Assembly (NCBI RefSeq): GCF_001677885.1
Contig: NZ_LOCQ01000057.1
Span: 62,001 to 126,000, forward strand
Origin: Janthinobacterium psychrotolerans
GTDB taxonomy: Bacteria; Pseudomonadota; Gammaproteobacteria; Burkholderiales; Burkholderiaceae_D
Reading direction: 5' to 3'
Length of the DNA: 64,000 nt
Positions 1-64,000 of the stretch are shown piece after piece. The first letter of the stretch is position 1. Every line of letters begins with the position of its first letter. The position numbers were made by a program, and so were the translations under genes. A model generated the notes under the pieces. The model had not been told where the DNA came from, did not search any database, and saw nothing but the letters and a program-made list of their open reading frames with translations.

Positions 1-380
1 CTGGGGAAATCATTGTCCAGGTTGGCGAAGATAAATTCGCTCGGTTTATCCTGGCGCAGCAGATTGAATTCCACCGCAGGCCCGCCCGACGGCTGTACGA
101 TATAAGCGAGCTGGCCCGGCACGGTCAGCCGCAGTTGCACGAATTCAAACGCGGTGGTCTTGCCGCCCTTGACCGTGCGGCTGGTGCCCAGGATGGTGCC
201 GCCGGCCACCGTGCTCCACTGCTCGCCTGAACCAGGCTCGGCGCCATCGACCTGCCAGCAACCGGTCAGCCAGGCAAATTTGGCCACCGTTTCCGGCGGC
301 GCCACTTTCTCTGCGGCCTGGGCCGGCCCCCATCCATAACACAGCGCTGCCGCCATCAGAATACTCAACGATCGTTTCAT
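1..380 (-). CDS. DUF6265 family exported protein (3' end outside window)
   Basis: Only the N-terminal part is present; the frame is open to the window edge, with about 126 codons visible. The ATG at 380 opens a signal peptide (MKRSLSILMAA, with a cleavage site after AQA) followed by the FAWLTGCWQVD block and a GGTILGTSRTVKGGKT stretch typical of DUF6265 proteins. These are small predicted beta-barrel periplasmic proteins of unknown function. The gene lies 33 bp downstream of the NADH dehydrogenase gene on the same strand and may be its operon partner. The family call rests on recognised motifs; no function can be inferred. Confidence 0.75.
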   Translation of the reverse strand, partial: MKRSLSILMAAALCYGWGPAQAAEKVAPPETVAKFAWLTGCWQVDGAEPGSGEQWSTVAGGTILGTSRTVKGGKTTAFEFVQLRLTVPGQLAYIVQPSGGPAVEFNLLRQDKPSEFIFANLDNDFP

Positions 381-413
381 GCGGTCTCCGGCAGAGGGCC
401 TGGCCCCATGGGG

Positions 414-1712
414 TCAGTGCAGCTTGACCTGCGGCGTGCTGCGCTTGATGAGGAAGCGGCCCATTGCCATCACGGCCGTGCGCACGCTGCCCAGCACCGC
501 ATTGTGGTGCATCAGGTGCAGGCTGACATACATCATGCGCGCCACAAACCCTTCGACAAACCAGCTCAGGCCCTTGAGCGAACCCATCAGGGTGCCGACC
601 GAGGTGGTGCGGCCGAACGACACCAGCGAGCCGTAATCGAGATATTCATACGGCTTGGTCTGCGGCGGCTTGCCCTTGGCCTGCAGCATGAATGTTTTCA
701 GCAGGTAATCGGCCTGCTGGTGGGCGGCCTGGGCGCGCGGCGGCACCAGCTTGCCATTTTCGCCCATGCAGGCGGCGCAATCGCCCAGCGCATGGATATT
801 CGCATGGCCCTGCACGTTGAGCATGCCAGTCACTTCGAGCTGGCCGGCGCGGTTGGTCGGCAGGCCCAGGGTCGACAGGAATTCGGGCGCGCGGATGCCG
901 GCCGCCCACACGCAGATATCAGCCGCGTAGCTGGTGCCGGTGGCAACATTGACCTTGTCGGGTTCGATCGAGGTGACGCGCGTATCGGCCGCCACGGTAA
1001 TGCCATGCTGCAGCAGCAATTTGCTGGCCGCGCGCGAGACGCGCTCGGGCAGCGGCGCCAGGATGCGCGGCGCGCCTTCGAGCAGGGTGATGCGCACGTC
1101 CTTGATGGCGTTGAGGTTCTGGAAACCATAGGCCGCGTACACGTCGCTCGCTTCGCGCAGTTCGGCCGCCAGTTCGACGCCGGTGGCGCCGCCGCCGATG
1201 ATGACGATATCGACACCGGGGTGGCCGGCGTCGCCACGGCGCTGTTCGGCCATTGCCAGCAGTTTCAGCAAGGTCAGGCGGAAGCGCTCGGCGTCTTCGG
1301 TGGCGTTCAGGGAAATCGTGTTTTCCTGCGCGCCCGGCACGCCGAAATAGTTCGAGGTGCTGCCGACGGCCAGCACCAGCTGATCGTAGCTGAGCTGCCG
1401 CTCGGGCAGCAGCAACTCGCCCTTGTCGGTACTGATCGCACCCACCGTCAGGCTGTTCGAGGCCGCATCGAGGGCGATCAGGGGGCCGTACACATAGCTG
1501 AAGCCGTTATCGTGCGCCAGCATCTGGTAGGACAGGCCTTCCTGGTGGATATCGAGGGTGCCGGCCGCGACTTCATGCAGTGACGGCTTCCAGATATGGT
1601 AGAGGCGGCTGTCGACCAGGGTGACCTGGCCGGCGCCGAGCTTGCGGCTGAGTTTGCAAGCGAGCTCAAGGCCGCCTGCTCCGCCACCGACAATGACGAT
1701 TTTACTGTGCAA
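414..1712 (-). CDS. Type II NADH:quinone oxidoreductase (NAD(P)/FAD-dependent)
   Basis: This 432-residue flavoprotein has an N-terminal FAD-binding Rossmann motif (IVGGGAGGLE, residues 6-15) and a second dinucleotide fold (VIIGGGATGVELAAEL) near residue 170, the layout of NDH-2 enzymes. These pass electrons from NADH to the quinone pool without pumping protons. A C-terminal amphipathic or hydrophobic segment (SWFVEGFVARMMYVSLH) fits peripheral attachment to the inner membrane. The start is a TTG: it lies four bases after a perfect AGGAGG ribosome-binding site, and no ATG or GTG is available before the Rossmann motif. Related carotenoid or sulfide:quinone-type oxidoreductases share the fold, but length and motifs favour NDH-2. 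Confidence 0.85.
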   Translation of the reverse strand: MHSKIVIVGGGAGGLELACKLSRKLGAGQVTLVDSRLYHIWKPSLHEVAAGTLDIHQEGLSYQMLAHDNGFSYVYGPLIALDAASNSLTVGAISTDKGELLLPERQLSYDQLVLAVGSTSNYFGVPGAQENTISLNATEDAERFRLTLLKLLAMAEQRRGDAGHPGVDIVIIGGGATGVELAAELREASDVYAAYGFQNLNAIKDVRITLLEGAPRILAPLPERVSRAASKLLLQHGITVAADTRVTSIEPDKVNVATGTSYAADICVWAAGIRAPEFLSTLGLPTNRAGQLEVTGMLNVQGHANIHALGDCAACMGENGKLVPPRAQAAHQQADYLLKTFMLQAKGKPPQTKPYEYLDYGSLVSFGRTTSVGTLMGSLKGLSWFVEGFVARMMYVSLHLMHHNAVLGSVRTAVMAMGRFLIKRSTPQVKLH

Positions 1713-1733
1713 AGATCCTCCTGATCAGCATGC

Positions 1734-2237
1734 TTAATTCCTGTGGCCGTTGTTGCCGTTACCGTTACCGTTACCGTTACCGTTACCATGGCCGTTGCCC
1801 TTGCCCTTGCCCTTGCCTGGATGGTCGTCATGACGGTCGTGCTTGCCATGGGGAACGGGACGGCCATGCTGCGGCTGCGGACGGTACGCAGGCGGACGCG
1901 CATGTTCCTGGCGATAGCGTGGTGCGTACTGCTTGTTATACCAACTATCCTGGACAAAATACACTTCCTGGTTGCAGGCATTATAGCGGCGGCAGTGCTT
2001 GGACCAGTTTTTGGCGTGGCCGGGCGGCACGCGCAGGTAGATCGGGCGCGCCGAGTAATACTGCGGCCGTTCGACGATCACAGGCTGGGCATAGATCAAT
2101 TCCGGTGCGGGATAGCTGCCCACGTCGATACGCCCGTAAAAGCCGGGCTGGCCGATGCTGACGGTAACGGCGGCAGTGGCAGTGGCCGCGCTGGCGGCGG
2201 CGAGCAGCAGGCTGGCGGCAAGAACGATGGTTTTCAT
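1734..2237 (-). CDS. Exported hypothetical protein with Gly-Asn/Gly-Lys repeat tail
   Basis: I do not recognise a family. The 167-residue product starts at the ATG preceded by AAGGAGTCTCCCC and has a clear signal peptide (MKTIVLAASLLLAAASA). The middle is rich in Tyr, Pro and Arg. It contains CRRYNACNQEVYFVQ, with two cysteines that could form a disulfide. The last 40 or so residues are basic, His-rich and low complexity, ending in alternating Gly-Lys and Gly-Asn dipeptides encoded by hexanucleotide repeats. An exported surface or cell-envelope protein is likely. A longer frame upstream has no comparable ribosome-binding site. Confidence 0.7.
   Translation of the reverse strand: MKTIVLAASLLLAAASAATATAAVTVSIGQPGFYGRIDVGSYPAPELIYAQPVIVERPQYYSARPIYLRVPPGHAKNWSKHCRRYNACNQEVYFVQDSWYNKQYAPRYRQEHARPPAYRPQPQHGRPVPHGKHDRHDDHPGKGKGKGNGHGNGNGNGNGNGNNGHRN
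1755..1817. repeat. Hexanucleotide tandem repeat inside a coding region
   Basis: Four perfect ACCGTT units (1761-1784), a near-copy just before them, and about three CCCTTG/GCCCTT units (around 1798-1815) form a coding microsatellite. On the minus strand the units encode Asn-Gly and Lys-Gly dipeptides. Because the unit is six bases, slippage changes the length of the protein tail without shifting the frame. Confidence 0.85.
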
Positions 2238-2348
2238 GGGGAGACTCCTTGGATAATGTCCCGATTGTAGTCCTTGCAGGAAACACCGTATGTTCGCAAG
2301 GACACATAAGCAATCGCTGCCCGGCAGCCGGGCCACATCAGCAACAAC

Positions 2349-4001
2349 TCAGGCCAGGCGGCGCAGCGGCTGCGCCCTGGCGGCAGGCGGACGGCGCAGC
2401 GGCGTGACGTTGCTGGCCGGTGCGCCGGCGGCCGGTGCCGTGCCGTGCAGGCGAAACACGCTGACAATGTCGTTGAGCGCCATGGCCTGGTCCTGCATCG
2501 ATTCGGCCGCGGCGGCGGCCTGCTCGACCAGCGCCGCGTTCTGCTGGGTGACCTGGTCCATCTGCACGATGGCCATGTTGACCTGTTCGATGCCGGCGCT
2601 CTGCTCGCTGCTGGCGGCGGTGATTTCCTGCATGATGTCGGCCACCCGGCGCACGCTGCCGACCACCTCGTCCATGGTCTGGCCGGCGTCGCGCACCAGC
2701 CTGGCGCCCACCTCCACCTGCTCGACCGAATCGCCGATCAGGGCCTTGATTTCCCTGGCGGCGCTGGCCGAGCGCTGCGCCAGGTTGCGCACCTCGGACG
2801 CCACCACGGCAAAGCCGCGCCCTTGCTCGCCGGCGCGCGCCGCTTCGACGGCCGCGTTGAGGGCCAGGATATTGGTCTGGAAGGCAATGCCGTCGATCAC
2901 ACTGATAATGTCGACGATCTTGCGCGACGAGGCGTTGATCGATTCCATGGTCTGCACCACCTGCCCCACCACGGCGCCGCCCTTGCCGGCCACGTCCGAC
3001 GCGGCGCCGGCCAGGGTGTTGGCCTGGCGTGCGTTTTCCGCATTCTGGCGCACGGTGGACGTGAGCTCTTCCATCGACGAGGCGGTTTCCTCCAGCGAAC
3101 TGGCCTGCTCTTCGGTGCGTGAGGACAGGTCCAGGTTGCCCTGGGCAATTTCGCCCGATGCGGTGGTGATGGTTTCGGTGCCGGCACGCACCTGGCTGAC
3201 AATGCCGACGAGCTTGTCGCGCATGGTTTTCATGGCAAACAGCAAGCTGCCGCTGTCGCCGTTGCGGGTCTCGATGGCCACCGTCAGGTCGCCTTCGGCA
3301 ATCGCGCTGGCGATCTGCGCCGCATAGCCCGGCTCGCCACCGAGCTGGCGCGCCAGGCCGCGCGTGATCAGCGCCCCCAGCGACAGGCCGGCCGCCACAC
3401 TGCCCAGCACCAGCGCGATCATGAAGCCGCGGCTGGTCTGGTACACGCTGGAGGCCTGCTCGGCCGCTTCTTTCGCGCGCAACTCCTTCTGCTGCGACAG
3501 TTTGTCGAGCACACTATCGAGTTCATCCGCATGCGCGCGCGTCTTGTCGAGCAGGGCGATCAGTTCAGGGCTGGGCTGGGCCAGCGGCCCGGCGGCGGCC
3601 ATTGTCAACGCCTGCGCCATGCTGCTGGCATAGTCGGCCTCGACCACGGCAAAGCGGGCAAACAGTTCCTTGGCGGCCGGTGTGACGAACAGCGGCTGCG
3701 CCTTGGCCAGGTTATCCTTGTTCTCGGCGAGGAATTTGGCGATATCGGCACGGCGCGTGGCGCGCTCCTCATCGGTGGCGGCCAGCAAAAAATTGCTGCG
3801 CGCGCGGCCCGCCTTGATCAGCGCAATATTGGCTTCCTTGATATACGACAGGCCCAGCAGTTCATTATTGTACATCTGGCCGGCCATGGTATCGATCTTG
3901 CCCATGTTGTAAATGCCGATGCCGGCGACGATGGCGCCGAGCAAGGCGACGCAGAAGAACGCCGCCAGCAGGCGCGTGCCCACTTTCATTTGATTCAACA
4001 T
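2349..4001 (-). CDS. Methyl-accepting chemotaxis protein
   Basis: This 550-residue chemoreceptor has an N-terminal transmembrane helix (residues 8-30), a four-helix-bundle-type periplasmic ligand domain (about 31-190), a second transmembrane helix (about 191-212), a HAMP region and a cytoplasmic coiled-coil signalling domain. The hairpin tip ([20 protein letters not shown]) and its continuation [20 protein letters not shown] are canonical for contacts with CheA and CheW. The C terminus is a short Pro/Arg-rich tail without the NWETF pentapeptide. The ATG follows CGGAGAAAAC. The gene appears monocistronic, with about 200 bp of AT-rich upstream DNA. The ligand cannot be read from the sequence. 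Confidence 0.95.
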
Positions 4002-4112
4002 GTTTTCTCCGATACGTTCAAGGTGCAGGTGTTATCCGATATGCCTGGGCGCATCGCGGGCAAACTATAAGCTATTGAATATAAAGAAAAAAACAACTGA
4101 ACAAAAGCGCAA

Positions 4113-4131
4113 ATTGTCACAATCGGACAAT
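4113..4131. promoter_or_regulatory. Inverted repeat upstream of the chemoreceptor gene
   Basis: ATTGTC and GACAAT form perfect 6-bp arms around a 7-bp spacer in the 200-bp AT-rich region between the chemoreceptor start and the copper oxidase 3' end. It lies about 110 bp upstream of the chemoreceptor ATG. It could be an operator; nothing identifies the protein that would bind it. Confidence 0.3.
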
Positions 4132-4201
4132 TCATTGATCTTTCACAACACATTCCATGGCTTTCCGTGTTAGCAAAGCTCTCATGTTTATTCAATAGAT
4201 A

Positions 4202-5584
4202 TCAGTGTCCGGCGTGACCAGTTGGCTTTCGTACACTCATTTCCACCGCTGCGGCGGCCGGTTTGCCGGCGCGCTGCGCCCGCACCGGTTCCGGCAAGGC
4301 GCCCGTCCATTCGCAGGCCACGCTGCCTTTCGGATGGCGGTACCAGCCCGGATCGCGGTAGTCGCCCGGCTGCTGGTCCTTGCGCACCTTGACGGTGGTA
4401 AACATGCCGCCCATGCCGATGGCGCCAAACGGGCCGTCGCCGGCCATCATCGGCAGGGTATTGTCGGGGACCGGCATCTGCATCCCGCCCATGTCGGCCA
4501 TGCCGCGCTCGCCCATCACCATATAGCCGGGCACCAACTGGTTGATCTTCGCCGCCACGCCCTGGTGGTCGACGCCGATCATGGTCGGCACATCGTGGCC
4601 CATGGCGTTCATCGTGTGGTGCGATTTATGGCAGTGAAAGGCCCAGTCGCCAGGGTCGGTGGCGGTAAACTCGACCGCCCGCATCTGGCCGACGGCCACG
4701 TCGGTCGTCACTTCGGGCCAGCGCGATTCGGGCCGGGTCCAGCCGCCATCGGTGCCGGTCACTTCGAACTCGTGGCCATGCATGTGGATCGGGTGATTGG
4801 TCATGGTGAGATTACCCACGCGCACGCGCACCTTGTCACCCTGGCGCACCACCATCGGATCGATGCCGGGGAACACGCGGCTGTTGAAGGTGAACAGGTT
4901 GAAGTCGGTCATGGTCATGATCTTCGGCGTGTAGCTGCCAGGATCGATGTCATAGTTGCTGAGCAAAAACACGAAATCGCGGTCGACCTTCATGAAGTTG
5001 GGGTCTTTCGGATGCGTGACCCAGAAGCCCATCATGCCCATCGCCATCTGCGTCATTTCATCGGCATGCGGATGGTACATGAAGGTGCCGGGGCGTTTGG
5101 CGACGAACTCGTAGACAAACGTCTTGCCTGGCGCGATGCCGGGCTGGGTCAGTCCCGTCACGCCATCCATGCCGTTCGGCAAGCGCTGGCCATGCCAGTG
5201 CACGCTGGTGTGTTCCGGCAATTTATTGGTGACAAAGATGCGCACGCGGTCGCCCTCCACCACTTCGATGGTCGGGCCCGGCGACTGGCCGTTATAGCCC
5301 CACAGATTGGCCATCATGCCGGGCGCCAGCTCGCGCACGACGGGCTCGGCCACCAGGTGGAATTCCTTGACATTGTTATTCATGCGCCAGGGCAAGGACC
5401 AGCCGTTCAGGGTCACCACCGGGTGATACGGCCGGCCATTCGGCGGCGGTGGCGGCGCCTGGGTCTGTGCACCGGCCATGCTGGCCGCTTCCGGCAAGGA
5501 TGCCGCGCCGACCCGGCTGACGGCGGCGGCGCTCAGGGCGACAGCGCCCGCGTTCATGAAAAAGTTTCTACGTGTAATCATCAT
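4202..5584 (-). CDS. Tat-exported multicopper oxidase (copper tolerance)
   Basis: The 460-residue product has a twin-arginine signal (ITRRNFFMNAG, residues 3-13). All four copper-binding motifs of multicopper oxidases are present: HWHG (129-132), HPH (171-173), HPIHMHGH (264-271) and HCHKSHHTMNAM (317-328), the last with the type 1 Cys and axial Met. Met/His-rich stretches follow (around 350-400) and the protein ends in a Met/His-containing tail. Such enzymes oxidise Cu(I) in the periplasm. It is the last gene of the copper module, and its ATG overlaps the TGA of the TolC-type gene by one base (TGATG), so the two are translationally coupled. Confidence 0.9.
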   Translation of the reverse strand: MMITRRNFFMNAGAVALSAAAVSRVGAASLPEAASMAGAQTQAPPPPPNGRPYHPVVTLNGWSLPWRMNNNVKEFHLVAEPVVRELAPGMMANLWGYNGQSPGPTIEVVEGDRVRIFVTNKLPEHTSVHWHGQRLPNGMDGVTGLTQPGIAPGKTFVYEFVAKRPGTFMYHPHADEMTQMAMGMMGFWVTHPKDPNFMKVDRDFVFLLSNYDIDPGSYTPKIMTMTDFNLFTFNSRVFPGIDPMVVRQGDKVRVRVGNLTMTNHPIHMHGHEFEVTGTDGGWTRPESRWPEVTTDVAVGQMRAVEFTATDPGDWAFHCHKSHHTMNAMGHDVPTMIGVDHQGVAAKINQLVPGYMVMGERGMADMGGMQMPVPDNTLPMMAGDGPFGAIGMGGMFTTVKVRKDQQPGDYRDPGWYRHPKGSVACEWTGALPEPVRAQRAGKPAAAAVEMSVRKPTGHAGH

Positions 5585-6948
5585 CAGTCCTTGCTGGTGG
5601 AAACGCCGCTGCCGTTGATAGCGGACTGCAACTCGGTTTGCGCGATCCAGAAGTCGCGCTGGGTGTCGATGGCGGCATTGACGCTGGCGACCTGTTCGCG
5701 CGCGTCCGACAGCAGTTCGAACACGCTGGCCAGCATGCCGTTATAGCGCAGCAGCACCTCATGCGAAATCGTCTTGCGCAGCGGCACCACCTCGTCACGG
5801 TAGTGGCGCGCCAGGTCGTAGGCCGTGCGGTAACTGGAATACGCCTCGCGCACCTGCGAGCGGGCATTGACCGCCGTGCCCGCCGTGCGCTGCAGCGCCT
5901 GCTCGTAGATGGCTTGCGCACGCGCCTGGCGCGCCGTACCCCAGTCGAACAGCGGCAATTCCAGCGCCACCTCATAGCCGTTTTCACGCGGCGCCGCGCT
6001 GGTGCTTTTGCTGGTGTAGCCCACCTCGAGCACATTGACAAAACGCGTGACCCTGGACAGGCCCAGCGCGCTGGCCGTCGCCTGCGCATCGAGTTTGCTC
6101 ATCTGCACATCGAGCCGCTGCTCCATCGCCTGCGCCTCGATATTGGCCGCCTCCTCGGCCCTGGCCGGCAGCTCCGGCAGCCGCTCGGGCAAGGCAAAGG
6201 CAGCTTGCCGGCCCCACAGGCCCAGCAGGCGCGTCAGCCGTTCGCGCGCGGCGGTGGCCTGGTGGCGCGCGCGCGCCAGGTCGCTGACGGCGTCGGCGTA
6301 AAACACCTGCTGGCGCGCCTGGTCGAGCCGGCTCCAGTTGCCCGCCTGCCGCAGGCGCGTGGCCAGCTGGGCGCCGGCCTCGGCCGACACCAGCGCGCGC
6401 TGCATGAACTGCTCGGTCTGCACGGCGGCCACGGCCGTAAAGTAGGCGCGCCGCGTGTCGCTGGCCAGTTGCACGGCCTGGCTTGCCGCCTGCAGCTTGG
6501 CCTGCTCGAAGCGGCCGCGCTCGATATTGAGGCGCATCGGCATGGTCAGCAAGCCGGCCAGGTCAACGCTGACGCCCCGCTCGATCTCATGGCCTTCGCT
6601 GCCATGCGAGCGGCCGAACGACAGGCCGGGATTGCGCAGGCGGCCGGACTGCACCAGGTCGGCTTCCGAAGCGCCCAGCGCGGCCAGCGCGCTTTTCATG
6701 CCGGGATTGTTCATCAGCGCGATGCGCACGGCGCCATCGGCGCTCAGGGGCTGGGCCAGCAAGGGTGCAAGACGGTCTTCGCCATCGCCAGCGGACAAGG
6801 CGTCTGGCACGCCGGTACGGGCGTCGGCCAGCGCGGCAACCTCGGCCATGCCGCCATCGGGGCTGAAGCTGGCGCAACCGGCCAGCAGCAAGGCGGCCGC
6901 CAGCGGCGTCAGGCGCGTCAGTCGTAAATAGCTGTGGAAGTTCGCCAT
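5584..6948 (-). CDS. TolC/CusC-type outer-membrane efflux lipoprotein
   Basis: A lipoprotein signal (LLLAGC) is followed by the long alpha-helical repeats of outer-membrane efflux proteins, in a 454-residue frame. The ATG at 6948 is chosen because it follows GGGGCATTGAG directly and sits one base after the stop of the preceding gene (TGAGATG); an in-frame ATG seven codons upstream is less well placed. In its operon it lies between a small His-rich exported protein and the multicopper oxidase. No RND or membrane-fusion partner is encoded nearby, so any pump it serves must be elsewhere. Confidence 0.85.
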   Translation of the reverse strand: MANFHSYLRLTRLTPLAAALLLAGCASFSPDGGMAEVAALADARTGVPDALSAGDGEDRLAPLLAQPLSADGAVRIALMNNPGMKSALAALGASEADLVQSGRLRNPGLSFGRSHGSEGHEIERGVSVDLAGLLTMPMRLNIERGRFEQAKLQAASQAVQLASDTRRAYFTAVAAVQTEQFMQRALVSAEAGAQLATRLRQAGNWSRLDQARQQVFYADAVSDLARARHQATAARERLTRLLGLWGRQAAFALPERLPELPARAEEAANIEAQAMEQRLDVQMSKLDAQATASALGLSRVTRFVNVLEVGYTSKSTSAAPRENGYEVALELPLFDWGTARQARAQAIYEQALQRTAGTAVNARSQVREAYSSYRTAYDLARHYRDEVVPLRKTISHEVLLRYNGMLASVFELLSDAREQVASVNAAIDTQRDFWIAQTELQSAINGSGVSTSKD

Positions 6949-6949
6949 C

Positions 6950-7264
6950 TCAATGCCCCTGGTGTTCATGATGCTGCTCAGCCTGGGCCTCGGGCGCGGC
7001 AGGCTTGGCTATCGGCATTTTCATCGGCATTTTATGGTCTTTCATCATCTGGCCCATATGGCCGCCGGCGTCGCCCACCTTGCGGTTAACGGCGCGCCAG
7101 GTTTCATCGGGTGTGGCCTCGTCTTCCACGGCGGACTGATAGGTGTCAAAGGCGGAACGGTAAACGACGGACGGCACGCTTGCTTGCGCGTCTTGCGGCG
7201 CGGGCGCGGCATGGGCGGCCAGCGGCAGGCAAGCGGCCAGGGCGAGGCTGAACAATAGCTTCAT
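6950..7264 (-). CDS. Small exported Met/His-rich protein of the copper module
   Basis: The 104-residue product begins with a signal peptide (MKLLFSLALAACLPLAAHA). It ends in a run of metal-ligand residues: HMGQMMKDHKMPMKMP and a terminal HHEHQGH. The pattern suggests periplasmic copper binding. The start at 7264 is set by the signal peptide; a longer in-frame start 20 codons upstream would bury it. The gene is the second of four in the copper module, and its TGA is one base from the start of the TolC-type gene. Confidence 0.75.
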   Translation of the reverse strand: MKLLFSLALAACLPLAAHAAPAPQDAQASVPSVVYRSAFDTYQSAVEDEATPDETWRAVNRKVGDAGGHMGQMMKDHKMPMKMPIAKPAAPEAQAEQHHEHQGH

Positions 7265-7352
7265 GGGGTATCTCGATAACAGGACGGTCGTGCCTTGCAG
7301 GCACGCACACAAACGCTGGCGCAAAGGAAATGGCCGCCAGGCTCAGCGACGG

Positions 7353-7739
7353 TCAGGCGAAGCGGGCCATCCTGGGCGGACGCTCAAGCCCGGCCGGGAT
7401 ATGGCCGGCAAACAGCAGCGGCAGTGCGGCCGGCGGCGCCTGTGCACCGAGGCTCAATGGATGGAGCGCAGGCACCGGTGGCGGCGCCGTGGCGGCAACG
7501 CTGCACGCGCCATGGTTGCCGCAATCGTGGCCATGGCCGACGTCCATCGTGCCGCCATGCTCCGGCGTCGCGGCCATGGCATGGCAATGCGGCGCAGCCG
7601 CCTTTTCCATCACCGCTACCGCAGTGGCCTGCTGCAGGCAGCAGCTGCGCATGGCCGCGGCAAAGCCCTGCAAAGGCAGCGTGGCGACCAGCAGCCAGAG
7701 CAGCGAGCGCACGAAGTAACGGTAGAAGGTACGGTTCAT
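7353..7739 (-). CDS. Cys/His-rich exported protein, DUF2946-like (tentative)
   Basis: This 128-residue product has an N-terminal hydrophobic segment (about residues 9-29) followed by clustered ligands: CC (33-34), HCH, HGG and HGHDCGNHGAC. The C terminus is Pro-rich. The composition resembles DUF2946-type proteins found in copper loci; I am not certain of the family. It is the first gene behind the CueR-like promoter. The predicted transcription start falls at or within a base or two of its ATG, so the mRNA may be leaderless. An 88-bp gap separates it from the next gene. Confidence 0.65.
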   Translation of the reverse strand: MNRTFYRYFVRSLLWLLVATLPLQGFAAAMRSCCLQQATAVAVMEKAAAPHCHAMAATPEHGGTMDVGHGHDCGNHGACSVAATAPPPVPALHPLSLGAQAPPAALPLLFAGHIPAGLERPPRMARFA

Positions 7740-7745
7740 GGCAGC

Positions 7746-7776
7746 ACTATAAACCTTCCCATGCCGGCAAGGTCAA
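7746..7776 (-). promoter_or_regulatory. CueR-type (MerR family) copper-responsive promoter
   Basis: On the minus strand, -35 TTGACC (7776-7771) and -10 TATAGT (7751-7746) are separated by 19 bp, the over-long spacer diagnostic of MerR-family activation. The spacer region carries the dyad ACCTTGCC-GGCAT-GGGAAGGT (7773-7753), matching the ACCTT...AAGGT arms of CueR boxes. The -35 overlaps the stop codon of the upstream gene. The regulator gene is not in the window. Confidence 0.85.
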
Positions 7777-8297
7777 GCATTTATCTGTTCCAGCCAGATA
7801 ATATAAACGCCGAAATAACCTTGCCCTTCCAACAGCACTTCATCGTCGACATAGCGCACCGTCTGCAGGGCGTTGACGGTAAAGTAAGCGCGTCCATCGG
7901 CGTTGCGCGGATCGCCGCTGCGGCGCGGGCGGTACGGTTCGGCGCCACAGCGGCGCGCGATTTCCTCCAGCAGCTCGCGGTACAGATAGTCGACCAGCAG
8001 TTCGGCCAGCAGCGGCCGGTGGCGCTGCAACATGGCGGCAAGATCCGGATAGCCGGCCTCACGCAGCGCCGGCAAGTCGCACTCGCCCAGCAAGGCGTCG
8101 TCATCGCGGCAGGTTCGCACGAATGCATCGCACTCGGCACCGACCAGGCTGTCGAGCATGTCGGCAGGCAGGCGCAACACGAAAGGGTGCAAGGGCAAGG
8201 CGCTGTGATGGCCATAGCCGAGTTCGCGGCAGCCGAGATAGCGCAGATCCAGGCCCCGTCCCGCCACCTCGCAGCGGCTTGCTGGCGCAAGATGCAT
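7773..8297 (-). CDS. Hypothetical protein coupled to a diguanylate cyclase gene
   Basis: I do not recognise this 174-residue soluble protein. It has no signal peptide or membrane segment. It is rich in Leu, Arg and acidic residues, with a probable helical core (LLAELLVDYLYRELLEEIAR) and a C-terminal beta-like segment (GYFGVYIIWLEQ). The ATG at 8297 follows AGAGGAAACC; an alternative ATG at 8312 overlaps the cyclase stop codon as TGATG. Either way translation is probably coupled to the cyclase, suggesting a shared role. Its stop codon lies inside the copper promoter. Confidence 0.7.
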   Translation of the reverse strand: MHLAPASRCEVAGRGLDLRYLGCRELGYGHHSALPLHPFVLRLPADMLDSLVGAECDAFVRTCRDDDALLGECDLPALREAGYPDLAAMLQRHRPLLAELLVDYLYRELLEEIARRCGAEPYRPRRSGDPRNADGRAYFTVNALQTVRYVDDEVLLEGQGYFGVYIIWLEQINA

Positions 8298-8311
8298 GGT
8301 TTCCTCTTTCA

Positions 8312-9898
8312 TCAATGGTGGGCCAGTTGTTCCTTGACGCCAACGCAGTTGCGCCCTCTTTCCTTGGCTATATACAAGGCCGCGTCGGCGCCCAGCAGGA
8401 TTGAGGCGCTATCGCCGTCCTGCTCGCTCGACGATACCACACCCAGCGACACGGTCACCGTGCCGGCGCCGGGTATCCGCGTCTCAAACACCCTGTCGCG
8501 CAGCCGTTCGGCCACCTGCAGCGCCACGTCCAGGCTGGCGTCGGGCAGCAGCATGATGAATTCATCGCCGCCATTACGGCACAGCACGTCGGCGTCGCGC
8601 GAACCGGCGCGCATCAACTGCGCCAGGCGCAGGATCACGGCGTCGCCCACGGCATGGCCATGGCGGTCGTTGACCTGTTTGAAGTGGTCGATATCGATGG
8701 CGATCACGGAAAACGGCCGCGCCTGCGCCTGCCATGCTTCCAGTGCGGCCGACAAGCCGCGCCGGTTGGCCAGGCCCGTCAGCGGATCGGTCTGCACGTC
8801 GCTGTTGAGCTTGCCTATTTTTTTCTGCAACAAGGACATGCCGAGCAACAAGGCGCGCTTGATCTGCGCCGCTTCCAGGTACCACACGCCGATGCTGCCG
8901 ATGCGCTCGGCCATGCCGGGCGTATCCATGCGGCTGGCGCCTTCGGCCAGCTGCACCAGCGGCCGCGAAATCAGCCGTGCCAGCCACCAGATCAATGGCA
9001 GGCTGAGCAAGGCAATCGGCAGGCTGTGCCACAGGGTATCGCGCAGCAGCTGGTTCAACGGCGCCAGCGTGGCCAGGATCGGGCGCTGCGCCACGATGCC
9101 CCAGCCCGTTGACGGCAGCACGGCATAGCCGGCCAGCATGCCGACACCCAGGGTATTGACGGTGGGGCCGGCGCCGCTTTCGCCGCGCACGATGGCGTCG
9201 ATCACCGCATTGGCGCCGGCGGTGGCGCCCAGGCGGCCGGGGTCGGGGTGATAGAGCAGGCGCCGCCGCTGGTCGACCACATATAAATAAGAGCCATCAC
9301 GGTAGTAATGCTGGCCCAGCAGGCTGGACAGGATATTCTGCTGCTTCAGGTAAATCGAGCCACCCACATAACCGAGATAGCGCCCGCGCGCGTCGACTAT
9401 CGGATGGGAGATAAAGATCACCAGGTTGCCCGCCGAGGACAGATAGGGCTGGCTGATCAGGGGCCGCCGTTCGCGCAGCGCCTGCAGCGCGCCGCTTGAC
9501 GCCAGCTGGGCATTTTGCACCGCCAGGGTTTCCGGCGAGACGGCCAGTACCACGCCCCTGGCGTTGACGACAAGAACCGAGTTGAAGCTGTTGGTCTGTG
9601 CACGCAAGCGCCCGGCCTCGGCCTTCAGGCCGGCCACATCGCCAAAGCGGCGCGCCAGCAGCCCGGCACTGTAGGCCAGCTGCTGGCGCGTCGACTGCAG
9701 GAAATCCTCGGTGCTGCCGGCCAGCTTGTGCGCATACGCCTGATTCGCTTCGAGGGTGCTGTCGATGAGCAACTGGCGCTGCACGCGATAGCTGGCATAA
9801 AAGGTATTGGCCAGCGCAAGGATGGCGCTGGCAAACGCCACCAGCAAGATCAAACGGCGCAAGTTGATGCGCGAGGACAGCTTGGGATGATGCGGCAT
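8312..9898 (-). CDS. Membrane diguanylate cyclase with periplasmic Cache sensor
   Basis: The protein has a first transmembrane helix, an approximately 230-residue periplasmic double-Cache-like domain, a second helix near residue 295 and a C-terminal GGDEF domain. The active-site motif is RNGGDEF, and an RxxD inhibitory site (RDAD) lies just upstream, so it should make c-di-GMP with product inhibition. About 60 residues between the second helix and the GGDEF domain resemble a short HAMP-like or helical linker. The 528-residue form starts at MPHHPK; an in-frame ATG at 9934 gives 12 more residues, and neither start has a strong ribosome-binding site. Confidence 0.9.
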   Translation of the reverse strand: MPHHPKLSSRINLRRLILLVAFASAILALANTFYASYRVQRQLLIDSTLEANQAYAHKLAGSTEDFLQSTRQQLAYSAGLLARRFGDVAGLKAEAGRLRAQTNSFNSVLVVNARGVVLAVSPETLAVQNAQLASSGALQALRERRPLISQPYLSSAGNLVIFISHPIVDARGRYLGYVGGSIYLKQQNILSSLLGQHYYRDGSYLYVVDQRRRLLYHPDPGRLGATAGANAVIDAIVRGESGAGPTVNTLGVGMLAGYAVLPSTGWGIVAQRPILATLAPLNQLLRDTLWHSLPIALLSLPLIWWLARLISRPLVQLAEGASRMDTPGMAERIGSIGVWYLEAAQIKRALLLGMSLLQKKIGKLNSDVQTDPLTGLANRRGLSAALEAWQAQARPFSVIAIDIDHFKQVNDRHGHAVGDAVILRLAQLMRAGSRDADVLCRNGGDEFIMLLPDASLDVALQVAERLRDRVFETRIPGAGTVTVSLGVVSSSEQDGDSASILLGADAALYIAKERGRNCVGVKEQLAHH

Positions 9899-10012
9899 GA
9901 GCAGGACGGCGCCAGAAAAGCACGCATTATACATATCTTTAGGGCAACAACAGACGATGGCAACCGTCTATTGCGCCAGGCACCGCGCCGCATCCATGCG
10001 CCAGCAACCGCG

Positions 10013-10771
10013 TTATCTGGGCTGCATGCGTATCGCGCCGTCGAGCCGGATGGTTTCGCCATTGAGCATCACGTTTTCAATGATGGCGCGCGCCAGTTGG
10101 GCGTATTCGGCCGCCTTGCCCAGCCGTGGCGGGAAAGGCACCATCTGGCCCAGCGCCTGCTGCACTTCGGGCGGCATGGCCAGCAACATCGGCGTTTCGA
10201 AGATGCCCGGCGCAATCGTCATCACGCGGATGCCGCTGCGCGCCAGGTCGCGCGCCATCGGCAGGGTCATGCCGGCCACGCCCGCCTTCGACGCGGCATA
10301 GGCGGCCTGGCCGATCTGGCCGTCGAAAGCGGCCACCGAGGCGGTATTGATCAGCACGCCGCGCTCGCCATCCCCGGTCGGCGCCTGCTGTGCCATCGCT
10401 TCGGCGGCCAGCCGGCACATATTGAAAGTGCCGGCCAGGTTGATGCCGACCACGCGCTGGAACAGGTCCAGCCGGTGGGGGCCGTCCTTGCCGACGGTTT
10501 TCCCGGCCGGCGCCACGCCTGCGCAATTGACCAGGCCGCGCAAGGTGCCTGCGGCAACGGCGGCGGCGACCACCGCGCGGCCGTCGTCCTCCGACGTCAC
10601 GTCGCAGTGCACGAAGACGGCGTTCAGTTCGGCCGCCAGCGCGGCGCCGGCCTGGTCCTGGACGTCGGCCAGCACGGCCTTGCCGCCCTGCGCCACGATC
10701 ATGCGCGCGGTGGCCGCGCCCAGGCCCGACGCGCCGCCGGTAATGATGAAGACTTGATCCTTGATCCGCAT
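10013..10771 (-). CDS. SDR oxidoreductase, 3-hydroxyacyl-CoA dehydrogenase type II-like
   Basis: This 252-residue short-chain dehydrogenase has the TGGASGLG cofactor motif (11-18), NCAG, a catalytic Ser in NTASVA and the YAASK catalytic pair. Its nearest recognisable relatives by motif are the HSD17B10-type NAD-dependent 3-hydroxyacyl-CoA dehydrogenases. It is the last gene of the cluster led by the GntR regulator. Together with the adjacent enoyl-CoA hydratase-like gene it suggests a beta-oxidation-like arm acting on a CoA thioester. Confidence 0.85.
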
Positions 10772-10822
10772 TGCTTGCTTTCCTTGCTAAAAGTGCGCCG
10801 CCGCGAACACGGCGGCATGGCG

Positions 10823-11653
10823 TCAGCGGCCGCTGTACTGCGGCGCGCGCTTGTCGAGAAAGGCGCCGACCGCTTCCAGGTGGTCGGCCGTGTTATGGCA
10901 GACGCCCTGCAGCACCGCGCACTGGTCGAGGAAGTCGGCCAGCTCCTGGCGCTGCGCCGACTTCATCAGGCGCTTGCTCATGCGCAGTGCCTGCGGTGGC
11001 TTGGCGGCAAAACCGGCGGCCAGCGCCTGCGCGCGCGCCATCAGCGCCGCGCCGTCGACCACCTCCATCACGATGCCCATCGCCTGCGCTTCGGCCGCGC
11101 CGAACACGCGGCCGCTGAAGGTCAGTTCGGCCGCGCGCTGGTAGCCGATCAGGCGCTGCAGGAACCAGGCGCCGCCGTCGCCGGGAATGATGCCCATGTT
11201 GACAAAGGTCTCGCCCATCACCGCCTCGCTGGCGGCCAGGCGGATATCGCACATGCAGGCCAGGTCGAAACCGGCGCCGATGGCCGCGCCGTTGATGGCG
11301 GCGATCACCGGCACTTCGAGCCGGTGCATGGCCAGCGGGATGCGCTGTATGCCTTCGCGGTACTGCTTCTGTACGGCGTACACGTCGCCGCCAAACGTGC
11401 CTTCGCGGCCCAGCATGTGCTTGACGTTGCCGCCGGCCGAAAAGGCCTTGCCGGCGCCCGTGACAATCAGCGCCGAGACCGCCTCGTTGGTGTTGACCCA
11501 GCGCGCCACGGCCTCGATGTCGTCGACCAGGCGGGTGCCGGTCAGCTCGTTGCGTACGTCGTCGCGGTTCAGGGTCAGGGTGGCCACGCGGCCATCGAGC
11601 TGCAGCAGCGCATCATGCAGCTGCGGCAGGGAAGGAGTCGTTGTTTGGTGCAT
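10823..11653 (-). CDS. Enoyl-CoA hydratase/isomerase family protein
   Basis: A crotonase-fold enzyme of 276 residues. Oxyanion-hole segments are visible (FSAGGNVKHM and GAAIGAGFDLACMCDIRLA), as is the conserved GIIPGDGG turn. By alignment to rat crotonase, the position of Glu144 is Asp (GFDL) and that of Glu164 is Phe (ETFVNMG), so the two-glutamate hydratase site is not conserved. Isomerase, hydrolase or other crotonase chemistry is as likely as hydration. The neighbours (CoA-transferase, SDR, transporter) place it in acyl-CoA catabolism. Confidence 0.8.
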   Translation of the reverse strand: MHQTTTPSLPQLHDALLQLDGRVATLTLNRDDVRNELTGTRLVDDIEAVARWVNTNEAVSALIVTGAGKAFSAGGNVKHMLGREGTFGGDVYAVQKQYREGIQRIPLAMHRLEVPVIAAINGAAIGAGFDLACMCDIRLAASEAVMGETFVNMGIIPGDGGAWFLQRLIGYQRAAELTFSGRVFGAAEAQAMGIVMEVVDGAALMARAQALAAGFAAKPPQALRMSKRLMKSAQRQELADFLDQCAVLQGVCHNTADHLEAVGAFLDKRAPQYSGR

Positions 11654-11674
11654 ATTGTTCGCTTTCGATAACGG

Positions 11675-12124
11675 TTATTGATAAATGCCGCACATGATGA
11701 TCAGGTCGCCTGACTTTTCCAGCCAGGTCGATTTCTGCTCGACCTTGCCGCTTTGCGGATTGGGCCATTTGTAGTCGACCCAGCCGCGTCCCTTTTCCAG
11801 GGCCAGCGCGCGCTGGGCCTGGAAGATCGCCTTGCCGTCGGCATCGCGGATATCGCCGGTGGCCTTGCCGACCAGGCGCGGATTCAGGTGCGCCAGGCCA
11901 TTGCCCTGCAGGTCGAACACCGCCAGGTACAGGTCGCGGTCGCGGAACTGGCCCTGCGGCCGGTTGAATTCCTCCAGTGCCTTTTGCCGGCCGTGCTGTT
12001 GCAGGTACAGCACCGCCTTGCCGACCATCGCCTGCGCCTCGGCGGCGCTGCCGCGTCCGGCGCCATGCGCCGCGCCGCCCAGCAGTGCCAGCCACAGCGC
12101 CAGGGCCCACGTCACGGCGCGCAT
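11675..12124 (-). CDS. Stand-alone secreted Cache-domain protein
   Basis: The 149-residue product consists of a signal peptide (MRAVTWALALWLALLGGAAHG) and a single Cache-type sensor domain. Landmarks are LYLAVFDLQGNGLAHLNPRLVGK, read in two pieces as LYLAVFDLQG and NGLAHLNPRLVGK, and the later WVDYKWPNP. There is no transmembrane anchor or output module. The ATG overlaps the transporter stop as TGATG. Single Cache proteins usually bind small carboxylates; here it may present the substrate to the transporter or a separate sensor, which is inference. Confidence 0.8.
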   Translation of the reverse strand: MRAVTWALALWLALLGGAAHGAGRGSAAEAQAMVGKAVLYLQQHGRQKALEEFNRPQGQFRDRDLYLAVFDLQGNGLAHLNPRLVGKATGDIRDADGKAIFQAQRALALEKGRGWVDYKWPNPQSGKVEQKSTWLEKSGDLIIMCGIYQ

Positions 12125-13524
12125 CAGGCGTCCCTCCGCTGCCAGGCACTGGCCTGCAAGGGTAGTTCCGCCCGTCGCGCGCGGCGCCGCATCACCAGCA
12201 GCGCGCCGGCCAGTACCAGCGCGGGCGTGGCCGCCACCAGGAACAGCGACGAGATGCTCCAGTGATTGGCCAGCAGGACGCCGCCCAGCACCGGTGCCAG
12301 GATCGAGCCGAAACGGCCCACGCCCAGTGCCCAGCCGATGCCGGTGGTGCGCAAGGACACGGGATACGACGCCACCGCCAGCGCATTGATGCCGTTCAGG
12401 CCGCCAATCGCGCAAAAGCCGACCACGAACACCACCGCGAACAGCGCCGGTGGCGAGGTGGCCACCTGGCCGATCAGGGCGATCGCCAGCGCGCCGACCA
12501 GGTAGCTGGCCGGCAGCACGCGGAAATAGCCATAGCGGGTAATCAGGCGCGCCAGGCACAGGGCGCCGAGCACGCTGGCGATCTGCAGGATGGTGCCGGC
12601 GATAACGGAGGTGCGCAGCGGCAAGCCGGCATCCTTGACCAGGGTCGGCAGCCAGTTGGCCAGGAAATACAGGATCGCCAGATTGGCGAAATGCATCAGC
12701 CACAGCAGCAAGGTGGTGGTGCGCCGCCCTTCGCTGAACAGCTGGCCGATCGGCGCGCCGGCCGGACGTGCTTCGCCGTAGACGATGCGCGCTTCATCGG
12801 CCACCGCCACCTGCGGCGCGATACGGCGCAAGATGCCGAGCACGGCCGCGCGCTGGGCCGGGCCCTGGCGCCGCAGCAACACGTCCAGCGACTCGGGCAA
12901 CATGAACAGCATCAGCACGCCGACCACGATCGGGCCGACACCGCCGACCACGAAGACCGCGCGCCAGCCGAAGTCCGGTATCAGCAAGGCCGCCGTGGCG
13001 CCGCCGACCGCCGCGCCGATCGACAGGCAGCAGGCCATCATCATCACCAGGAAGGTCTTGTGGCGGCCGGGGCTGTATTCGCTGGTCAGCGCGAGCGCAT
13101 TGGGCAGGATGGCGCCCAGGCCAATGCCGGTCACAAAGCGCAACGCCAGCAGCGCTTCGACCGACTGCGCGCTCGAGGTGGCCAGCGTCACCACGCCGGA
13201 CAGGATCACGGCGCCGATCAGCACCGGCCGCCGGCCGTAGCGGTCGGCTACCGCGCTCAGCATCAGCGAGCCGATCACCATGCCGATCAGGCTGGCCGAA
13301 AAGATCGGCCCGAACACGGCCGGTCCCACTTGCCAGTCCTGCCGGATGGCGGGCGCGACAAAGCCCATGGCTTGCACGTCGAAGCCGTCGAACACGACGG
13401 CCAGTGCGCACAGCAGCAGTATGCGGACCTGGTAGGCGCCCAGCTTGCTGCGGTCGATGATGTCCGAGAGCACGATCGCTCCCGCTGCGGACGTGCCGGT
13501 GGCCGCCCGCCGATGGTCTGGCAT
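12124..13524 (-). CDS. MFS transporter, aromatic acid:H+ symporter (AAHS) type
   Basis: A 12-helix major facilitator. The first helix carries the DGFDVQ motif typical of AAHS proteins (PcaK, BenK, MhpT relatives), and the loop between helices 2 and 3 carries ADRYGRRP. The family takes up aromatic acids with protons. The ATG at 13524 gives 466 residues; a TTG two codons upstream sits nearer the GGAGAC ribosome-binding site and may be used. The gene is translationally coupled to the downstream Cache protein. Its position in the cluster argues that the pathway substrate is an imported aromatic or related acid. Confidence 0.88.
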   Translation of the reverse strand: MPDHRRAATGTSAAGAIVLSDIIDRSKLGAYQVRILLLCALAVVFDGFDVQAMGFVAPAIRQDWQVGPAVFGPIFSASLIGMVIGSLMLSAVADRYGRRPVLIGAVILSGVVTLATSSAQSVEALLALRFVTGIGLGAILPNALALTSEYSPGRHKTFLVMMMACCLSIGAAVGGATAALLIPDFGWRAVFVVGGVGPIVVGVLMLFMLPESLDVLLRRQGPAQRAAVLGILRRIAPQVAVADEARIVYGEARPAGAPIGQLFSEGRRTTTLLLWLMHFANLAILYFLANWLPTLVKDAGLPLRTSVIAGTILQIASVLGALCLARLITRYGYFRVLPASYLVGALAIALIGQVATSPPALFAVVFVVGFCAIGGLNGINALAVASYPVSLRTTGIGWALGVGRFGSILAPVLGGVLLANHWSISSLFLVAATPALVLAGALLVMRRRARRAELPLQASAWQRRDA

Positions 13525-13569
13525 GTTCAAGTTTGTCTCCTGTATTGGTATTGTTTGACTTGCCCAGCT

Positions 13570-14838
13570 TTAAATAGTATGCGCCCGCACCTCCCCATCA
13601 GCTTCCTGCAAGCAGGCGATGGCGCCGGCCGCGCACAGCGCATCGATGCGCGTCTCGTCCAGCTGCAGCAACTCACGCAGCACGGCCCGCGTATGCTGGC
13701 CCAGCAGCGGCGGCGCGTGGCGGTAGCTGACCGGCGTGGCCGACAGCCGGAGCGGACTGGCCACCAGCGCCACCTGGCCCGCCAGCGGATGGGCCATCTG
13801 CACGCGCATGCCGCGCGCGACCACTTGCGGGTCCTCGAACACCTGGCGCACATCGTTGATCGGCCCGCAAGGCACGCCGGCCTGTTCGAACAGCCCGACC
13901 CAGTGACCGGTGCCCTGGCGCAAGGTCTGCTCCTGCAGCAGGGCGATCAGTTCGACCCGGTTGGCCACCCGCGCCACATTGCTGCAAAAGCGCGCATCCT
14001 CGGCCCAGCCAGGCTGACCCAGCGCCTGGCACAGGCGCGCGAACTGGCCGTCATTGCCCACCGCAATGATCATGAAGCCATCGGCGGTGGCGAAATCCTG
14101 GTAGGGCACGATGCTGGGGTGGGCATTGCCCATGCGTTGCGGCACCACGCCGGTACTCAGGTAGTTCATGGCCTGGTTGGCCAGGCCGGCCACCTGCACA
14201 TCGAGCAAGGCCAGGTCGATATGCTGGCCGCTGCCCGACACGGCGCGCGCAGACAGCGCCGCCAGCACACCGATCACGGCATACAGCCCCGTCATCACAT
14301 CGGTCAGCGCCACGCCCACCTTCATCGGCCCGGCGCCCGGCTGGTCGCCGCCGTGGCCGGTGATGCTCATCAGGCCGCCCAGTCCCTGCATCAGAAAATC
14401 GTAGCCGGCGCGCGCCGCATACGGGCCATCCTGGCCGAAACCGGTAATCGAGCAATACACCAGGCGCGGGTTGAGCTTGCTCAGCGTGGCGTGGTCGAGG
14501 CCGTAACGCTGCAGGCCGTCGACCTTGAAATTCTCGATCAGCACATCGCACTCGGCAGCCAGCGCGCGCACCAGCGCCTGCCCCTCCGGATGCGCCAGGT
14601 CGATCGCCACCGATTTCTTGTTGCGGTTGGCGGTGGCAAAATACGCGGCCTCGGCCGTCGGCTGGCCATCGGCGCCGGTGAGATACGGCGGGCCCCAGGC
14701 GCGCGTATCGTCGCCCACGCCCAGCCGCTCGACCTTGATCACTTCGGCGCCCAGGTCGGCCAGGATCTGGCCGGCCAGCGGCCCGGCCAGCACGCGCGAC
14801 AGGTCCAGCACTTTCAGGTGCGACAGCGCGCCGCTCAT
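13570..14838 (-). CDS. CaiB/BaiF family CoA-transferase
   Basis: A class III CoA-transferase of 422 residues, normal length for the family. It starts with LKVLDLSRVLAGPLAGQILADLGAEVIKVE (quoted in part: LDLSRVLAGP, LGAEVIKVE). The expected catalytic Asp is in VALTDVMTGLYAV, about residue 175. Such enzymes move CoA between a donor thioester and a carboxylic acid without ATP. In this cluster it would activate the acid delivered by the AAHS transporter or a ring-cleavage product. The substrate cannot be read from the sequence. Confidence 0.9.
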   Translation of the reverse strand: MSGALSHLKVLDLSRVLAGPLAGQILADLGAEVIKVERLGVGDDTRAWGPPYLTGADGQPTAEAAYFATANRNKKSVAIDLAHPEGQALVRALAAECDVLIENFKVDGLQRYGLDHATLSKLNPRLVYCSITGFGQDGPYAARAGYDFLMQGLGGLMSITGHGGDQPGAGPMKVGVALTDVMTGLYAVIGVLAALSARAVSGSGQHIDLALLDVQVAGLANQAMNYLSTGVVPQRMGNAHPSIVPYQDFATADGFMIIAVGNDGQFARLCQALGQPGWAEDARFCSNVARVANRVELIALLQEQTLRQGTGHWVGLFEQAGVPCGPINDVRQVFEDPQVVARGMRVQMAHPLAGQVALVASPLRLSATPVSYRHAPPLLGQHTRAVLRELLQLDETRIDALCAAGAIACLQEADGEVRAHTI

Positions 14839-14888
14839 GCGCCGCTCCGCTTGTTGTTAAGCTTCGATATCATGATTTTTCCCGACGA

Positions 14889-16325
14889 TCAGCAAGGTGC
14901 AATATAAGCGGTCTTCACCGTGGTGTAGAACTCGGCCGCATGGCGGCCCTGTTCGCGCGCGCCGTAGCTCGATCCCTTGCGCCCGCCAAACGGCACGTGA
15001 TAATCGACCCCGGCAGTGGGCACGTTGACCATCACCATGCCGACCTGGGCGTTGCGCCGGAAATGGCTGGCGTATTTCAGCGAGGTGGTGGCGATGCCGG
15101 CCGTCAGGCCGAACGGCGTGTCGTTGGCCAGCGCCAGCGCCTCCTCGTAATCGCGCACGCGGATCACGCCGGCCACCGGGCCGAACACTTCCTCGCGGTT
15201 CAGCCGCATGGAAGGCGTGGTGTCGGCAAACAGCGCCGGCGCCAGGTAAAAGCCGCGCGTGGCGCGTTCCAGCCGTGCGCCGCCGGCCACCAGGCGCGCG
15301 CCGTCGGCACGCGCCGAGGCGATGTATTCGAGGTTCTTGTCGAGCTGGCGCTGGTCGACCACCGGGCCGATCTCGGTGCCTGCCTGCAAGGCGTGGCCCA
15401 CCTGCAAGGCCTGCACGCGCTGGCCCAGCGCGGCAACAAAGCGGTCGTGGATGGCGTCGGTGACGATCAGGCGGCTGGCCGCCGTGCAGCGCTGGCCGGT
15501 GGAATAGAACGCACTTTGCAGCGACACGGTCACGGCCGTATCGAGGTCGGCGTCATCGAGAATGACTTGCGGATTCTTGCCGCCCATTTCCAGCTGCAGC
15601 TTGGTCATATTGGCCACCGCCTGCGCCGCCACGCGCCGGCCCACGGCTTGCGAGCCGGTAAAGCTGATGGCATCGACATACGGCGAGGCCGACAGCACCG
15701 CGCCGACGACGTCGCCGCGGCCCATCACCAGGTTGAACACACCGGCCGGCACGCCGCTGCGGGCGATGATGTCAGCCAGCGCCCAGGCGCTGCCCGGCGT
15801 CAGTTCGGCGGGCTTGAAGACCACGCAGTTGCCATACGCCAGGGCCGGTGCGATCTTCCAGGCAGGAATGGCGATCGGAAAGTTCCACGGCGTGATCAGG
15901 GCCACCACGCCGACCGGCTCGCGGCTGATCTCGACCCCGATCCCGGGGCGCACCGACGGCAGGGTCTCGCCGCCGCTGCGCAGCACTTCGCCGGCAAAAA
16001 ACTTGAAGATATTGCCGGCGCGAACCACCTCGCCGATGCCCTCGGCCAGCGGCTTGCCTTCCTCGCGCGACAGCAGCTGACCCAGTTCGGCGCTGCGCGC
16101 GAGGATTTCCGTGCCGATCCGGTCCAGCATGTCGGCGCGCGCCTGGATGGGCCCACGGGCCCAGGCCGGAAACGCCGCGCGCGCCGCCGCGATGGCGTCC
16201 TGCGCCTGCGCCGCCGTGGCAAAGCGGTACTCGCCCACCACCTCGGCCGTATCGGACGGGTTCAGGTTGGCGACCAGCTCGCCGCCACCGACCCATGCGC
16301 CGTCGATCAAATTATCATATGTCAT
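14889..16325 (-). CDS. NAD(P)-dependent aldehyde dehydrogenase
   Basis: The 478-residue enzyme shows the ALDH hallmarks: PWNFPIAIPAWKIAPAL (cofactor and substrate channel), ISFTGSQAVGR, the general-base Glu in QLEMGGKNPQ and the nucleophile Cys in TGQRCTAASR. It most resembles the succinate- or ketoglutarate-semialdehyde-type group, which oxidises small acidic aldehydes. In this cluster it may oxidise a semialdehyde from ring cleavage. It is 50 bp from the CoA-transferase and 24 bp from the DUF3237 gene. Confidence 0.88.
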   Translation of the reverse strand: MTYDNLIDGAWVGGGELVANLNPSDTAEVVGEYRFATAAQAQDAIAAARAAFPAWARGPIQARADMLDRIGTEILARSAELGQLLSREEGKPLAEGIGEVVRAGNIFKFFAGEVLRSGGETLPSVRPGIGVEISREPVGVVALITPWNFPIAIPAWKIAPALAYGNCVVFKPAELTPGSAWALADIIARSGVPAGVFNLVMGRGDVVGAVLSASPYVDAISFTGSQAVGRRVAAQAVANMTKLQLEMGGKNPQVILDDADLDTAVTVSLQSAFYSTGQRCTAASRLIVTDAIHDRFVAALGQRVQALQVGHALQAGTEIGPVVDQRQLDKNLEYIASARADGARLVAGGARLERATRGFYLAPALFADTTPSMRLNREEVFGPVAGVIRVRDYEEALALANDTPFGLTAGIATTSLKYASHFRRNAQVGMVMVNVPTAGVDYHVPFGGRKGSSYGAREQGRHAAEFYTTVKTAYIAPC

Positions 16326-16349
16326 TGTCGTCTCCAGTCAGGCCAGGGT

Positions 16350-16799
16350 TTACAGCACTTGCCAGGCGTGCAGCACCACGCTGCCGCCCTGGCGCTCGGC
16401 CTGCGCCACGGCGATCGCGCCATTGAGCCAGGCCAGCGCCGGGGCCGACGTTTCAAAGCGCATCACGGTGCGGAAAAAATACTCGCTTGGTGCCACCGCC
16501 TCGCCACTGGCCAGGCGCGCCATCACCTCGGCCGGCCCATGGCGGTAACCCTGGTTGACGATGCGCAACAATTCGCCATGCTCCAGCCGCACGACATAGG
16601 CGGCGTCGATTTCCAGCACACCGTCGGCGCGCAGCAGCTGCGTATCGCTGCCGGACAGCAATTGGCCGCGCAGCTGCGGTCCTTCCAGGATGCCGCCGTC
16701 GATGCCGGCCACGCGCCGCTCGCCGACCGCCAGCGGCCCCAGCGAGACCAGCGCACCGAGGCGCAAGGTCAGGTCGAACAAATGCTTGGTGGCAATCAT
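16350..16799 (-). CDS. DUF3237 (UPF0311) family protein
   Basis: The 149-residue product matches DUF3237 proteins: FDLTLRLG near the start, RVAGIDGGILEGPQLRGQL, GVLEIDAAYVVRLEHG and the later SEYFFRTVMRFET. These are predicted beta-barrels of unsettled function that often sit in catabolic operons. The ATG at 16799 overlaps the FAH gene stop by four bases (ATGA). An in-frame extension far upstream lies wholly inside the FAH gene and is rejected. Tight coupling to the FAH hydrolase suggests action on the same intermediate. Confidence 0.82.
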   Translation of the reverse strand: MIATKHLFDLTLRLGALVSLGPLAVGERRVAGIDGGILEGPQLRGQLLSGSDTQLLRADGVLEIDAAYVVRLEHGELLRIVNQGYRHGPAEVMARLASGEAVAPSEYFFRTVMRFETSAPALAWLNGAIAVAQAERQGGSVVLHAWQVL

Positions 16800-17671
16800 G
16801 ACGCGGCCTGCTCGTCGATCACGCTGTTGCGCAGCACGCCGATCTTTTCGATTTCCACTTCGACCACGTCGGACGGGCGCAGGAAACGCGGTGGCTTGAG
16901 GGTCCAGCCGGTGCCGGCCGGCGTGCCGGTGACGATCACGTCGCCCGGCACCAGGTCGAAAATGGTGGAGATATAGTTGATCAGGCGCGGCACGCCGAAA
17001 ATCATGTTGCTGGTGTGCGAGTCCTGCACCAGTTCGCCATTGAGGCGGGTTTGCAGCTTGAGCTGCGACGGATCGGCGATCTCGTCGGCCGTCACCATCC
17101 ACGGCCCGAAGCCGCCGGTGCCGACGAAATTCTTGCCGGCCGCGATCTGCTGCGCATGGAATTGCCATTCGCGCACGCTGGCGTCGTTGTAGCAGGCATA
17201 GCCGGCGACATGCGACAGAGCCTCGCTTTCGGCAATATGGCGCCCGCCCTTGCCGATGATGACGGCCAGTTCGCCTTCCCAGTCGAGCTGCTCGGAAATG
17301 GCCGGGCGCACGATCGGCGCCTCATGGCCGATCTGCGAGCGCCACACGCGCAGGAACAGCGGCGGAAACTGCGGTACTTCGCGCTTCAGGCCGGCGGCCA
17401 CCACTTCATTGTGGTGGTCGAGATAGTTCCTTACCAGCAGGACGATTTTTTCAGGACGGGTAATTACCGGCAGCGGCGTGATGTCGGACAGGCGCAGGTC
17501 CGGCTGGCGCCCTGCCAGCAAGGCCTCGCGGCGGTCAAAATCGGCGCTGCCGATAAAGTCCTGCAGCAGCGGATACTGGCCGGCAAACGCCAGGCCCAGA
17601 TCGACGACGCCGTCGCCGAGCACGGCGCCCCAGCTGTCACGGCCATTGCAGGTAAAAGAGAGCAGTTTCAT
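16796..17671 (-). CDS. Fumarylacetoacetate hydrolase family protein
   Basis: This 291-residue protein has the FAH C-terminal domain. Metal-site and core motifs are visible: DWEGELAVIIGKGGR (acidic ligands), PGDVIVTGTPAGTG and a preceding YLDHHNEV region. Family members hydrolyse or hydrate beta-diketo or 2-oxo acids left by aromatic ring cleavage, such as fumarylpyruvate or 2-hydroxymuconate derivatives. The ATG at 17671 follows AGGATCACC. Its place between a VOC ring-cleavage candidate and DUF3237 fits a role just after ring opening. Confidence 0.88.
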   Translation of the reverse strand: MKLLSFTCNGRDSWGAVLGDGVVDLGLAFAGQYPLLQDFIGSADFDRREALLAGRQPDLRLSDITPLPVITRPEKIVLLVRNYLDHHNEVVAAGLKREVPQFPPLFLRVWRSQIGHEAPIVRPAISEQLDWEGELAVIIGKGGRHIAESEALSHVAGYACYNDASVREWQFHAQQIAAGKNFVGTGGFGPWMVTADEIADPSQLKLQTRLNGELVQDSHTSNMIFGVPRLINYISTIFDLVPGDVIVTGTPAGTGWTLKPPRFLRPSDVVEVEIEKIGVLRNSVIDEQAAS

Positions 17672-17831
17672 GGTGATCCTTTCGCTCGCCGCATGGCGAG
17701 ATGAGTGATGAACAAAATAATTGGCGGCACGGCTCCACCAGGGTGCGCGGGCGCATCCTGCTGCAGGCAACGATTCAGTGTTGGGCCGGGCCGCCGTCAG
17801 GCGGCGCCTGGTTCAGGCGCTGGAGCTCAGC

Positions 17832-19055
17832 TCAGCTCCAGGGGCCGAGATAGGTCTCGCCCAGGAAGCTGTCGGACGCGGCCGGCACGGTGTCGGGCCA
17901 GTGCTGCGGGTCGATCACGGGCCGCAGCGCGGCCGGGCGCGGCCGGCCATCCCAGCCGACCTGCTCCATGTAGTAATAGAGCTGGATCGCAAAGCCGTCC
18001 GGGTCGAGGGCGAAGGCGCAATAATCGATGCCGGGAAACAGTTCGGGCGGCAGCATCTTGATCGTCACGCCCTGGTTTTTCAGGAAAGCAACCGCGTCGC
18101 GCAGTTGCTGGTAATTGGCGACCTGCATGCCGAAGGAAAACAAGGTCGCGTGCGGGTTCAGGCCCAGTTCGGCGCGCAGCGCCATCGGATACAGCGCCAG
18201 CGAATGGTGTTCGGTATTGGCGCGCAGGAACACGCAGCGGTGGCCGTTCCACACCACTTCTTCGGTGATCATCAGGCCCAGTTCGTCGCGGTAGAAGCGC
18301 AGCGACTGTTCCATGTCCTGCACGAACAGGCGCACCGGGCCGACGCGGGTCACCTTGTAGGGCCGGCCCAGCAGCACGCCGTCGACATTCCAGGTTTCCG
18401 GCATCGCTTCGTGCTGCTGCCAGCCGGTGCTGCCGTCGATGCCTTCGCGCACGCAGGCCTGCACTTCGGCATATTCGGACGGGTGAGGCAAGTCGGGCGG
18501 GCGCGTGTAGCGCACCTTGTGCATGCTGTAGGGCTTGCTTTGACCGTTCCAGCCGACCTGCTCGATGCCGTAATACAGTTCATTGACATGGCCGTCCGGA
18601 TCGAAGGGATAGACGTTCCAGTTCGAGCCGGGCAAGTCGCGCCCCGAGCGCTGGATGCGCATCTCTTTCTTGACGAACCAGTCGTGGCCGTCGACCACTT
18701 CGCGCAGGCTGCCCACCTGCCAGGTGATCTGGTTGGTCACCACTTCCGGGTAGTCGGCCGGAAAACCGTAGACGGCGTTGAGCACGCGGCGCGGGAAGAA
18801 CACGAAGGAATGGTGTTCGGTGCCATGGCGCGCAAAATAGCCGACATGGGGGCCATGCCTGGCCATCTCTTCTTCGGGCAGGCGGCCACCGAAATCGAGC
18901 ACATCGGAAATACGAAAGCCCAGCAGCTTTTCGTAAAAGTGGCGCGACACTTCCGGGTCGTGCACATTGATGCCGAAATGGCCCAGGCGCCGCACCTTGA
19001 ACGGGCGCGGCAAGGTCACGCCGCCGACCACGCAAGCTTGTTTTGTTGTATTCAT
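17832..19055 (-). CDS. Tandem-VOC protein, extradiol dioxygenase-like
   Basis: The 407-residue protein holds two vicinal oxygen chelate modules (about 20-170 and 233-370). They share the pairs RPFKVRRLG/RPYKVTRVG and IEQVGWNG/MEQVGWDG, so the halves look duplicated. The metal triad of type I extradiol dioxygenases is complete in the first module: His26, His81 or His82, and Glu159. In the second, the first His is Pro240 and the Glu is Gln358; only His283/284 remains. In classical two-domain enzymes the C-terminal module is the active one. Its ATG overlaps the regulator stop (ATGA). Ring cleavage is a reasonable inference, not proven. Confidence 0.82.
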   Translation of the reverse strand: MNTTKQACVVGGVTLPRPFKVRRLGHFGINVHDPEVSRHFYEKLLGFRISDVLDFGGRLPEEEMARHGPHVGYFARHGTEHHSFVFFPRRVLNAVYGFPADYPEVVTNQITWQVGSLREVVDGHDWFVKKEMRIQRSGRDLPGSNWNVYPFDPDGHVNELYYGIEQVGWNGQSKPYSMHKVRYTRPPDLPHPSEYAEVQACVREGIDGSTGWQQHEAMPETWNVDGVLLGRPYKVTRVGPVRLFVQDMEQSLRFYRDELGLMITEEVVWNGHRCVFLRANTEHHSLALYPMALRAELGLNPHATLFSFGMQVANYQQLRDAVAFLKNQGVTIKMLPPELFPGIDYCAFALDPDGFAIQLYYYMEQVGWDGRPRPAALRPVIDPQHWPDTVPAASDSFLGETYLGPWS

Positions 19056-19765
19056 CGACTGTCTCCTCTTGTTGTCAGGTCCGCCGACGACAGCTTGCCC
19101 AGCACGGCGGCAACGTTTTCGGCGGTACGAAAAATATGGTCATGCAACAGCGCCACCGCTTCGGCCTTGTTGCGCGACAACACCACTTCCATCATCTGGC
19201 CATGCTCGGCCGCCTTGTGGCGCGGTTCGACCCGGTGCTTGATCGACAGGCGGCGGTAGCGCTCGGACTGGTCGAACAGGGCCGAACTCAACTTCATCAG
19301 CTTGCCGGAGCTGCAACCGGCCAGCAAGGCCATGTGAAAATCCTTGTGCCGCACGGTCCAGTCCGCGTCCAGGGTCAGCGGCCCCTCGCCGTGGCGGCCT
19401 TCGATGCGCGACAACCAGTGAAACGCCGTGACGATATTGGCTTCCCACTGGTCGTCGCCGTGCTCGATCGATTCGGCCAGCGCCTCGCAATCGAGCATCA
19501 GGCGCAAGCGCGTCACGTCGCGCAGGTCTTTCACCGACACGGGGGCGGCGCTGAAACCGCGCCGCTCGTCGCTCACGACCAGACCTTCGACCACCAGCCG
19601 GCTCAGCGCTTCGCGCAAGGGGCTGCTGGAGACACCGAGGTCGCGCTGCAGCGTGTCGATTTTCAGCTTGACACCCGGTTCGTATTCGCACCGCAAAATT
19701 TTTCCTCGCAGCAACTGAAACGCCCGTTCGGACACTGGTACATCCATCAATTCTTTCGCTCCCAT
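19052..19765 (-). CDS. GntR-family (FadR/FCD type) transcriptional regulator
   Basis: The 237-residue protein has an N-terminal winged helix (SERAFQLLRGKIL through SSSPLREALSRLVVEGLV) and a C-terminal all-helical FCD ligand domain with candidate metal ligands in DFHMALLAG, EHGQMMEV and HDHIFRT. The start at 19765 follows a strong GAGGAG sequence; a longer frame exists but would begin upstream of the predicted transcription start. It is the first gene of the minus-strand catabolic operon and is divergent from the porin. Such regulators usually repress and are released by a pathway metabolite. Confidence 0.88.
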   Translation of the reverse strand: MGAKELMDVPVSERAFQLLRGKILRCEYEPGVKLKIDTLQRDLGVSSSPLREALSRLVVEGLVVSDERRGFSAAPVSVKDLRDVTRLRLMLDCEALAESIEHGDDQWEANIVTAFHWLSRIEGRHGEGPLTLDADWTVRHKDFHMALLAGCSSGKLMKLSSALFDQSERYRRLSIKHRVEPRHKAAEHGQMMEVVLSRNKAEAVALLHDHIFRTAENVAAVLGKLSSADLTTRGDSR

Positions 19766-19837
19766 GCAGTACTCCTCAACAGATTTGGCAAGGCCTACTA
19801 CATACCACTCTTCAAGCAATTTTTCAGCATTTTTCAG

Positions 19838-19866
19838 ATTATACTCAGACATTTCAATTTTGTGCA
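19838..19866 (-). promoter_or_regulatory. Promoter of the GntR-led catabolic operon
   Basis: On the minus strand a perfect -10 TATAAT (19843-19838) lies 17 bp from a -35-like TGCACA (19866-19861, four of six matches). The -35 sits inside the 18-bp palindrome, so binding there should block this promoter. Transcription would start near 19831, leaving a leader of about 66 bases before the GntR start. Confidence 0.55.
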
Positions 19867-19873
19867 CAAAATT
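19856..19873. promoter_or_regulatory. Perfect 18-bp palindrome, candidate GntR operator
   Basis: AATTTTGTGCACAAAATT is a perfect inverted repeat in the AT-rich divergent region between the regulator and the porin. Its TTGT...ACAA arms resemble operators of FadR-subfamily GntR proteins. It overlaps the -35 of the regulator operon and lies just upstream of the porin promoter, so one site could control both directions. Confidence 0.65.
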
Positions 19874-19878
19874 ATTTT

Positions 19879-19908
19879 TATACATAAGCCGTATTTTATG
19901 CATATAAT
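19879..19908 (+). promoter_or_regulatory. Porin promoter
   Basis: A perfect -10 TATAAT (19903-19908) is preceded at 18 bp by TATACA (19879-19884), which matches the -35 consensus at four of six positions. It lies about 95 bp upstream of the porin ATG and begins 5 bp from the palindrome. Confidence 0.5.
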
Positions 19909-20002
19909 TTAACTGCGCAGACCGAGTGCCGGTGGCCAGCAAGCCATCGCGACACGACGCTGCGTGCGGCACAACTACTTATAAAAACAATGGAGATCGA
20001 CA

Positions 20003-21055
20003 ATGAAACGTACCCTGTACGCACTGGCCCTGCTCGCCTCGGCCACCCCCTACGCCCTGGCCCAGGGCAATGTCAACATCTACGGCACCTTCGATGGCGG
20101 CGTGCGCAAGCTGACCAATAGCAATGCCGCAGGCGACAGCAAGCTGTCGGCAGGCTCGAACGGCACTTATCTGGCGAACCGCCTCGGTTTCACGGGCACC
20201 GAAGACCTGGGCGGCGACAATAAAATCAGGTTCATGCTGGAATCGGGCTTCAATACGGGCACCGGCGCGCTGGACAATGCCAATGGCGTGCTGTTCAACC
20301 GCGCCGCCTGGGTCAGCGTCGCCGGCAAATGGGGCAGCCTGATGGCCGGCCGCCAGTACACGGTGGCGTTTGCCGCGGCGCGCGACTATGAACCGTTCAC
20401 TTTCCGCTACATCAGCCTGATCCCGGTGGGCGGCGGCGCCGGCACCACCCTGCCGGCGGCGGCCATCGCGGCCGGCCTGGGCGCCTCGGCCACCAGCGGC
20501 ACGCGCTTCAATAATGACCTGCAATACCGGCTGACGACCGGGCCGGTGACGGTGATGGCCGAATATGCGGCCGGCGAGCAGGCCGGCAGCGTGCGCAATG
20601 GCGCCGCGCAAGCGGTCGGCCTGAAATACGCCGAAGGCCCGTTCAACCTGGGCGGCGCCTACACGCAAAAGAAAACCATTGCCGGCCAGGACAACATTTC
20701 CTGGACGGCTGGTGGCGGCTACCAGCTGGGCGACATGATCGTCAAGGCCGGCTACTCGAAAGAGCGGCAGCAGACGCCTGCCGCCGGCACCTACGCCAAT
20801 CAACTGGGCTGGGTCGGCCTGCTGTACCAGATCACGCCGAAGGTGGAACTGGCGGCGGCCTGGTATCAGACGCGCTATCGCCATACGGCCACGGGCGAGC
20901 GCGACTTCTTCATTATCAGTTGCCACTACGCCCTGTCCAAGCGCAGCCGCCTGTATGTCGACCTGGACCGCAATCTGTACCGCGGCGCCCTGGTGCCGGC
21001 CACCCGGCAAACCGGCCAGACCGGCATCACCGTCGGCTTGAGCCACAGTCTCTGA
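20003..21055 (+). CDS. Gram-negative porin (betaproteobacterial OmpC-like)
   Basis: The 350-residue protein has a signal peptide cleaved after ALA and begins its mature part with QGNVNIYGTFDGGVRK, the first strand typical of betaproteobacterial general porins. Loops such as RLGFTGTEDLGGDNK, AWVSVAGKWGSLMAGRQ and a C-terminal strand TGITVGLSHSL are also characteristic; it ends in Leu rather than the usual Phe. Trimeric outer-membrane diffusion channels of this family often lie next to catabolic clusters. Divergence from the GntR operon across a shared operator suggests it admits the pathway substrate. Confidence 0.92.
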   Translation: MKRTLYALALLASATPYALAQGNVNIYGTFDGGVRKLTNSNAAGDSKLSAGSNGTYLANRLGFTGTEDLGGDNKIRFMLESGFNTGTGALDNANGVLFNRAAWVSVAGKWGSLMAGRQYTVAFAAARDYEPFTFRYISLIPVGGGAGTTLPAAAIAAGLGASATSGTRFNNDLQYRLTTGPVTVMAEYAAGEQAGSVRNGAAQAVGLKYAEGPFNLGGAYTQKKTIAGQDNISWTAGGGYQLGDMIVKAGYSKERQQTPAAGTYANQLGWVGLLYQITPKVELAAAWYQTRYRHTATGERDFFIISCHYALSKRSRLYVDLDRNLYRGALVPATRQTGQTGITVGLSHSL

Positions 21056-21083
21056 TTTCTTTTACTTCACGCCAGGAACCACC

Positions 21084-21653
21084 ATGAAGCACGCCCCCCT
21101 CCCCCACGCCACGCCGGACTATGCCGGCACGGCCATCTTCCTGCACTGGCTGGCCGCACTGCTGGTGGGTGGCTGCTTTGCGCTGGGATGGCTGATGACC
21201 GATATTCCCGGCCTGACACCGACCAAGCTCAAGTATTTTTCCTGGCACAAATGGATCGGCCTGACCGTGCTGCTGACGATGCTGCCGCGCCTGCTGTGGC
21301 GTTTGCTGCGCACGGTGCCGGCCATGCCGGCGGGCATGGGACGCTGGCAGCGGCGCGCCGCCCACCTGGCCCATCTGGCGCTGTACTGCCTGCTGCTGGC
21401 GGTGCCACTGTCGGGCCTGCTGTACAGCCAGGCGGCCGGCGTGCCGGTGGTGCTGTTTGGCGTGCTCGACATTCCCGCCCTGATCGCCCCCGATCCCGGC
21501 TGGAAGGCGGTGCTGAAAAGCGCGCACTGGCTGCTGAACTACACCTTGCTGGCGCTGGTGTGCCTGCACGTACTGGCCGCGCTCAAGCACCAGTTCCTCG
21601 ACCGCGACAACTTGCTTTCCCGCATGTTGCCGTTTCTGAAGCACAAGCAATAA
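21084..21653 (+). CDS. Cytochrome b561-type membrane protein
   Basis: This 189-residue protein has four transmembrane helices with heme-ligand histidines in IFLHWLAALL, SWHKWIGL, SAHWLLNY and LVCLHVLAALKH. It matches bacterial b561 (CybB/YceJ) proteins, which are predicted to pass electrons between quinone and periplasmic acceptors. It is followed at 31 bp by two YceI genes on the same strand, a pairing seen widely in proteobacteria (yceJ-yceI). It starts 28 bp after the porin stop and might be read through from the porin promoter. Confidence 0.9.
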   Translation: MKHAPLPHATPDYAGTAIFLHWLAALLVGGCFALGWLMTDIPGLTPTKLKYFSWHKWIGLTVLLTMLPRLLWRLLRTVPAMPAGMGRWQRRAAHLAHLALYCLLLAVPLSGLLYSQAAGVPVVLFGVLDIPALIAPDPGWKAVLKSAHWLLNYTLLALVCLHVLAALKHQFLDRDNLLSRMLPFLKHKQ

Positions 21654-21684
21654 ATGGATGTGAACTTTTTTCAGGAGACCCCGC

Positions 21685-22239
21685 ATGACCTTCAATCTTT
21701 ATGGCGCCGCCGCGCTCGCCTTGCTGCTGCCGCTGGCGGCCGGCGCCCAGACGCCACTCGACATGCAAAAAAGCAGCATCGTCGCCGGCTTCAAGCAGAT
21801 GGGTGTGCCGCTGGACGGAAAATTCCAGAAATATGCGCTCGACATGCAGTTCGACCCGGCCAAACCCGAGCAGGCGCGGGTGCGCCTGGAAGTCGATGTC
21901 AACAGTTTTGATATTGGCGACGAAAGCTACAACCGCGAGGTGCGCAGCAAGACCTGGTTCAACGCGGCCGCGTTTCCGAAAGCCGTGTTCGTTTCCAGCG
22001 CGGTCAGGCAAACCGCGCCCGGCCGTTTTACGGTGCAAGGACAGCTGACCATCAAGGGCAAGACGGCCGAGGTGGTGATCCCGGTGCAGCTGAGCCAGGC
22101 AGGCAAGGCGTCGGTGTTCGACGCCAGCTTGCCGATCAAGCGGCTGCAATTCAATATCGGCGAACAGGAGTGGAAAGACACCTCGCTGGTGGCCGATGAA
22201 GTGACATTGAAACTGCGCCTGGTGACGGCGCCCAAATGA
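21685..22239 (+). CDS. YceI family periplasmic protein
   Basis: The 184-residue product has a signal peptide (MTFNLYGAAALALLLPLAAGA) and the YceI lipocalin-like domain: VRLEVDVNSFDIGDESYNRE (first part), TWFNAAAFPKAVF and the C-terminal LQFNIGEQEWKDTSLVADEV. YceI proteins bind polyisoprenoids such as ubiquinone precursors. The gene follows CAGGAGACCCCGC and is the first of two tandem paralogues after the cytochrome b561 gene. Confidence 0.9.
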   Translation: MTFNLYGAAALALLLPLAAGAQTPLDMQKSSIVAGFKQMGVPLDGKFQKYALDMQFDPAKPEQARVRLEVDVNSFDIGDESYNREVRSKTWFNAAAFPKAVFVSSAVRQTAPGRFTVQGQLTIKGKTAEVVIPVQLSQAGKASVFDASLPIKRLQFNIGEQEWKDTSLVADEVTLKLRLVTAPK

Positions 22240-22280
22240 GCTGTTGCCCTGACGCTATCGCACCCACAAGGAAAAACCAC

Positions 22281-22859
22281 ATGAAAACCATCCTGATCGC
22301 CGCCGCCCTGGCCAGCTCGCTGGCGGCGCCGGCACACGCCGCCGAGACCTATACCTTGCTGCCCAGCCATACCTATCCCAGTTTTGAGACCGATCACTGG
22401 GGCGGCATGTCGGTGTGGCGCGGAAAATTTACCAAAAGCAGCGGCAGCGTGGTGCTGGACCGCCAGGCCAGGACCGGCACCCTGGAGGTGACGGTCGAAA
22501 CGGCCTCGGTCGATGTCGGTCATGCGGCCATGAACGCCGTGCTCAAGTCGGCGCGCATCCTCGACGCCGAAAAATACCCGACCGCCGTCTACCGCGGCAG
22601 CAGCATGCGCTTCGACGGCGAACGCCCGGTGGAAGTGATCGGCGAACTGACCTTGAACGGCGTGACGCGGCCGCTCAAGCTGCAGATCGATTCCTTCAAA
22701 TGCATGCAAAGCCCGCTGTACAAGCGCGAAGTGTGCGGCGTGAATGCGTTTGCCAGCTTCAACCGCGCCGATTTCGGCGTGACAGTCAACCTGGACCTGG
22801 GTTTCAAGCCCGAGATCAAGCTGGCGATCCAGGCCGAAGGCTTGCTCAAGGTCGACTGA
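22281..22859 (+). CDS. YceI family periplasmic protein, second copy
   Basis: The 192-residue protein begins at the ATG after AAGGAAAAACCAC with a signal peptide (MKTILIAAALASSLAAPAHA). The YceI domain is complete, with TLLPSHTYPSFETDHWGG, AARMNA-like VGHAAMNAVLKSARIL and FASFNRADFGVTVNLDLG. Two cysteines (in FKCMQSP and REVCGVNAF) could form a disulfide seen in the classical YceI group. A 15-codon upstream extension overlapping the first copy is less likely because it would hide the signal peptide. Confidence 0.9.
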   Translation: MKTILIAAALASSLAAPAHAAETYTLLPSHTYPSFETDHWGGMSVWRGKFTKSSGSVVLDRQARTGTLEVTVETASVDVGHAAMNAVLKSARILDAEKYPTAVYRGSSMRFDGERPVEVIGELTLNGVTRPLKLQIDSFKCMQSPLYKREVCGVNAFASFNRADFGVTVNLDLGFKPEIKLAIQAEGLLKVD

Positions 22860-22882
22860 CGGCCGGCAGCGGCGGCGGTGAA

Positions 22883-23440
22883 TCAGGCGTGGATCGCGTG
22901 TTTCTTGACCCAGTCGACATAGCGCTGCATCCAGGCCTGGAAAAAGCCCAGGCTGGCTTCACCGATATTGCCGTGTTCATCGAACAGGCCGTCCTTGGCC
23001 TGGATAAACATTTCCGGCTGGCCCAGCAGTGGCACGTCGAGGTAGGCCAGCACATTGCGCAGATGCTGCTGCGCCATGGCCGTGCCGATGGCGCCGACCG
23101 ATACGCCCAGCACCGCGCCAGGCTTGCCGGCCCACACGCTCTGGCCGTAAGGGCGCGAGGCGTGGTCGATGGCATTTTTCAGCACGCCCGGAATCGAGCG
23201 GTTGTATTCGGGAGTGATGAACAGCAGGGCCTGGGCATCGGCGATCCCGGTTTTCAGGCGCAGCACGGAAGCGGCTTGGGCGCCGTCATCGTCCTGGTTG
23301 TACAGCGGCAGGTCGCCGATCTCGATATGCTTGAACGAAAATTCAGGCGGTGCCAGCTTGACGATGGCGTCCGCCAGCTGGCGGTTGAAGGAATCCTTGC
23401 GCAGGCTGCCGACGACGATTGCGACTTGGTATTGACTCAT
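22883..23440 (-). CDS. NADPH-dependent FMN reductase / chromate reductase family
   Basis: This 185-residue flavodoxin-fold protein contains the FMN phosphate loop VVGSLRKDSFNRQLAD, the ITPEYNRSIPGVLKNAIDHAS signature and the SVGAIGTAMAQQHLRN segment. Family members reduce quinones, azo dyes or chromate with NAD(P)H. The ATG at 23440 follows GGAGGATTA; a longer frame reads into the noncoding upstream region. It is convergent with the second YceI gene and stands alone. Confidence 0.88.
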   Translation of the reverse strand: MSQYQVAIVVGSLRKDSFNRQLADAIVKLAPPEFSFKHIEIGDLPLYNQDDDGAQAASVLRLKTGIADAQALLFITPEYNRSIPGVLKNAIDHASRPYGQSVWAGKPGAVLGVSVGAIGTAMAQQHLRNVLAYLDVPLLGQPEMFIQAKDGLFDEHGNIGEASLGFFQAWMQRYVDWVKKHAIHA

Positions 23441-23538
23441 GTAATCCTCCGGTGATGGTGAAAGAAAAGGCCTGTGGTGATGTTCACGACAGGCCCATCT
23501 TGCCATACAAGTATTGCCGGCGTCTGCACGCCAGAAGG

Positions 23539-24675
23539 TCAGGTGGCGCCTGGCGCAAGACCTGTATATATGCGGAAATACCGTCCGCCGAGATTGGTCA
23601 GCACTTCATAGCCGATGGTGTGGGCCATGGCGGCCACCGCATCGACCGGGTGTTCCGGGCAGATCAGGTCGACCAGCTGGCCCGGCGCGACCCGCGCGGC
23701 ATCGATATTGCTGACATCGAGCGTGATCGAATCCATGGAGATGGCGCCCACCTGTGGCACGCGCACGCCGTCGATCACGGCCACGCCCTGGTTGCTCATG
23801 CTGCGCAGCCAGCCGTCGGCGTAACCGACGGACACGGTCGCCACCACGCACGGGCCGGTGGCCGTGTAGCGGCAGCTATAGCCGACATGGTCGCCGGCAT
23901 TGATGCTGCGCGTCTGTATCACTTTTCCCTGCAGGCGCACCACCGACTGCAGCGGATTCGGTTCGCCCGCCTGCGGCGTGATGCCGTACAGGGCCGCACC
24001 GGGGCGCACCAGTTCAAAATGGTAGTCGGGCGACAGGAACACACCCGAGGAATTGGCCAGGCTGCAGGCGTATTGCGGCAGGCGCGCGCGAATTTCCAGG
24101 AAGCGCGCCAGCTGCTGGGCGTTGGCCGGATGATAGCGCTCGTCGGCGCAGGCCAGGTGGCTCATCAGGTACAGCACCTTGATGCCATCGAGAAAGTGCG
24201 CATCGGCCAGCCAGCCGTCGATTTCCTGCGCCGACATGCCCATGCGCGACATGCCCGTATCGACCTGCACGATGGCGTCCAGCTCACGGTCGAGCGCGGC
24301 GGCATGCGCGCGCCAGCCCGCCACCTGCGGCGCGCTGTTGAGCACCGGTGTCAACTCATGGCGCGTGAATTCGCCTTCCGTGCCGACCGGCGGGCCGTGC
24401 AGCACGAAGATCGATGCATCGGGCGCCAGATGCGGGCGCAGACTGATGCCCTCTTCCAGGTGGGCGACAAAGAAATGCCGGCAACCTTCCTGGTACAGCG
24501 CTGGCGCCACTTGCGCCGCACCGAGACCATAGGCATCGGATTTGACCACCGCCGAGCAGGCGGCCGGATGGGCGCGCTCGCGCAGCAGCCGGTAGTTGGC
24601 GCGCACGGCGCCGATATCGATCGTCAGGGTGGCGCCGCTGCGCGCTTGTGCCGTTACATTGTTCATCTTGGACAT
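23539..24675 (-). CDS. dadX: Alanine racemase, catabolic (DadX type)
   Basis: The 378-residue PLP enzyme has the lysine that binds the cofactor in AVVKSDAYGLG (about residue 45) and the catalytic-Tyr and C-terminal segments VSVGYADGW and GAISMDSITLDV. It interconverts L- and D-alanine. It lies six bases downstream of dadA, so the pair forms the D-alanine catabolic operon: the racemase makes D-alanine and the dehydrogenase deaminates it to pyruvate. A biosynthetic alr assignment is less likely because of this pairing. Confidence 0.92.
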   Translation of the reverse strand: MSKMNNVTAQARSGATLTIDIGAVRANYRLLRERAHPAACSAVVKSDAYGLGAAQVAPALYQEGCRHFFVAHLEEGISLRPHLAPDASIFVLHGPPVGTEGEFTRHELTPVLNSAPQVAGWRAHAAALDRELDAIVQVDTGMSRMGMSAQEIDGWLADAHFLDGIKVLYLMSHLACADERYHPANAQQLARFLEIRARLPQYACSLANSSGVFLSPDYHFELVRPGAALYGITPQAGEPNPLQSVVRLQGKVIQTRSINAGDHVGYSCRYTATGPCVVATVSVGYADGWLRSMSNQGVAVIDGVRVPQVGAISMDSITLDVSNIDAARVAPGQLVDLICPEHPVDAVAAMAHTIGYEVLTNLGGRYFRIYTGLAPGAT

Positions 24676-24681
24676 CAGGAA

Positions 24682-25971
24682 TTACGCCTCCGCATAGTGC
24701 AGCTTGCCGCGCCGCTCCCCGCCATTGTAGCGGCCCACGGACAGGTCGTCGGCCTGGATCGCCGGCTGTTTCGACGACATCAGATCGGCCAGCAATTGCG
24801 CCGAACCGCAGGACATGGTCCAGCCCAGGGTGCCGTGGCCCGTGTTCAGGTACAGATTGCGCAGCGGCGTGCGGCCAACGATGGGCGTGCCGTCCGGCGT
24901 CATCGGCCGCAAGCCGGTCCAGAACGTGGCCTCGCCGGTATTGCCGCCACCGGGGAACAGGTCGTTGACCACCATTTCCAGGGTTTCGCGGCGGCGCGGG
25001 TTCAGGCGCAAGTCGTAACCGGCGATCTCGGCCATGCCGCCGACGCGGATGCGGTCGTCGAAACGCGTCACCGCGATCTTGTAGGTCTCGTCGAGAATGG
25101 TCGAGACCGGCGCCTTGGCCGCGTTGACGATGGGCACGGTAATCGAATAGCCCTTCAGCGGATACACGGGAATGCCCAGCAAGGGATTGAGCAAAGTGCT
25201 CGAATAAGAACCCAGTGCCACCACGTAGGCGTCGGCTTTCACCACTTCGCCGCCGCACTGCACGCCGGCAATATTGTCGCCCTGCGTCAGCAGCGCGTCG
25301 ATCGCCACGCCATAGCGGAACTGCACGCCGAGGTTGACGGCCATCTCGGCCAGGCGCGTGGTAAACAGCTGGCAGTCGCCGGTTTCGTCGTTGGGCAGGC
25401 GCAGGCCGCCGAACAGTTTGTCCTTGACCGCTTCCAAAGCCGGTTCGGCGCGCGACAGCTGATCGCGCCGCAACACCTCGAACGGCACGCCGGCGTCGCG
25501 CAGCACGTCGATATCCTTGGCCGCGTCGTTATACTGTTTTTCAGTGCGGAACAATTGCATCGTGCCTTGCTGGCGGCCTTCGTAGCGGATGCCCGCGTCC
25601 AGACGCAGCGCCTTGAAGCAGTCGCGGCTATATTCGGCCAGGCGCACCATGCGCTCCTTGTTGACGGCGTAGGCTTCGGGGGTGCAGTTGCGCAGCATCT
25701 GCCACATCCATTTCAGCTGCGACATGCTGCCGTCGAGCGAGATCGACAAGGGCGCGTGGCGCTGCATCATCCATTTCACGGCCTTCAAGGGGATGCCGGG
25801 CGCCGCCCACGGCGAAGCGTAACCAGGAGAAATTTGCCCGGCATTGGCGAAACTGGTTTCCAGCGCCGGACCCGGCTGGCGGTCGATGACGGTCACGTCA
25901 TGCCCTGCCAGGGCCAGATAGTAGGCACTGGTGACGCCGATGACGCCGCTACCCAGAATCACGATACGCAT
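24682..25971 (-). CDS. dadA: D-amino acid dehydrogenase, small subunit
   Basis: This 429-residue membrane-associated flavoprotein has the FAD motif [17 protein letters not shown] at its N terminus and the family blocks [19 protein letters not shown] (in part) and [13 protein letters not shown] near the C terminus. It oxidises D-alanine and other D-amino acids to 2-oxo acids, feeding electrons to the respiratory chain. The ATG follows GAGGAAATT. It is divergent from an Lrp-type regulator, the usual arrangement for dad loci. Confidence 0.95.
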
Positions 25972-26087
25972 AATTTCCTCGATTTATTTTTAGGGCAAAT
26001 TGCCAGATTTACCGCTATGATATTGCCAAGTCCATAGTATATGTTCACGTATAAATCGAGATATTCAGCAAATAATCATAAAAATCC

Positions 26088-26588
26088 ATGAGAATTCTAA
26101 AAGAATCGTCACGCGGCCTCGACAAGCTGGACCGGCACATCCTGCGCATCCTGCAACAGGACGGCCGCATCTCGATGAAAGACCTCGGTGAACAGGTCGG
26201 CCTGTCGATCACGCCCTGCATCGAACGGGTCAAGCGCATGGAGCGCGACGGCGTCATCACGGGCTATCACGCCAAGGTCAATCCGGCCGCGCTGGGCGCC
26301 AAGCTGCTGGTGTTCGTCGAAATCACGCTGAACCAGAAATCGGCCTCGGCCTTCGAGCAGTTTCGCCGCGAGGTGCTGCAGATCCCCGAAGTGCAGGAAT
26401 GCCACCTGGTGTCGGGCGATTTCGACTACCTGATCAAGGCACGCATCCATGAGATGGCGGAATATCGAAAATTGCTGGGTGACATGCTGCTGCAGCTGCC
26501 GGGCGCGGCGCAATCGAAGAGCTATGTGGTGATGGAGGAAATCAAGGAAACCCTGGCGGTGTCGACCGAAGTGCTGCAAGGACGCTGA
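26088..26588 (+). CDS. Lrp/AsnC family transcriptional regulator
   Basis: The 166-residue protein has an AsnC-type helix-turn-helix (LDKLDRHILRILQQDGRIS in part, SITPCIERVKRMERDGVI) and the RAM ligand domain (VNPAALGAKLLVFVEITL, GDFDYLIKARI). It is divergent from dadA with a 116-bp AT-rich intergenic region, and probably activates dadAX in response to alanine or leucine, as Lrp-type regulators do in enteric bacteria and pseudomonads. No strong ribosome-binding site precedes the ATG. Confidence 0.92.
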   Translation: MRILKESSRGLDKLDRHILRILQQDGRISMKDLGEQVGLSITPCIERVKRMERDGVITGYHAKVNPAALGAKLLVFVEITLNQKSASAFEQFRREVLQIPEVQECHLVSGDFDYLIKARIHEMAEYRKLLGDMLLQLPGAAQSKSYVVMEEIKETLAVSTEVLQGR

Positions 26589-26717
26589 CAAGTATCGCCT
26601 TGCGCCACCATCGGCATCGTTTCATGCGCCTTTGTATATTCATGTAGCAGATCGTTACAAATGCACGCACACTTCCCCTCGACATCACGCCCGTCCCCTC
26701 TGAGATTGGAAGCAGTG

Positions 26718-27086
26718 ATGCGCACCGGGACTACTGCTATGAATACTTTTTTAAAACTGGCGTTTTCTTGTCTCGCGGCTGTGAGCATGGCCGTGTGCAG
26801 CGCCAGCGAATACACCGTCAACCGCGCGCCGGCAGACGGTGCCATCTATAAAAACATTACCGTCGGCAAAACCACGCGTCTCGACCTCGACGCCGCCCTC
26901 GGCAGCGCCACGGTGGTCAAACTCGACCCCGGCTATGAAGTCTGGGTCTACAAGAACCAGGTGCAAGCGCCCTCCAGCAGCCGTTTCCTGCCCTTGCTCG
27001 ACACCAAGGGCACGCGCGAAGTGGCCGTGATGTTCGACCGCGCCGGGGTGGTCAGGAAGTTCCGCATCCACGAGCCAAAGAAGTAG
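26718..27086 (+). CDS. Exported protein with BamE/SmpA-like fold (tentative)
   Basis: The 122-residue product has a signal peptide ending near CSAS and a mature part of about 95 residues. Its pattern, ITVGKTTRLDLDAALGSAT followed by YEVWVYKN and a final VMFDRAGVVRKFRI, resembles the small outer-membrane-protein-A (SmpA/BamE-like) fold, where a helix precedes three strands. The ATG at 26718 follows GGAAG; an alternative ATG at 26739 is also plausible. It is monocistronic. The fold suggestion rests on pattern only. Confidence 0.65.
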   Translation: MRTGTTAMNTFLKLAFSCLAAVSMAVCSASEYTVNRAPADGAIYKNITVGKTTRLDLDAALGSATVVKLDPGYEVWVYKNQVQAPSSSRFLPLLDTKGTREVAVMFDRAGVVRKFRIHEPKK

Positions 27087-27150
27087 GCAAGCGTACGCCC
27101 TGATGCCGGTCCCTGCGCTACAGTAAGGTTTTATCTACCTGTGGCGCGAC

Positions 27151-28023
27151 ATGCAACGACCAGCCAACCTCGATCTCATTTCGCTGGACAAACACTGGCA
27201 GCACGCCAGGCCCTACCCGCCGCTCGGTTTTGTTCCCTTTCACGAAGCCGCCCTCGGCAATGGCGACAGCTTCGGCCTGTACTGGCCGATCGGCCGCGAA
27301 GCGCTGCAGCCCATCGTGGTCGAAACCTGGCACGACGAATGGCGCATCCAGCCGCACTTTTCCAGCCTGGCGGCCTTTTTGCAGGCCCATGCGCGACTCG
27401 ATGAAGACGATGATGAGGGCTATGTCGACACGCCGGCGCTGGCTGACGACCCCGCTTCGCCACGCGCGTCCTTTCTGGCGGCCAGGGAACTGATCGCGCA
27501 GCACGATGGCGCCGCCGCCATTGCCCTGCTGGAAGCGGCGCTGGCCATCGTGCCCGAATATACGGACGCGCTGGTGGCGCTGCATGGCCAGTATGTACGC
27601 GCGGGAAGGATTGACGAAGCCGTGAAAGTGGCCATCCAGGCCCTTATCTCGCCGCCGTCGTTTGGCGGCCCGCCGCTGAAGGCCTTGCACTGGCTGCGCC
27701 AGCAAGCCTTGCCGGAGGCCGAGCCGGACCCCATCTGGCGCCACTGCGGGCAGCTGTCGCTCAGCTTTGGCGGCAGCAAGGAAAACGCCGATTACCCGGT
27801 GCTGGCGGCCGCCATCGACACCTATCTGGAACAGGGCAAGCTGCGCTCAGGCGCTACCCTGATGCAGACCTATGCGGAACTGATGAGCGCGGAAACCGTG
27901 TCCTTCCAGGAGCGTTACGGCTTTGATCAGGACGCCTTCATTGCGCGCCAGATCGCCCTCAGCGCGCAACTGGCCGAAGGCGGACGCGACCCGGCGCGAC
28001 TGTGGACAGTTCAATCGGCTTGA
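27151..28023 (+). CDS. TPR-containing hypothetical protein with SUKH-like N terminus
   Basis: I do not recognise a named family. The first 80 residues (GNGDSFGLYWPIG, VVETWHDEWRIQPHFSSLAAFL) resemble SMI1/KNR4 (SUKH) domains. Residues about 105-165 look like tetratricopeptide helices (AARELIAQHDGAAAIALLEAAL, read in part, and GRIDEAVKVAIQAL). There is no signal peptide, so it is cytoplasmic at 290 residues. SUKH domains are often immunity proteins, but no toxin gene is adjacent. Its last 13 bases overlap the convergent AraC-type gene. Confidence 0.65.
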   Translation: MQRPANLDLISLDKHWQHARPYPPLGFVPFHEAALGNGDSFGLYWPIGREALQPIVVETWHDEWRIQPHFSSLAAFLQAHARLDEDDDEGYVDTPALADDPASPRASFLAARELIAQHDGAAAIALLEAALAIVPEYTDALVALHGQYVRAGRIDEAVKVAIQALISPPSFGGPPLKALHWLRQQALPEAEPDPIWRHCGQLSLSFGGSKENADYPVLAAAIDTYLEQGKLRSGATLMQTYAELMSAETVSFQERYGFDQDAFIARQIALSAQLAEGGRDPARLWTVQSA

Positions 28024-29018
28024 TTCATTGGCGCACCTTGCTGGCGGAACTGCTTGCGGTAGGCCGACGGCGAGGTCTGCAGGCTGGCGCGAAAATGCTG
28101 GCGCAGCGACAACGCCGTGCCAAAGCCGGCCTCTTGCGCCACCACATCGATGGCGGCATCGCTTTTTTCCAGCAGGCCCTGCGCATGCGCCAGGCGCTGG
28201 CCCAGCAGCCACTGCTTGAACGAGGTGCCCGTCGCCTGGCGGAAATGGCGGGTAAAGTTGCGCCGGCTCATGGCGGCCCGTTCGGCCAGCGCGTCGATGC
28301 CGTGCGCCTGGCCCAGGTGCGCGCCCACATAAGCGAGCACGTCGGCAAAGCGCCCTTCGCTGTGCGACACCGGCAGCGGCCGCTCGATGAATTGCGCCTG
28401 GCCACCTTGCCGGTGCGGCGCCACCAGCAGGCGGCGCGCCACGCGGTTGGCCAGCCCGGCGCCGGCCAGCTGGCGCAGCAGGTACAGGCAGCAATCGAGC
28501 CCGGCCGCCACGCCAGCCGAGGTCAGCAGGGCCCCATCGTCGACATACAGCATGTCCTGTTCGACCAGCACCTGCGGATGGCGCGCCGCCAGGATGGCCG
28601 CCATGCCCCAGTGGGTGGCGGCGCGCCTGCCGTCGAGCAGCCCCGCCTGCGCCAGCGGAAACGCACCGAGGCACAGCCCCACCATGCGCGCGCCGCGCCG
28701 GTGGGCGCCCTGCAGCGCGGTGACCAGCGCCTCCGGCGCCGGCCGGCAATCGTCGTGCCAGGACGGCATGATGACGATATCGGCCGTCTCCAGCAGCGAC
28801 AAATCATGCGCGGGCACGATGGCAAAGCCGGCCGCAGTGGGCAGCGGCGCGGCAACGGCGGCGCAAACCCTGACCACGAACCGGGGCGCACCGGGCGCCT
28901 CGGCCTCGTCCAGGGGCGTACCGAACACCAGGCAGGGCACGGACAGATGGAAAGGCGTGATGCCGTCATAGGCGATCACGGCAACTTCAAGGGGACGGGT
29001 GGCGGAAAGTGTCAACAT
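28011..29018 (-). CDS. GlxA-type AraC family transcriptional regulator
   Basis: The 335-residue protein couples an N-terminal DJ-1/PfpI-like domain (VAVIAYDGITPFHLSVP, a central GLCLGAFPLAQAGLLDGR with the nucleophile-elbow Cys) to two C-terminal AraC helix-turn-helix motifs (IDALAERAAMSRRNFTRHFR in part; IDVVAQEAGFG). GlxA-type regulators sense amines or other small nitrogen compounds. It is divergent from the isochorismatase-family hydrolase gene, which may be its target. Confidence 0.88.
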   Translation of the reverse strand: MLTLSATRPLEVAVIAYDGITPFHLSVPCLVFGTPLDEAEAPGAPRFVVRVCAAVAAPLPTAAGFAIVPAHDLSLLETADIVIMPSWHDDCRPAPEALVTALQGAHRRGARMVGLCLGAFPLAQAGLLDGRRAATHWGMAAILAARHPQVLVEQDMLYVDDGALLTSAGVAAGLDCCLYLLRQLAGAGLANRVARRLLVAPHRQGGQAQFIERPLPVSHSEGRFADVLAYVGAHLGQAHGIDALAERAAMSRRNFTRHFRQATGTSFKQWLLGQRLAHAQGLLEKSDAAIDVVAQEAGFGTALSLRQHFRASLQTSPSAYRKQFRQQGAPMNQAD

Positions 29019-29111
29019 GGCCCGATTGTATCGCAGACAGGCCTTCAGGCCACTGTCGTGCCAGCGCCGCGTGGGCCAGAATGGCCCTCAGTCCACCTTG
29101 AAAGGCAACCC

Positions 29112-29738
29112 ATGTCCAACACCCCACCGCGCCGCGCCCTGCTGGTCATCGATGTCCAGAACGAATATTTTACCGGCCAGTTGCCGATCGAGTACCCGCC
29201 GGTCGACATTTCCTTGCCCAATATCACCGCCGCCATGCAGGCCGCGCGCGCCGCCGGCGTGCCCGTGATCGTGGTGCAGCACGACGCGCCGCAAGGCTCG
29301 CCCGTATTTGCCAGGGGCAGCGACAGCTGGCAGCTGCATCCGCAGGTGGCCGCCATCGAGGCCGATCATCATATCCATAAAACCATGGGCAGCGCCTTTG
29401 CCGGCACGGATCTGCGCGAGTGGCTCTCTGGCAAGAACATCGATACGCTGGCCATCGCCGGCTACATGACGCACAACTGCGATGCCGCCACCATCTACCA
29501 GGCGGCGCACGACGGCCTCGCCGTGGAATTCCTGGCGGACGCCACCGGTGCCCTGCCCTATGCCAACGCGGCCGGCAAAGCCAGCGCCGAGGAAATCCAC
29601 CGCGTCTACAGCACCGTGTTTCATTCGAACTTTGCCGCCGTGGCCAGCACGGCCGACTGGATCGCGGCGGTCAGGCAAGGCGAGCCTCTGGAAAAGGACA
29701 ATATTTTCCTGTCCAACCAGCGTGCGCGCCAGGCATAA
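29112..29738 (+). CDS. Isochorismatase-family cysteine hydrolase
   Basis: The 208-residue enzyme has the expected triad: Asp in LLVIDVQNEYF, Lys in HHIHKTMGSAFAGTDL and Cys in GYMTHNCDAATIYQA. Family members hydrolyse amides or vinyl ethers (nicotinamidase, N-carbamoyl compounds, isochorismate). The ATG follows AAAGGCAACCC. A far longer in-frame extension runs antisense through the AraC gene and is rejected. Divergence from the GlxA-type regulator suggests regulated use of an amide nitrogen source. Confidence 0.88.
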   Translation: MSNTPPRRALLVIDVQNEYFTGQLPIEYPPVDISLPNITAAMQAARAAGVPVIVVQHDAPQGSPVFARGSDSWQLHPQVAAIEADHHIHKTMGSAFAGTDLREWLSGKNIDTLAIAGYMTHNCDAATIYQAAHDGLAVEFLADATGALPYANAAGKASAEEIHRVYSTVFHSNFAAVASTADWIAAVRQGEPLEKDNIFLSNQRARQA

Positions 29739-29764
29739 AGCCCGCTTGGCAGGTATCATGCCGC

Positions 29765-30316
29765 ATGCTCAAATACCTGCTGATATTGCCGGCCAGCGTG
29801 CTGCTGGCCTCGGCCGCGATCGCCGTTGCCGGCCTTGATGACAGGATCGCGCCGGCCGACATGATCGTCGTGCCCGGCAATACGGTGGCACCCGACGGCA
29901 CGCCCAGCCCGCGGCTGCAGGCCCGGCTCGATGCGGCGCTCACCCAATTTCGCAACCGCCAGGCGCCGCGCATCTTTGTCAGCGGCGGCACCGGCAAGGA
30001 AGGCTTTGACGAAGCGGCCGCCATGGCCGGCTATCTCAAACAGCAAGGCGTGCCGGCGGCGGCCATTATCGAAGACAAGCAGGGCTGGACCACGGAGGCA
30101 ACGGCGAAGAATGCCGCCGCCTATCTGCATACCCACGGCCTGAGCACGGCCATGGTGGCCACGCAGTACTTTCATGTGCCGCGCTTGAGGCTGGCATTGG
30201 AGCGCGCCGGCGTGACCGTCAGCGCCCAGGTGCACGCGCCCTATGCCGAGCTGCGCGACCTGTATTCGACACCGCGCGAGGCCGTCGGCTACGCGGTGTA
30301 TTACCTGAAACAATAA
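29765..30316 (+). CDS. YdcF-like DUF218 family protein
   Basis: This 183-residue protein has an N-terminal hydrophobic signal or anchor (MLKYLLILPASVLLASAAIA). The DUF218 core follows: ADMIVVPGNTV, RIFVSGGTG, TTEATAKNAAAYL and MVATQYFHVPRLRLALERAG. The fold is Rossmann-like, and some members act in envelope polysaccharide or vancomycin-tolerance functions. It begins 26 bp after the hydrolase gene and may be co-transcribed. It ends three bases from the convergent glpK gene. Confidence 0.82.
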   Translation: MLKYLLILPASVLLASAAIAVAGLDDRIAPADMIVVPGNTVAPDGTPSPRLQARLDAALTQFRNRQAPRIFVSGGTGKEGFDEAAAMAGYLKQQGVPAAAIIEDKQGWTTEATAKNAAAYLHTHGLSTAMVATQYFHVPRLRLALERAGVTVSAQVHAPYAELRDLYSTPREAVGYAVYYLKQ

Positions 30317-30319
30317 CGC

Positions 30320-31813
<1,494 letters not shown>

Positions 31814-31838
31814 TGTCTGCTACTACAAAAAAACCGGT

Positions 31839-31871
31839 AAAAACAGGCGCAAGCTGTTGTCCGCTTGCGCC
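31839..31871 (-). terminator. Intrinsic terminator between glpV and glpK
   Basis: On the minus strand a perfect 9-bp stem GGCGCAAGC/GCTTGCGCC (31871-31863 with 31854-31846) with an eight-base loop is followed by TGTTTTT. It follows the glpV stop by some 20 bp and precedes the glpK start by 26 bp, so it is likely an internal attenuator that reduces glpK transcription. Confidence 0.8.
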
Positions 31872-31890
31872 CTCATGACAGCGCGGCAGT

Positions 31891-33621
<1,731 letters not shown>

Positions 33622-33696
33622 CGTGATTCTCCTTTATAGTTGTCATCCGGCCGGTCGCACCAGCCGGTGTCCGCATCTACGACTACTCCTACGACT

Positions 33697-34002
33697 TTAT
33701 CCCCAACGCATTACTACCAACAACAGTACAAAACTGATCGCCGCTCCTATGGTTTGTTGAAATTCGGTAAAGCCGGCCCAGGCCAGGTTGACATAGGCCG
33801 CCGCCAGCAGGCCGACAAACAGGCGGTCGCCGCGCGTGGTCGGCATCGGCAGGAAGCCTTTGCGCTCGATGCTGGGCGAACGGATCTGCCAGATCGTCAT
33901 GCCGGCCAGCATCAGGCCTATGCAGATAAAGAACACCGCCACTTCCGGCGTCCACGCCATCCAGCCGAACAGGCTGGTAGTGCTGTCGCTATTGTTTTCC
34001 AT
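33697..34002 (-). CDS. glpU: Small membrane protein of the glycerol transporter (DUF2160)
   Basis: This 101-residue protein has two hydrophobic segments (about residues 15-35 and 60-95) joined by a short basic loop and matches DUF2160, the small subunit conserved in glycerol ABC loci. Its precise role is not settled. The ATG at 34002 is one base after the permease stop (TGAGATG), so translation is coupled. An in-frame ATG seven codons upstream lies within glpQ. Confidence 0.82.
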   Translation of the reverse strand: MENNSDSTTSLFGWMAWTPEVAVFFICIGLMLAGMTIWQIRSPSIERKGFLPMPTTRGDRLFVGLLAAAYVNLAWAGFTEFQQTIGAAISFVLLLVVMRWG

Positions 34003-34003
34003 C

Positions 34004-34806
34004 TCACACCCTCCCCATGGCAAAGCCCTTGGCGATGTAATGCCGCACGAACCAGATCACCAGCGCGCCCGGCACGATAGTCAAGACGCCGGCCGCCGCC
34101 AGCACGCCCCAGTCCATGCCGGCCGCCGACACGGTGCGCGTCATGGTGGCGGCGATCGGCTTGGCATTGACCGAGGTCAGAGTGCGCGCCAGCAGCAGTT
34201 CGACCCAGCTGAACATGAAGCAGAAAAACGCCGTCACGCCCACGCCCGACTTGATCATCGGCAGGAAGATTTGAATAAAGAAGCGCGGAAAGCTGTAGCC
34301 GTCGATATACGCCGTCTCGTCGATTTCCTTGGGCACGCCCGACATGAAGCCTTCCAGTATCCACACGGCCAGCGGCACGTTGAACACCATGTGCGCCAGC
34401 GCCACGGCCAGGTGGGTGTCCATCAACCCCACGGTCGAGTACAGCTGGAAGAACGGCACCAGGAACACGGCCGGCGGCGTCATGCGGTTGGTCAGCAGCC
34501 AGAAGAACAAATGCTTGTCGCCGACAAAGTTGTAGCGCGAAAAAGCATAGGCGGCCGGCAAGGCCACGGTGACCGACAGCACCATGTTCAGCGCCACGTA
34601 GATCATCGAGTTGATATAGCCGCTGTACCACGACGGATCGGTAAAGATGGTGTGGTAGTTGGCGAACGTCAGCTGCTGCGGCCACAGGCTCAGCACGCCA
34701 ACGATTTCCTCGTTGGTCTTGAGCGACATGTTCAGCATCCAGTAGATCGGCAGCATGGAGGCGAACAGAAAGGCGACCAGCACCAGGCTCTTGAGTTTGT
34801 GCTGCA

Positions 34807-34810
<4 letters not shown>
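34004..34810 (-). CDS. glpQ: Glycerol ABC transporter permease (second)
   Basis: A 268-residue binding-protein-dependent permease with about six transmembrane helices. The EAA-like cytoplasmic loop contacting the ATPases is EIDETAYIDGYSFPRFFIQI. It pairs with GlpP as the heterodimeric membrane channel. The start codon overlaps the glpP stop by four bases (ATGA). A longer in-frame extension lies inside glpP and is rejected. Confidence 0.92.
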
Positions 34811-35675
<865 letters not shown>

Positions 35676-35676
<1 letters not shown>

Positions 35677-36767
35677 CAAGCCACCCGTTTGTCGTTAAGG
35701 TAGTACAAGGTGCGCTCGCGCGCAAAGCGCAGCCGCACGCCGTCGCCCGCGACGGCGGCGATGGCGCGCAGCTTGGCCGCCACCGTCGCGCCGCCCAGCT
35801 GGAATTCGGCCAGGTAGTGCGTGCCCATATTGCGCACGGCCAGCACGGTGGCGGCCAGCGTATCGTCGCCAGCCTGGCCGGCGCTCGCGCACTCGACAAA
35901 CTCGGGCCGCACGCCCAGCGTGATCTTGCCTTGCGCCCCGCAGAGCGCCGCGCGCGCCGCTTCGGACAGCGCCAGGAGCTGCCCCGCCACCCGCGCCTGG
36001 CCGTCCTCGACTGTGCATTCGAGCAAGTTCATGCCGGGGTTGCCGATAAAGTAGCCGACAAAGGTATGCTCGGGCGCTTCGAACAGCGCTTGCGCACTGC
36101 CCGTCTGCACCACTTCGCCTTGCGTCATGACGACCACCTGGTCGGCGAAGGTCAAGGCCTCCACCTGGTCGTGGGTGACGTAGATCAAGGAAAGCTTCAG
36201 TTCGTGATGGATTTCTTTGAGCTTGCGGCGCAGCAACCACTTCAGGTGCGGATCGATCACCGTCAGCGGTTCGTCGAACAGCACCGCCGCCACGTCGGGG
36301 CGCACCAGGCCGCGGCCCAGCGAGATTTTTTGCTTGGCGTCCACCGACAGGCCGCTGGCGCGCATTTTCAGGTCGCTTGATAGCTCCAGCATCTGCGCCA
36401 CCTGCTGCACGCGCTTTTTCACCTCGGCTTCCTTCCAGCCGCGATTGCGCAGCGGAAAGGCCAGGTTGTCGTGCACGGTCATGGTGTCGTAGATGACGGG
36501 AAACTGGAATACCTGCGCGATATTCCTCGCTTCGGTCGGCAGTTGCGTCACGTCCTTGCCATCAAACAATACCTTGCCGTGCGACGGTTTGACCAGGCCG
36601 GAAATAATATTGAGCAAGGTGGTCTTGCCACAACCGGACGGTCCCAGCAAGGCATAGGCGCCGCCGTCCTGCCAGCTCATGCTCATCGGCCGCAATGCGT
36701 AATCGGTGGGGGCGGACGGGTTCGGTTTGTAGGCGTGCGCCAGGTCAACGAGTTCGATGCGCGCCAT
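35676..36767 (-). CDS. glpT: Glycerol ABC transporter ATPase with degenerate signature motif
   Basis: This 363-residue ATPase has a canonical Walker A (GPSGCGKTT), a Q-loop (QVFQFPVIYD), a Walker B (AAVLFDEP) and the switch His (YVTHDQVEAL). Its ABC signature is degenerate: LSVDAKQKISLGRGL where LSGGQ is expected. The partner GlpS shows the opposite pattern. A C-terminal TOBE-like domain follows (about 240-360). The ATG after GGAGGTGCTTGAG, one base past the glpS stop, sets the start. Confidence 0.92.
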
Positions 36768-36768
36768 C

Positions 36769-37860
36769 TCAAGCACCTCCCTGTGGCGCGAACAACAGGG
36801 CGCCATCGGCGCCGAAGATCAGCAGCGATTGGGCCTGGCAATACATGGTGCAGGCGCTGCCGATGTCCAGCTTGTGCACGCCACCGAGCTGCGCCACCAG
36901 CGCCAGCGCGCCGCGGCGCGCGTGGACATAGGTTTCCGAGCCGCTGATTTCGGCCAGGTCCACCTGCGCCGCGATCGCCAGGTCGTCGCGCGATTGCGGC
37001 GCCAGGTGCAGGCTGTGGGCGCGCACGCCCAGGGTCACTTGCCGCTGGCCGGCCACGGCCGCCAATTGCTGCGCGCTCAGGGCAATCGCCAGCCCATCGG
37101 CGGCCTGCGCCACGCCGCTGGCGTCGAGTTGCGCCTCGATCAGGTTGATCGGCGGATCGCTGAAGGTACGCGCCACGGCGATGCTGTTGGGGGCGTTGAA
37201 GACGTCGAGCGTGCGGCCCTGCTGCAGCAGCCGGCCTTCGTGCAGCACCGCCACATGGCCGCCCAGTTGCAGCGCTTCGAGCGGCTCGGTGGTGGCGTAG
37301 ACCACGGTGGTGCTGCCGCTGGAAAACAGTTCCGTCAGCTCGCGCCGCAATTCCTCGCGCAGCTTGTAGTCGAGATTGACCAGCGGTTCGTCGAGCAGCA
37401 GCAGGGAGGCGTCCTTGATCAGCGCGCGGCCCAGCGCCGTGCGCTGCTGCTGGCCGCCCGACAGTTCGCCGGGACGGCGTTCCAGGTAGGGCGTGATATG
37501 CAGGCGCTCGGCCAGCGCCAGCACCTTGCCGCGGATCTGCGCTTCGGGCTCCTTGCGCAGGCGCAAGGGCGAGGCCATATTATCGTAGACGGAAAACGCG
37601 GGGTAATTGATGAACTGCTGGTAGACCATGGCCAGGTTGCGCCTGCTGACGGGCACGCCCGTCACGTCGACGCCGTCGGCCACCACCTTGCCGGCGGTAG
37701 GCTTGTCCAGCCCGGCCATCACGCGCATCAAGGTGGTCTTGCCGGCGCGCGTGGTGCCCAGCAGCACATTGATGGCGCCCGGCACCAGCGCCAGCGACAT
37801 CGGATACAGATAAGTGTCAGCACCCTGCTGCTTGCTGATCTCGCTCAAGTCAAGTTGCAC
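36769..37860 (-). CDS. glpS: Glycerol ABC transporter ATPase lacking the switch histidine
   Basis: The 363-residue ATPase has a variant Walker A (GTTRAGKTT), a Q-loop (MVYQQFINYP), a canonical signature (LSGGQQQRTALGRAL) and Walker B (LLLLDEPLVNLD). The H-loop reads YATTEPLEAL, with Thr where the catalytic switch His should be. A TOBE-like C-terminal domain follows. The start is a GTG, six bases after GGAGGAG. In the heterodimer, GlpS would lend its signature to the active GlpT site. Confidence 0.92.
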   Translation of the reverse strand: MQLDLSEISKQQGADTYLYPMSLALVPGAINVLLGTTRAGKTTLMRVMAGLDKPTAGKVVADGVDVTGVPVSRRNLAMVYQQFINYPAFSVYDNMASPLRLRKEPEAQIRGKVLALAERLHITPYLERRPGELSGGQQQRTALGRALIKDASLLLLDEPLVNLDYKLREELRRELTELFSSGSTTVVYATTEPLEALQLGGHVAVLHEGRLLQQGRTLDVFNAPNSIAVARTFSDPPINLIEAQLDASGVAQAADGLAIALSAQQLAAVAGQRQVTLGVRAHSLHLAPQSRDDLAIAAQVDLAEISGSETYVHARRGALALVAQLGGVHKLDIGSACTMYCQAQSLLIFGADGALLFAPQGGA

Positions 37861-37936
37861 GTCGTCTCCTCCAGGATAGTTCGCCGCGCCCTCTGCCGGG
37901 GCATGGTCGTCTGCCGCTTGCTGCTGTTACCTGTTT

Positions 37937-39472
37937 CTACATCGGATGGGCCGCCAGCCACGCATCGAGCAGCTGTTCCGTGCCAGCCGGCAGATGCAGG
38001 CCCAGCTTGGAGCGCCGCCATAATATGTCGGCCGCGCTGCTGGCCCATTCATGGCGCCGCAAGTAATCGATCTCGGCCGCGTACAGCCCGCTGGCCACTT
38101 CCTCGCCCATCTGCTCCACGCCGCTGCGGCCTTGCAGCAGCACATGGATGCGCGTGCCATAGGCGCGTGCGTAACGCGCCACCAGCCTGGCCGGCAGCCA
38201 GCCATATTGCCGCTGCAAGCCGGCGACAAAGTCGCCGAAGCCGCTCACCGCGCGGTTGTCGGGCAGCTTGCCGGCCACGTCGCCACCGGGCAGACAGGCT
38301 TGCGCCGTCCATGGCCCTTTTTTACTTTCCAGCAAAGGCTCAAGCAGGTCGACCGCTTCCTCGGCCAGCTTGCGGAAGGTGGTGATCTTGCCGCCGAAAA
38401 TGCTCAGCAGCGGTGCGCCTTCACGGTCCAGCTCGAACCGGTAGTCGCGGGTGACCGCCTTCGCTTGCGCCGATGCATCTTCGACCAGCGGACGCACGCC
38501 CGAATAGGTCCAGACCACGTCGGCAGGCACGATCGGCTTGCTGAAATAGTAACTGGAAAGTTCGCATAAGTAACTAATTTCTGCGTCATCGATCGCAACT
38601 TTTCCGCTGTCGCCTTTGTAATCGAGGTCGGTGGTGCCGATCAGGGTGAAATCCTGTTCGTAGGGAATCGTAAACACGATGCGTCCGTCATGGTGCTGGA
38701 AGATGTAGGCATGATCATGGTCGAACAGCCGCTTGACGACGATATGGCTGCCCTTGATCAGGCGCAGATTGCGCCCTTGCGCGGTGGGCGCGGCCTGGCG
38801 CAGGAAGTCGGCCGTCCATGGGCCGGTGGCATTGACCACGCTGCGCGCGCGCACCTGCATGGTGCCGCCATCGCTGCGCTGCAAGCTGGCCAGCCAGTGA
38901 TCGGCCTCGCGCACCAGCGCCGTGCAGCGCGTGCGCGTGAGCACGGTCGCGCCCTTCTCTTTCGCATCGAGCGCGTTGAGCAGCACCAGGCGGGCGTCGT
39001 CGACCCAGCCGTCGGAATACACGAAGCCGCGCTTGAACTGCGGCTTCAATGGTTTGCCGGCCGGGTGGCTTTGCAGCTTGATGCTGGCGGACGCTGGCAG
39101 CAATTCGCGCTTGGCCAGCATATCGTACAAAAACAGGCCAGCGCGTATCAGCCAGGCCGGGCGCTGTCCTTCGGCATGGGGCATCACGAAGCGCAGCGGC
39201 CACATGATGTGGGGCGCCGAGCGCAGCAGCACTTCGCGTTCGATCAGGGCCTTGCGCACCAGGCCGAATTCGTAATATTCCAGGTAGCGCAGGCCACCGT
39301 GGATCAGCTTGGTCGAAGCCGACGAGGTGTGCGAAGCCAGGTCATCCTTTTCGCATAACACCACCGACAGGCCCCGCCCGGCCGCGTCGCGCGCGATCCC
39401 GGCGCCGTTGATCCCACCGCCGACGACCAGCAGATCGCATTCCATCATCCCGTTTGCCTGTACCGCCACCAT
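37937..39472 (-). CDS. glpD: Glycerol-3-phosphate dehydrogenase (FAD, respiratory)
   Basis: The 511-residue flavoprotein has the FAD motif LLVVGGGINGAGIARDAAGR, the family block HTSSASTKLIHGGLRYLEYY and a C-terminal lid domain. It oxidises glycerol 3-phosphate to dihydroxyacetone phosphate with electrons passing to quinone. It is the first gene of the minus-strand operon, 140 bp from the divergent glpR. The ATG at 39472 follows GGGAGTTTTG; a TTG one codon earlier is also possible. Confidence 0.96.
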   Translation of the reverse strand: MVAVQANGMMECDLLVVGGGINGAGIARDAAGRGLSVVLCEKDDLASHTSSASTKLIHGGLRYLEYYEFGLVRKALIEREVLLRSAPHIMWPLRFVMPHAEGQRPAWLIRAGLFLYDMLAKRELLPASASIKLQSHPAGKPLKPQFKRGFVYSDGWVDDARLVLLNALDAKEKGATVLTRTRCTALVREADHWLASLQRSDGGTMQVRARSVVNATGPWTADFLRQAAPTAQGRNLRLIKGSHIVVKRLFDHDHAYIFQHHDGRIVFTIPYEQDFTLIGTTDLDYKGDSGKVAIDDAEISYLCELSSYYFSKPIVPADVVWTYSGVRPLVEDASAQAKAVTRDYRFELDREGAPLLSIFGGKITTFRKLAEEAVDLLEPLLESKKGPWTAQACLPGGDVAGKLPDNRAVSGFGDFVAGLQRQYGWLPARLVARYARAYGTRIHVLLQGRSGVEQMGEEVASGLYAAEIDYLRRHEWASSAADILWRRSKLGLHLPAGTEQLLDAWLAAHPM

Positions 39473-39508
39473 CAAAACTCCCTGCCGTTGTGATCAATAA
39501 AGATATAA

Positions 39509-39591
39509 TTCGTATGCCAGATGAATAAGATTACGCCAGAATACGAACTCATGGCAACATATTTTCATTACTATTTGTTCGTTTCTGTTCG
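39509..39591. promoter_or_regulatory. glpD/glpR divergent control region with candidate GlpR sites
   Basis: An inverted pair TTCGTAT (39509-39515) and ATACGAA (39541-39547) flanks a possible minus-strand promoter, -35 TTGCCA (39557-39552) and -10 TAATCT (39533-39528) with 18 bp between. Two direct TGTTCG elements (39576 and 39586) are spaced one helical turn apart just before glpR. TGTTCG is the half-site of E. coli GlpR operators, so both clusters are reasonable GlpR targets. Confidence 0.5.
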
Positions 39592-39611
39592 ATTATAAGA
39601 AAGAATGCATC

Positions 39612-40373
39612 ATGATCCTCAATCCCCGACAGCGCAGCCTGCTCGACGCCGTGCGCCAGCACCTGACCGTTTCGGTCGAAGAATTGGCCCAGCAATTGAA
39701 AGTGACGCCGCAAACCGTGCGCCGCGATGTCAAGCAGATGGAGGAAGCGCGGCTGCTGGCGCGCTACCATGGCGGCGTCGGCCTGCCCTCGTCGGTGGAG
39801 AACATCGATTACAGCCAGCGCCAGGTGCTCAACAGCGAAGCGAAGCGGCGCATCGCCGCCGCCGTCGCATTGCAGGTGCCGCATGGCTGTTCGCTGCTGA
39901 TCAATATCGGCACCACCACCGAGGAAGTGGCGCGCGCGCTGGGCCAGCACACGGGCTTGCACGTGGTGACCAACAACCTGAACGTGGCCGCCATCCTGGC
40001 CGACAACCCCGGCTGCGAAGTGATCGTGGCCGGCGGCGTGGTGCGCGGGCGCGACCGCGGCATCGTCGGCGAGGCCACCATCGACTTCATCCGCCAGTTC
40101 AAGGTCGATATCGGCATCATCGGCATTTCCAGCATCGACGAGGACGGCAGTCTGCGCGACTTCGATGCGCGCGAGGTCAAGGTGGCGCAGGCCATCATCG
40201 AGCAGTCGCGTGAAGTGTGGCTGGTGGCCGACCAGCACAAGTTCGGCCGCAAGGCCCTGGTGCGCCTGGCCGACCTGGCCCAGGTCGACATGCTGTTTAC
40301 CGATGCGCCGCCGCCGGCCCGGTTTGCCCAGGTCTTGCGCGACGCCGCCGTCAAGCTGGTGGTGGCCGCCTGA
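39612..40373 (+). CDS. glpR: DeoR-family regulator of glycerol metabolism
   Basis: The 253-residue repressor has a DeoR-type helix-turn-helix (VSVEELAQQLKVTPQTVRRDV in part) and the DeoR sensor domain with the phosphate-site segments NIGTTTEEVARAL and GISSIDEDGSL. The family member GlpR is induced by glycerol 3-phosphate. It is divergent from glpD, the first gene of the operon it most probably represses. Confidence 0.92.
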   Translation: MILNPRQRSLLDAVRQHLTVSVEELAQQLKVTPQTVRRDVKQMEEARLLARYHGGVGLPSSVENIDYSQRQVLNSEAKRRIAAAVALQVPHGCSLLINIGTTTEEVARALGQHTGLHVVTNNLNVAAILADNPGCEVIVAGGVVRGRDRGIVGEATIDFIRQFKVDIGIIGISSIDEDGSLRDFDAREVKVAQAIIEQSREVWLVADQHKFGRKALVRLADLAQVDMLFTDAPPPARFAQVLRDAAVKLVVAA

Positions 40374-40687
40374 GTTTCACCACTGAGGGGAAGGGTGGCG
40401 GCGCATTGCCGCCATGTGTGGACGATCTCACTTAACACGGTGAAATAGTTAGCAAAACCAAAAAGATTCCTGTTACCATTGCGGCAACAAGAGTTGGTTT
40501 TTTAATCTTCCTCTCTGGCAACACCATTGCATGCATGGCATGACTGGTCGCGACGGTGCGGAAGGATGAAAAACTGGTGGGGCAGCGCCGGCAGGAAGAG
40601 CGCCGCTTTCCTTGCACATACCGACAACCATGCACTCGACCGCAAGCGCCCCGACCCTGCCCCATGCTGCCCAGTGAAGGAAACAAG
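40374..40687. other. Gene-poor stretch between glpR and the MarR gene
   Basis: About 314 bp without a convincing gene. A 7-bp hairpin TGGCGGC/GCCGCCA (40396-40414) without a U-tract follows glpR. A loose dyad AACCAA...TTGGTTTTTT (around 40456-40500) could be a weak plus-strand terminator. A 34-codon minus-strand frame (40432-40536) encodes a basic start and one hydrophobic segment (PTLVAAMVTGIFLVLLTI) but lacks a ribosome-binding site. Confidence 0.5.
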
Positions 40688-41203
40688 ATGAATCACAATG
40701 TCGAAGCGGCCACCATGCCGCCCCCTGCAAGTGCCACCAACGCCGCCAATGCCGCCAGCGTCAGCGAGCTCGAAGCCCACCTCGGCTACTGGTTGCGCTT
40801 TGTCTCCAACCATGTCTCGCACAGCTTCCAGAAAAAAGCCGAAGCCAATGGCGTGACGGTGTCCGAATGGGTAGTGCTGCGCGAGATGTTCCGCCTCGGC
40901 TGCACTTCGCCCACCGTGCTGGCGCAGGTGGCCGGCATGAGCAAGGGCGCCGTGTCGAAACTGATCGACCGCCTGGAAGGCAAGGGCATGGTCAGCAAGT
41001 CGATCCTGCTGGCCGACCGCCGCCAGCATTCGATCGAGCTGACCACCGAAGGCGAAGCGCTGGTGCCGGTGCTGGCCGGCATGGCCGACCAGAACGACGA
41101 GGAATTCTTCGGCCAGCTGCCGCCGCAATTGCGCGAAAACCTGCTGGTGGCGATGAAGGAAGTGGCGCGCACGCACCAGCTCAAAAGCGAGCCGCTGAAC
41201 TAA
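40688..41203 (+). CDS. MarR-family transcriptional regulator
   Basis: The 171-residue protein begins with a 25-residue Ala/Pro-rich extension and continues with a MarR winged helix (LEAHLGYWLRFVSNHVSHSF, SPTVLAQVAGMSKGAVSKLI, LADRRQHSIELTTEG). The DRR wing motif is intact. The ATG after AAGGAAACAAG sets the start; an upstream extension is rejected. No divergent or co-directional target gene is obvious. Its stop overlaps the stop of the convergent diguanylate cyclase gene. Confidence 0.88.
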   Translation: MNHNVEAATMPPPASATNAANAASVSELEAHLGYWLRFVSNHVSHSFQKKAEANGVTVSEWVVLREMFRLGCTSPTVLAQVAGMSKGAVSKLIDRLEGKGMVSKSILLADRRQHSIELTTEGEALVPVLAGMADQNDEEFFGQLPPQLRENLLVAMKEVARTHQLKSEPLN

Positions 41204-43215
41204 GCCTCGCCGCCCACCAGCGCCACGCCGTCGCGGCCGGCGTCCTTGGCCTGGTACAGCGCCTGGTCCGCCAGGTCCAGCAGCTGTTCGGGCGTCAGCG
41301 CCGCCGCGCCGCTGATGGCAATGCCGATGCTGGTGGTCGCGCTCAACGGTCCGCTGGCCAGCACAAACGGTGCGCGGATGGCGGCCACGATCTTGGCGCC
41401 GATCTGGCGCAGCTCGGCCGCATTTTTCACGCCCTCGAAAACGATCACGAACTCATCGCCCGCCAGGCGCGCCACCAGGTCGCTGGCGCGCACGCATTGC
41501 TGCAGGCGCTGGGCAAACTCTTTCAACACTTCGTCCCCTGCCTGGTGGCCCAGGCTGTCATTGATGGCCTTGAAGCGGTCGATGTCGAGGTAGGCCAAGG
41601 CCATCGGCGCGCCTGTTGCCTGCGTACGCGCCAGGCATTGCGCCATGTGTTCGTCGAAACGGCGCCGGTTGGCGATGCCCGTCAAGGTATCAGTGGCGGC
41701 GGCGAACTGCAGCGCCGAGTGCGCCGCCTTGACCTTGGTGATTTCATGGATCAGGCCATATACGCCGATCACCACGCCATGGTCATCGACGTCGGGCACA
41801 TAGCTGGTCTGGAAGGCGCGGCCATTGCCGCCGATGCCGGAACCGTGGTCATCGAACGTGAACTCATACTCCACCTCCTCGCCCGCAAACGCGCGCCGCA
41901 GATACTGCTCGCGCATCTGGTAAGCCGCTTCACCGAGCACCTCGCTGATCGAACGCATCATGCCCTCCCTGGCCGACACGCCGAACCATTTTTCAAATGT
42001 GGCGTTGATGAACTGGTAGCGGTGCTCGCGGTCGATATACACGATCACCACCGGCACGTGATCGGTCAGCAGCTTCAGCCGGCGCTCGCTGTCGCGCGTC
42101 TGCGTCTCGGCCAGCTCGCGCTCGGCCACCAGGGTGTAGAAATCGCGGCTCAAATCGCCGATCTCGTCGCGCCGTTCGATCTGCAGCGCGTCGATGCCGA
42201 GACGGTGGCGGCGGATCTGGTGCACCTGGCTGCGCAGCCGTTCGAGCGGCTGCAGCAGGCGCAGCACCACGCGCCAGCCGGCCAGGCCGGCCAGCGCCGC
42301 CAGCACCAGCGCCGCCAGCAAGATCTTGCTGCGGATGGCGCGCAGCGGCGCAAAAGCATCGCGCGTGGGGTAGACCGAGGCCAGTATCCAGCCGGTGCTG
42401 GCGAGGCGGCGGTAGGCAAACAGGGCCTCGTCGCCATTGCTGGTCTTGCCCGCCATCGAACCCTGGAAGCCCTGCATGGCGCTGCGCGTGGGCACGCTGG
42501 GCGGGCACAGGGCGCCGATATGCTGCATGATCAGCGACTTGTCGGGATGTTCGATGACGATGCCCTGCTCTGTCATGACATACAGATGGCCGCCCGGTCC
42601 CGGCTTGAGGGTGTCGAGGCGCCCGAGAAAATCGGGCTGGCGCAGATTGACGCTGGCCGCCAGCACCAGGCGCACCTGGCCGCGCGCGTCAAATACGGGT
42701 TCGGTGACGACCACCAGCGGCATGCCGGAGATATTGCCTTGCAGCGGCTCGGAAATCACCGAGCGTTTCAGCGCCAGGGTCTGCGTGAAATATGCGCGCT
42801 CCCTGACGCTGGCCCCAGGCGGCGGCCGGACGGAACCGATGCTGGCCAGCACGCTGCCGTCGACATCGATCACGCCGGCCGTGAAAAACTCCTTGCCCAG
42901 CACCGTCTGGGCGGCCAGGAAACGCTGCAGCCCGGCCCTGCCCGCCACATCCTGCGCGGCGATGCTGTCGGCCATCACGCGCAGCACATTGCGCCTGGCG
43001 GCCATTTCTTCGTCGATGAACACGGCGGCGCTGGCCAGCGACGCATATTGCTGCTGGCTCGTCACGCCGCGCATGTCGCGTTCGGCCACGGCCAGGGTCG
43101 CCAGCGCCAGCAGCGCCACAGCGCCCAGCACCAGCAGGAAGACGACCACACTCATGCGCGCCTTCAGGCTGGCGGGCAGGCTTGTGCTGATGCTCTTGCG
43201 TAGTCTCGTTCTCAT
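41200..43215 (-). CDS. Membrane diguanylate cyclase with Cache and PAS domains
   Basis: The 671-residue protein has a transmembrane helix (about 23-44), a double-Cache periplasmic domain (about 45-285), a second helix (about 295-315), a HAMP-like linker, a PAS domain (about 385-505) and a C-terminal GGDEF domain. The active-site motif is RLAGDEF (AGDEF variant, usually active) with an RxxD inhibitory site (RASD) upstream. No EAL domain follows. Signals sensed in the periplasm and by PAS would set c-di-GMP synthesis. It appears monocistronic. Confidence 0.92.
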   Translation of the reverse strand: MRTRLRKSISTSLPASLKARMSVVVFLLVLGAVALLALATLAVAERDMRGVTSQQQYASLASAAVFIDEEMAARRNVLRVMADSIAAQDVAGRAGLQRFLAAQTVLGKEFFTAGVIDVDGSVLASIGSVRPPPGASVRERAYFTQTLALKRSVISEPLQGNISGMPLVVVTEPVFDARGQVRLVLAASVNLRQPDFLGRLDTLKPGPGGHLYVMTEQGIVIEHPDKSLIMQHIGALCPPSVPTRSAMQGFQGSMAGKTSNGDEALFAYRRLASTGWILASVYPTRDAFAPLRAIRSKILLAALVLAALAGLAGWRVVLRLLQPLERLRSQVHQIRRHRLGIDALQIERRDEIGDLSRDFYTLVAERELAETQTRDSERRLKLLTDHVPVVIVYIDREHRYQFINATFEKWFGVSAREGMMRSISEVLGEAAYQMREQYLRRAFAGEEVEYEFTFDDHGSGIGGNGRAFQTSYVPDVDDHGVVIGVYGLIHEITKVKAAHSALQFAAATDTLTGIANRRRFDEHMAQCLARTQATGAPMALAYLDIDRFKAINDSLGHQAGDEVLKEFAQRLQQCVRASDLVARLAGDEFVIVFEGVKNAAELRQIGAKIVAAIRAPFVLASGPLSATTSIGIAISGAAALTPEQLLDLADQALYQAKDAGRDGVALVGGEA

Positions 43216-43357
43216 GGAATCAGGGGTCGGGACTTACTGGCGCTGCGCCCCTGCTATCGTCGTCGCCAGTCCTGGCGCGTGCGCCGGCAGGCAAAACATG
43301 ATGTTGCTTTACGATATGATACCAAATTGTCCATGCTTATGCGCAACACGGGCGCAC

Positions 43358-43903
43358 TTACAACAGGGTGGCATGCACCAGCAGGCGGCGGTACAACTGT
43401 CCGGCCGAGTCCTCCAGCGCCTGGTGCTGGGTATCGAGCGTCATGGCCGGCGCCAGCGGCGCTTCGTAGGGGGCGCAGACGCCCGTGAATTGCGCAATCT
43501 GCCCGGCGCGGGCGCGCGCATACAGGCCCTTGGGGTCGCGTGCCTCGCACACCGCCAGCTGCGTGCTGACATGGACCTCAATAAAGTGCGTGTCGCCGAT
43601 AATCGTGGCGGCCATGGCGCGGTCGGCGCGGTGCGGTGAAATCAGGGCGGCGATCACGCTCAATCCCGCCGCGTTCATCAGCCGCGCCACTTCGGCCGTG
43701 CGGCGGATGTTTTCACGCCGGTCTTCGGGCGTAAAACCGAGATCGCGGTTCAGGCCATGGCGCAGCAGGTCGCCATCGAGCACCGCGACCGGGCGGCCGT
43801 CTGCCTGCAGGCGCCGCGCCAGCGCCTCGGCAATGCTGCTCTTGCCGGCGCCGCTCAATCCCGTCAGCCAGACCGTGGCCGCCCTGCTTTGTGCTTGCTT
43901 CAT
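43358..43903 (-). CDS. cysC: Adenylyl-sulfate kinase (stand-alone APS kinase)
   Basis: This 181-residue kinase has the P-loop GLSGAGKSS (15-23), the DGDLLRHGLNRDLGF block and ENIRR, then DPKGLYARARAGQIAQFTGV with the substrate-site FTG..PYE. It phosphorylates adenylyl sulfate to PAPS. The ATG follows AGGAGAGCAG, 53 bp after nasA, so it is most likely the last gene of the nitrate assimilation operon. No cysN or cysD is adjacent. An in-frame extension through nasA is rejected. Confidence 0.92.
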   Translation of the reverse strand: MKQAQSRAATVWLTGLSGAGKSSIAEALARRLQADGRPVAVLDGDLLRHGLNRDLGFTPEDRRENIRRTAEVARLMNAAGLSVIAALISPHRADRAMAATIIGDTHFIEVHVSTQLAVCEARDPKGLYARARAGQIAQFTGVCAPYEAPLAPAMTLDTQHQALEDSAGQLYRRLLVHATLL

Positions 43904-43956
43904 CTGCTCTCCTGTGGTGACAGGAAATATAACAAAGCGGCGGCAAAAAAGACAGC

Positions 43957-46644
43957 CTATGCCGCGCGCTCGGCCAGCGCTTCGGCCGCCACCACCGCAA
44001 TCAGCTGGCGTATCTCCGGCACGCAGGAGCCGCAATTGCCACCCGCCTTGACGCAAGCGGTCACCTGCGCGGTGGTGGTCAAATTGTCCTTGCGGATGGC
44101 GTCGCAGATCGTGTTGCGGCCGACGCCAAAGCACGAGCACACGGTGGGACCGGCGTCCATGCCTTTGGTAATCGGCTGACCCAGCAGCACGCCGGCACGG
44201 TCCGCGGCGTCGAGCTGTTCGTGCGCGAACAGGCCAGCCAGCCAGGCGCGCGACGGCAGGTCCGGCCGTGGCGACACATACACGCATTGCGCGATGCGCC
44301 CATCGGTCAGGTGCACCGCGCGATACACGCCAGCGCTGGCGTCGGCATAATCGAGCCAGTCGGCGTCGACGTCGGTCACTCCCAACTGACCACGCGCCCA
44401 GCCGGCCAGGTCGTCGATGCGGTTGCGCCCGGCCAGCTCGTAGCGCAGGAACTGCTCGCCCTGCACCCGCGTCCAGTGCGCCACGCCGTCGAGTGGCAAC
44501 GGCGTGCGGCTCAGGACGAACGCATGCCAGTGCACGCGGAACTGTTCGATGCGGATCGGCGTATGCTTGAATTCCGGTTCGCCCGAGACCGGGTCGACCA
44601 CCGGGTTGACCACGGCGCCCACCCGCGCGTCGGACGCATTGGCGTCGCTCCAGTGGATCGGCACGAACACCTGGCCGCGCGCGATGCCGCCGCCATGCAC
44701 CACGCGCGCCACCATCGCGCCCCAGCGGCTGGAAATGCGCGCCAGCTCGCCTTCGCGCACGCTGTACAGCAGCGCGTCCTGCGGGTGGATGTCGATGAAC
44801 GATTCGGCGATATGGCCCGACAGTTTCGCCGCCTTGCCGGTGCGCGTCATGGTGTGCCACTGGTCGCGCACCCTGCCAGTATTGAGCACCAGCGGAAAAT
44901 CCTCGTCCGGCAAGTTGTGCGGCGTGCGCGGCGCGGTGGCAATGAAGCGCGCGCGCCCGTCGGCATGGGCAAAGCGGCCGTCGCCGAACAGGCGCGGCTG
45001 GTCTTGCGGCCATTGCTGCGGCGCCAGCGCCTCGTACTGCACCGCATCCAGCGCCACCAGGTGCGACAGGTTGAACAGCCGCGCCGTCTCGCCCGCGTTG
45101 CGAAAGGCGGACAAGCGCGCATGTTCGTCGAAAATCGCCTGCGGCGTGGTGAAATCAAAACCGTCATAACCCATGCGCTTGGCCACCTCGCACAGCACGC
45201 GCCAGTCGGCGCGCGCCTCGCCGGGGGCCGGCAGAAAGGCGCGCTGGCGCGAGATGCGGCGCTCGGAATTGGTCACCGTGCCGTCCTTTTCGCCCCAGCC
45301 CAGCGCCGGCAGCAGCACGTCGGCATACGCATTGGTATCGGCCTGCGCGCTGATGTCCGACACCACCACCAGTTCGCATTTGTCCAGCGCACGGCGTACC
45401 TGGTCGGCGTCGGGCATGCTGACCAGCGGATTGGTGGCGATGATCCACACGGCTTTGACCGTGCCCGCCTCGATGGCGCTGAACAGGTCGACCGCTTTCA
45501 GGCCCGGTTTGCTGGCGATGCGTGGCGCATCCCAGAACGTCTGCACCGCTTCGCGATGCGCCGGTTTGTCGAGGTCCAGGTGGGCCGCCAGCATGTTGGC
45601 CAGTCCGCCCACTTCGCGCCCGCCCATGGCGTTGGGCTGGCCCGTCAGCGAGAAAGGCCCCATGCCGGGCTGGCCGATGCGCCCCGTCGCCAGGTGGCAG
45701 TTGATGATGCTGTTGACCTTGTCGGTGCCGCTCGACGACTGGTTCACACCCTGCGAAAAGGCCGTGACGACCTTGCGCGTGGCGGCGAAATCGCGGTAAA
45801 AGCCAAGCAGCGCCTGCGGGTCGACCTTGCAGATTCTGGCCACCTGCAGCGGGTCGGCGCAGTCGACATGGGCGGCGGCCAGCGCTTCGTCGAGACCTGC
45901 GCTGTGCCGCGTGACGAAATCATCGGCGATCAGGCCCTCGCTGGCGAGATGGCACAGCAGGCCGTTGAACAGCCACACGTCGGTGCCCGGTTTGACGGGA
46001 AGGTGCAGGTCGGCCAGCTCGCAGGTGGCGGTGCGGCGCGGGTCGATCACCACCAGTTTCATATCCGGCCGGCTTTCCTTGAGGCGCGCGATGCGCTGGA
46101 ACAGGATAGGGTGGCACCAGGCCGTGTTCGAGCCGACCAGCACCACCATGTCGGCCAGTTCCAGGTCCTCGTAGCAGCCCGGCACGATGTCTTCGCCGAA
46201 GGCGCGCTTGTGGCCGGCCACCGCCGACGACATGCACAGGCGCGAATTGGTGTCGATATTGGCGCTGCCGACATAGCCTTTCATCAGCTTGTTGGCGATG
46301 TAATAGTCTTCCGTCAGCAGCTGGCCCGAGACATACAGCGCCACCGCATCAGGACCATGTTCGTCGACGATGGCGCGCAGGCCGCCGGCGACCTTGTCGA
46401 GCGCGGCATCCCAGGACACGCGGGCCAGCGCGCCGTCCTGGCGCACCTGCGGGGTCAGCAGGCGCTGGTCGAGACCGACCGTGTCGCCCAGGGCCGAGCC
46501 TTTCACGCACAGGCGGCCCAGGTTGGCCGGATGCTTGGCATCGCCGGCGATGCGGATGGCGCCGTCGGGCAGGCGCGTCGCTTCGACACCGCAGCCGACG
46601 CCGCAATAAGGGCAGGTGGTTTTCACGGGCGTGCAGGTCGTCAT
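43957..46644 (-). CDS. nasA: Assimilatory nitrate reductase, molybdopterin catalytic subunit
   Basis: The 895-residue enzyme begins with a [4Fe-4S] cysteine motif (CPYCGVGCG then LCVKGS), followed by the Mo-bis-PGD domains of the NasA/NapA group (SRLCMSSAVAGHKRAFG, GMGPFSLTGQPNAMGGREVG) and the C-terminal molydopterin dinucleotide-binding region. A fused BFD-like [2Fe-2S] domain ends the protein (CSCFGVGRNTICDAI, GGNCGSCVPEI). The soluble cytoplasmic enzyme reduces nitrate to nitrite. The ATG follows GGAAAGCTCCC. Confidence 0.95.
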   Translation of the reverse strand: MTTCTPVKTTCPYCGVGCGVEATRLPDGAIRIAGDAKHPANLGRLCVKGSALGDTVGLDQRLLTPQVRQDGALARVSWDAALDKVAGGLRAIVDEHGPDAVALYVSGQLLTEDYYIANKLMKGYVGSANIDTNSRLCMSSAVAGHKRAFGEDIVPGCYEDLELADMVVLVGSNTAWCHPILFQRIARLKESRPDMKLVVIDPRRTATCELADLHLPVKPGTDVWLFNGLLCHLASEGLIADDFVTRHSAGLDEALAAAHVDCADPLQVARICKVDPQALLGFYRDFAATRKVVTAFSQGVNQSSSGTDKVNSIINCHLATGRIGQPGMGPFSLTGQPNAMGGREVGGLANMLAAHLDLDKPAHREAVQTFWDAPRIASKPGLKAVDLFSAIEAGTVKAVWIIATNPLVSMPDADQVRRALDKCELVVVSDISAQADTNAYADVLLPALGWGEKDGTVTNSERRISRQRAFLPAPGEARADWRVLCEVAKRMGYDGFDFTTPQAIFDEHARLSAFRNAGETARLFNLSHLVALDAVQYEALAPQQWPQDQPRLFGDGRFAHADGRARFIATAPRTPHNLPDEDFPLVLNTGRVRDQWHTMTRTGKAAKLSGHIAESFIDIHPQDALLYSVREGELARISSRWGAMVARVVHGGGIARGQVFVPIHWSDANASDARVGAVVNPVVDPVSGEPEFKHTPIRIEQFRVHWHAFVLSRTPLPLDGVAHWTRVQGEQFLRYELAGRNRIDDLAGWARGQLGVTDVDADWLDYADASAGVYRAVHLTDGRIAQCVYVSPRPDLPSRAWLAGLFAHEQLDAADRAGVLLGQPITKGMDAGPTVCSCFGVGRNTICDAIRKDNLTTTAQVTACVKAGGNCGSCVPEIRQLIAVVAAEALAERAA

Positions 46645-46657
46645 GGGAGCTTTCCGG

Positions 46658-47896
46658 TCAGGCGGCCAGGTCGCACAAGGCCTGGCCAAACAAAAGGTGC
46701 GAACGCAGGCGGCTGATGTCGCTGCGCTTCTGTATCAGGTCGAAATACCACGGGCCGTCCTGCACCTCGCCATACAGCACGGCGCCGGCCAGGCGATTGC
46801 CCTGCACCACCAGGCGCTTGTAGACGCCGCGGCGCGGGTCGCGCAGCACCAGGTCCTCGCTGCCCTCGCCGCCGATGATATCGCCGGCCGAATACAGGTC
46901 GATGCCCGTCACTTTCAGTTTCGTCGCGCTGGCCTGCTGCACATAGCGCCGGTGGCCGGCGCCGGCCAGGTGGGCGCCGCACACGCGCGCCTGTTCCCAG
47001 ATCGGCGCCACCAGGCCGAAGGTGGCGCGGCGGTGCTGCACGCATTCACCGACGGCATACACGCGCGGATCATAGCTTTGCAGGCAGTCGTCGACGACAA
47101 TGGCGCGCTCGCAGTGCAGGCCGGCCTCTTTCGCCAGCGCGATATTGGGCCGCACACCGGCCGTCATCACCACCAGGTCGGCCGGAATCGACGTTCCATC
47201 GGCAAAGCGCACGCCCTGCACGCGGTCAGTACCAAGGATTTCGGCCGTCTGCGCCTGCATCAGGAACCGCAGGCCGCGCGCTTCGAGCGCCGTTTTCAGC
47301 AGCATCGAGGCGGGTGCGTCGAGCTGCTGGTTCATCAGGCTGCCACTCATGTGCACCACGGTTACGTCCATGCCCTGGCGCTGCAGGCCATTGGCCGCTT
47401 CCAGCCCCAGCAGGCCGCCGCCGATCACCACCGCGTGGCGGTGCTCGCGCGCCGCGCGCAGCATGGTGTCGACGTCGTCGATATCGCGAAAGCCGATCAC
47501 ACCGGGCAGTTCGTGGCCCGGCACCGGCACGATAAAGGGCGTCGAGCCGGTCGCCAGCAGCAGGCGGTCGTAGCTTGCCTTGAGGCCGGACAATGATTCC
47601 ACCCTGCGCGCCTTGCGGTCGATGCGCACCACCGGGTCGCCGGCGTGCAGGGTGATGCCGTGCTGCGCGTACCACTCGCGCGTGTGCAGCATGATGTCGT
47701 CAACCGTCTTTTCGCCGGCCAGCACCGGGGACAGCAGAATGCGGTTGTAATTGCCATGCGGCTCGGCGCCGAAGACGGTGATGTCGTACAGGTCCGGGGC
47801 GAGTTTCAGCAATTCCTCCACCGTGCGCATGCCGGCCATGCCGTTGCCAACCACCACCAGCGATGGCCGCGCTGCGGGGGCCACGGCGGCATTCAC
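46658..47896 (-). CDS. FAD-dependent NAD(P)H oxidoreductase, nitrate reductase electron-transfer partner
   Basis: The 412-residue protein matches the N-terminal half of NirB-type enzymes: FAD motif VVVGNGMAGMRTVEELL, HGNYNRILLSPVLAG, a second Rossmann motif VVIGGGLLGLEAANGLQ and a C-terminal NirB-like domain. It lacks siroheme and Fe-S domains and probably passes electrons from NAD(P)H to NasA via the BFD cluster. The start is a GTG overlapping the nirD stop as GTGA; an upstream ATG lies well inside nirD in another frame. Confidence 0.85.
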   Translation of the reverse strand: MNAAVAPAARPSLVVVGNGMAGMRTVEELLKLAPDLYDITVFGAEPHGNYNRILLSPVLAGEKTVDDIMLHTREWYAQHGITLHAGDPVVRIDRKARRVESLSGLKASYDRLLLATGSTPFIVPVPGHELPGVIGFRDIDDVDTMLRAAREHRHAVVIGGGLLGLEAANGLQRQGMDVTVVHMSGSLMNQQLDAPASMLLKTALEARGLRFLMQAQTAEILGTDRVQGVRFADGTSIPADLVVMTAGVRPNIALAKEAGLHCERAIVVDDCLQSYDPRVYAVGECVQHRRATFGLVAPIWEQARVCGAHLAGAGHRRYVQQASATKLKVTGIDLYSAGDIIGGEGSEDLVLRDPRRGVYKRLVVQGNRLAGAVLYGEVQDGPWYFDLIQKRSDISRLRSHLLFGQALCDLAA

Positions 47897-48255
47897 AGCG
47901 CCACCCACACCATGCCGCCGAAGACGCGCGTCGGCCAGGCGGCCACCGAATGCTCGGGCGCTTCGATGCACTCGCCCGAGCGCAGGTCGAAATGCTGCTT
48001 GTAGATCGGCGAGGCGACCACGATGCGCTCCCCCAGGCTGCCGACCAGGCCGCGCGACAGCACCGAAGCGCCCGCGTTCGGATCGACATTGTCGATGGCG
48101 AAGATCTGCGGGCTGGTGTCGCCGACGCGGAACACGGCCACATGCCGGCCGTTCAACAGCGCGCAGACGCCGGTATCGGGCACGATATCGTCGAGCTGGC
48201 AGATGGCCATCCAGTTGTCGGCGGTAACGCCGGAAAGTTCGTTAATCGCGTTCAT
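47893..48255 (-). CDS. nirD: Nitrite reductase small subunit
   Basis: This 120-residue Rieske-fold protein has the NirD sequence pattern (AICQLDDIVPDTGVCALL, VFRVGDTSPQIFAIDNVDPN in part, SPIYKQHFDLRSG) and lacks the Cys/His ligands of true Rieske proteins, as expected for NirD. It complexes with NirB to reduce nitrite to ammonium. Its ATG is four bases downstream of the nirB stop, and its own stop overlaps the GTG of the next gene. Confidence 0.93.
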   Translation of the reverse strand: MNAINELSGVTADNWMAICQLDDIVPDTGVCALLNGRHVAVFRVGDTSPQIFAIDNVDPNAGASVLSRGLVGSLGERIVVASPIYKQHFDLRSGECIEAPEHSVAAWPTRVFGGMVWVAL

Positions 48256-48258
48256 GGC

Positions 48259-50811
48259 TCAAGCCTCCACGGCAAGGATGGGGATCACGGTACTGCGGCG
48301 TTCGAGTTCGGTGGCGGGACGGATCTGGCCGCGCTCTTCGACAAACACCACGTTTTCATCGTGCTTGTCACTGTTGACGAAATGGCGGAAACGCTGGCGC
48401 ACGGCCGGGTCGTTGACGGCCATCTTCCACTCGCACGCATAGGTGTCGACCACGTGCTGCATGTCCGCTTCCAGCTCAAGCGCCAGGCCCAGGCTGTCGT
48501 CGATGATCACGCGTTTCAGGTAATCGAGGCCGCCTTCGAGGTTGTCGCGCCACACGCTGGTGCGCTGCAGGCGGTCGGCCGTGCGTACATAGAACATCAG
48601 GAAGCGGTCGACATAGCGCACCAGCGTGGCTTCGTCGAGATCGGAGGCGATCAGTTCGGCGTGGCGCGGCTTCATGCCGCCATTGCCGCACACGTACAGA
48701 TTCCAGCCTTTTTCGGTGGCGATCAGGCCGATGTCCTTGCCTTGCGCCTCGGCGCATTCGCGGGTGCAGCCGGACACGCCAAACTTGATCTTGTGCGGCG
48801 TGCGCAAGCCCTTGTAGCGGTTTTCCAGTGCAATCGCAAAGCCCACGCTGTCGGCCACGCCGTAGCGGCACCAGGTCGAACCGACGCACGATTTGACGGT
48901 GCGCAGCGACTTGCCGTAGGCGTGGCCCGATTCGAACCCGGCCGCGATCAGCTCTTCCCAGATCGCCGGCAGCTGATCGACGCGCGCGCCGAACAGGTCG
49001 ACCCGCTGGCCGCCCGTGATCTTGGTGTACAGGCCGTATTTTTTCGCCACCGTGCCGACCGCGATCAGGCCGTCGGCCGTCACTTCGCCGCCGGCCATGC
49101 GCGGCACCACCGAGTAGGTGCCGTCCTTCTGGATATTGCCGAGAAAATAATCGTTGCTGTCCTGCAGGCTGGCATGCACGGGCGTCAATACGAAATCGTT
49201 CCAGCAGGAGGCCAGGATATTGGCCGCCAGCGGCTTGCACACGTCGCAACCGAGGCCATGGCCGTGCGCCGCCAGCAGCTCGCCGAAGCTGCGGATCTTG
49301 CCGACCCGCACCAGGTGGTGCAGCTCCTGGCGCGTATAGGCAAAGTGTTCGCAGACATGGTTGTTGACCGCCATGCCCTGCTTCTTCATTTCGGCCTTCA
49401 TGATTTGCGTCACCAGCGGCACGCAGCCGCCGCACGCCGTGCCCGCTTTCGTGCAGCTTTTCAATGCGGCTATGGTGGTGGCGCCGTCGGCCACCGCCGC
49501 GCACAGCGCGCCTTTCGACACATCGTTGCACGAGCAGATCTGCGCGCCATCGGGCAAGGCGTCCACCCCCAGGCCGGCCTTTTGCTGGCCGTCGGCCTGC
49601 GGCAGGATCAAAAATTCCGGTGACTCAGGCAGCTCGATCTTGTTGAGCATCATCTGCAGCAAGGTGCCGTATTCGCTGGCGTCGCCCACCATCACGCCGC
49701 CGAGCAGGTATTTGCCGCAGTCCGAGACGACGATCTTCTTGTAGATCTGCTTGCGCTCGTCCATGAACTGGTAGGAGCGGCTGCCCGGCGCATTGCCGTG
49801 CGGGTCGCCCAGGCTGGCCACGTCCACGCCCATCAGCTTCAATTTGGTGCTCATGTCGGCGCCCTTGAACGACGCCTCGCCCTCTTCCTGCAGCAGATGG
49901 CGCGCCGCGATGCGGGCCATTTCGTAGCCGGGCGCCACCAGGCCGAAGATCAGCCCGCCCCACAGCGCGCACTCGCCGATGGCGTAGATGTCGGGGTCGG
50001 AAGTAACGCAGCTGTCGTCGATGGCGATGCCGCCGCGCGGCCCCACTTCCAGGCCGCAGGCGCGCGCCAGTTCGTCGCGCGGACGGATGCCGGCCGAGAA
50101 CACGATCATGTCCGCTTCCAGGTGGCTGCCGTCGGCAAACTGCATGCGGTGCGTGGCGTGTTCGCCGTCGACGATGGCCAGGGTGTTCTTTTGCGTGTGG
50201 ACGGTGACGCCCAGCTCTTCGATCTTGCGGCGCAACACGCGCGCGCCGCCTTCGTCGACCTGCACCGCCATCAGGCGCGGCGCGAACTCCACCACGTGGG
50301 TGTCGAGTTTCAGGTCGCGCAGCGCTTTAGCGCATTCCAGGCCCAGCAGCCCGCCGCCGATCACCACGCCGGTTTTCGATTTGTCGCCCCAGGCCAGCAT
50401 GGCTTCCAGGTCTTCGATGGTGCGGTAGACGAAGCAGCCATCGCGCTCCTTGCCCGGCAGCGGCGGCACGAACGGCGTCGAGCCGGTGGCGAACACCAGC
50501 TTGTCGTAGGCCAGGATCTCGCCGCTGCTGACGGTGACGGTTTTTGCCGCACGGTCGACCGCGATGGCGCGGGCATTGAGTTTCAGCACCACATTGCCCT
50601 GGTCGAAAAAGCCGGGCGCCACCAGCGACAGCTCTTCCGCCGATTTGCCACTGAAAAACTCGGACAGGTGCACGCGATCGTACGCAGGGCGCGGCTCTTC
50701 GCATAGCACGGTGACCGACAGGCGCGTGTTGTTTTCCAGCGCCAGCCGTTCGAGGAATTTATGCCCGACCATGCCATGGCCCAGGACGACGATTTTCAGG
50801 GGATTGCTCAT
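48259..50811 (-). CDS. nirB: Assimilatory nitrite reductase [NAD(P)H], large subunit
   Basis: The 850-residue enzyme has two N-terminal Rossmann motifs (IVVLGHGMVGHKFLERL; VVIGGGLLGLECAKAL), a BFD-like [2Fe-2S] region (CSCNDVSKGALCAAV, GTACGGCVPLV) and the siroheme/[4Fe-4S] site with Cys in SCVGSTWC and FGVSGCTRECAEAQ. It carries six-electron reduction of nitrite to ammonium with NirD. The ATG follows GAGGAGAATAGC, just after the transporter gene. Confidence 0.96.
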   Translation of the reverse strand: MSNPLKIVVLGHGMVGHKFLERLALENNTRLSVTVLCEEPRPAYDRVHLSEFFSGKSAEELSLVAPGFFDQGNVVLKLNARAIAVDRAAKTVTVSSGEILAYDKLVFATGSTPFVPPLPGKERDGCFVYRTIEDLEAMLAWGDKSKTGVVIGGGLLGLECAKALRDLKLDTHVVEFAPRLMAVQVDEGGARVLRRKIEELGVTVHTQKNTLAIVDGEHATHRMQFADGSHLEADMIVFSAGIRPRDELARACGLEVGPRGGIAIDDSCVTSDPDIYAIGECALWGGLIFGLVAPGYEMARIAARHLLQEEGEASFKGADMSTKLKLMGVDVASLGDPHGNAPGSRSYQFMDERKQIYKKIVVSDCGKYLLGGVMVGDASEYGTLLQMMLNKIELPESPEFLILPQADGQQKAGLGVDALPDGAQICSCNDVSKGALCAAVADGATTIAALKSCTKAGTACGGCVPLVTQIMKAEMKKQGMAVNNHVCEHFAYTRQELHHLVRVGKIRSFGELLAAHGHGLGCDVCKPLAANILASCWNDFVLTPVHASLQDSNDYFLGNIQKDGTYSVVPRMAGGEVTADGLIAVGTVAKKYGLYTKITGGQRVDLFGARVDQLPAIWEELIAAGFESGHAYGKSLRTVKSCVGSTWCRYGVADSVGFAIALENRYKGLRTPHKIKFGVSGCTRECAEAQGKDIGLIATEKGWNLYVCGNGGMKPRHAELIASDLDEATLVRYVDRFLMFYVRTADRLQRTSVWRDNLEGGLDYLKRVIIDDSLGLALELEADMQHVVDTYACEWKMAVNDPAVRQRFRHFVNSDKHDENVVFVEERGQIRPATELERRSTVIPILAVEA

Positions 50812-50821
50812 GCTATTCTCC

Positions 50822-52114
50822 TCAGGCCGCAGCCATCTTCGATTCGGCCGCGCTACTGGTAAAACGCACGGCGATGGCACACAGCGCCGACACCACCACC
50901 AGCACGCTCAAAATGATCAATGTCTGGCGGATATCGCCGGTGCCCTTCATCAGGAACCCGGCCGCCACCGCACCGACATTGCCGCCGGCGCCGATAATGC
51001 CGGCCACGCCGCCCAGTGCCTTGCTGTCGATAAATGGCACCAATGCATACGTCGCGCCGCAAGCCATATGGGTGAACAGGCCAAACACCAGCATGGCGAT
51101 CACGGCCCAGGTGACGCTGTCGACCTTGGCAAACCACAGCAGGCCCACGCCTTCGCCGATCATCAGCATGAACAGCAGGGTGACGCGGCTATTGAGGTTG
51201 CCGCGCAGCGCCAGCTTGTCGGACATCCAGCCACCGAGGGCGCGGGCAAACAGGGCCAGCAGACCGAAGCTGCCGGCGGCCAGGCCGGCGGATTTCAAAG
51301 ACAGGCCGAAATGGTCGACGTAGTAGACGGCGGCAATATTGTGGATAAAGATCTCGATGCCGAAGCAGGCACCGTAGGTGACGAACAGCAGCCATACACG
51401 GTAGTTGCTGCTCGCCGCCTTGAAGCTGGCCCAGCCACCCTTTTTTCCGCCTTCGATGGCGATGCCGGCCTTGCGCATGTCGGAATAATTGCCTTGCGGG
51501 CAGTCCTGCGTAAAGCGCCAGTACAGGGCCGCCATCACCAGCATCAGCACGCCAGGCACCAGCAGGGCCACGCGCCAGCCCAGCGACTCGGACACGCCCA
51601 GCATCACCAGCGCGCCCAGCAGCAGCGGCATCAGCGCCTGCGCCGCGCCGCCGCCCGCATTGCCCCAGCCGGCGGCGGCCGCATTGGCCGTGCCGACCAC
51701 GCGCGGCGCGAACATCACCGAGGTGTGGTACTGGGTAATCACGAAGCTGGCGCCGACCGCGCCGATACCGAGGCGGAAGAACAGAAAGCTCTCGTAGCTT
51801 TGCGAAGCGGCCACGCCCAGCACGGGAATCGCGCCCAGCAGCAGCAAGCCGGTATAGGTCTTGCGCGGACCGTAGCGGTCGCACATGGGGCCGACGATCA
51901 GGCGCACCAGGATGGTGATGGCGACGGCGGCGATATTGATATTGGCCACTTGCGCCAGCGACAGGCCGAACTCGCCCTTGATGATGGGCATCAGCGGCGC
52001 GCAGGCGAACCAGGCGAAAAAGCAGACGAAGAACGCCATCCACGTCAGGTGGAAGGCGCGCATGGGTGGCGTGGCGAGGGAAAAGAGCGTGATGCTGGTA
52101 GCTTTGCTGGCCAT
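50822..52114 (-). CDS. narK: Nitrate/nitrite MFS transporter (NarK/NasA type)
   Basis: The 430-residue 12-helix protein carries both nitrate-signature motifs: AGWGNAGGGAAQALMPL in helix 5 and GAGGNVGAVAAGFLMKG in helix 11, as well as the conserved Arg-containing RLIVGPMCDRYGPRKTY loop between helices 2 and 3. It imports nitrate for assimilation. It is the first gene of the operon, directly behind the sigma-54 promoter and antitermination leader. The role is assigned from the downstream assimilation genes. Confidence 0.93.
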   Translation of the reverse strand: MASKATSITLFSLATPPMRAFHLTWMAFFVCFFAWFACAPLMPIIKGEFGLSLAQVANINIAAVAITILVRLIVGPMCDRYGPRKTYTGLLLLGAIPVLGVAASQSYESFLFFRLGIGAVGASFVITQYHTSVMFAPRVVGTANAAAAGWGNAGGGAAQALMPLLLGALVMLGVSESLGWRVALLVPGVLMLVMAALYWRFTQDCPQGNYSDMRKAGIAIEGGKKGGWASFKAASSNYRVWLLFVTYGACFGIEIFIHNIAAVYYVDHFGLSLKSAGLAAGSFGLLALFARALGGWMSDKLALRGNLNSRVTLLFMLMIGEGVGLLWFAKVDSVTWAVIAMLVFGLFTHMACGATYALVPFIDSKALGGVAGIIGAGGNVGAVAAGFLMKGTGDIRQTLIILSVLVVVSALCAIAVRFTSSAAESKMAAA

Positions 52115-52139
52115 GATGGTTCCCGAAGTATCCCGTTAG

Positions 52140-52197
52140 AAAAACAAAAACGGCGCCCGCTCCCACCGATCACAAAATCAGTTGAGCGGACGCCGTT
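52140..52197 (-). terminator. Leader terminator of the nitrate operon (attenuator)
   Basis: On the minus strand a 14-bp stem AACGGCGTCCGCTC/GAGCGGGCGCCGTT (52197-52184 with 52162-52149, one G-U pair) with a 21-base loop runs into TTTTTGTTTTT. It ends about 25 bases before the transporter start. Its 5' arm contains most of the third hexaloop hairpin, so the two structures exclude each other. Confidence 0.9.
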
Positions 52198-52252
52198 GTC
52201 CATGGTGGTCCGTCGTTGGACCGTTGTTTGTTCAGGGGATCGCCGTTGATCC
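52188..52252 (-). ncRNA. ANTAR-target leader RNA, three hexaloop hairpins
   Basis: Three short hairpins on the minus strand carry hexaloops with A at position 1 and G at position 4, the recognition pattern of ANTAR antiterminators. P1 is GGATC-AACGGC-GATCC (52252-52237), P2 GGTCC-AACGAC-GGACC (52222-52207) and P3 GGAC-AACGGC-GTCC (52201-52188). P3 uses ten bases of the terminator 5' arm. P1 begins three bases from the predicted transcript start. The NasT/NasR-like protein itself is not encoded in this window. Confidence 0.85.
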
Positions 52253-52265
52253 GTCCCTATCCTTT

Positions 52266-52281
52266 AGCAAGCGCCGTGCCA
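52266..52281 (-). promoter_or_regulatory. Sigma-54 promoter of the nitrate assimilation operon
   Basis: TGGCACGGCGCTTGCT on the minus strand is a perfect match to TGGCACG-N4-TTGCW. It puts transcription start near 52255, immediately before the first leader hairpin. This indicates RpoN and NtrC control, as in the Klebsiella nas operon. Confidence 0.88.
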
Positions 52282-52342
52282 GCTGTTACAAGGGGCTAGC
52301 CGGTGAAACGACAGCCGTTTGCGCGCAATCATGGTTTATCGC

Positions 52343-52368
52343 GGTGCAGCATCGCCACTTCGTGGTGC
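52343..52368. promoter_or_regulatory. Candidate NtrC enhancer site
   Basis: Two GGTGCA elements (52343 and 52363), each an NtrC half-site, lie about 90-115 bp upstream of the sigma-54 start. A partial dyad GCCAC-TTC-GTGG(T) overlaps them. The arrangement departs from the ideal inverted TGCAC-N7-GTGCA site, so this is weak. Confidence 0.35.
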
Positions 52369-52435
52369 ACGCAGGGAACCGAAAGATGGCAGAGCTTGTC
52401 TAATCATTATCAAAGTCATCCCTGTGGAGGCAATC

Positions 52436-54055
52436 ATGCACGGGCGACGGTGGTATCTGGCGGCAAGCCGGGCTTGTGTGCTGGTGTTGATGTCCTGCCC
52501 GGCGCAGGCTGGCGAACCGAAAGAGCATAGCGAGCTGGCAGCAACGGTCAGCGCGCCGTTCCGGGCCACGCCGGCGCAGCGCCGCACGCAGGCGCGCACC
52601 TTTGTCGTGCAGTTTGATCATTCTGAAGGCGACCACACGGATGCCGTGGACTGGCGCCTGATCCTCTCCGGCCCCGGCCCACAGGGTGTCTTGCAGCGGG
52701 TCTGGTCAGGGCGCAAGCGACTCCACACAGGCAGCGCCACCGTGCGCCTGCACTGGGATGGCCTGGGCAAAAACCGCCGGCCCGCGCCGCAAGGCCTCTA
52801 TGACCTGCGCCTGGTGGCCGGCAGCGGTGACGACCGCGTGGAACAGCAATGGCAGATCGCCGTCGAGCGCAGCACGCCAGAAGCACCGCGCCTGATGGCG
52901 ATGGCGCCGCCGCCGGCGCTCGACAGCAACTCGCCCTACCGCATCGTCTACGCCAACCTGCACAGCCAGACCCGTCACAGCGACGGCGGCGCCGCGCTCG
53001 CCTACTGCAAGGGTGCGCAGGAACCGCAATCGGCGCCTTACGGCCCGCTGGACGCCTACCGCTACGCGCAGGAACACGGGCTGGACGTGCTGCTCGCTTC
53101 CGAGCACAACCATATGTATGACGGTTCCGACGGCACCAATGCGGCGGCCGAACCGTTTGACGCAATCGCGCTGTACCACGACGGCCTGGCCACAGCGGCC
53201 GCCTATAGCGCCGCCCACCCCGGCTTTCTGGCCCTGTACGGCATGGAATGGGGCGTGATCAACAAGGGCGGCCACCTGAATATCCTCAATGGCGAGCACC
53301 TGCTGGGTTGGGAGAAAAATGGCCGCGGCCAGCTGCTGGCGGAGGTCGAGACGCCGAAAGGCGATTACGCAGGCCTGTACACCCTGATGCGCGCGCGCGG
53401 CTGGCTGGGCCAGTTCAACCACCCGGCGCGCTCGGGCCAGTTTCTGGTCGACGGCGCGGCACTGGGCTACACGCCGGACGGCGACGCCGCCATGGTGCTG
53501 TGCGAAGTGATGAACACCTCGGCCTTTTCCACCAACGAGCATGAAACGGAAACGCGGCGCAGCAATTTCGAGGCGGCCTGCAACCAGGTGCTGGCCGCCG
53601 GCTACCATGTCGCCTTCAGCAGCAACCAGGACAACCACTGCGCCAACTGGGGCGCCGCCTACGGCAACCGCACCGCCATCCTGGTCAGGCGCGACGCCGC
53701 CCTGTCGCGCGACAGCCTGTTCGAGGCGCTGCGCGCGCGGCGCGTGTTCGCCACCATGGACAAGCATGCGCAACTGGTTTTCACCGCCAACGGCAGGATG
53801 ATGGGCGAACGTTTCGACAACCGCGGTCCCTTGCGGCTGGCGGCCAGTTTCAGCAACGCGCGCGGGCGCCAGATCGCCGCCGTAGCGCTGTTTCAAGGTA
53901 TACCAGGCGCCAATGGCAGCGTCACTGTGCTATCGGACCAGGCCAGCCTGAGTCTGACGCCTTCTACAGGCGCGCATTTTTACTATGCGCGCGTGACCCA
54001 GGACGACGGCAACCTCGTGTGGTCGGCGCCGGTGTGGGTCAATCAGCTGCCTTGA
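52436..54055 (+). CDS. CehA/McbA family metallohydrolase (PHP domain)
   Basis: The 539-residue exported protein starts after GGAGGCAATC with a signal peptide. A beta-rich domain of about 140 residues precedes a PHP domain whose metal ligands are visible in YANLHSQTRHSDGG, LASEHNHMYDG and QFNHPARSGQF. CehA/McbA relatives include carbaryl hydrolases, but most have no known substrate. It is divergent from the nitrate operon without obvious functional link. A 39-codon upstream extension would overlap the nitrate promoter region and lacks a ribosome-binding site. Its 3' end overlaps the LysR gene by 17 bp. Confidence 0.82.
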   Translation: MHGRRWYLAASRACVLVLMSCPAQAGEPKEHSELAATVSAPFRATPAQRRTQARTFVVQFDHSEGDHTDAVDWRLILSGPGPQGVLQRVWSGRKRLHTGSATVRLHWDGLGKNRRPAPQGLYDLRLVAGSGDDRVEQQWQIAVERSTPEAPRLMAMAPPPALDSNSPYRIVYANLHSQTRHSDGGAALAYCKGAQEPQSAPYGPLDAYRYAQEHGLDVLLASEHNHMYDGSDGTNAAAEPFDAIALYHDGLATAAAYSAAHPGFLALYGMEWGVINKGGHLNILNGEHLLGWEKNGRGQLLAEVETPKGDYAGLYTLMRARGWLGQFNHPARSGQFLVDGAALGYTPDGDAAMVLCEVMNTSAFSTNEHETETRRSNFEAACNQVLAAGYHVAFSSNQDNHCANWGAAYGNRTAILVRRDAALSRDSLFEALRARRVFATMDKHAQLVFTANGRMMGERFDNRGPLRLAASFSNARGRQIAAVALFQGIPGANGSVTVLSDQASLSLTPSTGAHFYYARVTQDDGNLVWSAPVWVNQLP

Positions 54056-54959
54056 CATTCGCCTGCTGCGCCATCAATTCGACCACCCAGTCGATAAACA
54101 CGCGCAGCTTCTTGCTGACATGGCGGTTCGGCGGATAAGCCAGGTACAAGGGCATCGGCTCGACCGTCCAGCCGGCGAACAGCGGCAGCAGTTCGCCCCT
54201 GGCCACCTGCGCACGCGCCATATAGTCCGGCAGCCACAGCACGCCCAGCCCCGCCACCCCGGCGGCCAGATAGGCGTTGCCGTCGTCAATCGACAGCACA
54301 TACCGGCCATCGATCCTGACGCGCTTGCCTTCGCGCTGCATCACGTACGGAAAACCATTGCCGCCGCGCGCCCAGCGAAAGCGCACGATGCGGTGCGCGC
54401 TGTGCTGCAAGTCCAGCGGATGCAAGGGCGTGCCCAGCCGCTCCAGGTAGGCTGGCGCCGCATACACGCCCAGCTGCAGATCGGCCAGCTTGCGCGCCAT
54501 CAGCGACTGGTCAGCGAGTTCCCCACCGCGTATCACGCAATCGACATTGTCGGCGATCACGTCCACCATGCGGTCGCTGGCGCCCAGGTCGAGCCGGATG
54601 TCGGGATACAGCGCATGAAACCGCGGCAGCGCCGGCACCAGCAGCATGGCGGCCAGCGGACTGGGTACATCGATCCGCAGTTGCCCACGCGGCAGCGCGG
54701 CCGCCTGCGGCAAGCTCGTTTCGATTTCTTCCAGCGTATCGAGCACCTGCACGATGCGCTCGTAATAGGCGGCGCCGTCGGCCGTCACGTTGACCTTGCG
54801 CGTGGTGCGGTTCAGCAGTTTCAGGCGCAGCCGCGCTTCGAGCTGCTGCACCAGCTGCGTCACGGTGGTGCGGCTCATGCCCAGCGTCGCGGCCGCCTTC
54901 GTGAAACTGCCTGTCTCGACCACCCGCACGAACGCCTTCATCGCATCAAACCTGTCCAT
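54039..54959 (-). CDS. LysR-family transcriptional regulator
   Basis: The 306-residue regulator has the LysR helix-turn-helix (FVRVVETGSFTKAAATLGMS, TTVTQLVQQLEARLRLKLL) and the periplasmic-binding-protein-like effector domain. The ATG at 54959 follows AAAGGCAGTT; a 12-codon extension is rejected. It is divergent from a Rid-family gene with a candidate LysR box and a perfect -10 between them, so that gene is its probable target. Confidence 0.92.
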   Translation of the reverse strand: MDRFDAMKAFVRVVETGSFTKAAATLGMSRTTVTQLVQQLEARLRLKLLNRTTRKVNVTADGAAYYERIVQVLDTLEEIETSLPQAAALPRGQLRIDVPSPLAAMLLVPALPRFHALYPDIRLDLGASDRMVDVIADNVDCVIRGGELADQSLMARKLADLQLGVYAAPAYLERLGTPLHPLDLQHSAHRIVRFRWARGGNGFPYVMQREGKRVRIDGRYVLSIDDGNAYLAAGVAGLGVLWLPDYMARAQVARGELLPLFAGWTVEPMPLYLAYPPNRHVSKKLRVFIDWVVELMAQQANVKAAD

Positions 54960-54971
54960 AACTGCCTTTGC

Positions 54972-54989
54972 AATCCGATTGTTTGGATT
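54972..54989. promoter_or_regulatory. Candidate LysR operator overlapping the lysR promoter
   Basis: AATCC-N8-GGATT is a perfect inverted repeat (T-N11-A type) between the LysR and Rid genes. A minus-strand -10 TATAAT (54992-54987) overlaps one arm, which fits the autoregulation common in this family. Confidence 0.5.
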
Positions 54990-55090
54990 ATACAAATAGT
55001 GTTGGCGATTCCAGCCACTTTATCTGTCGGTACCTGGCAGATAAAGTGTTCTTCAGGCAGCAGCTTTGCTGCATCAAACAAGGAAACCCC

Positions 55091-55480
55091 ATGAAACGCG
55101 ACGTCATCTTCCCCCCGGGCCGCCAGGCCCTGTATGAAAAGAACCGCTATTCCCCGGCCGTGCGCGCCAACGGCCTGCTGTTCGTCTCCGGCCAGGTCGG
55201 CAGCCGCGAAGACGGCTCGCCCGAACCCGGACTCGAAGCGCAAGTGCGGCGCGCCTTCGACAACCTGAACGCCATCCTTGCCGCCGCCGGCTGCACCTTC
55301 GACGATGTGCAGGACGTCACCATCTTTATTGTTGACCCGCAAGAGAACTTCCAGCGCATCTGGGATATCGTGCAGGCCGACTACTGGGGCGCGGCGCCGC
55401 ATCCGACCGTGACGGCGGTGGGCGTGACGTGGCTGTACGGGTTTGACTTCGAGATCAAGGTGGTGGCGAAGTTGCCGTAG
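55091..55480 (+). CDS. Rid family protein (RidA-like, without the catalytic Arg)
   Basis: The 129-residue YjgF-fold protein shows RYSPAVRANGLLFVSGQVG, a central AFDNLNAILAAAGCTFDDV and the C-terminal HPTVTAVGVTWLYGFDFEI. In RidA enzymes the C-terminal block is PxRxxV with an Arg that binds the imine carboxylate; here the position is Val (PTVTAV). That resembles the Rid4-7 groups, which lack imine deaminase activity. The start follows AAGGAAACCCC. It is divergent from the LysR gene. Confidence 0.88.
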   Translation: MKRDVIFPPGRQALYEKNRYSPAVRANGLLFVSGQVGSREDGSPEPGLEAQVRRAFDNLNAILAAAGCTFDDVQDVTIFIVDPQENFQRIWDIVQADYWGAAPHPTVTAVGVTWLYGFDFEIKVVAKLP

Positions 55481-55670
55481 GCGGCAACACGACGGTGATG
55501 GCCGCAGATTCTGCGGTCAACGTCTATTCCAGCAAACAATATTGGAAAAGCATGGTTTTTGCTGACCAAGCACTTGTGGCCTCTGGTTCCGCCTGGCAAT
55601 CCATGGCAACATGGCTGCGCCGTTTTGACAGCAACGCGGCATAACCGACCAATGTCAAGGAACCCTGTCC

Positions 55671-57785
55671 ATGTCTTTTTATCGCAAGTTTGCCGGCAGC
55701 ATGCTGCTCGGCATGGCCGCGGCGGGCGCCGCCCATGCGCAAGCGCCTGGCGCCGCCACCGCTTCCAATCCCCCGACCGATCCGCTGCAATGGCTGGAAG
55801 AAGTCGCCGGCGAAAAACCGATGGACTGGGTGCGCCAGCACAATGCCGTCAGCCTCAAGGAACTGGAAGGCAAGCCTTCGTTCCCGGCCCTGCAGGCGCG
55901 CCTGAAAACCATCCTCAATTCGAAGGAGCGCATTCCGTATGTGAGCAAGGAAGGCGAGTATTACTATAATTTCTGGCGCGACGCCCAGCATGTGCGCGGC
56001 ATCTGGCGCCGCACCACGCTGGCGCAGTTCCAGCTGCCTGACCCGGCCTGGGAAACCGTGATCGACCTCGATCAGCTGTCGGCCAGCGAGAACGAGAACT
56101 GGGTCTGGGGCGGCGCCAATTGCCTGTATCCGAAAGGCGAACGCTGCCTCATTTCGCTGTCGCGCGGCGGCGGCGACGCCAAGGTGGTGCGCGAATACGA
56201 CGTCGCCAGGCGCGCTTTCGTGACGGACGGTTTCACCCTGGCGGAAGCGAAAAGCAATGCCGGCTGGATCAACGACGACACCCTGTTCGTGTCCACCGAT
56301 TTCGGCCCCGGCTCGATGACCAGTTCGGGCTATCCGCGCATCATCAAGGAATGGAAGCGCGGCACGCCGCTGGACCAGGCCAAGACCCTGTACGAGGCCA
56401 AGGCCACCGACATGAGCGCCGGCGCCTACAAGGATTTCACGCCCGGCCATGAATACCAGTTTGTCGAGCGCCAGATCGATTTCTACAGCGGCGAGATGTT
56501 CCTGCGCGAGGGCGACAGCCTGGCCAAGGTGCCGAAACCGGACGACGCCACGGCGTTCACCGTGCGCGACCAGCTGGTGATCACCCTGCGCTCGGACTGG
56601 AAAGTCAACGGCACGACCTATTCGCAAGGCGCCCTGCTGGCGACCGATTTCAAGTCCTTCATGCAGGGCAAGCAGGCGTTCGAGGTGCTGTTCGCGCCGA
56701 CCGCCACCACCTCGCTCGACAATGTATCGGCGACCAAATCGGCCATCCTGCTGACCACCCTCGACAAGGTGAAAAACCGCCTGACGGAACTGCGCCATGT
56801 GAATGGCACATGGCAGCGCCGCGTGGTCGACGCGCCCAAGCTGGGCACGCTGGCGGCCAGCCCGCTCGATGCGGTCGATACGGACCAGTACTTTCTGACG
56901 GTGACCGACTTCCTGACCCCCACCACCCTGTACCTGGCCACGGCCGGCAGCGACGCGCGCACCAAGATCAAGTCGCTGCCCGCCTATTTCGACGCCAGCC
57001 CGTACAAGGTGGAACAGTTCGAATCGACCTCGAAAGATGGCACCAAAGTGCCGTATTTCGTCATCATGAACAAGAAGACCAAATACGACGGCAAGAACCC
57101 GACCGTGCTGTACGGCTATGGCGGCTTTGAAGTGTCGCTCAAGCCCAGCTACAGCGGCATTACCGGCGCCGCCTGGCTCGCCCAGGGTGGCGTGTATGTG
57201 CTGGCCAATATCCGCGGCGGCGGCGAATTCGGCCCGCGCTGGCACCAGGCGGCGCTCAAGGAACACCGCCAGAAAGCCTACGACGACTTCATTTCGGTGG
57301 CGCAGGACCTGATCAGGCGCAAGCTGACCAGCCCGCGCCACCTGGGCATCATGGGCGGCAGCAATGGCGGCCTGCTGGTGGGCGCCGTGCTGACGCAGCG
57401 GCCGGACCTGTTCAACGCCGTGGTCAGCCAGGTGCCGCTGCTCGACATGCGCCGCTATAACAAGCTGCTGGCGGGCGCCTCGTGGATGGGCGAATATGGC
57501 GACCCGGACGTGCCGGAGCAATGGGCCTACATCAGCAAGTACTCGCCCTACCAGAACGTGTTCAAGGATAAAAAGTATCCGCGCGTGTTCTTTACCACCT
57601 CGACGCGCGACGACCGGGTCCACCCTGGCCACGCACGCAAGATGGTGGCCAAGATGGAAGAGCAAGGCCACGACGTGCTGTACTGGGAAAATACGGAAGG
57701 CGGCCATGCCGGCGCCGCCAATAACGACCAGCAGGCGCTGATGTGGGCGTTGACGTATACCTTCTTGCAGCAGCAATTACGGTAA
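55671..57785 (+). CDS. Prolyl oligopeptidase family serine peptidase (S9)
   Basis: The 704-residue protein has a signal peptide, an N-terminal seven-bladed propeller region (about 80-430) and a C-terminal alpha/beta hydrolase domain. Nucleophile Ser is in GIMGGSNGGLLVGA, Asp in STRDDRVHPGHA and His in EGGHAGAANN. S9 family members cleave short peptides after proline or acidic residues. Being exported, it would act in the periplasm or outside. The start follows AAGGAACCCTGTCC. Confidence 0.93.
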   Translation: MSFYRKFAGSMLLGMAAAGAAHAQAPGAATASNPPTDPLQWLEEVAGEKPMDWVRQHNAVSLKELEGKPSFPALQARLKTILNSKERIPYVSKEGEYYYNFWRDAQHVRGIWRRTTLAQFQLPDPAWETVIDLDQLSASENENWVWGGANCLYPKGERCLISLSRGGGDAKVVREYDVARRAFVTDGFTLAEAKSNAGWINDDTLFVSTDFGPGSMTSSGYPRIIKEWKRGTPLDQAKTLYEAKATDMSAGAYKDFTPGHEYQFVERQIDFYSGEMFLREGDSLAKVPKPDDATAFTVRDQLVITLRSDWKVNGTTYSQGALLATDFKSFMQGKQAFEVLFAPTATTSLDNVSATKSAILLTTLDKVKNRLTELRHVNGTWQRRVVDAPKLGTLAASPLDAVDTDQYFLTVTDFLTPTTLYLATAGSDARTKIKSLPAYFDASPYKVEQFESTSKDGTKVPYFVIMNKKTKYDGKNPTVLYGYGGFEVSLKPSYSGITGAAWLAQGGVYVLANIRGGGEFGPRWHQAALKEHRQKAYDDFISVAQDLIRRKLTSPRHLGIMGGSNGGLLVGAVLTQRPDLFNAVVSQVPLLDMRRYNKLLAGASWMGEYGDPDVPEQWAYISKYSPYQNVFKDKKYPRVFFTTSTRDDRVHPGHARKMVAKMEEQGHDVLYWENTEGGHAGAANNDQQALMWALTYTFLQQQLR

Positions 57786-57790
57786 CGCCA

Positions 57791-57947
57791 TGCCGGATTA
57801 CGCGTTCCGCCAATCTGACCTACGATACTTCCGCGGTAACGGTGGCGATGTCGGGTTACGCCCTCCGGGCTGACCCGACCTACGATGCCTTCACGGGGCC
57901 GTAGGTCGGATTAGCTGGCCGCCAGGCCGGCGTAATCCGACATGCGC
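57791..57947. repeat. REP-like palindromic repeats, cluster of three
   Basis: Three copies of a GTCGG(A/G)TTACG ... CCGACCTACGA palindrome fill the gap between the peptidase and the GST gene. Two are direct (57791-57826; 57849-57886) and one is inverted (57899-57947). Each can fold into a hairpin with the conserved GTCGGATTACG arm at its base. The family recurs in the 61.5-kb cluster. Confidence 0.82.
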
Positions 57948-57968
57948 GTCCAGAATGGACAGATGTAT

Positions 57969-58592
57969 TTATTTTGCCTGCGCGCTGGGGCGCTCGGCGA
58001 TGCGGTCGCGCCAGGCTTGCAGATGCTGCAGGCCTTCCGCGCCCGGGCGGTATTTCATCAGGCCGCGCGCGAACTCCAGCGCGCAGAACGCAGTGATGTC
58101 GGCGATGGTAAACCGTTCGCCGGCCACATACGGCTGGCGCGCCAGCAGCTGGTCCAGCCACTGCGCCGTCTCGCGCATCTTGCTTCCCTGCGCCGCGCCG
58201 AAGTCGGGAAACTGCGGATTTTCCAGCACCGCCAGCGCCGGATGGCTGTGGCGCACGCAGTTGGCCACGCCCAGGAACAGGTGCAGTTCCACCCGGCGGT
58301 CGGCCATTTCAATAAAGGCGCGCTCATCGAACCCCTCGCCCATCAGGTTCGGTTCCGGCTGCAAGCCTTCCAGATACGTGCAGATGGCGCGCGTTTCGGC
58401 CAGCACGCGCCCGTCCGGCAGCTCCAGGGCCGGCACCCTGCCCATCGGGTTTTTTTCCAGGAAACCGGGATCGCGGTGCTGGCCCGCCATCAGGTCGAGC
58501 GAGACTTCCTCGATGCCGGCGATGGCTTTTTCGGCAATGAACATGGTGACGCGGCGCGGATTCGGCGTGCGGGGGCTGACATACAGTTTCAT
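57969..58592 (-). CDS. Glutathione S-transferase family protein
   Basis: The 207-residue protein has the N-terminal thioredoxin-like domain (KLYVSPRTPNPRRVTMFIAE) with the GSH-binding Pro and Ser positions (GRVPALELPDGRVLAET) and the C-terminal helical domain (TIADITAFCALEF). Its exact substrate is unknown. The ATG follows CAGGAGACCCCC. A long N-terminal extension overlaps the divergent upstream region and lacks a ribosome-binding site. Its 3' end abuts the REP-like repeats. Confidence 0.9.
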   Translation of the reverse strand: MKLYVSPRTPNPRRVTMFIAEKAIAGIEEVSLDLMAGQHRDPGFLEKNPMGRVPALELPDGRVLAETRAICTYLEGLQPEPNLMGEGFDERAFIEMADRRVELHLFLGVANCVRHSHPALAVLENPQFPDFGAAQGSKMRETAQWLDQLLARQPYVAGERFTIADITAFCALEFARGLMKYRPGAEGLQHLQAWRDRIAERPSAQAK

Positions 58593-58804
58593 GGGGGTCT
58601 CCTGGTTGTTGTACTTGTTGATGACAGTTTGTATCTTATCAGCCGCCGCAGCCCCCGGCGTTTGACTTTGCCCCGGTTTACAACTAGATTGCTGGACGGG
58701 AATGCTGACCACGCCACGCCGACGCCAGCGCACCCGCCACTCTTCCATTGCGCCTGCCGCTTACAAGGCCGGCCGGCGCCACACTCTTTATCAACAGGGT
58801 TTTC

Positions 58805-61474
<2,670 letters not shown>

Positions 61475-61477
61475 CGA

Positions 61478-61590
61478 TCGTCGGACTAGCGCGGCGCAGC
61501 CGCGCGTAATCCGACAACAGAGTTGGCGTCAACAATGGTGTCGGGTTACGCGCAAGCGCCTCGGCGGCCCCGCTAACCTGACCTGCGCTG
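61478..61590. repeat. REP-like palindromic repeats, second cluster
   Basis: Two more copies of the palindrome found near 57.8 kb lie just after the aminopeptidase stop. The first (61478-61516) is a near-perfect hairpin with arms GTCGGACTA and TAATCCGAC; the second (61538-61590) starts GTGTCGGGTTACGCG and ends TGACCTGCG, more degenerate. Confidence 0.78.
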
Positions 61591-61601
61591 TTTGATCAGG
61601 C

Positions 61602-61636
61602 AAAAAAAACCGGCTTCGCGTGAGCGGCAGCCGGTT
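61602..61636 (-). terminator. Minus-strand intrinsic terminator
   Basis: On the minus strand AACCGGCT/AGCCGGTT (61636-61629 with 61615-61608) forms an 8-bp stem with a 13-base loop followed by eight T residues. No minus-strand gene ends here: the nearest minus-strand coding region upstream of it is over 1 kb away. It therefore marks the end of an unannotated transcript. Confidence 0.85.
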
Positions 61637-61925
61637 GAAACGCTTTTTCAGAGCGCAGGGATAAACAGGGAGACAGTACAGTAGTGCGGTACGACACATT
61701 CGTGCCGGTCATTGAGGTGTCCGGCAACCTTGCGCCCGGGTATGTGTCCGTGCGCCATGTGTGTACTATGCCAGTCCTGCCTTGAATCAGGCTTAGGACT
61801 TCATTAAGCCTGCCTAATTTTCCTGCCTGCTCCTATTTTGCTGCAAAATTGGTGCCGATGGTTGAGCTCACCGGCTAAGCTGTTGAGTCATAAGGGCATC
61901 CTATCGCTCCCGGAGCGTAGTGATG
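61602..61925 (-). ncRNA. Candidate structured non-coding RNA (strand uncertain)
   Basis: The 590-bp gap after the aminopeptidase contains no gene. Nested complementary segments define an extended hairpin: 61675-61680 with 61762-61767, 61693-61699 with 61742-61748, and 61703-61708 with 61721-61726. Further stems lie at 61773-61778/61795-61800 and 61905-61910/61912-61917, and a 15-bp dyad at 61835-61849. Intrinsic terminators point outward on both sides (minus at 61602, plus at 61999). No resemblance to 6S, tmRNA, RNase P or SRP RNA was seen. Confidence 0.45.
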
Positions 61926-61998
61926 TGCGCCACCTATGCTGTGCCAACAAAAGAAGGATAACAGCGCCATATGACGCCAGCATGACGCGCGCCAACTG

Positions 61999-62022
61999 AC
62001 CGGTGTTCTTCCGGTTTTTTTT
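61999..62022 (+). terminator. Plus-strand intrinsic terminator
   Basis: ACCGG-TGTTCTT-CCGGT followed by a run of eight T residues (62015-62022) is a compact rho-independent terminator on the plus strand. It ends the interval 61640-62000 and insulates the YceI lipoprotein gene, whose start is 44 bp downstream. Confidence 0.75.
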
Positions 62023-62065
62023 GCAATCGCTTACCATTGCTTATTATTTCCCCCCAGGAACCACC

Positions 62066-62776
62066 ATGCGCCATCCCTGCCTGCTCCTGACCTGCCTGCT
62101 GCTGGCCGCCTGCACGCCGCTGGCCGTCACGCCCCCTGCACCTGCCAGCCAGGCAACCGTCAGCGCGCCCTTGCAAGCGCCTGCCAGGGACGAAAACGTG
62201 CTGGCCATCGATAGCCAGGCTACCTTGCTGACGATTACCGTGCGGCGCGGCGGCGCGCTGGCGCGGCTGGGGCACGATCATGTGGTGGCCAGCCGCACCG
62301 TCACCGGCTGGGTAGCGCCACAGCTGAAACAGGCCGACTTCCAGTTCCGGCTCGACGCCATGAGCGTCGACGAGAGCGCGCTGCGCCAGCGCGCAGGACT
62401 GGAGACGACGCCCTCGGCCGAGGCCATCGCCGGCACGCGTCACAATATGCTGGTGCGCGTGCTCGACGCCGAACGCTATCCCGATGTCAGGGTGCAGGCG
62501 ACCTTGCAGGCCGGCGCAAACGCCGTCGACGCCGCCATCACCCTGCACGGCGTGACGCGCCAGGTGGTGGTGCCGGTCACGCTGGCGCAGGCGCCAGATG
62601 GGCGCGGCCTGCGCGCCAGCGGCGCCTTTGTGCTGAAACAAAGCGACTTCGGCATCGTGCCGTTCTCCATCATGGGCGGCGCGATGGCGGTGCAGGATCA
62701 GATGGAACTGGCCTTCGATATCGTCGCCGGTGCTCGGGCTAGCGCGCCAGGATCAGCCTCAGCCCCAGCGCGATAA
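62066..62776 (+). CDS. YceI-domain lipoprotein
   Basis: The 236-residue protein has a lipobox (LLLAAC) and, after a Pro/Ala-rich spacer, a YceI domain with LARLGHDHVVASRTVTGW (about 80-97), FQFRLDAMSVDE and DFGIVPFSIMGGAMAVQDQ. The GHDH pattern belongs to a YceI subgroup distinct from the two tandem copies at 21.7-22.9 kb. The ATG follows CCAGGAACCACC. It ends convergently in overlap with the exporter gene by 38 bp. Confidence 0.87.
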   Translation: MRHPCLLLTCLLLAACTPLAVTPPAPASQATVSAPLQAPARDENVLAIDSQATLLTITVRRGGALARLGHDHVVASRTVTGWVAPQLKQADFQFRLDAMSVDESALRQRAGLETTPSAEAIAGTRHNMLVRVLDAERYPDVRVQATLQAGANAVDAAITLHGVTRQVVVPVTLAQAPDGRGLRASGAFVLKQSDFGIVPFSIMGGAMAVQDQMELAFDIVAGARASAPGSASAPAR

Positions 62777-63368
62777 AGATGGTGCCGGCCACCCGGTCCA
62801 GCCACAGGCCGGCGCGCGGGCGGCGGTTGAGCCACTTGCCGACGGCGCCCGAAAAATAACCGAGCAGGCCGAACAGCAGGCAGGCCTGGGCCGTGAACAC
62901 CAGGCCCAGCTGAAATGTCTGCCAGCTGGCATGGCCTTGCGACGCCACCACGAATTGCGGCAGGAACGACAAAAAGAACAGCACGACTTTCGGATTGATA
63001 CTGTTGGCAAACAATCCCCTGGCAAACAAACAGCCCAGCGATACGTCGGGCAAGGCGGTGGCGCCATCGACGCTGGCGCCACCGCGGCTGCGCATCGCGC
63101 CGATGCCCAGCCACACCAGGTACAGGCCGCCGGCCACCTTCAGCACCGTAAAGGCCGTCGGCGAGGCGGCCAGCAAAGCCGACACGCCCAGGCTCGCCAG
63201 CACCGTGTGCGTGAGGCAGCCCAGTGCGCAGCCCAGGCCGAAGGCCATGCCCTGGCGCCGTCCGCGCGACATGCCCACGCCCAGCACCATCAGGTTGTCG
63301 GGGCCGGGACTGGCCGTGACCAGCATGGCGGTGGCCAGGAAGGCCATCAATTGTTCGGGGCTCAGCAT
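62739..63368 (-). CDS. LysE/RhtB family amino acid exporter
   Basis: The 209-residue membrane protein has six helices and the family motif ATAMLVTASPGPDNLMVLG near its N terminus, followed by GMSRGRRQGMAFGLG. Members export amino acids or related compounds. The ATG is at 63368. It is divergent from the sensor gene at the window's end, with a 16-bp palindrome in between. Confidence 0.92.
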   Translation of the reverse strand: MLSPEQLMAFLATAMLVTASPGPDNLMVLGVGMSRGRRQGMAFGLGCALGCLTHTVLASLGVSALLAASPTAFTVLKVAGGLYLVWLGIGAMRSRGGASVDGATALPDVSLGCLFARGLFANSINPKVVLFFLSFLPQFVVASQGHASWQTFQLGLVFTAQACLLFGLLGYFSGAVGKWLNRRPRAGLWLDRVAGTIFIALGLRLILAR

Positions 63369-63438
63369 CGTCGTGCTCGCAGGAAAAAAACGCCATGATA
63401 CAGAAACTGTTGCGGCCGCATCAGCCTTGATGCCTTAA

Positions 63439-63454
63439 ATGCAATAAATTGCAT
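63439..63454. promoter_or_regulatory. Palindrome in the divergent exporter/sensor region
   Basis: ATGCAAT-AA-ATTGCAT is a perfect inverted repeat 71 bp from the exporter start and about 60 bp from the sensor start. It may be an operator for either gene; no regulator is adjacent within the window. Confidence 0.4.
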
Positions 63455-63514
63455 CTGCCCCATACTTGTCGATTAGAATGAGAGACCCCAGCACAGGGCA
63501 TACCAGACCAGCCG

Positions 63515-64000
63515 ATGCCAGCCCACTTTCTCCTATTGCTCCGCCGCTCCCGTCCTGCCCTGCGCACCATGACGGCGTGGCTGTTCGTGCTTGTGCTGGG
63601 ATGCCTGGCGGGCCGCGCGCAGGCGCAAGGTGGCGCCATCGCCTTGCCGCTGCAGGGCATTCATCACCTGGGCACGCAAGGGCAACTCTATAGCGCCAGC
63701 GATGACGCCGCGCCCATGGCCACCAGCGCCCTGCCCGCCTGGCTGGCGCGGCAGCGGCCGGCAGCGGAAGTCGACCTGTTCGGCGGCGCCTACTGGCTGC
63801 ATGCGCGCGTGCGCAACGACACCAATGAAACGGCGTGGGTGATCGATCCGAACGACACCCTGATCGACAAGGTCGATATCCATGTCTACGGCCCCGGCCA
63901 GCACAGTGCGCCGGCCACCTTGCTGTCGGGCTACCAGCGGCCGCACGAATACTTGCTGCACTATGGCGCGAATGTCGCCCTGGCGCCAGGCGCCACGTAC
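63515..64000 (+). CDS. DISM-domain sensor protein (truncated by window end)
   Basis: The first 162 codons are present. A signal peptide (TMTAWLFVLVLGCLAGRAQA) precedes a 7TMR-DISMED2-type extracellular domain (GGAYWLHARVRNDTNE, VIDPNDTLIDKVDIHVYG). Such domains normally precede seven transmembrane helices and a histidine kinase or GGDEF output, which would lie past the window. An alternative ATG at 63569 would shorten the signal region. The output domain cannot be told from here. Confidence 0.8.
   Translation, partial: MPAHFLLLLRRSRPALRTMTAWLFVLVLGCLAGRAQAQGGAIALPLQGIHHLGTQGQLYSASDDAAPMATSALPAWLARQRPAAEVDLFGGAYWLHARVRNDTNETAWVIDPNDTLIDKVDIHVYGPGQHSAPATLLSGYQRPHEYLLHYGANVALAPGATY

Follow-up and report, generated by a model that had tools for sequence, protein, structure and literature searches.

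A conserved third hexaloop hairpin in a predicted NasT/NasR-type leader of the nitrate assimilation operon in Janthinobacterium psychrotolerans

The nitrate assimilation operon of Janthinobacterium psychrotolerans is preceded by a leader that, judging from its sequence, is very probably (a probability of roughly 0.9) a transcription antitermination leader of the NasT/NasR type, and the unusual feature of this leader is a third hexaloop hairpin lying upstream of the canonical pair. The parts of the leader are already known; what is new, set against the literature surveyed, is the third hexaloop in an operon leader, its conservation across the family, and its presence in P11-type leaders. The window analysed here is a stretch of 64,000 nucleotides, in which the leader is oriented on the minus strand and lies between narK, whose start codon is at 52114, and a divergent plus-strand gene. 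The features of the leader (hairpins H1, H2, and H3 in the order of transcription) and of the operon are collected in Table 1.

Table 1. Features of the leader and of the nitrate assimilation operon (positions in the window)
Feature	Position	Strand	Basis or remark
Sigma-54-type promoter TGGCAC-N5-TTGC (GG-N10-GC)	52267..52281	-	Exact motif match
Predicted +1	~52255	-	From promoter position; 3 nt 5' of H1
H1 hexaloop hairpin GGATC-AACGGC-GATCC	52237..52252 (loop 52247-52242)	-	Read, fold, centroid
H2 hexaloop hairpin GGTCC-AACGAC-GGACC	52207..52222 (loop 52217-52212)	-	Read, folds
H3 hexaloop hairpin UGGAC-AACGGC-GUCCG	52187..52202 (loop 52197-52192)	-	Read, folding series
Intrinsic terminator, stem 52197-52184 with 52162-52149 plus apical helix	52141..52197	-	Centroid and minimum-energy fold
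Terminator T-run	52150-52141	-	3' of terminator stem
narK/nasA-type nitrate/nitrite MFS transporter, first operon gene	50822..52114	-	PF07690
nirB, nitrite reductase large subunit	48259..50880 (open frame; start probably further in)	-	TIGR02374, 1132 bits, above cut-off; Pfam
nirD, Rieske-type small subunit	47893..48255	-	PF13806
NirB-like FAD/NAD(P)H oxidoreductase	46658..47971	-	PF07992; partial TIGR02374 below cut-off
Molybdopterin oxidoreductase	43957..46689	-	PF00384, PF01568, PF04879, PF04324

The first-pass annotation of this DNA had described a sigma-54 motif, a transcription start three bases before the first hairpin, three hexaloops (AACGGC, AACGAC, and AACGGC) with A1 and G4 in each, and a strong terminator overlapping the third hairpin by ten bases, and all of these were found again on the minus strand. 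The overlap of H3 with the terminator amounts to 10 nt when the 4-bp core is counted and to 11 nt when the U-G pair outside it is included. It takes in the loop and the 3' arm of H3, and formation of the terminator excludes H3. A smaller hairpin ahead of the same T-run was also flagged.

The first protein of the operon scored 295.8 bits against the NarK family TIGR00886, just under the cut-off of 311.7, and is 98% identical to a protein of Janthinobacterium sp. PC23-8. The molybdopterin oxidoreductase scored below the cut-offs of both NCBIfam models that it resembled, namely formate dehydrogenase alpha (498 bits; cut-off 666) and NasC (452 bits; cut-off 1100), and is probably an assimilatory nitrate reductase (nasC/nasA type), a name taken from the operon context. 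After its gene, an APS-kinase-like frame was noticed by eye (window ~43358-44000, minus strand), which may mean that a gene for sulfate assimilation adjoins the operon. The divergent neighbour on the other side of the leader (window 52436-54055, plus strand) encodes a CehA/McbA family metallohydrolase (NF038032, 93 bits, above the cut-off).

The promoter motif alone is not rare, as 7 matches with up to one mismatch were counted in the 64-kb window versus 9.9 expected, and the credibility of the promoter hence rests on its conservation: a loose form of the motif is present upstream in 73 of the 74 NarK leaders with a called terminator (among the best 80 of 578 relatives). Sigma-54 is the predicted factor at this promoter. 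Another exact match to TGGCAC-N5-TTGC occurs in the window at 28746-28760 (minus strand). Also, two TGCACC half-sites, which we take to resemble NtrC half-sites, are located 5' of the leader promoter at 52369-52364 and 52348-52343 (minus strand).

When folded in silico, the 157-nt leader was more stable than 200/200 shuffles (z = -4.0), and its centroid is composed of H1, H2, and the terminator. The minimum-energy fold also keeps H2 and the terminator, but the arms of H1 pair there with sequence downstream of the terminator. Predicted energies of the elements alone are -5.3 (H1), -7.3 (H2), -5.5 (H3), and -35.6 kcal/mol (terminator). In a folding series of the growing RNA, H1, H2, and H3 appear in turn, and the terminator later displaces H3 only; at full length, the linker between H1 and H2 pairs with the U-tract, and no pairing between H1 and H2 was seen in the series of RNA up to the T-run. 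Pairing of the three hairpins with one another, an alternative that had been proposed for this leader, was dropped as the main idea: only H3 is replaced, by the terminator, and the one competing partner of H1 is sequence downstream of the terminator. The other proposal, a graded response, is hypothetical.

RNA targets of ANTAR proteins are known to possess two hexaloop hairpins, P1 and P2, with A1 and G4 in the loops, and P2 excludes the terminator (PMC3369931, PMC3369936, PMC7496416). Indeed, the leaders of Enterococcus eut, Klebsiella nasF, and Pseudomonas amiE resemble the window leader in having tandem A1/G4 hexaloops and a P2 overlapping the 5' arm of the terminator, as far as the cited sources describe them. 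It is the terminator-overlapping hairpin that the first-pass annotation had regarded as the extra one; because a P2 that overlaps the terminator is a defining feature of the known two-hairpin motif (PMC3369936, PMC7496416), however, H3 is better placed by analogy at the canonical P2/antiterminator position, and the extra hairpin lies upstream. By spacing, H2 is likely the canonical P1, with linkers in the window of 5 nt between H2 and H3 and of 14 nt between H1 and H2. In the eut leaders, linkers of 5-12 nt work and those of 3 and 14 nt impair induction (PMC3369931), and the loop A's of eutP at 29 and 53 are 24 nt apart (PMC3369931); the H2-H3 spacing fits this known pair, whereas the H1-H2 linker exceeds the eut range. 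A later survey accepts linkers of 2-25 nt (PMC8164766). The assignment is nonetheless in conflict: spacing selects H2-H3 as the canonical pair, while the loop sequence and the Rfam narK alignment select H1 as the counterpart of P1 and make H2 an insert.

Conservation was followed in two samples, one drawn by NarK protein similarity and the other by the H3 sequence alone, so that upstream hairpins did not decide which leaders entered either sample. The NarK sample comprises the best 80 of 578 relatives, of which two were too short, leaving 78 leaders. Three hairpins in the strict sense, i.e., an A1/G4 hairpin at the terminator preceded by two, and no more than two, A1/G4 hexaloop hairpins, were found in 66 of the 78; 62 were scored by script, and four (L264, L273, L281, and L282) were added in which the hairpins are present but the script's terminator test failed. 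By eye, five more (L263, L268, L283, L305, and L307) show a single mismatch in the stem of H2, four from Burkholderia/Paraburkholderia keep H1 with no H2 seen, and two Cupriavidus narK leaders without H2 (L316 and L317) have their distant AACGGC hairpin separated from H3 by a tetraloop hairpin, which may be a structural spacer bringing the two hexaloops together. The leader of Duganella CF458 has no H1 and keeps H2 and H3. In downstream regions of narK in Burkholderia sp. WSM2230 (L295:4000-4200) and Paraburkholderia (L297:4040-4240), we also noticed a second leader with H1-/H3-like hexaloops and a terminator, making two such leaders in tandem at each locus; H2 was seen in neither.

The expectation that relatives keep all three loops is thus borne out in most leaders but not in those without H1 or H2, which make up 7 of 77 distinct NarK leaders and retain the terminator. 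These seven were left out of an alignment of 70 NarK leaders, in which all three loops have A1 and G4 without exception (70/70); a loss of A1/G4 in relatives that keep the terminator, named earlier as evidence against this reading, was found only in this minority of seven, where a whole hairpin is absent. The A1/A2 invariance in H3 is confounded, because these bases can also pair with the U-tract. The loops vary at position 3 in all three hairpins and at positions 5 and 6 in H1 and H2; all four letters are seen at position 3 of H1 and H2 and at position 6 of H2. H1 and H3 are closed by C:G (70/70) and H2 by either C:G (41) or U:G (29). As for the stems, double changes were found at 3/5 pairs of H1 (99.7% of cells paired) and at 5/8 pairs of H2 (90.9% paired), and both stems covary; H3 is nearly invariant (99.6% paired), giving no covariation signal either way. 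The whole structure has 8 double-change pairs versus 4.9 in shuffles, of which 2/500 reach 8, and 3-5 in slid versions. When stable hairpins with loops of 4-8 nt were collected upstream of H3 in the NarK-anchored relatives (73 distinct segments), 108 of 123 were hexaloops and the other 15 had loops of 4, 5, 7, or 8 nt; 106 of the 108 hexaloops have A1 and G4.

The two intervals differ in their spacing. Across the 66 leaders, the loops of H2 and H3 are 19-27 nt apart with a linker of 1-12 nt (median 4), and those of H1 and H2 are 26-52 nt apart (median 33) with a linker of 7-32 nt (median 14), so that the H1-H2 spacing is both longer and more variable. This distant third hexaloop is what distinguishes the window leader from the two-hexaloop leaders of eut, nasF, and amiE as these are described.

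In the sample drawn by H3, 94 sites of the family have a terminator, and both H1 and H2 were found in 74, only H1 in 13, and only H2 in 7; with two sites from genomes outside the sample of 190 included, the figure would be 76 of 96. Among the 38 such sites of the wider class, 11 have both, 10 only H2, 9 only H1, and 8 neither. The 11 include sites whose loops are atypical (ATCGCG, ACGGAT) and which may have arisen by chance. Sites without a terminator mostly have no upstream hexaloop (16/17 in the family and 32/35 in the class). Three hairpins are, therefore, the rule in the family and a minority form in the class. Scored were 111 of 112 listed places in the family, one place (genome G175) being left out here and in the cross-tabulation with NasT below as its leader duplicates another over the compared stretch, and 73 of 76 in the class, where one was not retrieved, one lies near a contig end, and one is a duplicate of the window.

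Could such hairpins arise by chance in a GC-rich leader? A single A1/G4 hexaloop hairpin does so, appearing in 7.5% of dinucleotide shuffles of the sequence upstream of an anchored H3 and terminator, but two further ones appear in 0.1% of the same shuffles, against 74 of the 94 family sites; together with the invariant A1/G4 and the covariation, this makes a chance origin of the three hairpins extremely improbable. The shuffle expectation was derived from a mixed set of 165 anchored sites with a terminator, which includes loci found by blastn and by Rfam models and was used only for this expectation and for the P11 loci below; 10, 50, 104, and 1 of its sites have 0, 1, 2, and 3 further hairpins, respectively.

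A covariance model of the three hairpins, called R1, gave one strong match in the own genome (72.1 bits). The next matches (17.4, 13.7, and 13.6 bits), considered as other NasT targets, have one or two A1/G4 hexaloops each and were dismissed as chance. R1 also matched in 42 of 300 genomes of the order, a figure that is not a rate because the model favours three hairpins; among the loci read, three-hexaloop leaders were found in other families of the order (e.g., L352-L355, L366, and L370).

At gathering thresholds, Rfam gave no match in the window. A permissive search placed two models on the leader, narK (RF03032) at 24.8 bits and the Pseudomonas sRNA P11 (RF00625) at 20.9 bits, below their gathering thresholds of 43.2 and 70, respectively. 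The narK model agrees in strand, position, promoter elements, the AACGGC hairpin, and a downstream A1/G4 hexaloop; its consensus, however, has two hexaloops, only the first of which is drawn as a hairpin, and H2 of the window appears as a 26-nt insert. P11 shares a sigma-54-like promoter, two hexaloop hairpins, and a terminator 5' arm with a third A1/G4 hexaloop, and where a downstream frame is visible by eye it is nirB-like (e.g., L064 and L066). P11 differs in the shorter loop-to-loop distance between H1 and H2 (23-24 nt), and the model draws the two upstream hairpins, the terminator, and some promoter pairs but not the third hexaloop. All of the 11 loci above the P11 gathering score have H3, seven have all three hairpins strictly, and R1 matches all 11 (E 1.3e-5 to 3.2e-3). 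The contrast that had been drawn with two-hairpin leaders of Pseudomonas hence does not extend to leaders matched by P11. These results suggest that ANTAR proteins target the leaders of both Rfam families, narK and P11.

Among the papers listed in our literature searches, three-hexaloop ANTAR operon leaders were not found; the published leaders, those of NasT included, are described there with two hairpins (PMC7496416, PMC5424462, PMC3369936, PMC8164766), and the nearest case is EutX (PMC8934654). This RNA (rli55) of Enterococcus and Listeria binds an ANTAR protein and is said to carry a dual hexaloop motif plus one more, that is, three; EutX is, however, described as a non-coding RNA that sequesters EutV instead of the leader of its own operon, and it is set beside the window leader by its description only (PMC8934654). 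The nasA leader of Paracoccus denitrificans is similar in that NasT acts on and binds the RNA of a nitrate-assimilation leader with nitrate present (PMC3795266), and differs in having two hairpins, of which a mutation of HI mattered and one of HII had little effect with nitrate (PMC5424462).

The reading as an ANTAR target had depended on the presence of an ANTAR protein in the genome. Two such proteins were found. One is a NasT of 217 amino acids (ANTAR, E 3.6e-21; L001, 1006-1659), whose gene is followed by one for a NasS-like protein (NMT1_2, PF13379, E 5.6e-88); the pairing of ANTAR with PF13379 corresponds to the NasT-NasS arrangement, and nitrate binding by the latter is putative. Compared with the structure of EutV (PDB 6wsh), NasT has R, K, R, Y, and M at EutV R142, K143, K147, Y164, and M172, and so keeps the residue types of R142, K143, Y164, and M172 that contact RNA there but has R for K147; the residue numbers are those of PMC8934654, and a chain offset of 2 was deduced from the residue types. 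The other ANTAR protein is a response regulator with a receiver domain (L002; G000:C8:112118-112276), and R1 detected no second strong leader in the own genome that could be its target. The nasT gene is on another contig (C21), away from the leader; in the genus of the window, nasT was within 6 kb of the leader in 0/12 typed genomes, and across the family it was within 2.5 kb in 41 of the 83 typed genomes having both.

Among 190 genomes of the family, 82 have both the leader and NasT (called at E <= 1e-30), 10 only the leader, 40 only NasT, and 58 neither, a co-occurrence that partly reflects shared descent within one family, which its Fisher p of 1e-12 ignores. All 10 leader genomes without a NasT match encode another ANTAR protein above the Pfam cut-off, so that each of the 92 leader-bearing genomes tallied has either NasT (82) or another ANTAR protein (10). 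Four of these 10 were inspected: three were NIT-ANTAR proteins like NasR, and one was an ANTAR response regulator beside a NasS-like protein. Because NIT-ANTAR proteins were found in leader genomes without NasT, a switch of sensor from NasS-NasT to NasR can leave the form of the leader unchanged. NasT is present, on the other hand, in 40 of the 98 leaderless genomes and would thus have other work or other leaders there.

We propose the following mechanism, in which the binding of NasT and the response of the leader to nitrate are predicted. RNA polymerase would start at the sigma-54 promoter, and the RNA would by default fold into the terminator. NasS would hold NasT back until nitrate or nitrite frees it, and the freed NasT would recognise the A1/G4 hexaloops, H2 and H3 being spaced like the canonical two-hairpin target. 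A closed H3 would deny the terminator its 5' arm, allowing polymerase to read into narK-nirB-nirD and the reductase genes. H1 at the extreme 5' end would raise the occupancy of NasT before H3 and the terminator compete; NasT would most likely load on H1 and H2 as they emerge and then be passed to H3, thereby blocking the terminator. Because of the folding order and the fit of the H2-H3 spacing to the known pair, we assign antitermination to the pair H2-H3 and an early loading of NasT to H1, the latter role being slightly favoured over its absence. The SELEX motif of NasR consists of a C:G closing pair, A1, and G4, and NasR binds two hairpins ~12 times better than one (~1 versus 12 uM) (PMC7496416). 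Against the mechanism stand the opening of H1 in the minimum-energy fold, the H1-H2 linker above the eut range, the 12 of 78 NarK leaders that do not score as three, the distance of nasT from the leader in this genome and genus, NasT in 40 of the 98 leaderless genomes, and the narK leader of Bradyrhizobium, which has a predicted NasT hairpin and is up, not down, in a nasT mutant (PMC6759348).

The same leader might instead be read with H1 and H2 as the functional ANTAR pair, in which case H3 would be a piece of the terminator that closes by chance and NasT would act on the terminator in some other way. The loop and the 3' arm of H3 are indeed under the constraint of the terminator, Rfam narK aligns H1 as a hairpin and H2 as an insert, and the four Burkholderia/Paraburkholderia leaders keep H1 with no H2 seen; the 5' arm GGAC of H3 is, however, nearly invariant though outside the terminator, the known motif is matched more closely by the H2-H3 spacing than by the H1-H2 spacing, and Duganella CF458 has H2 and H3 without H1. 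We consider this reading unlikely, and a shade less likely again is that H1 is no protein site but a 5'-terminal hairpin guarding the mRNA from decay or fixing the start site. Such a role would suit a strongly conserved stem that begins ~3 nt from the predicted start, but a protective stem would not need the ANTAR signature, and the H1 loop does show it, with A1 and G4 unchanged in 70/70 against all four letters at position 3 and variation at positions 5 and 6.

Somewhat less remote, while still doubtful, is the idea that the terminated leader with H1 and H2 serves as a sponge or feedback decoy for NasT, which is compatible with antitermination through H2-H3. H1 and H2 stay intact in the folding series once the terminator forms, EutX with its dual hexaloop and extra single one is proposed to sequester EutV (PMC8934654), and the related P11 goes under the name of an sRNA in Rfam, with "gene" as its type. 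Compared with the eut leaders as described, however, H1 and H2 stand farther apart, and with one strong leader match in the genome there is no known object for feedback onto other targets. It is a comparably tentative extension of the preferred reading, that of H2-H3 as antiterminator and H1 as loading site, that two devices coexist in one RNA, namely an H1-H2-H3 relay handing NasT to the antiterminator and, if termination wins, a released RNA of ~115 nt whose intact H1 and H2 sequester NasT. A two-hairpin leader could not act as a NasT sponge after termination, because termination destroys its P2. If the two devices were real, sequestration would sharpen or damp the nitrate response, and the P11 sRNA would be a by-product at work.

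The three-hexaloop leaders suggest, furthermore, that two-hairpin search models would under-describe this class of RNA. How the ANTAR dimer uses its hairpins is unsettled: in one view the dimer holds both loops together (PMC3369936), while the structure of EutV with RNA argues against this and has led to a proposal of capture and transfer, where the dimer grips one loop at a time and is recruited by P1 before passing to the P2 antitermination hairpin (PMC8934654). A leader with a third hexaloop that can be removed separately, together with relatives in which H1 (Duganella CF458) or H2 (Burkholderia/Paraburkholderia) is absent, provides a natural test set for this question.
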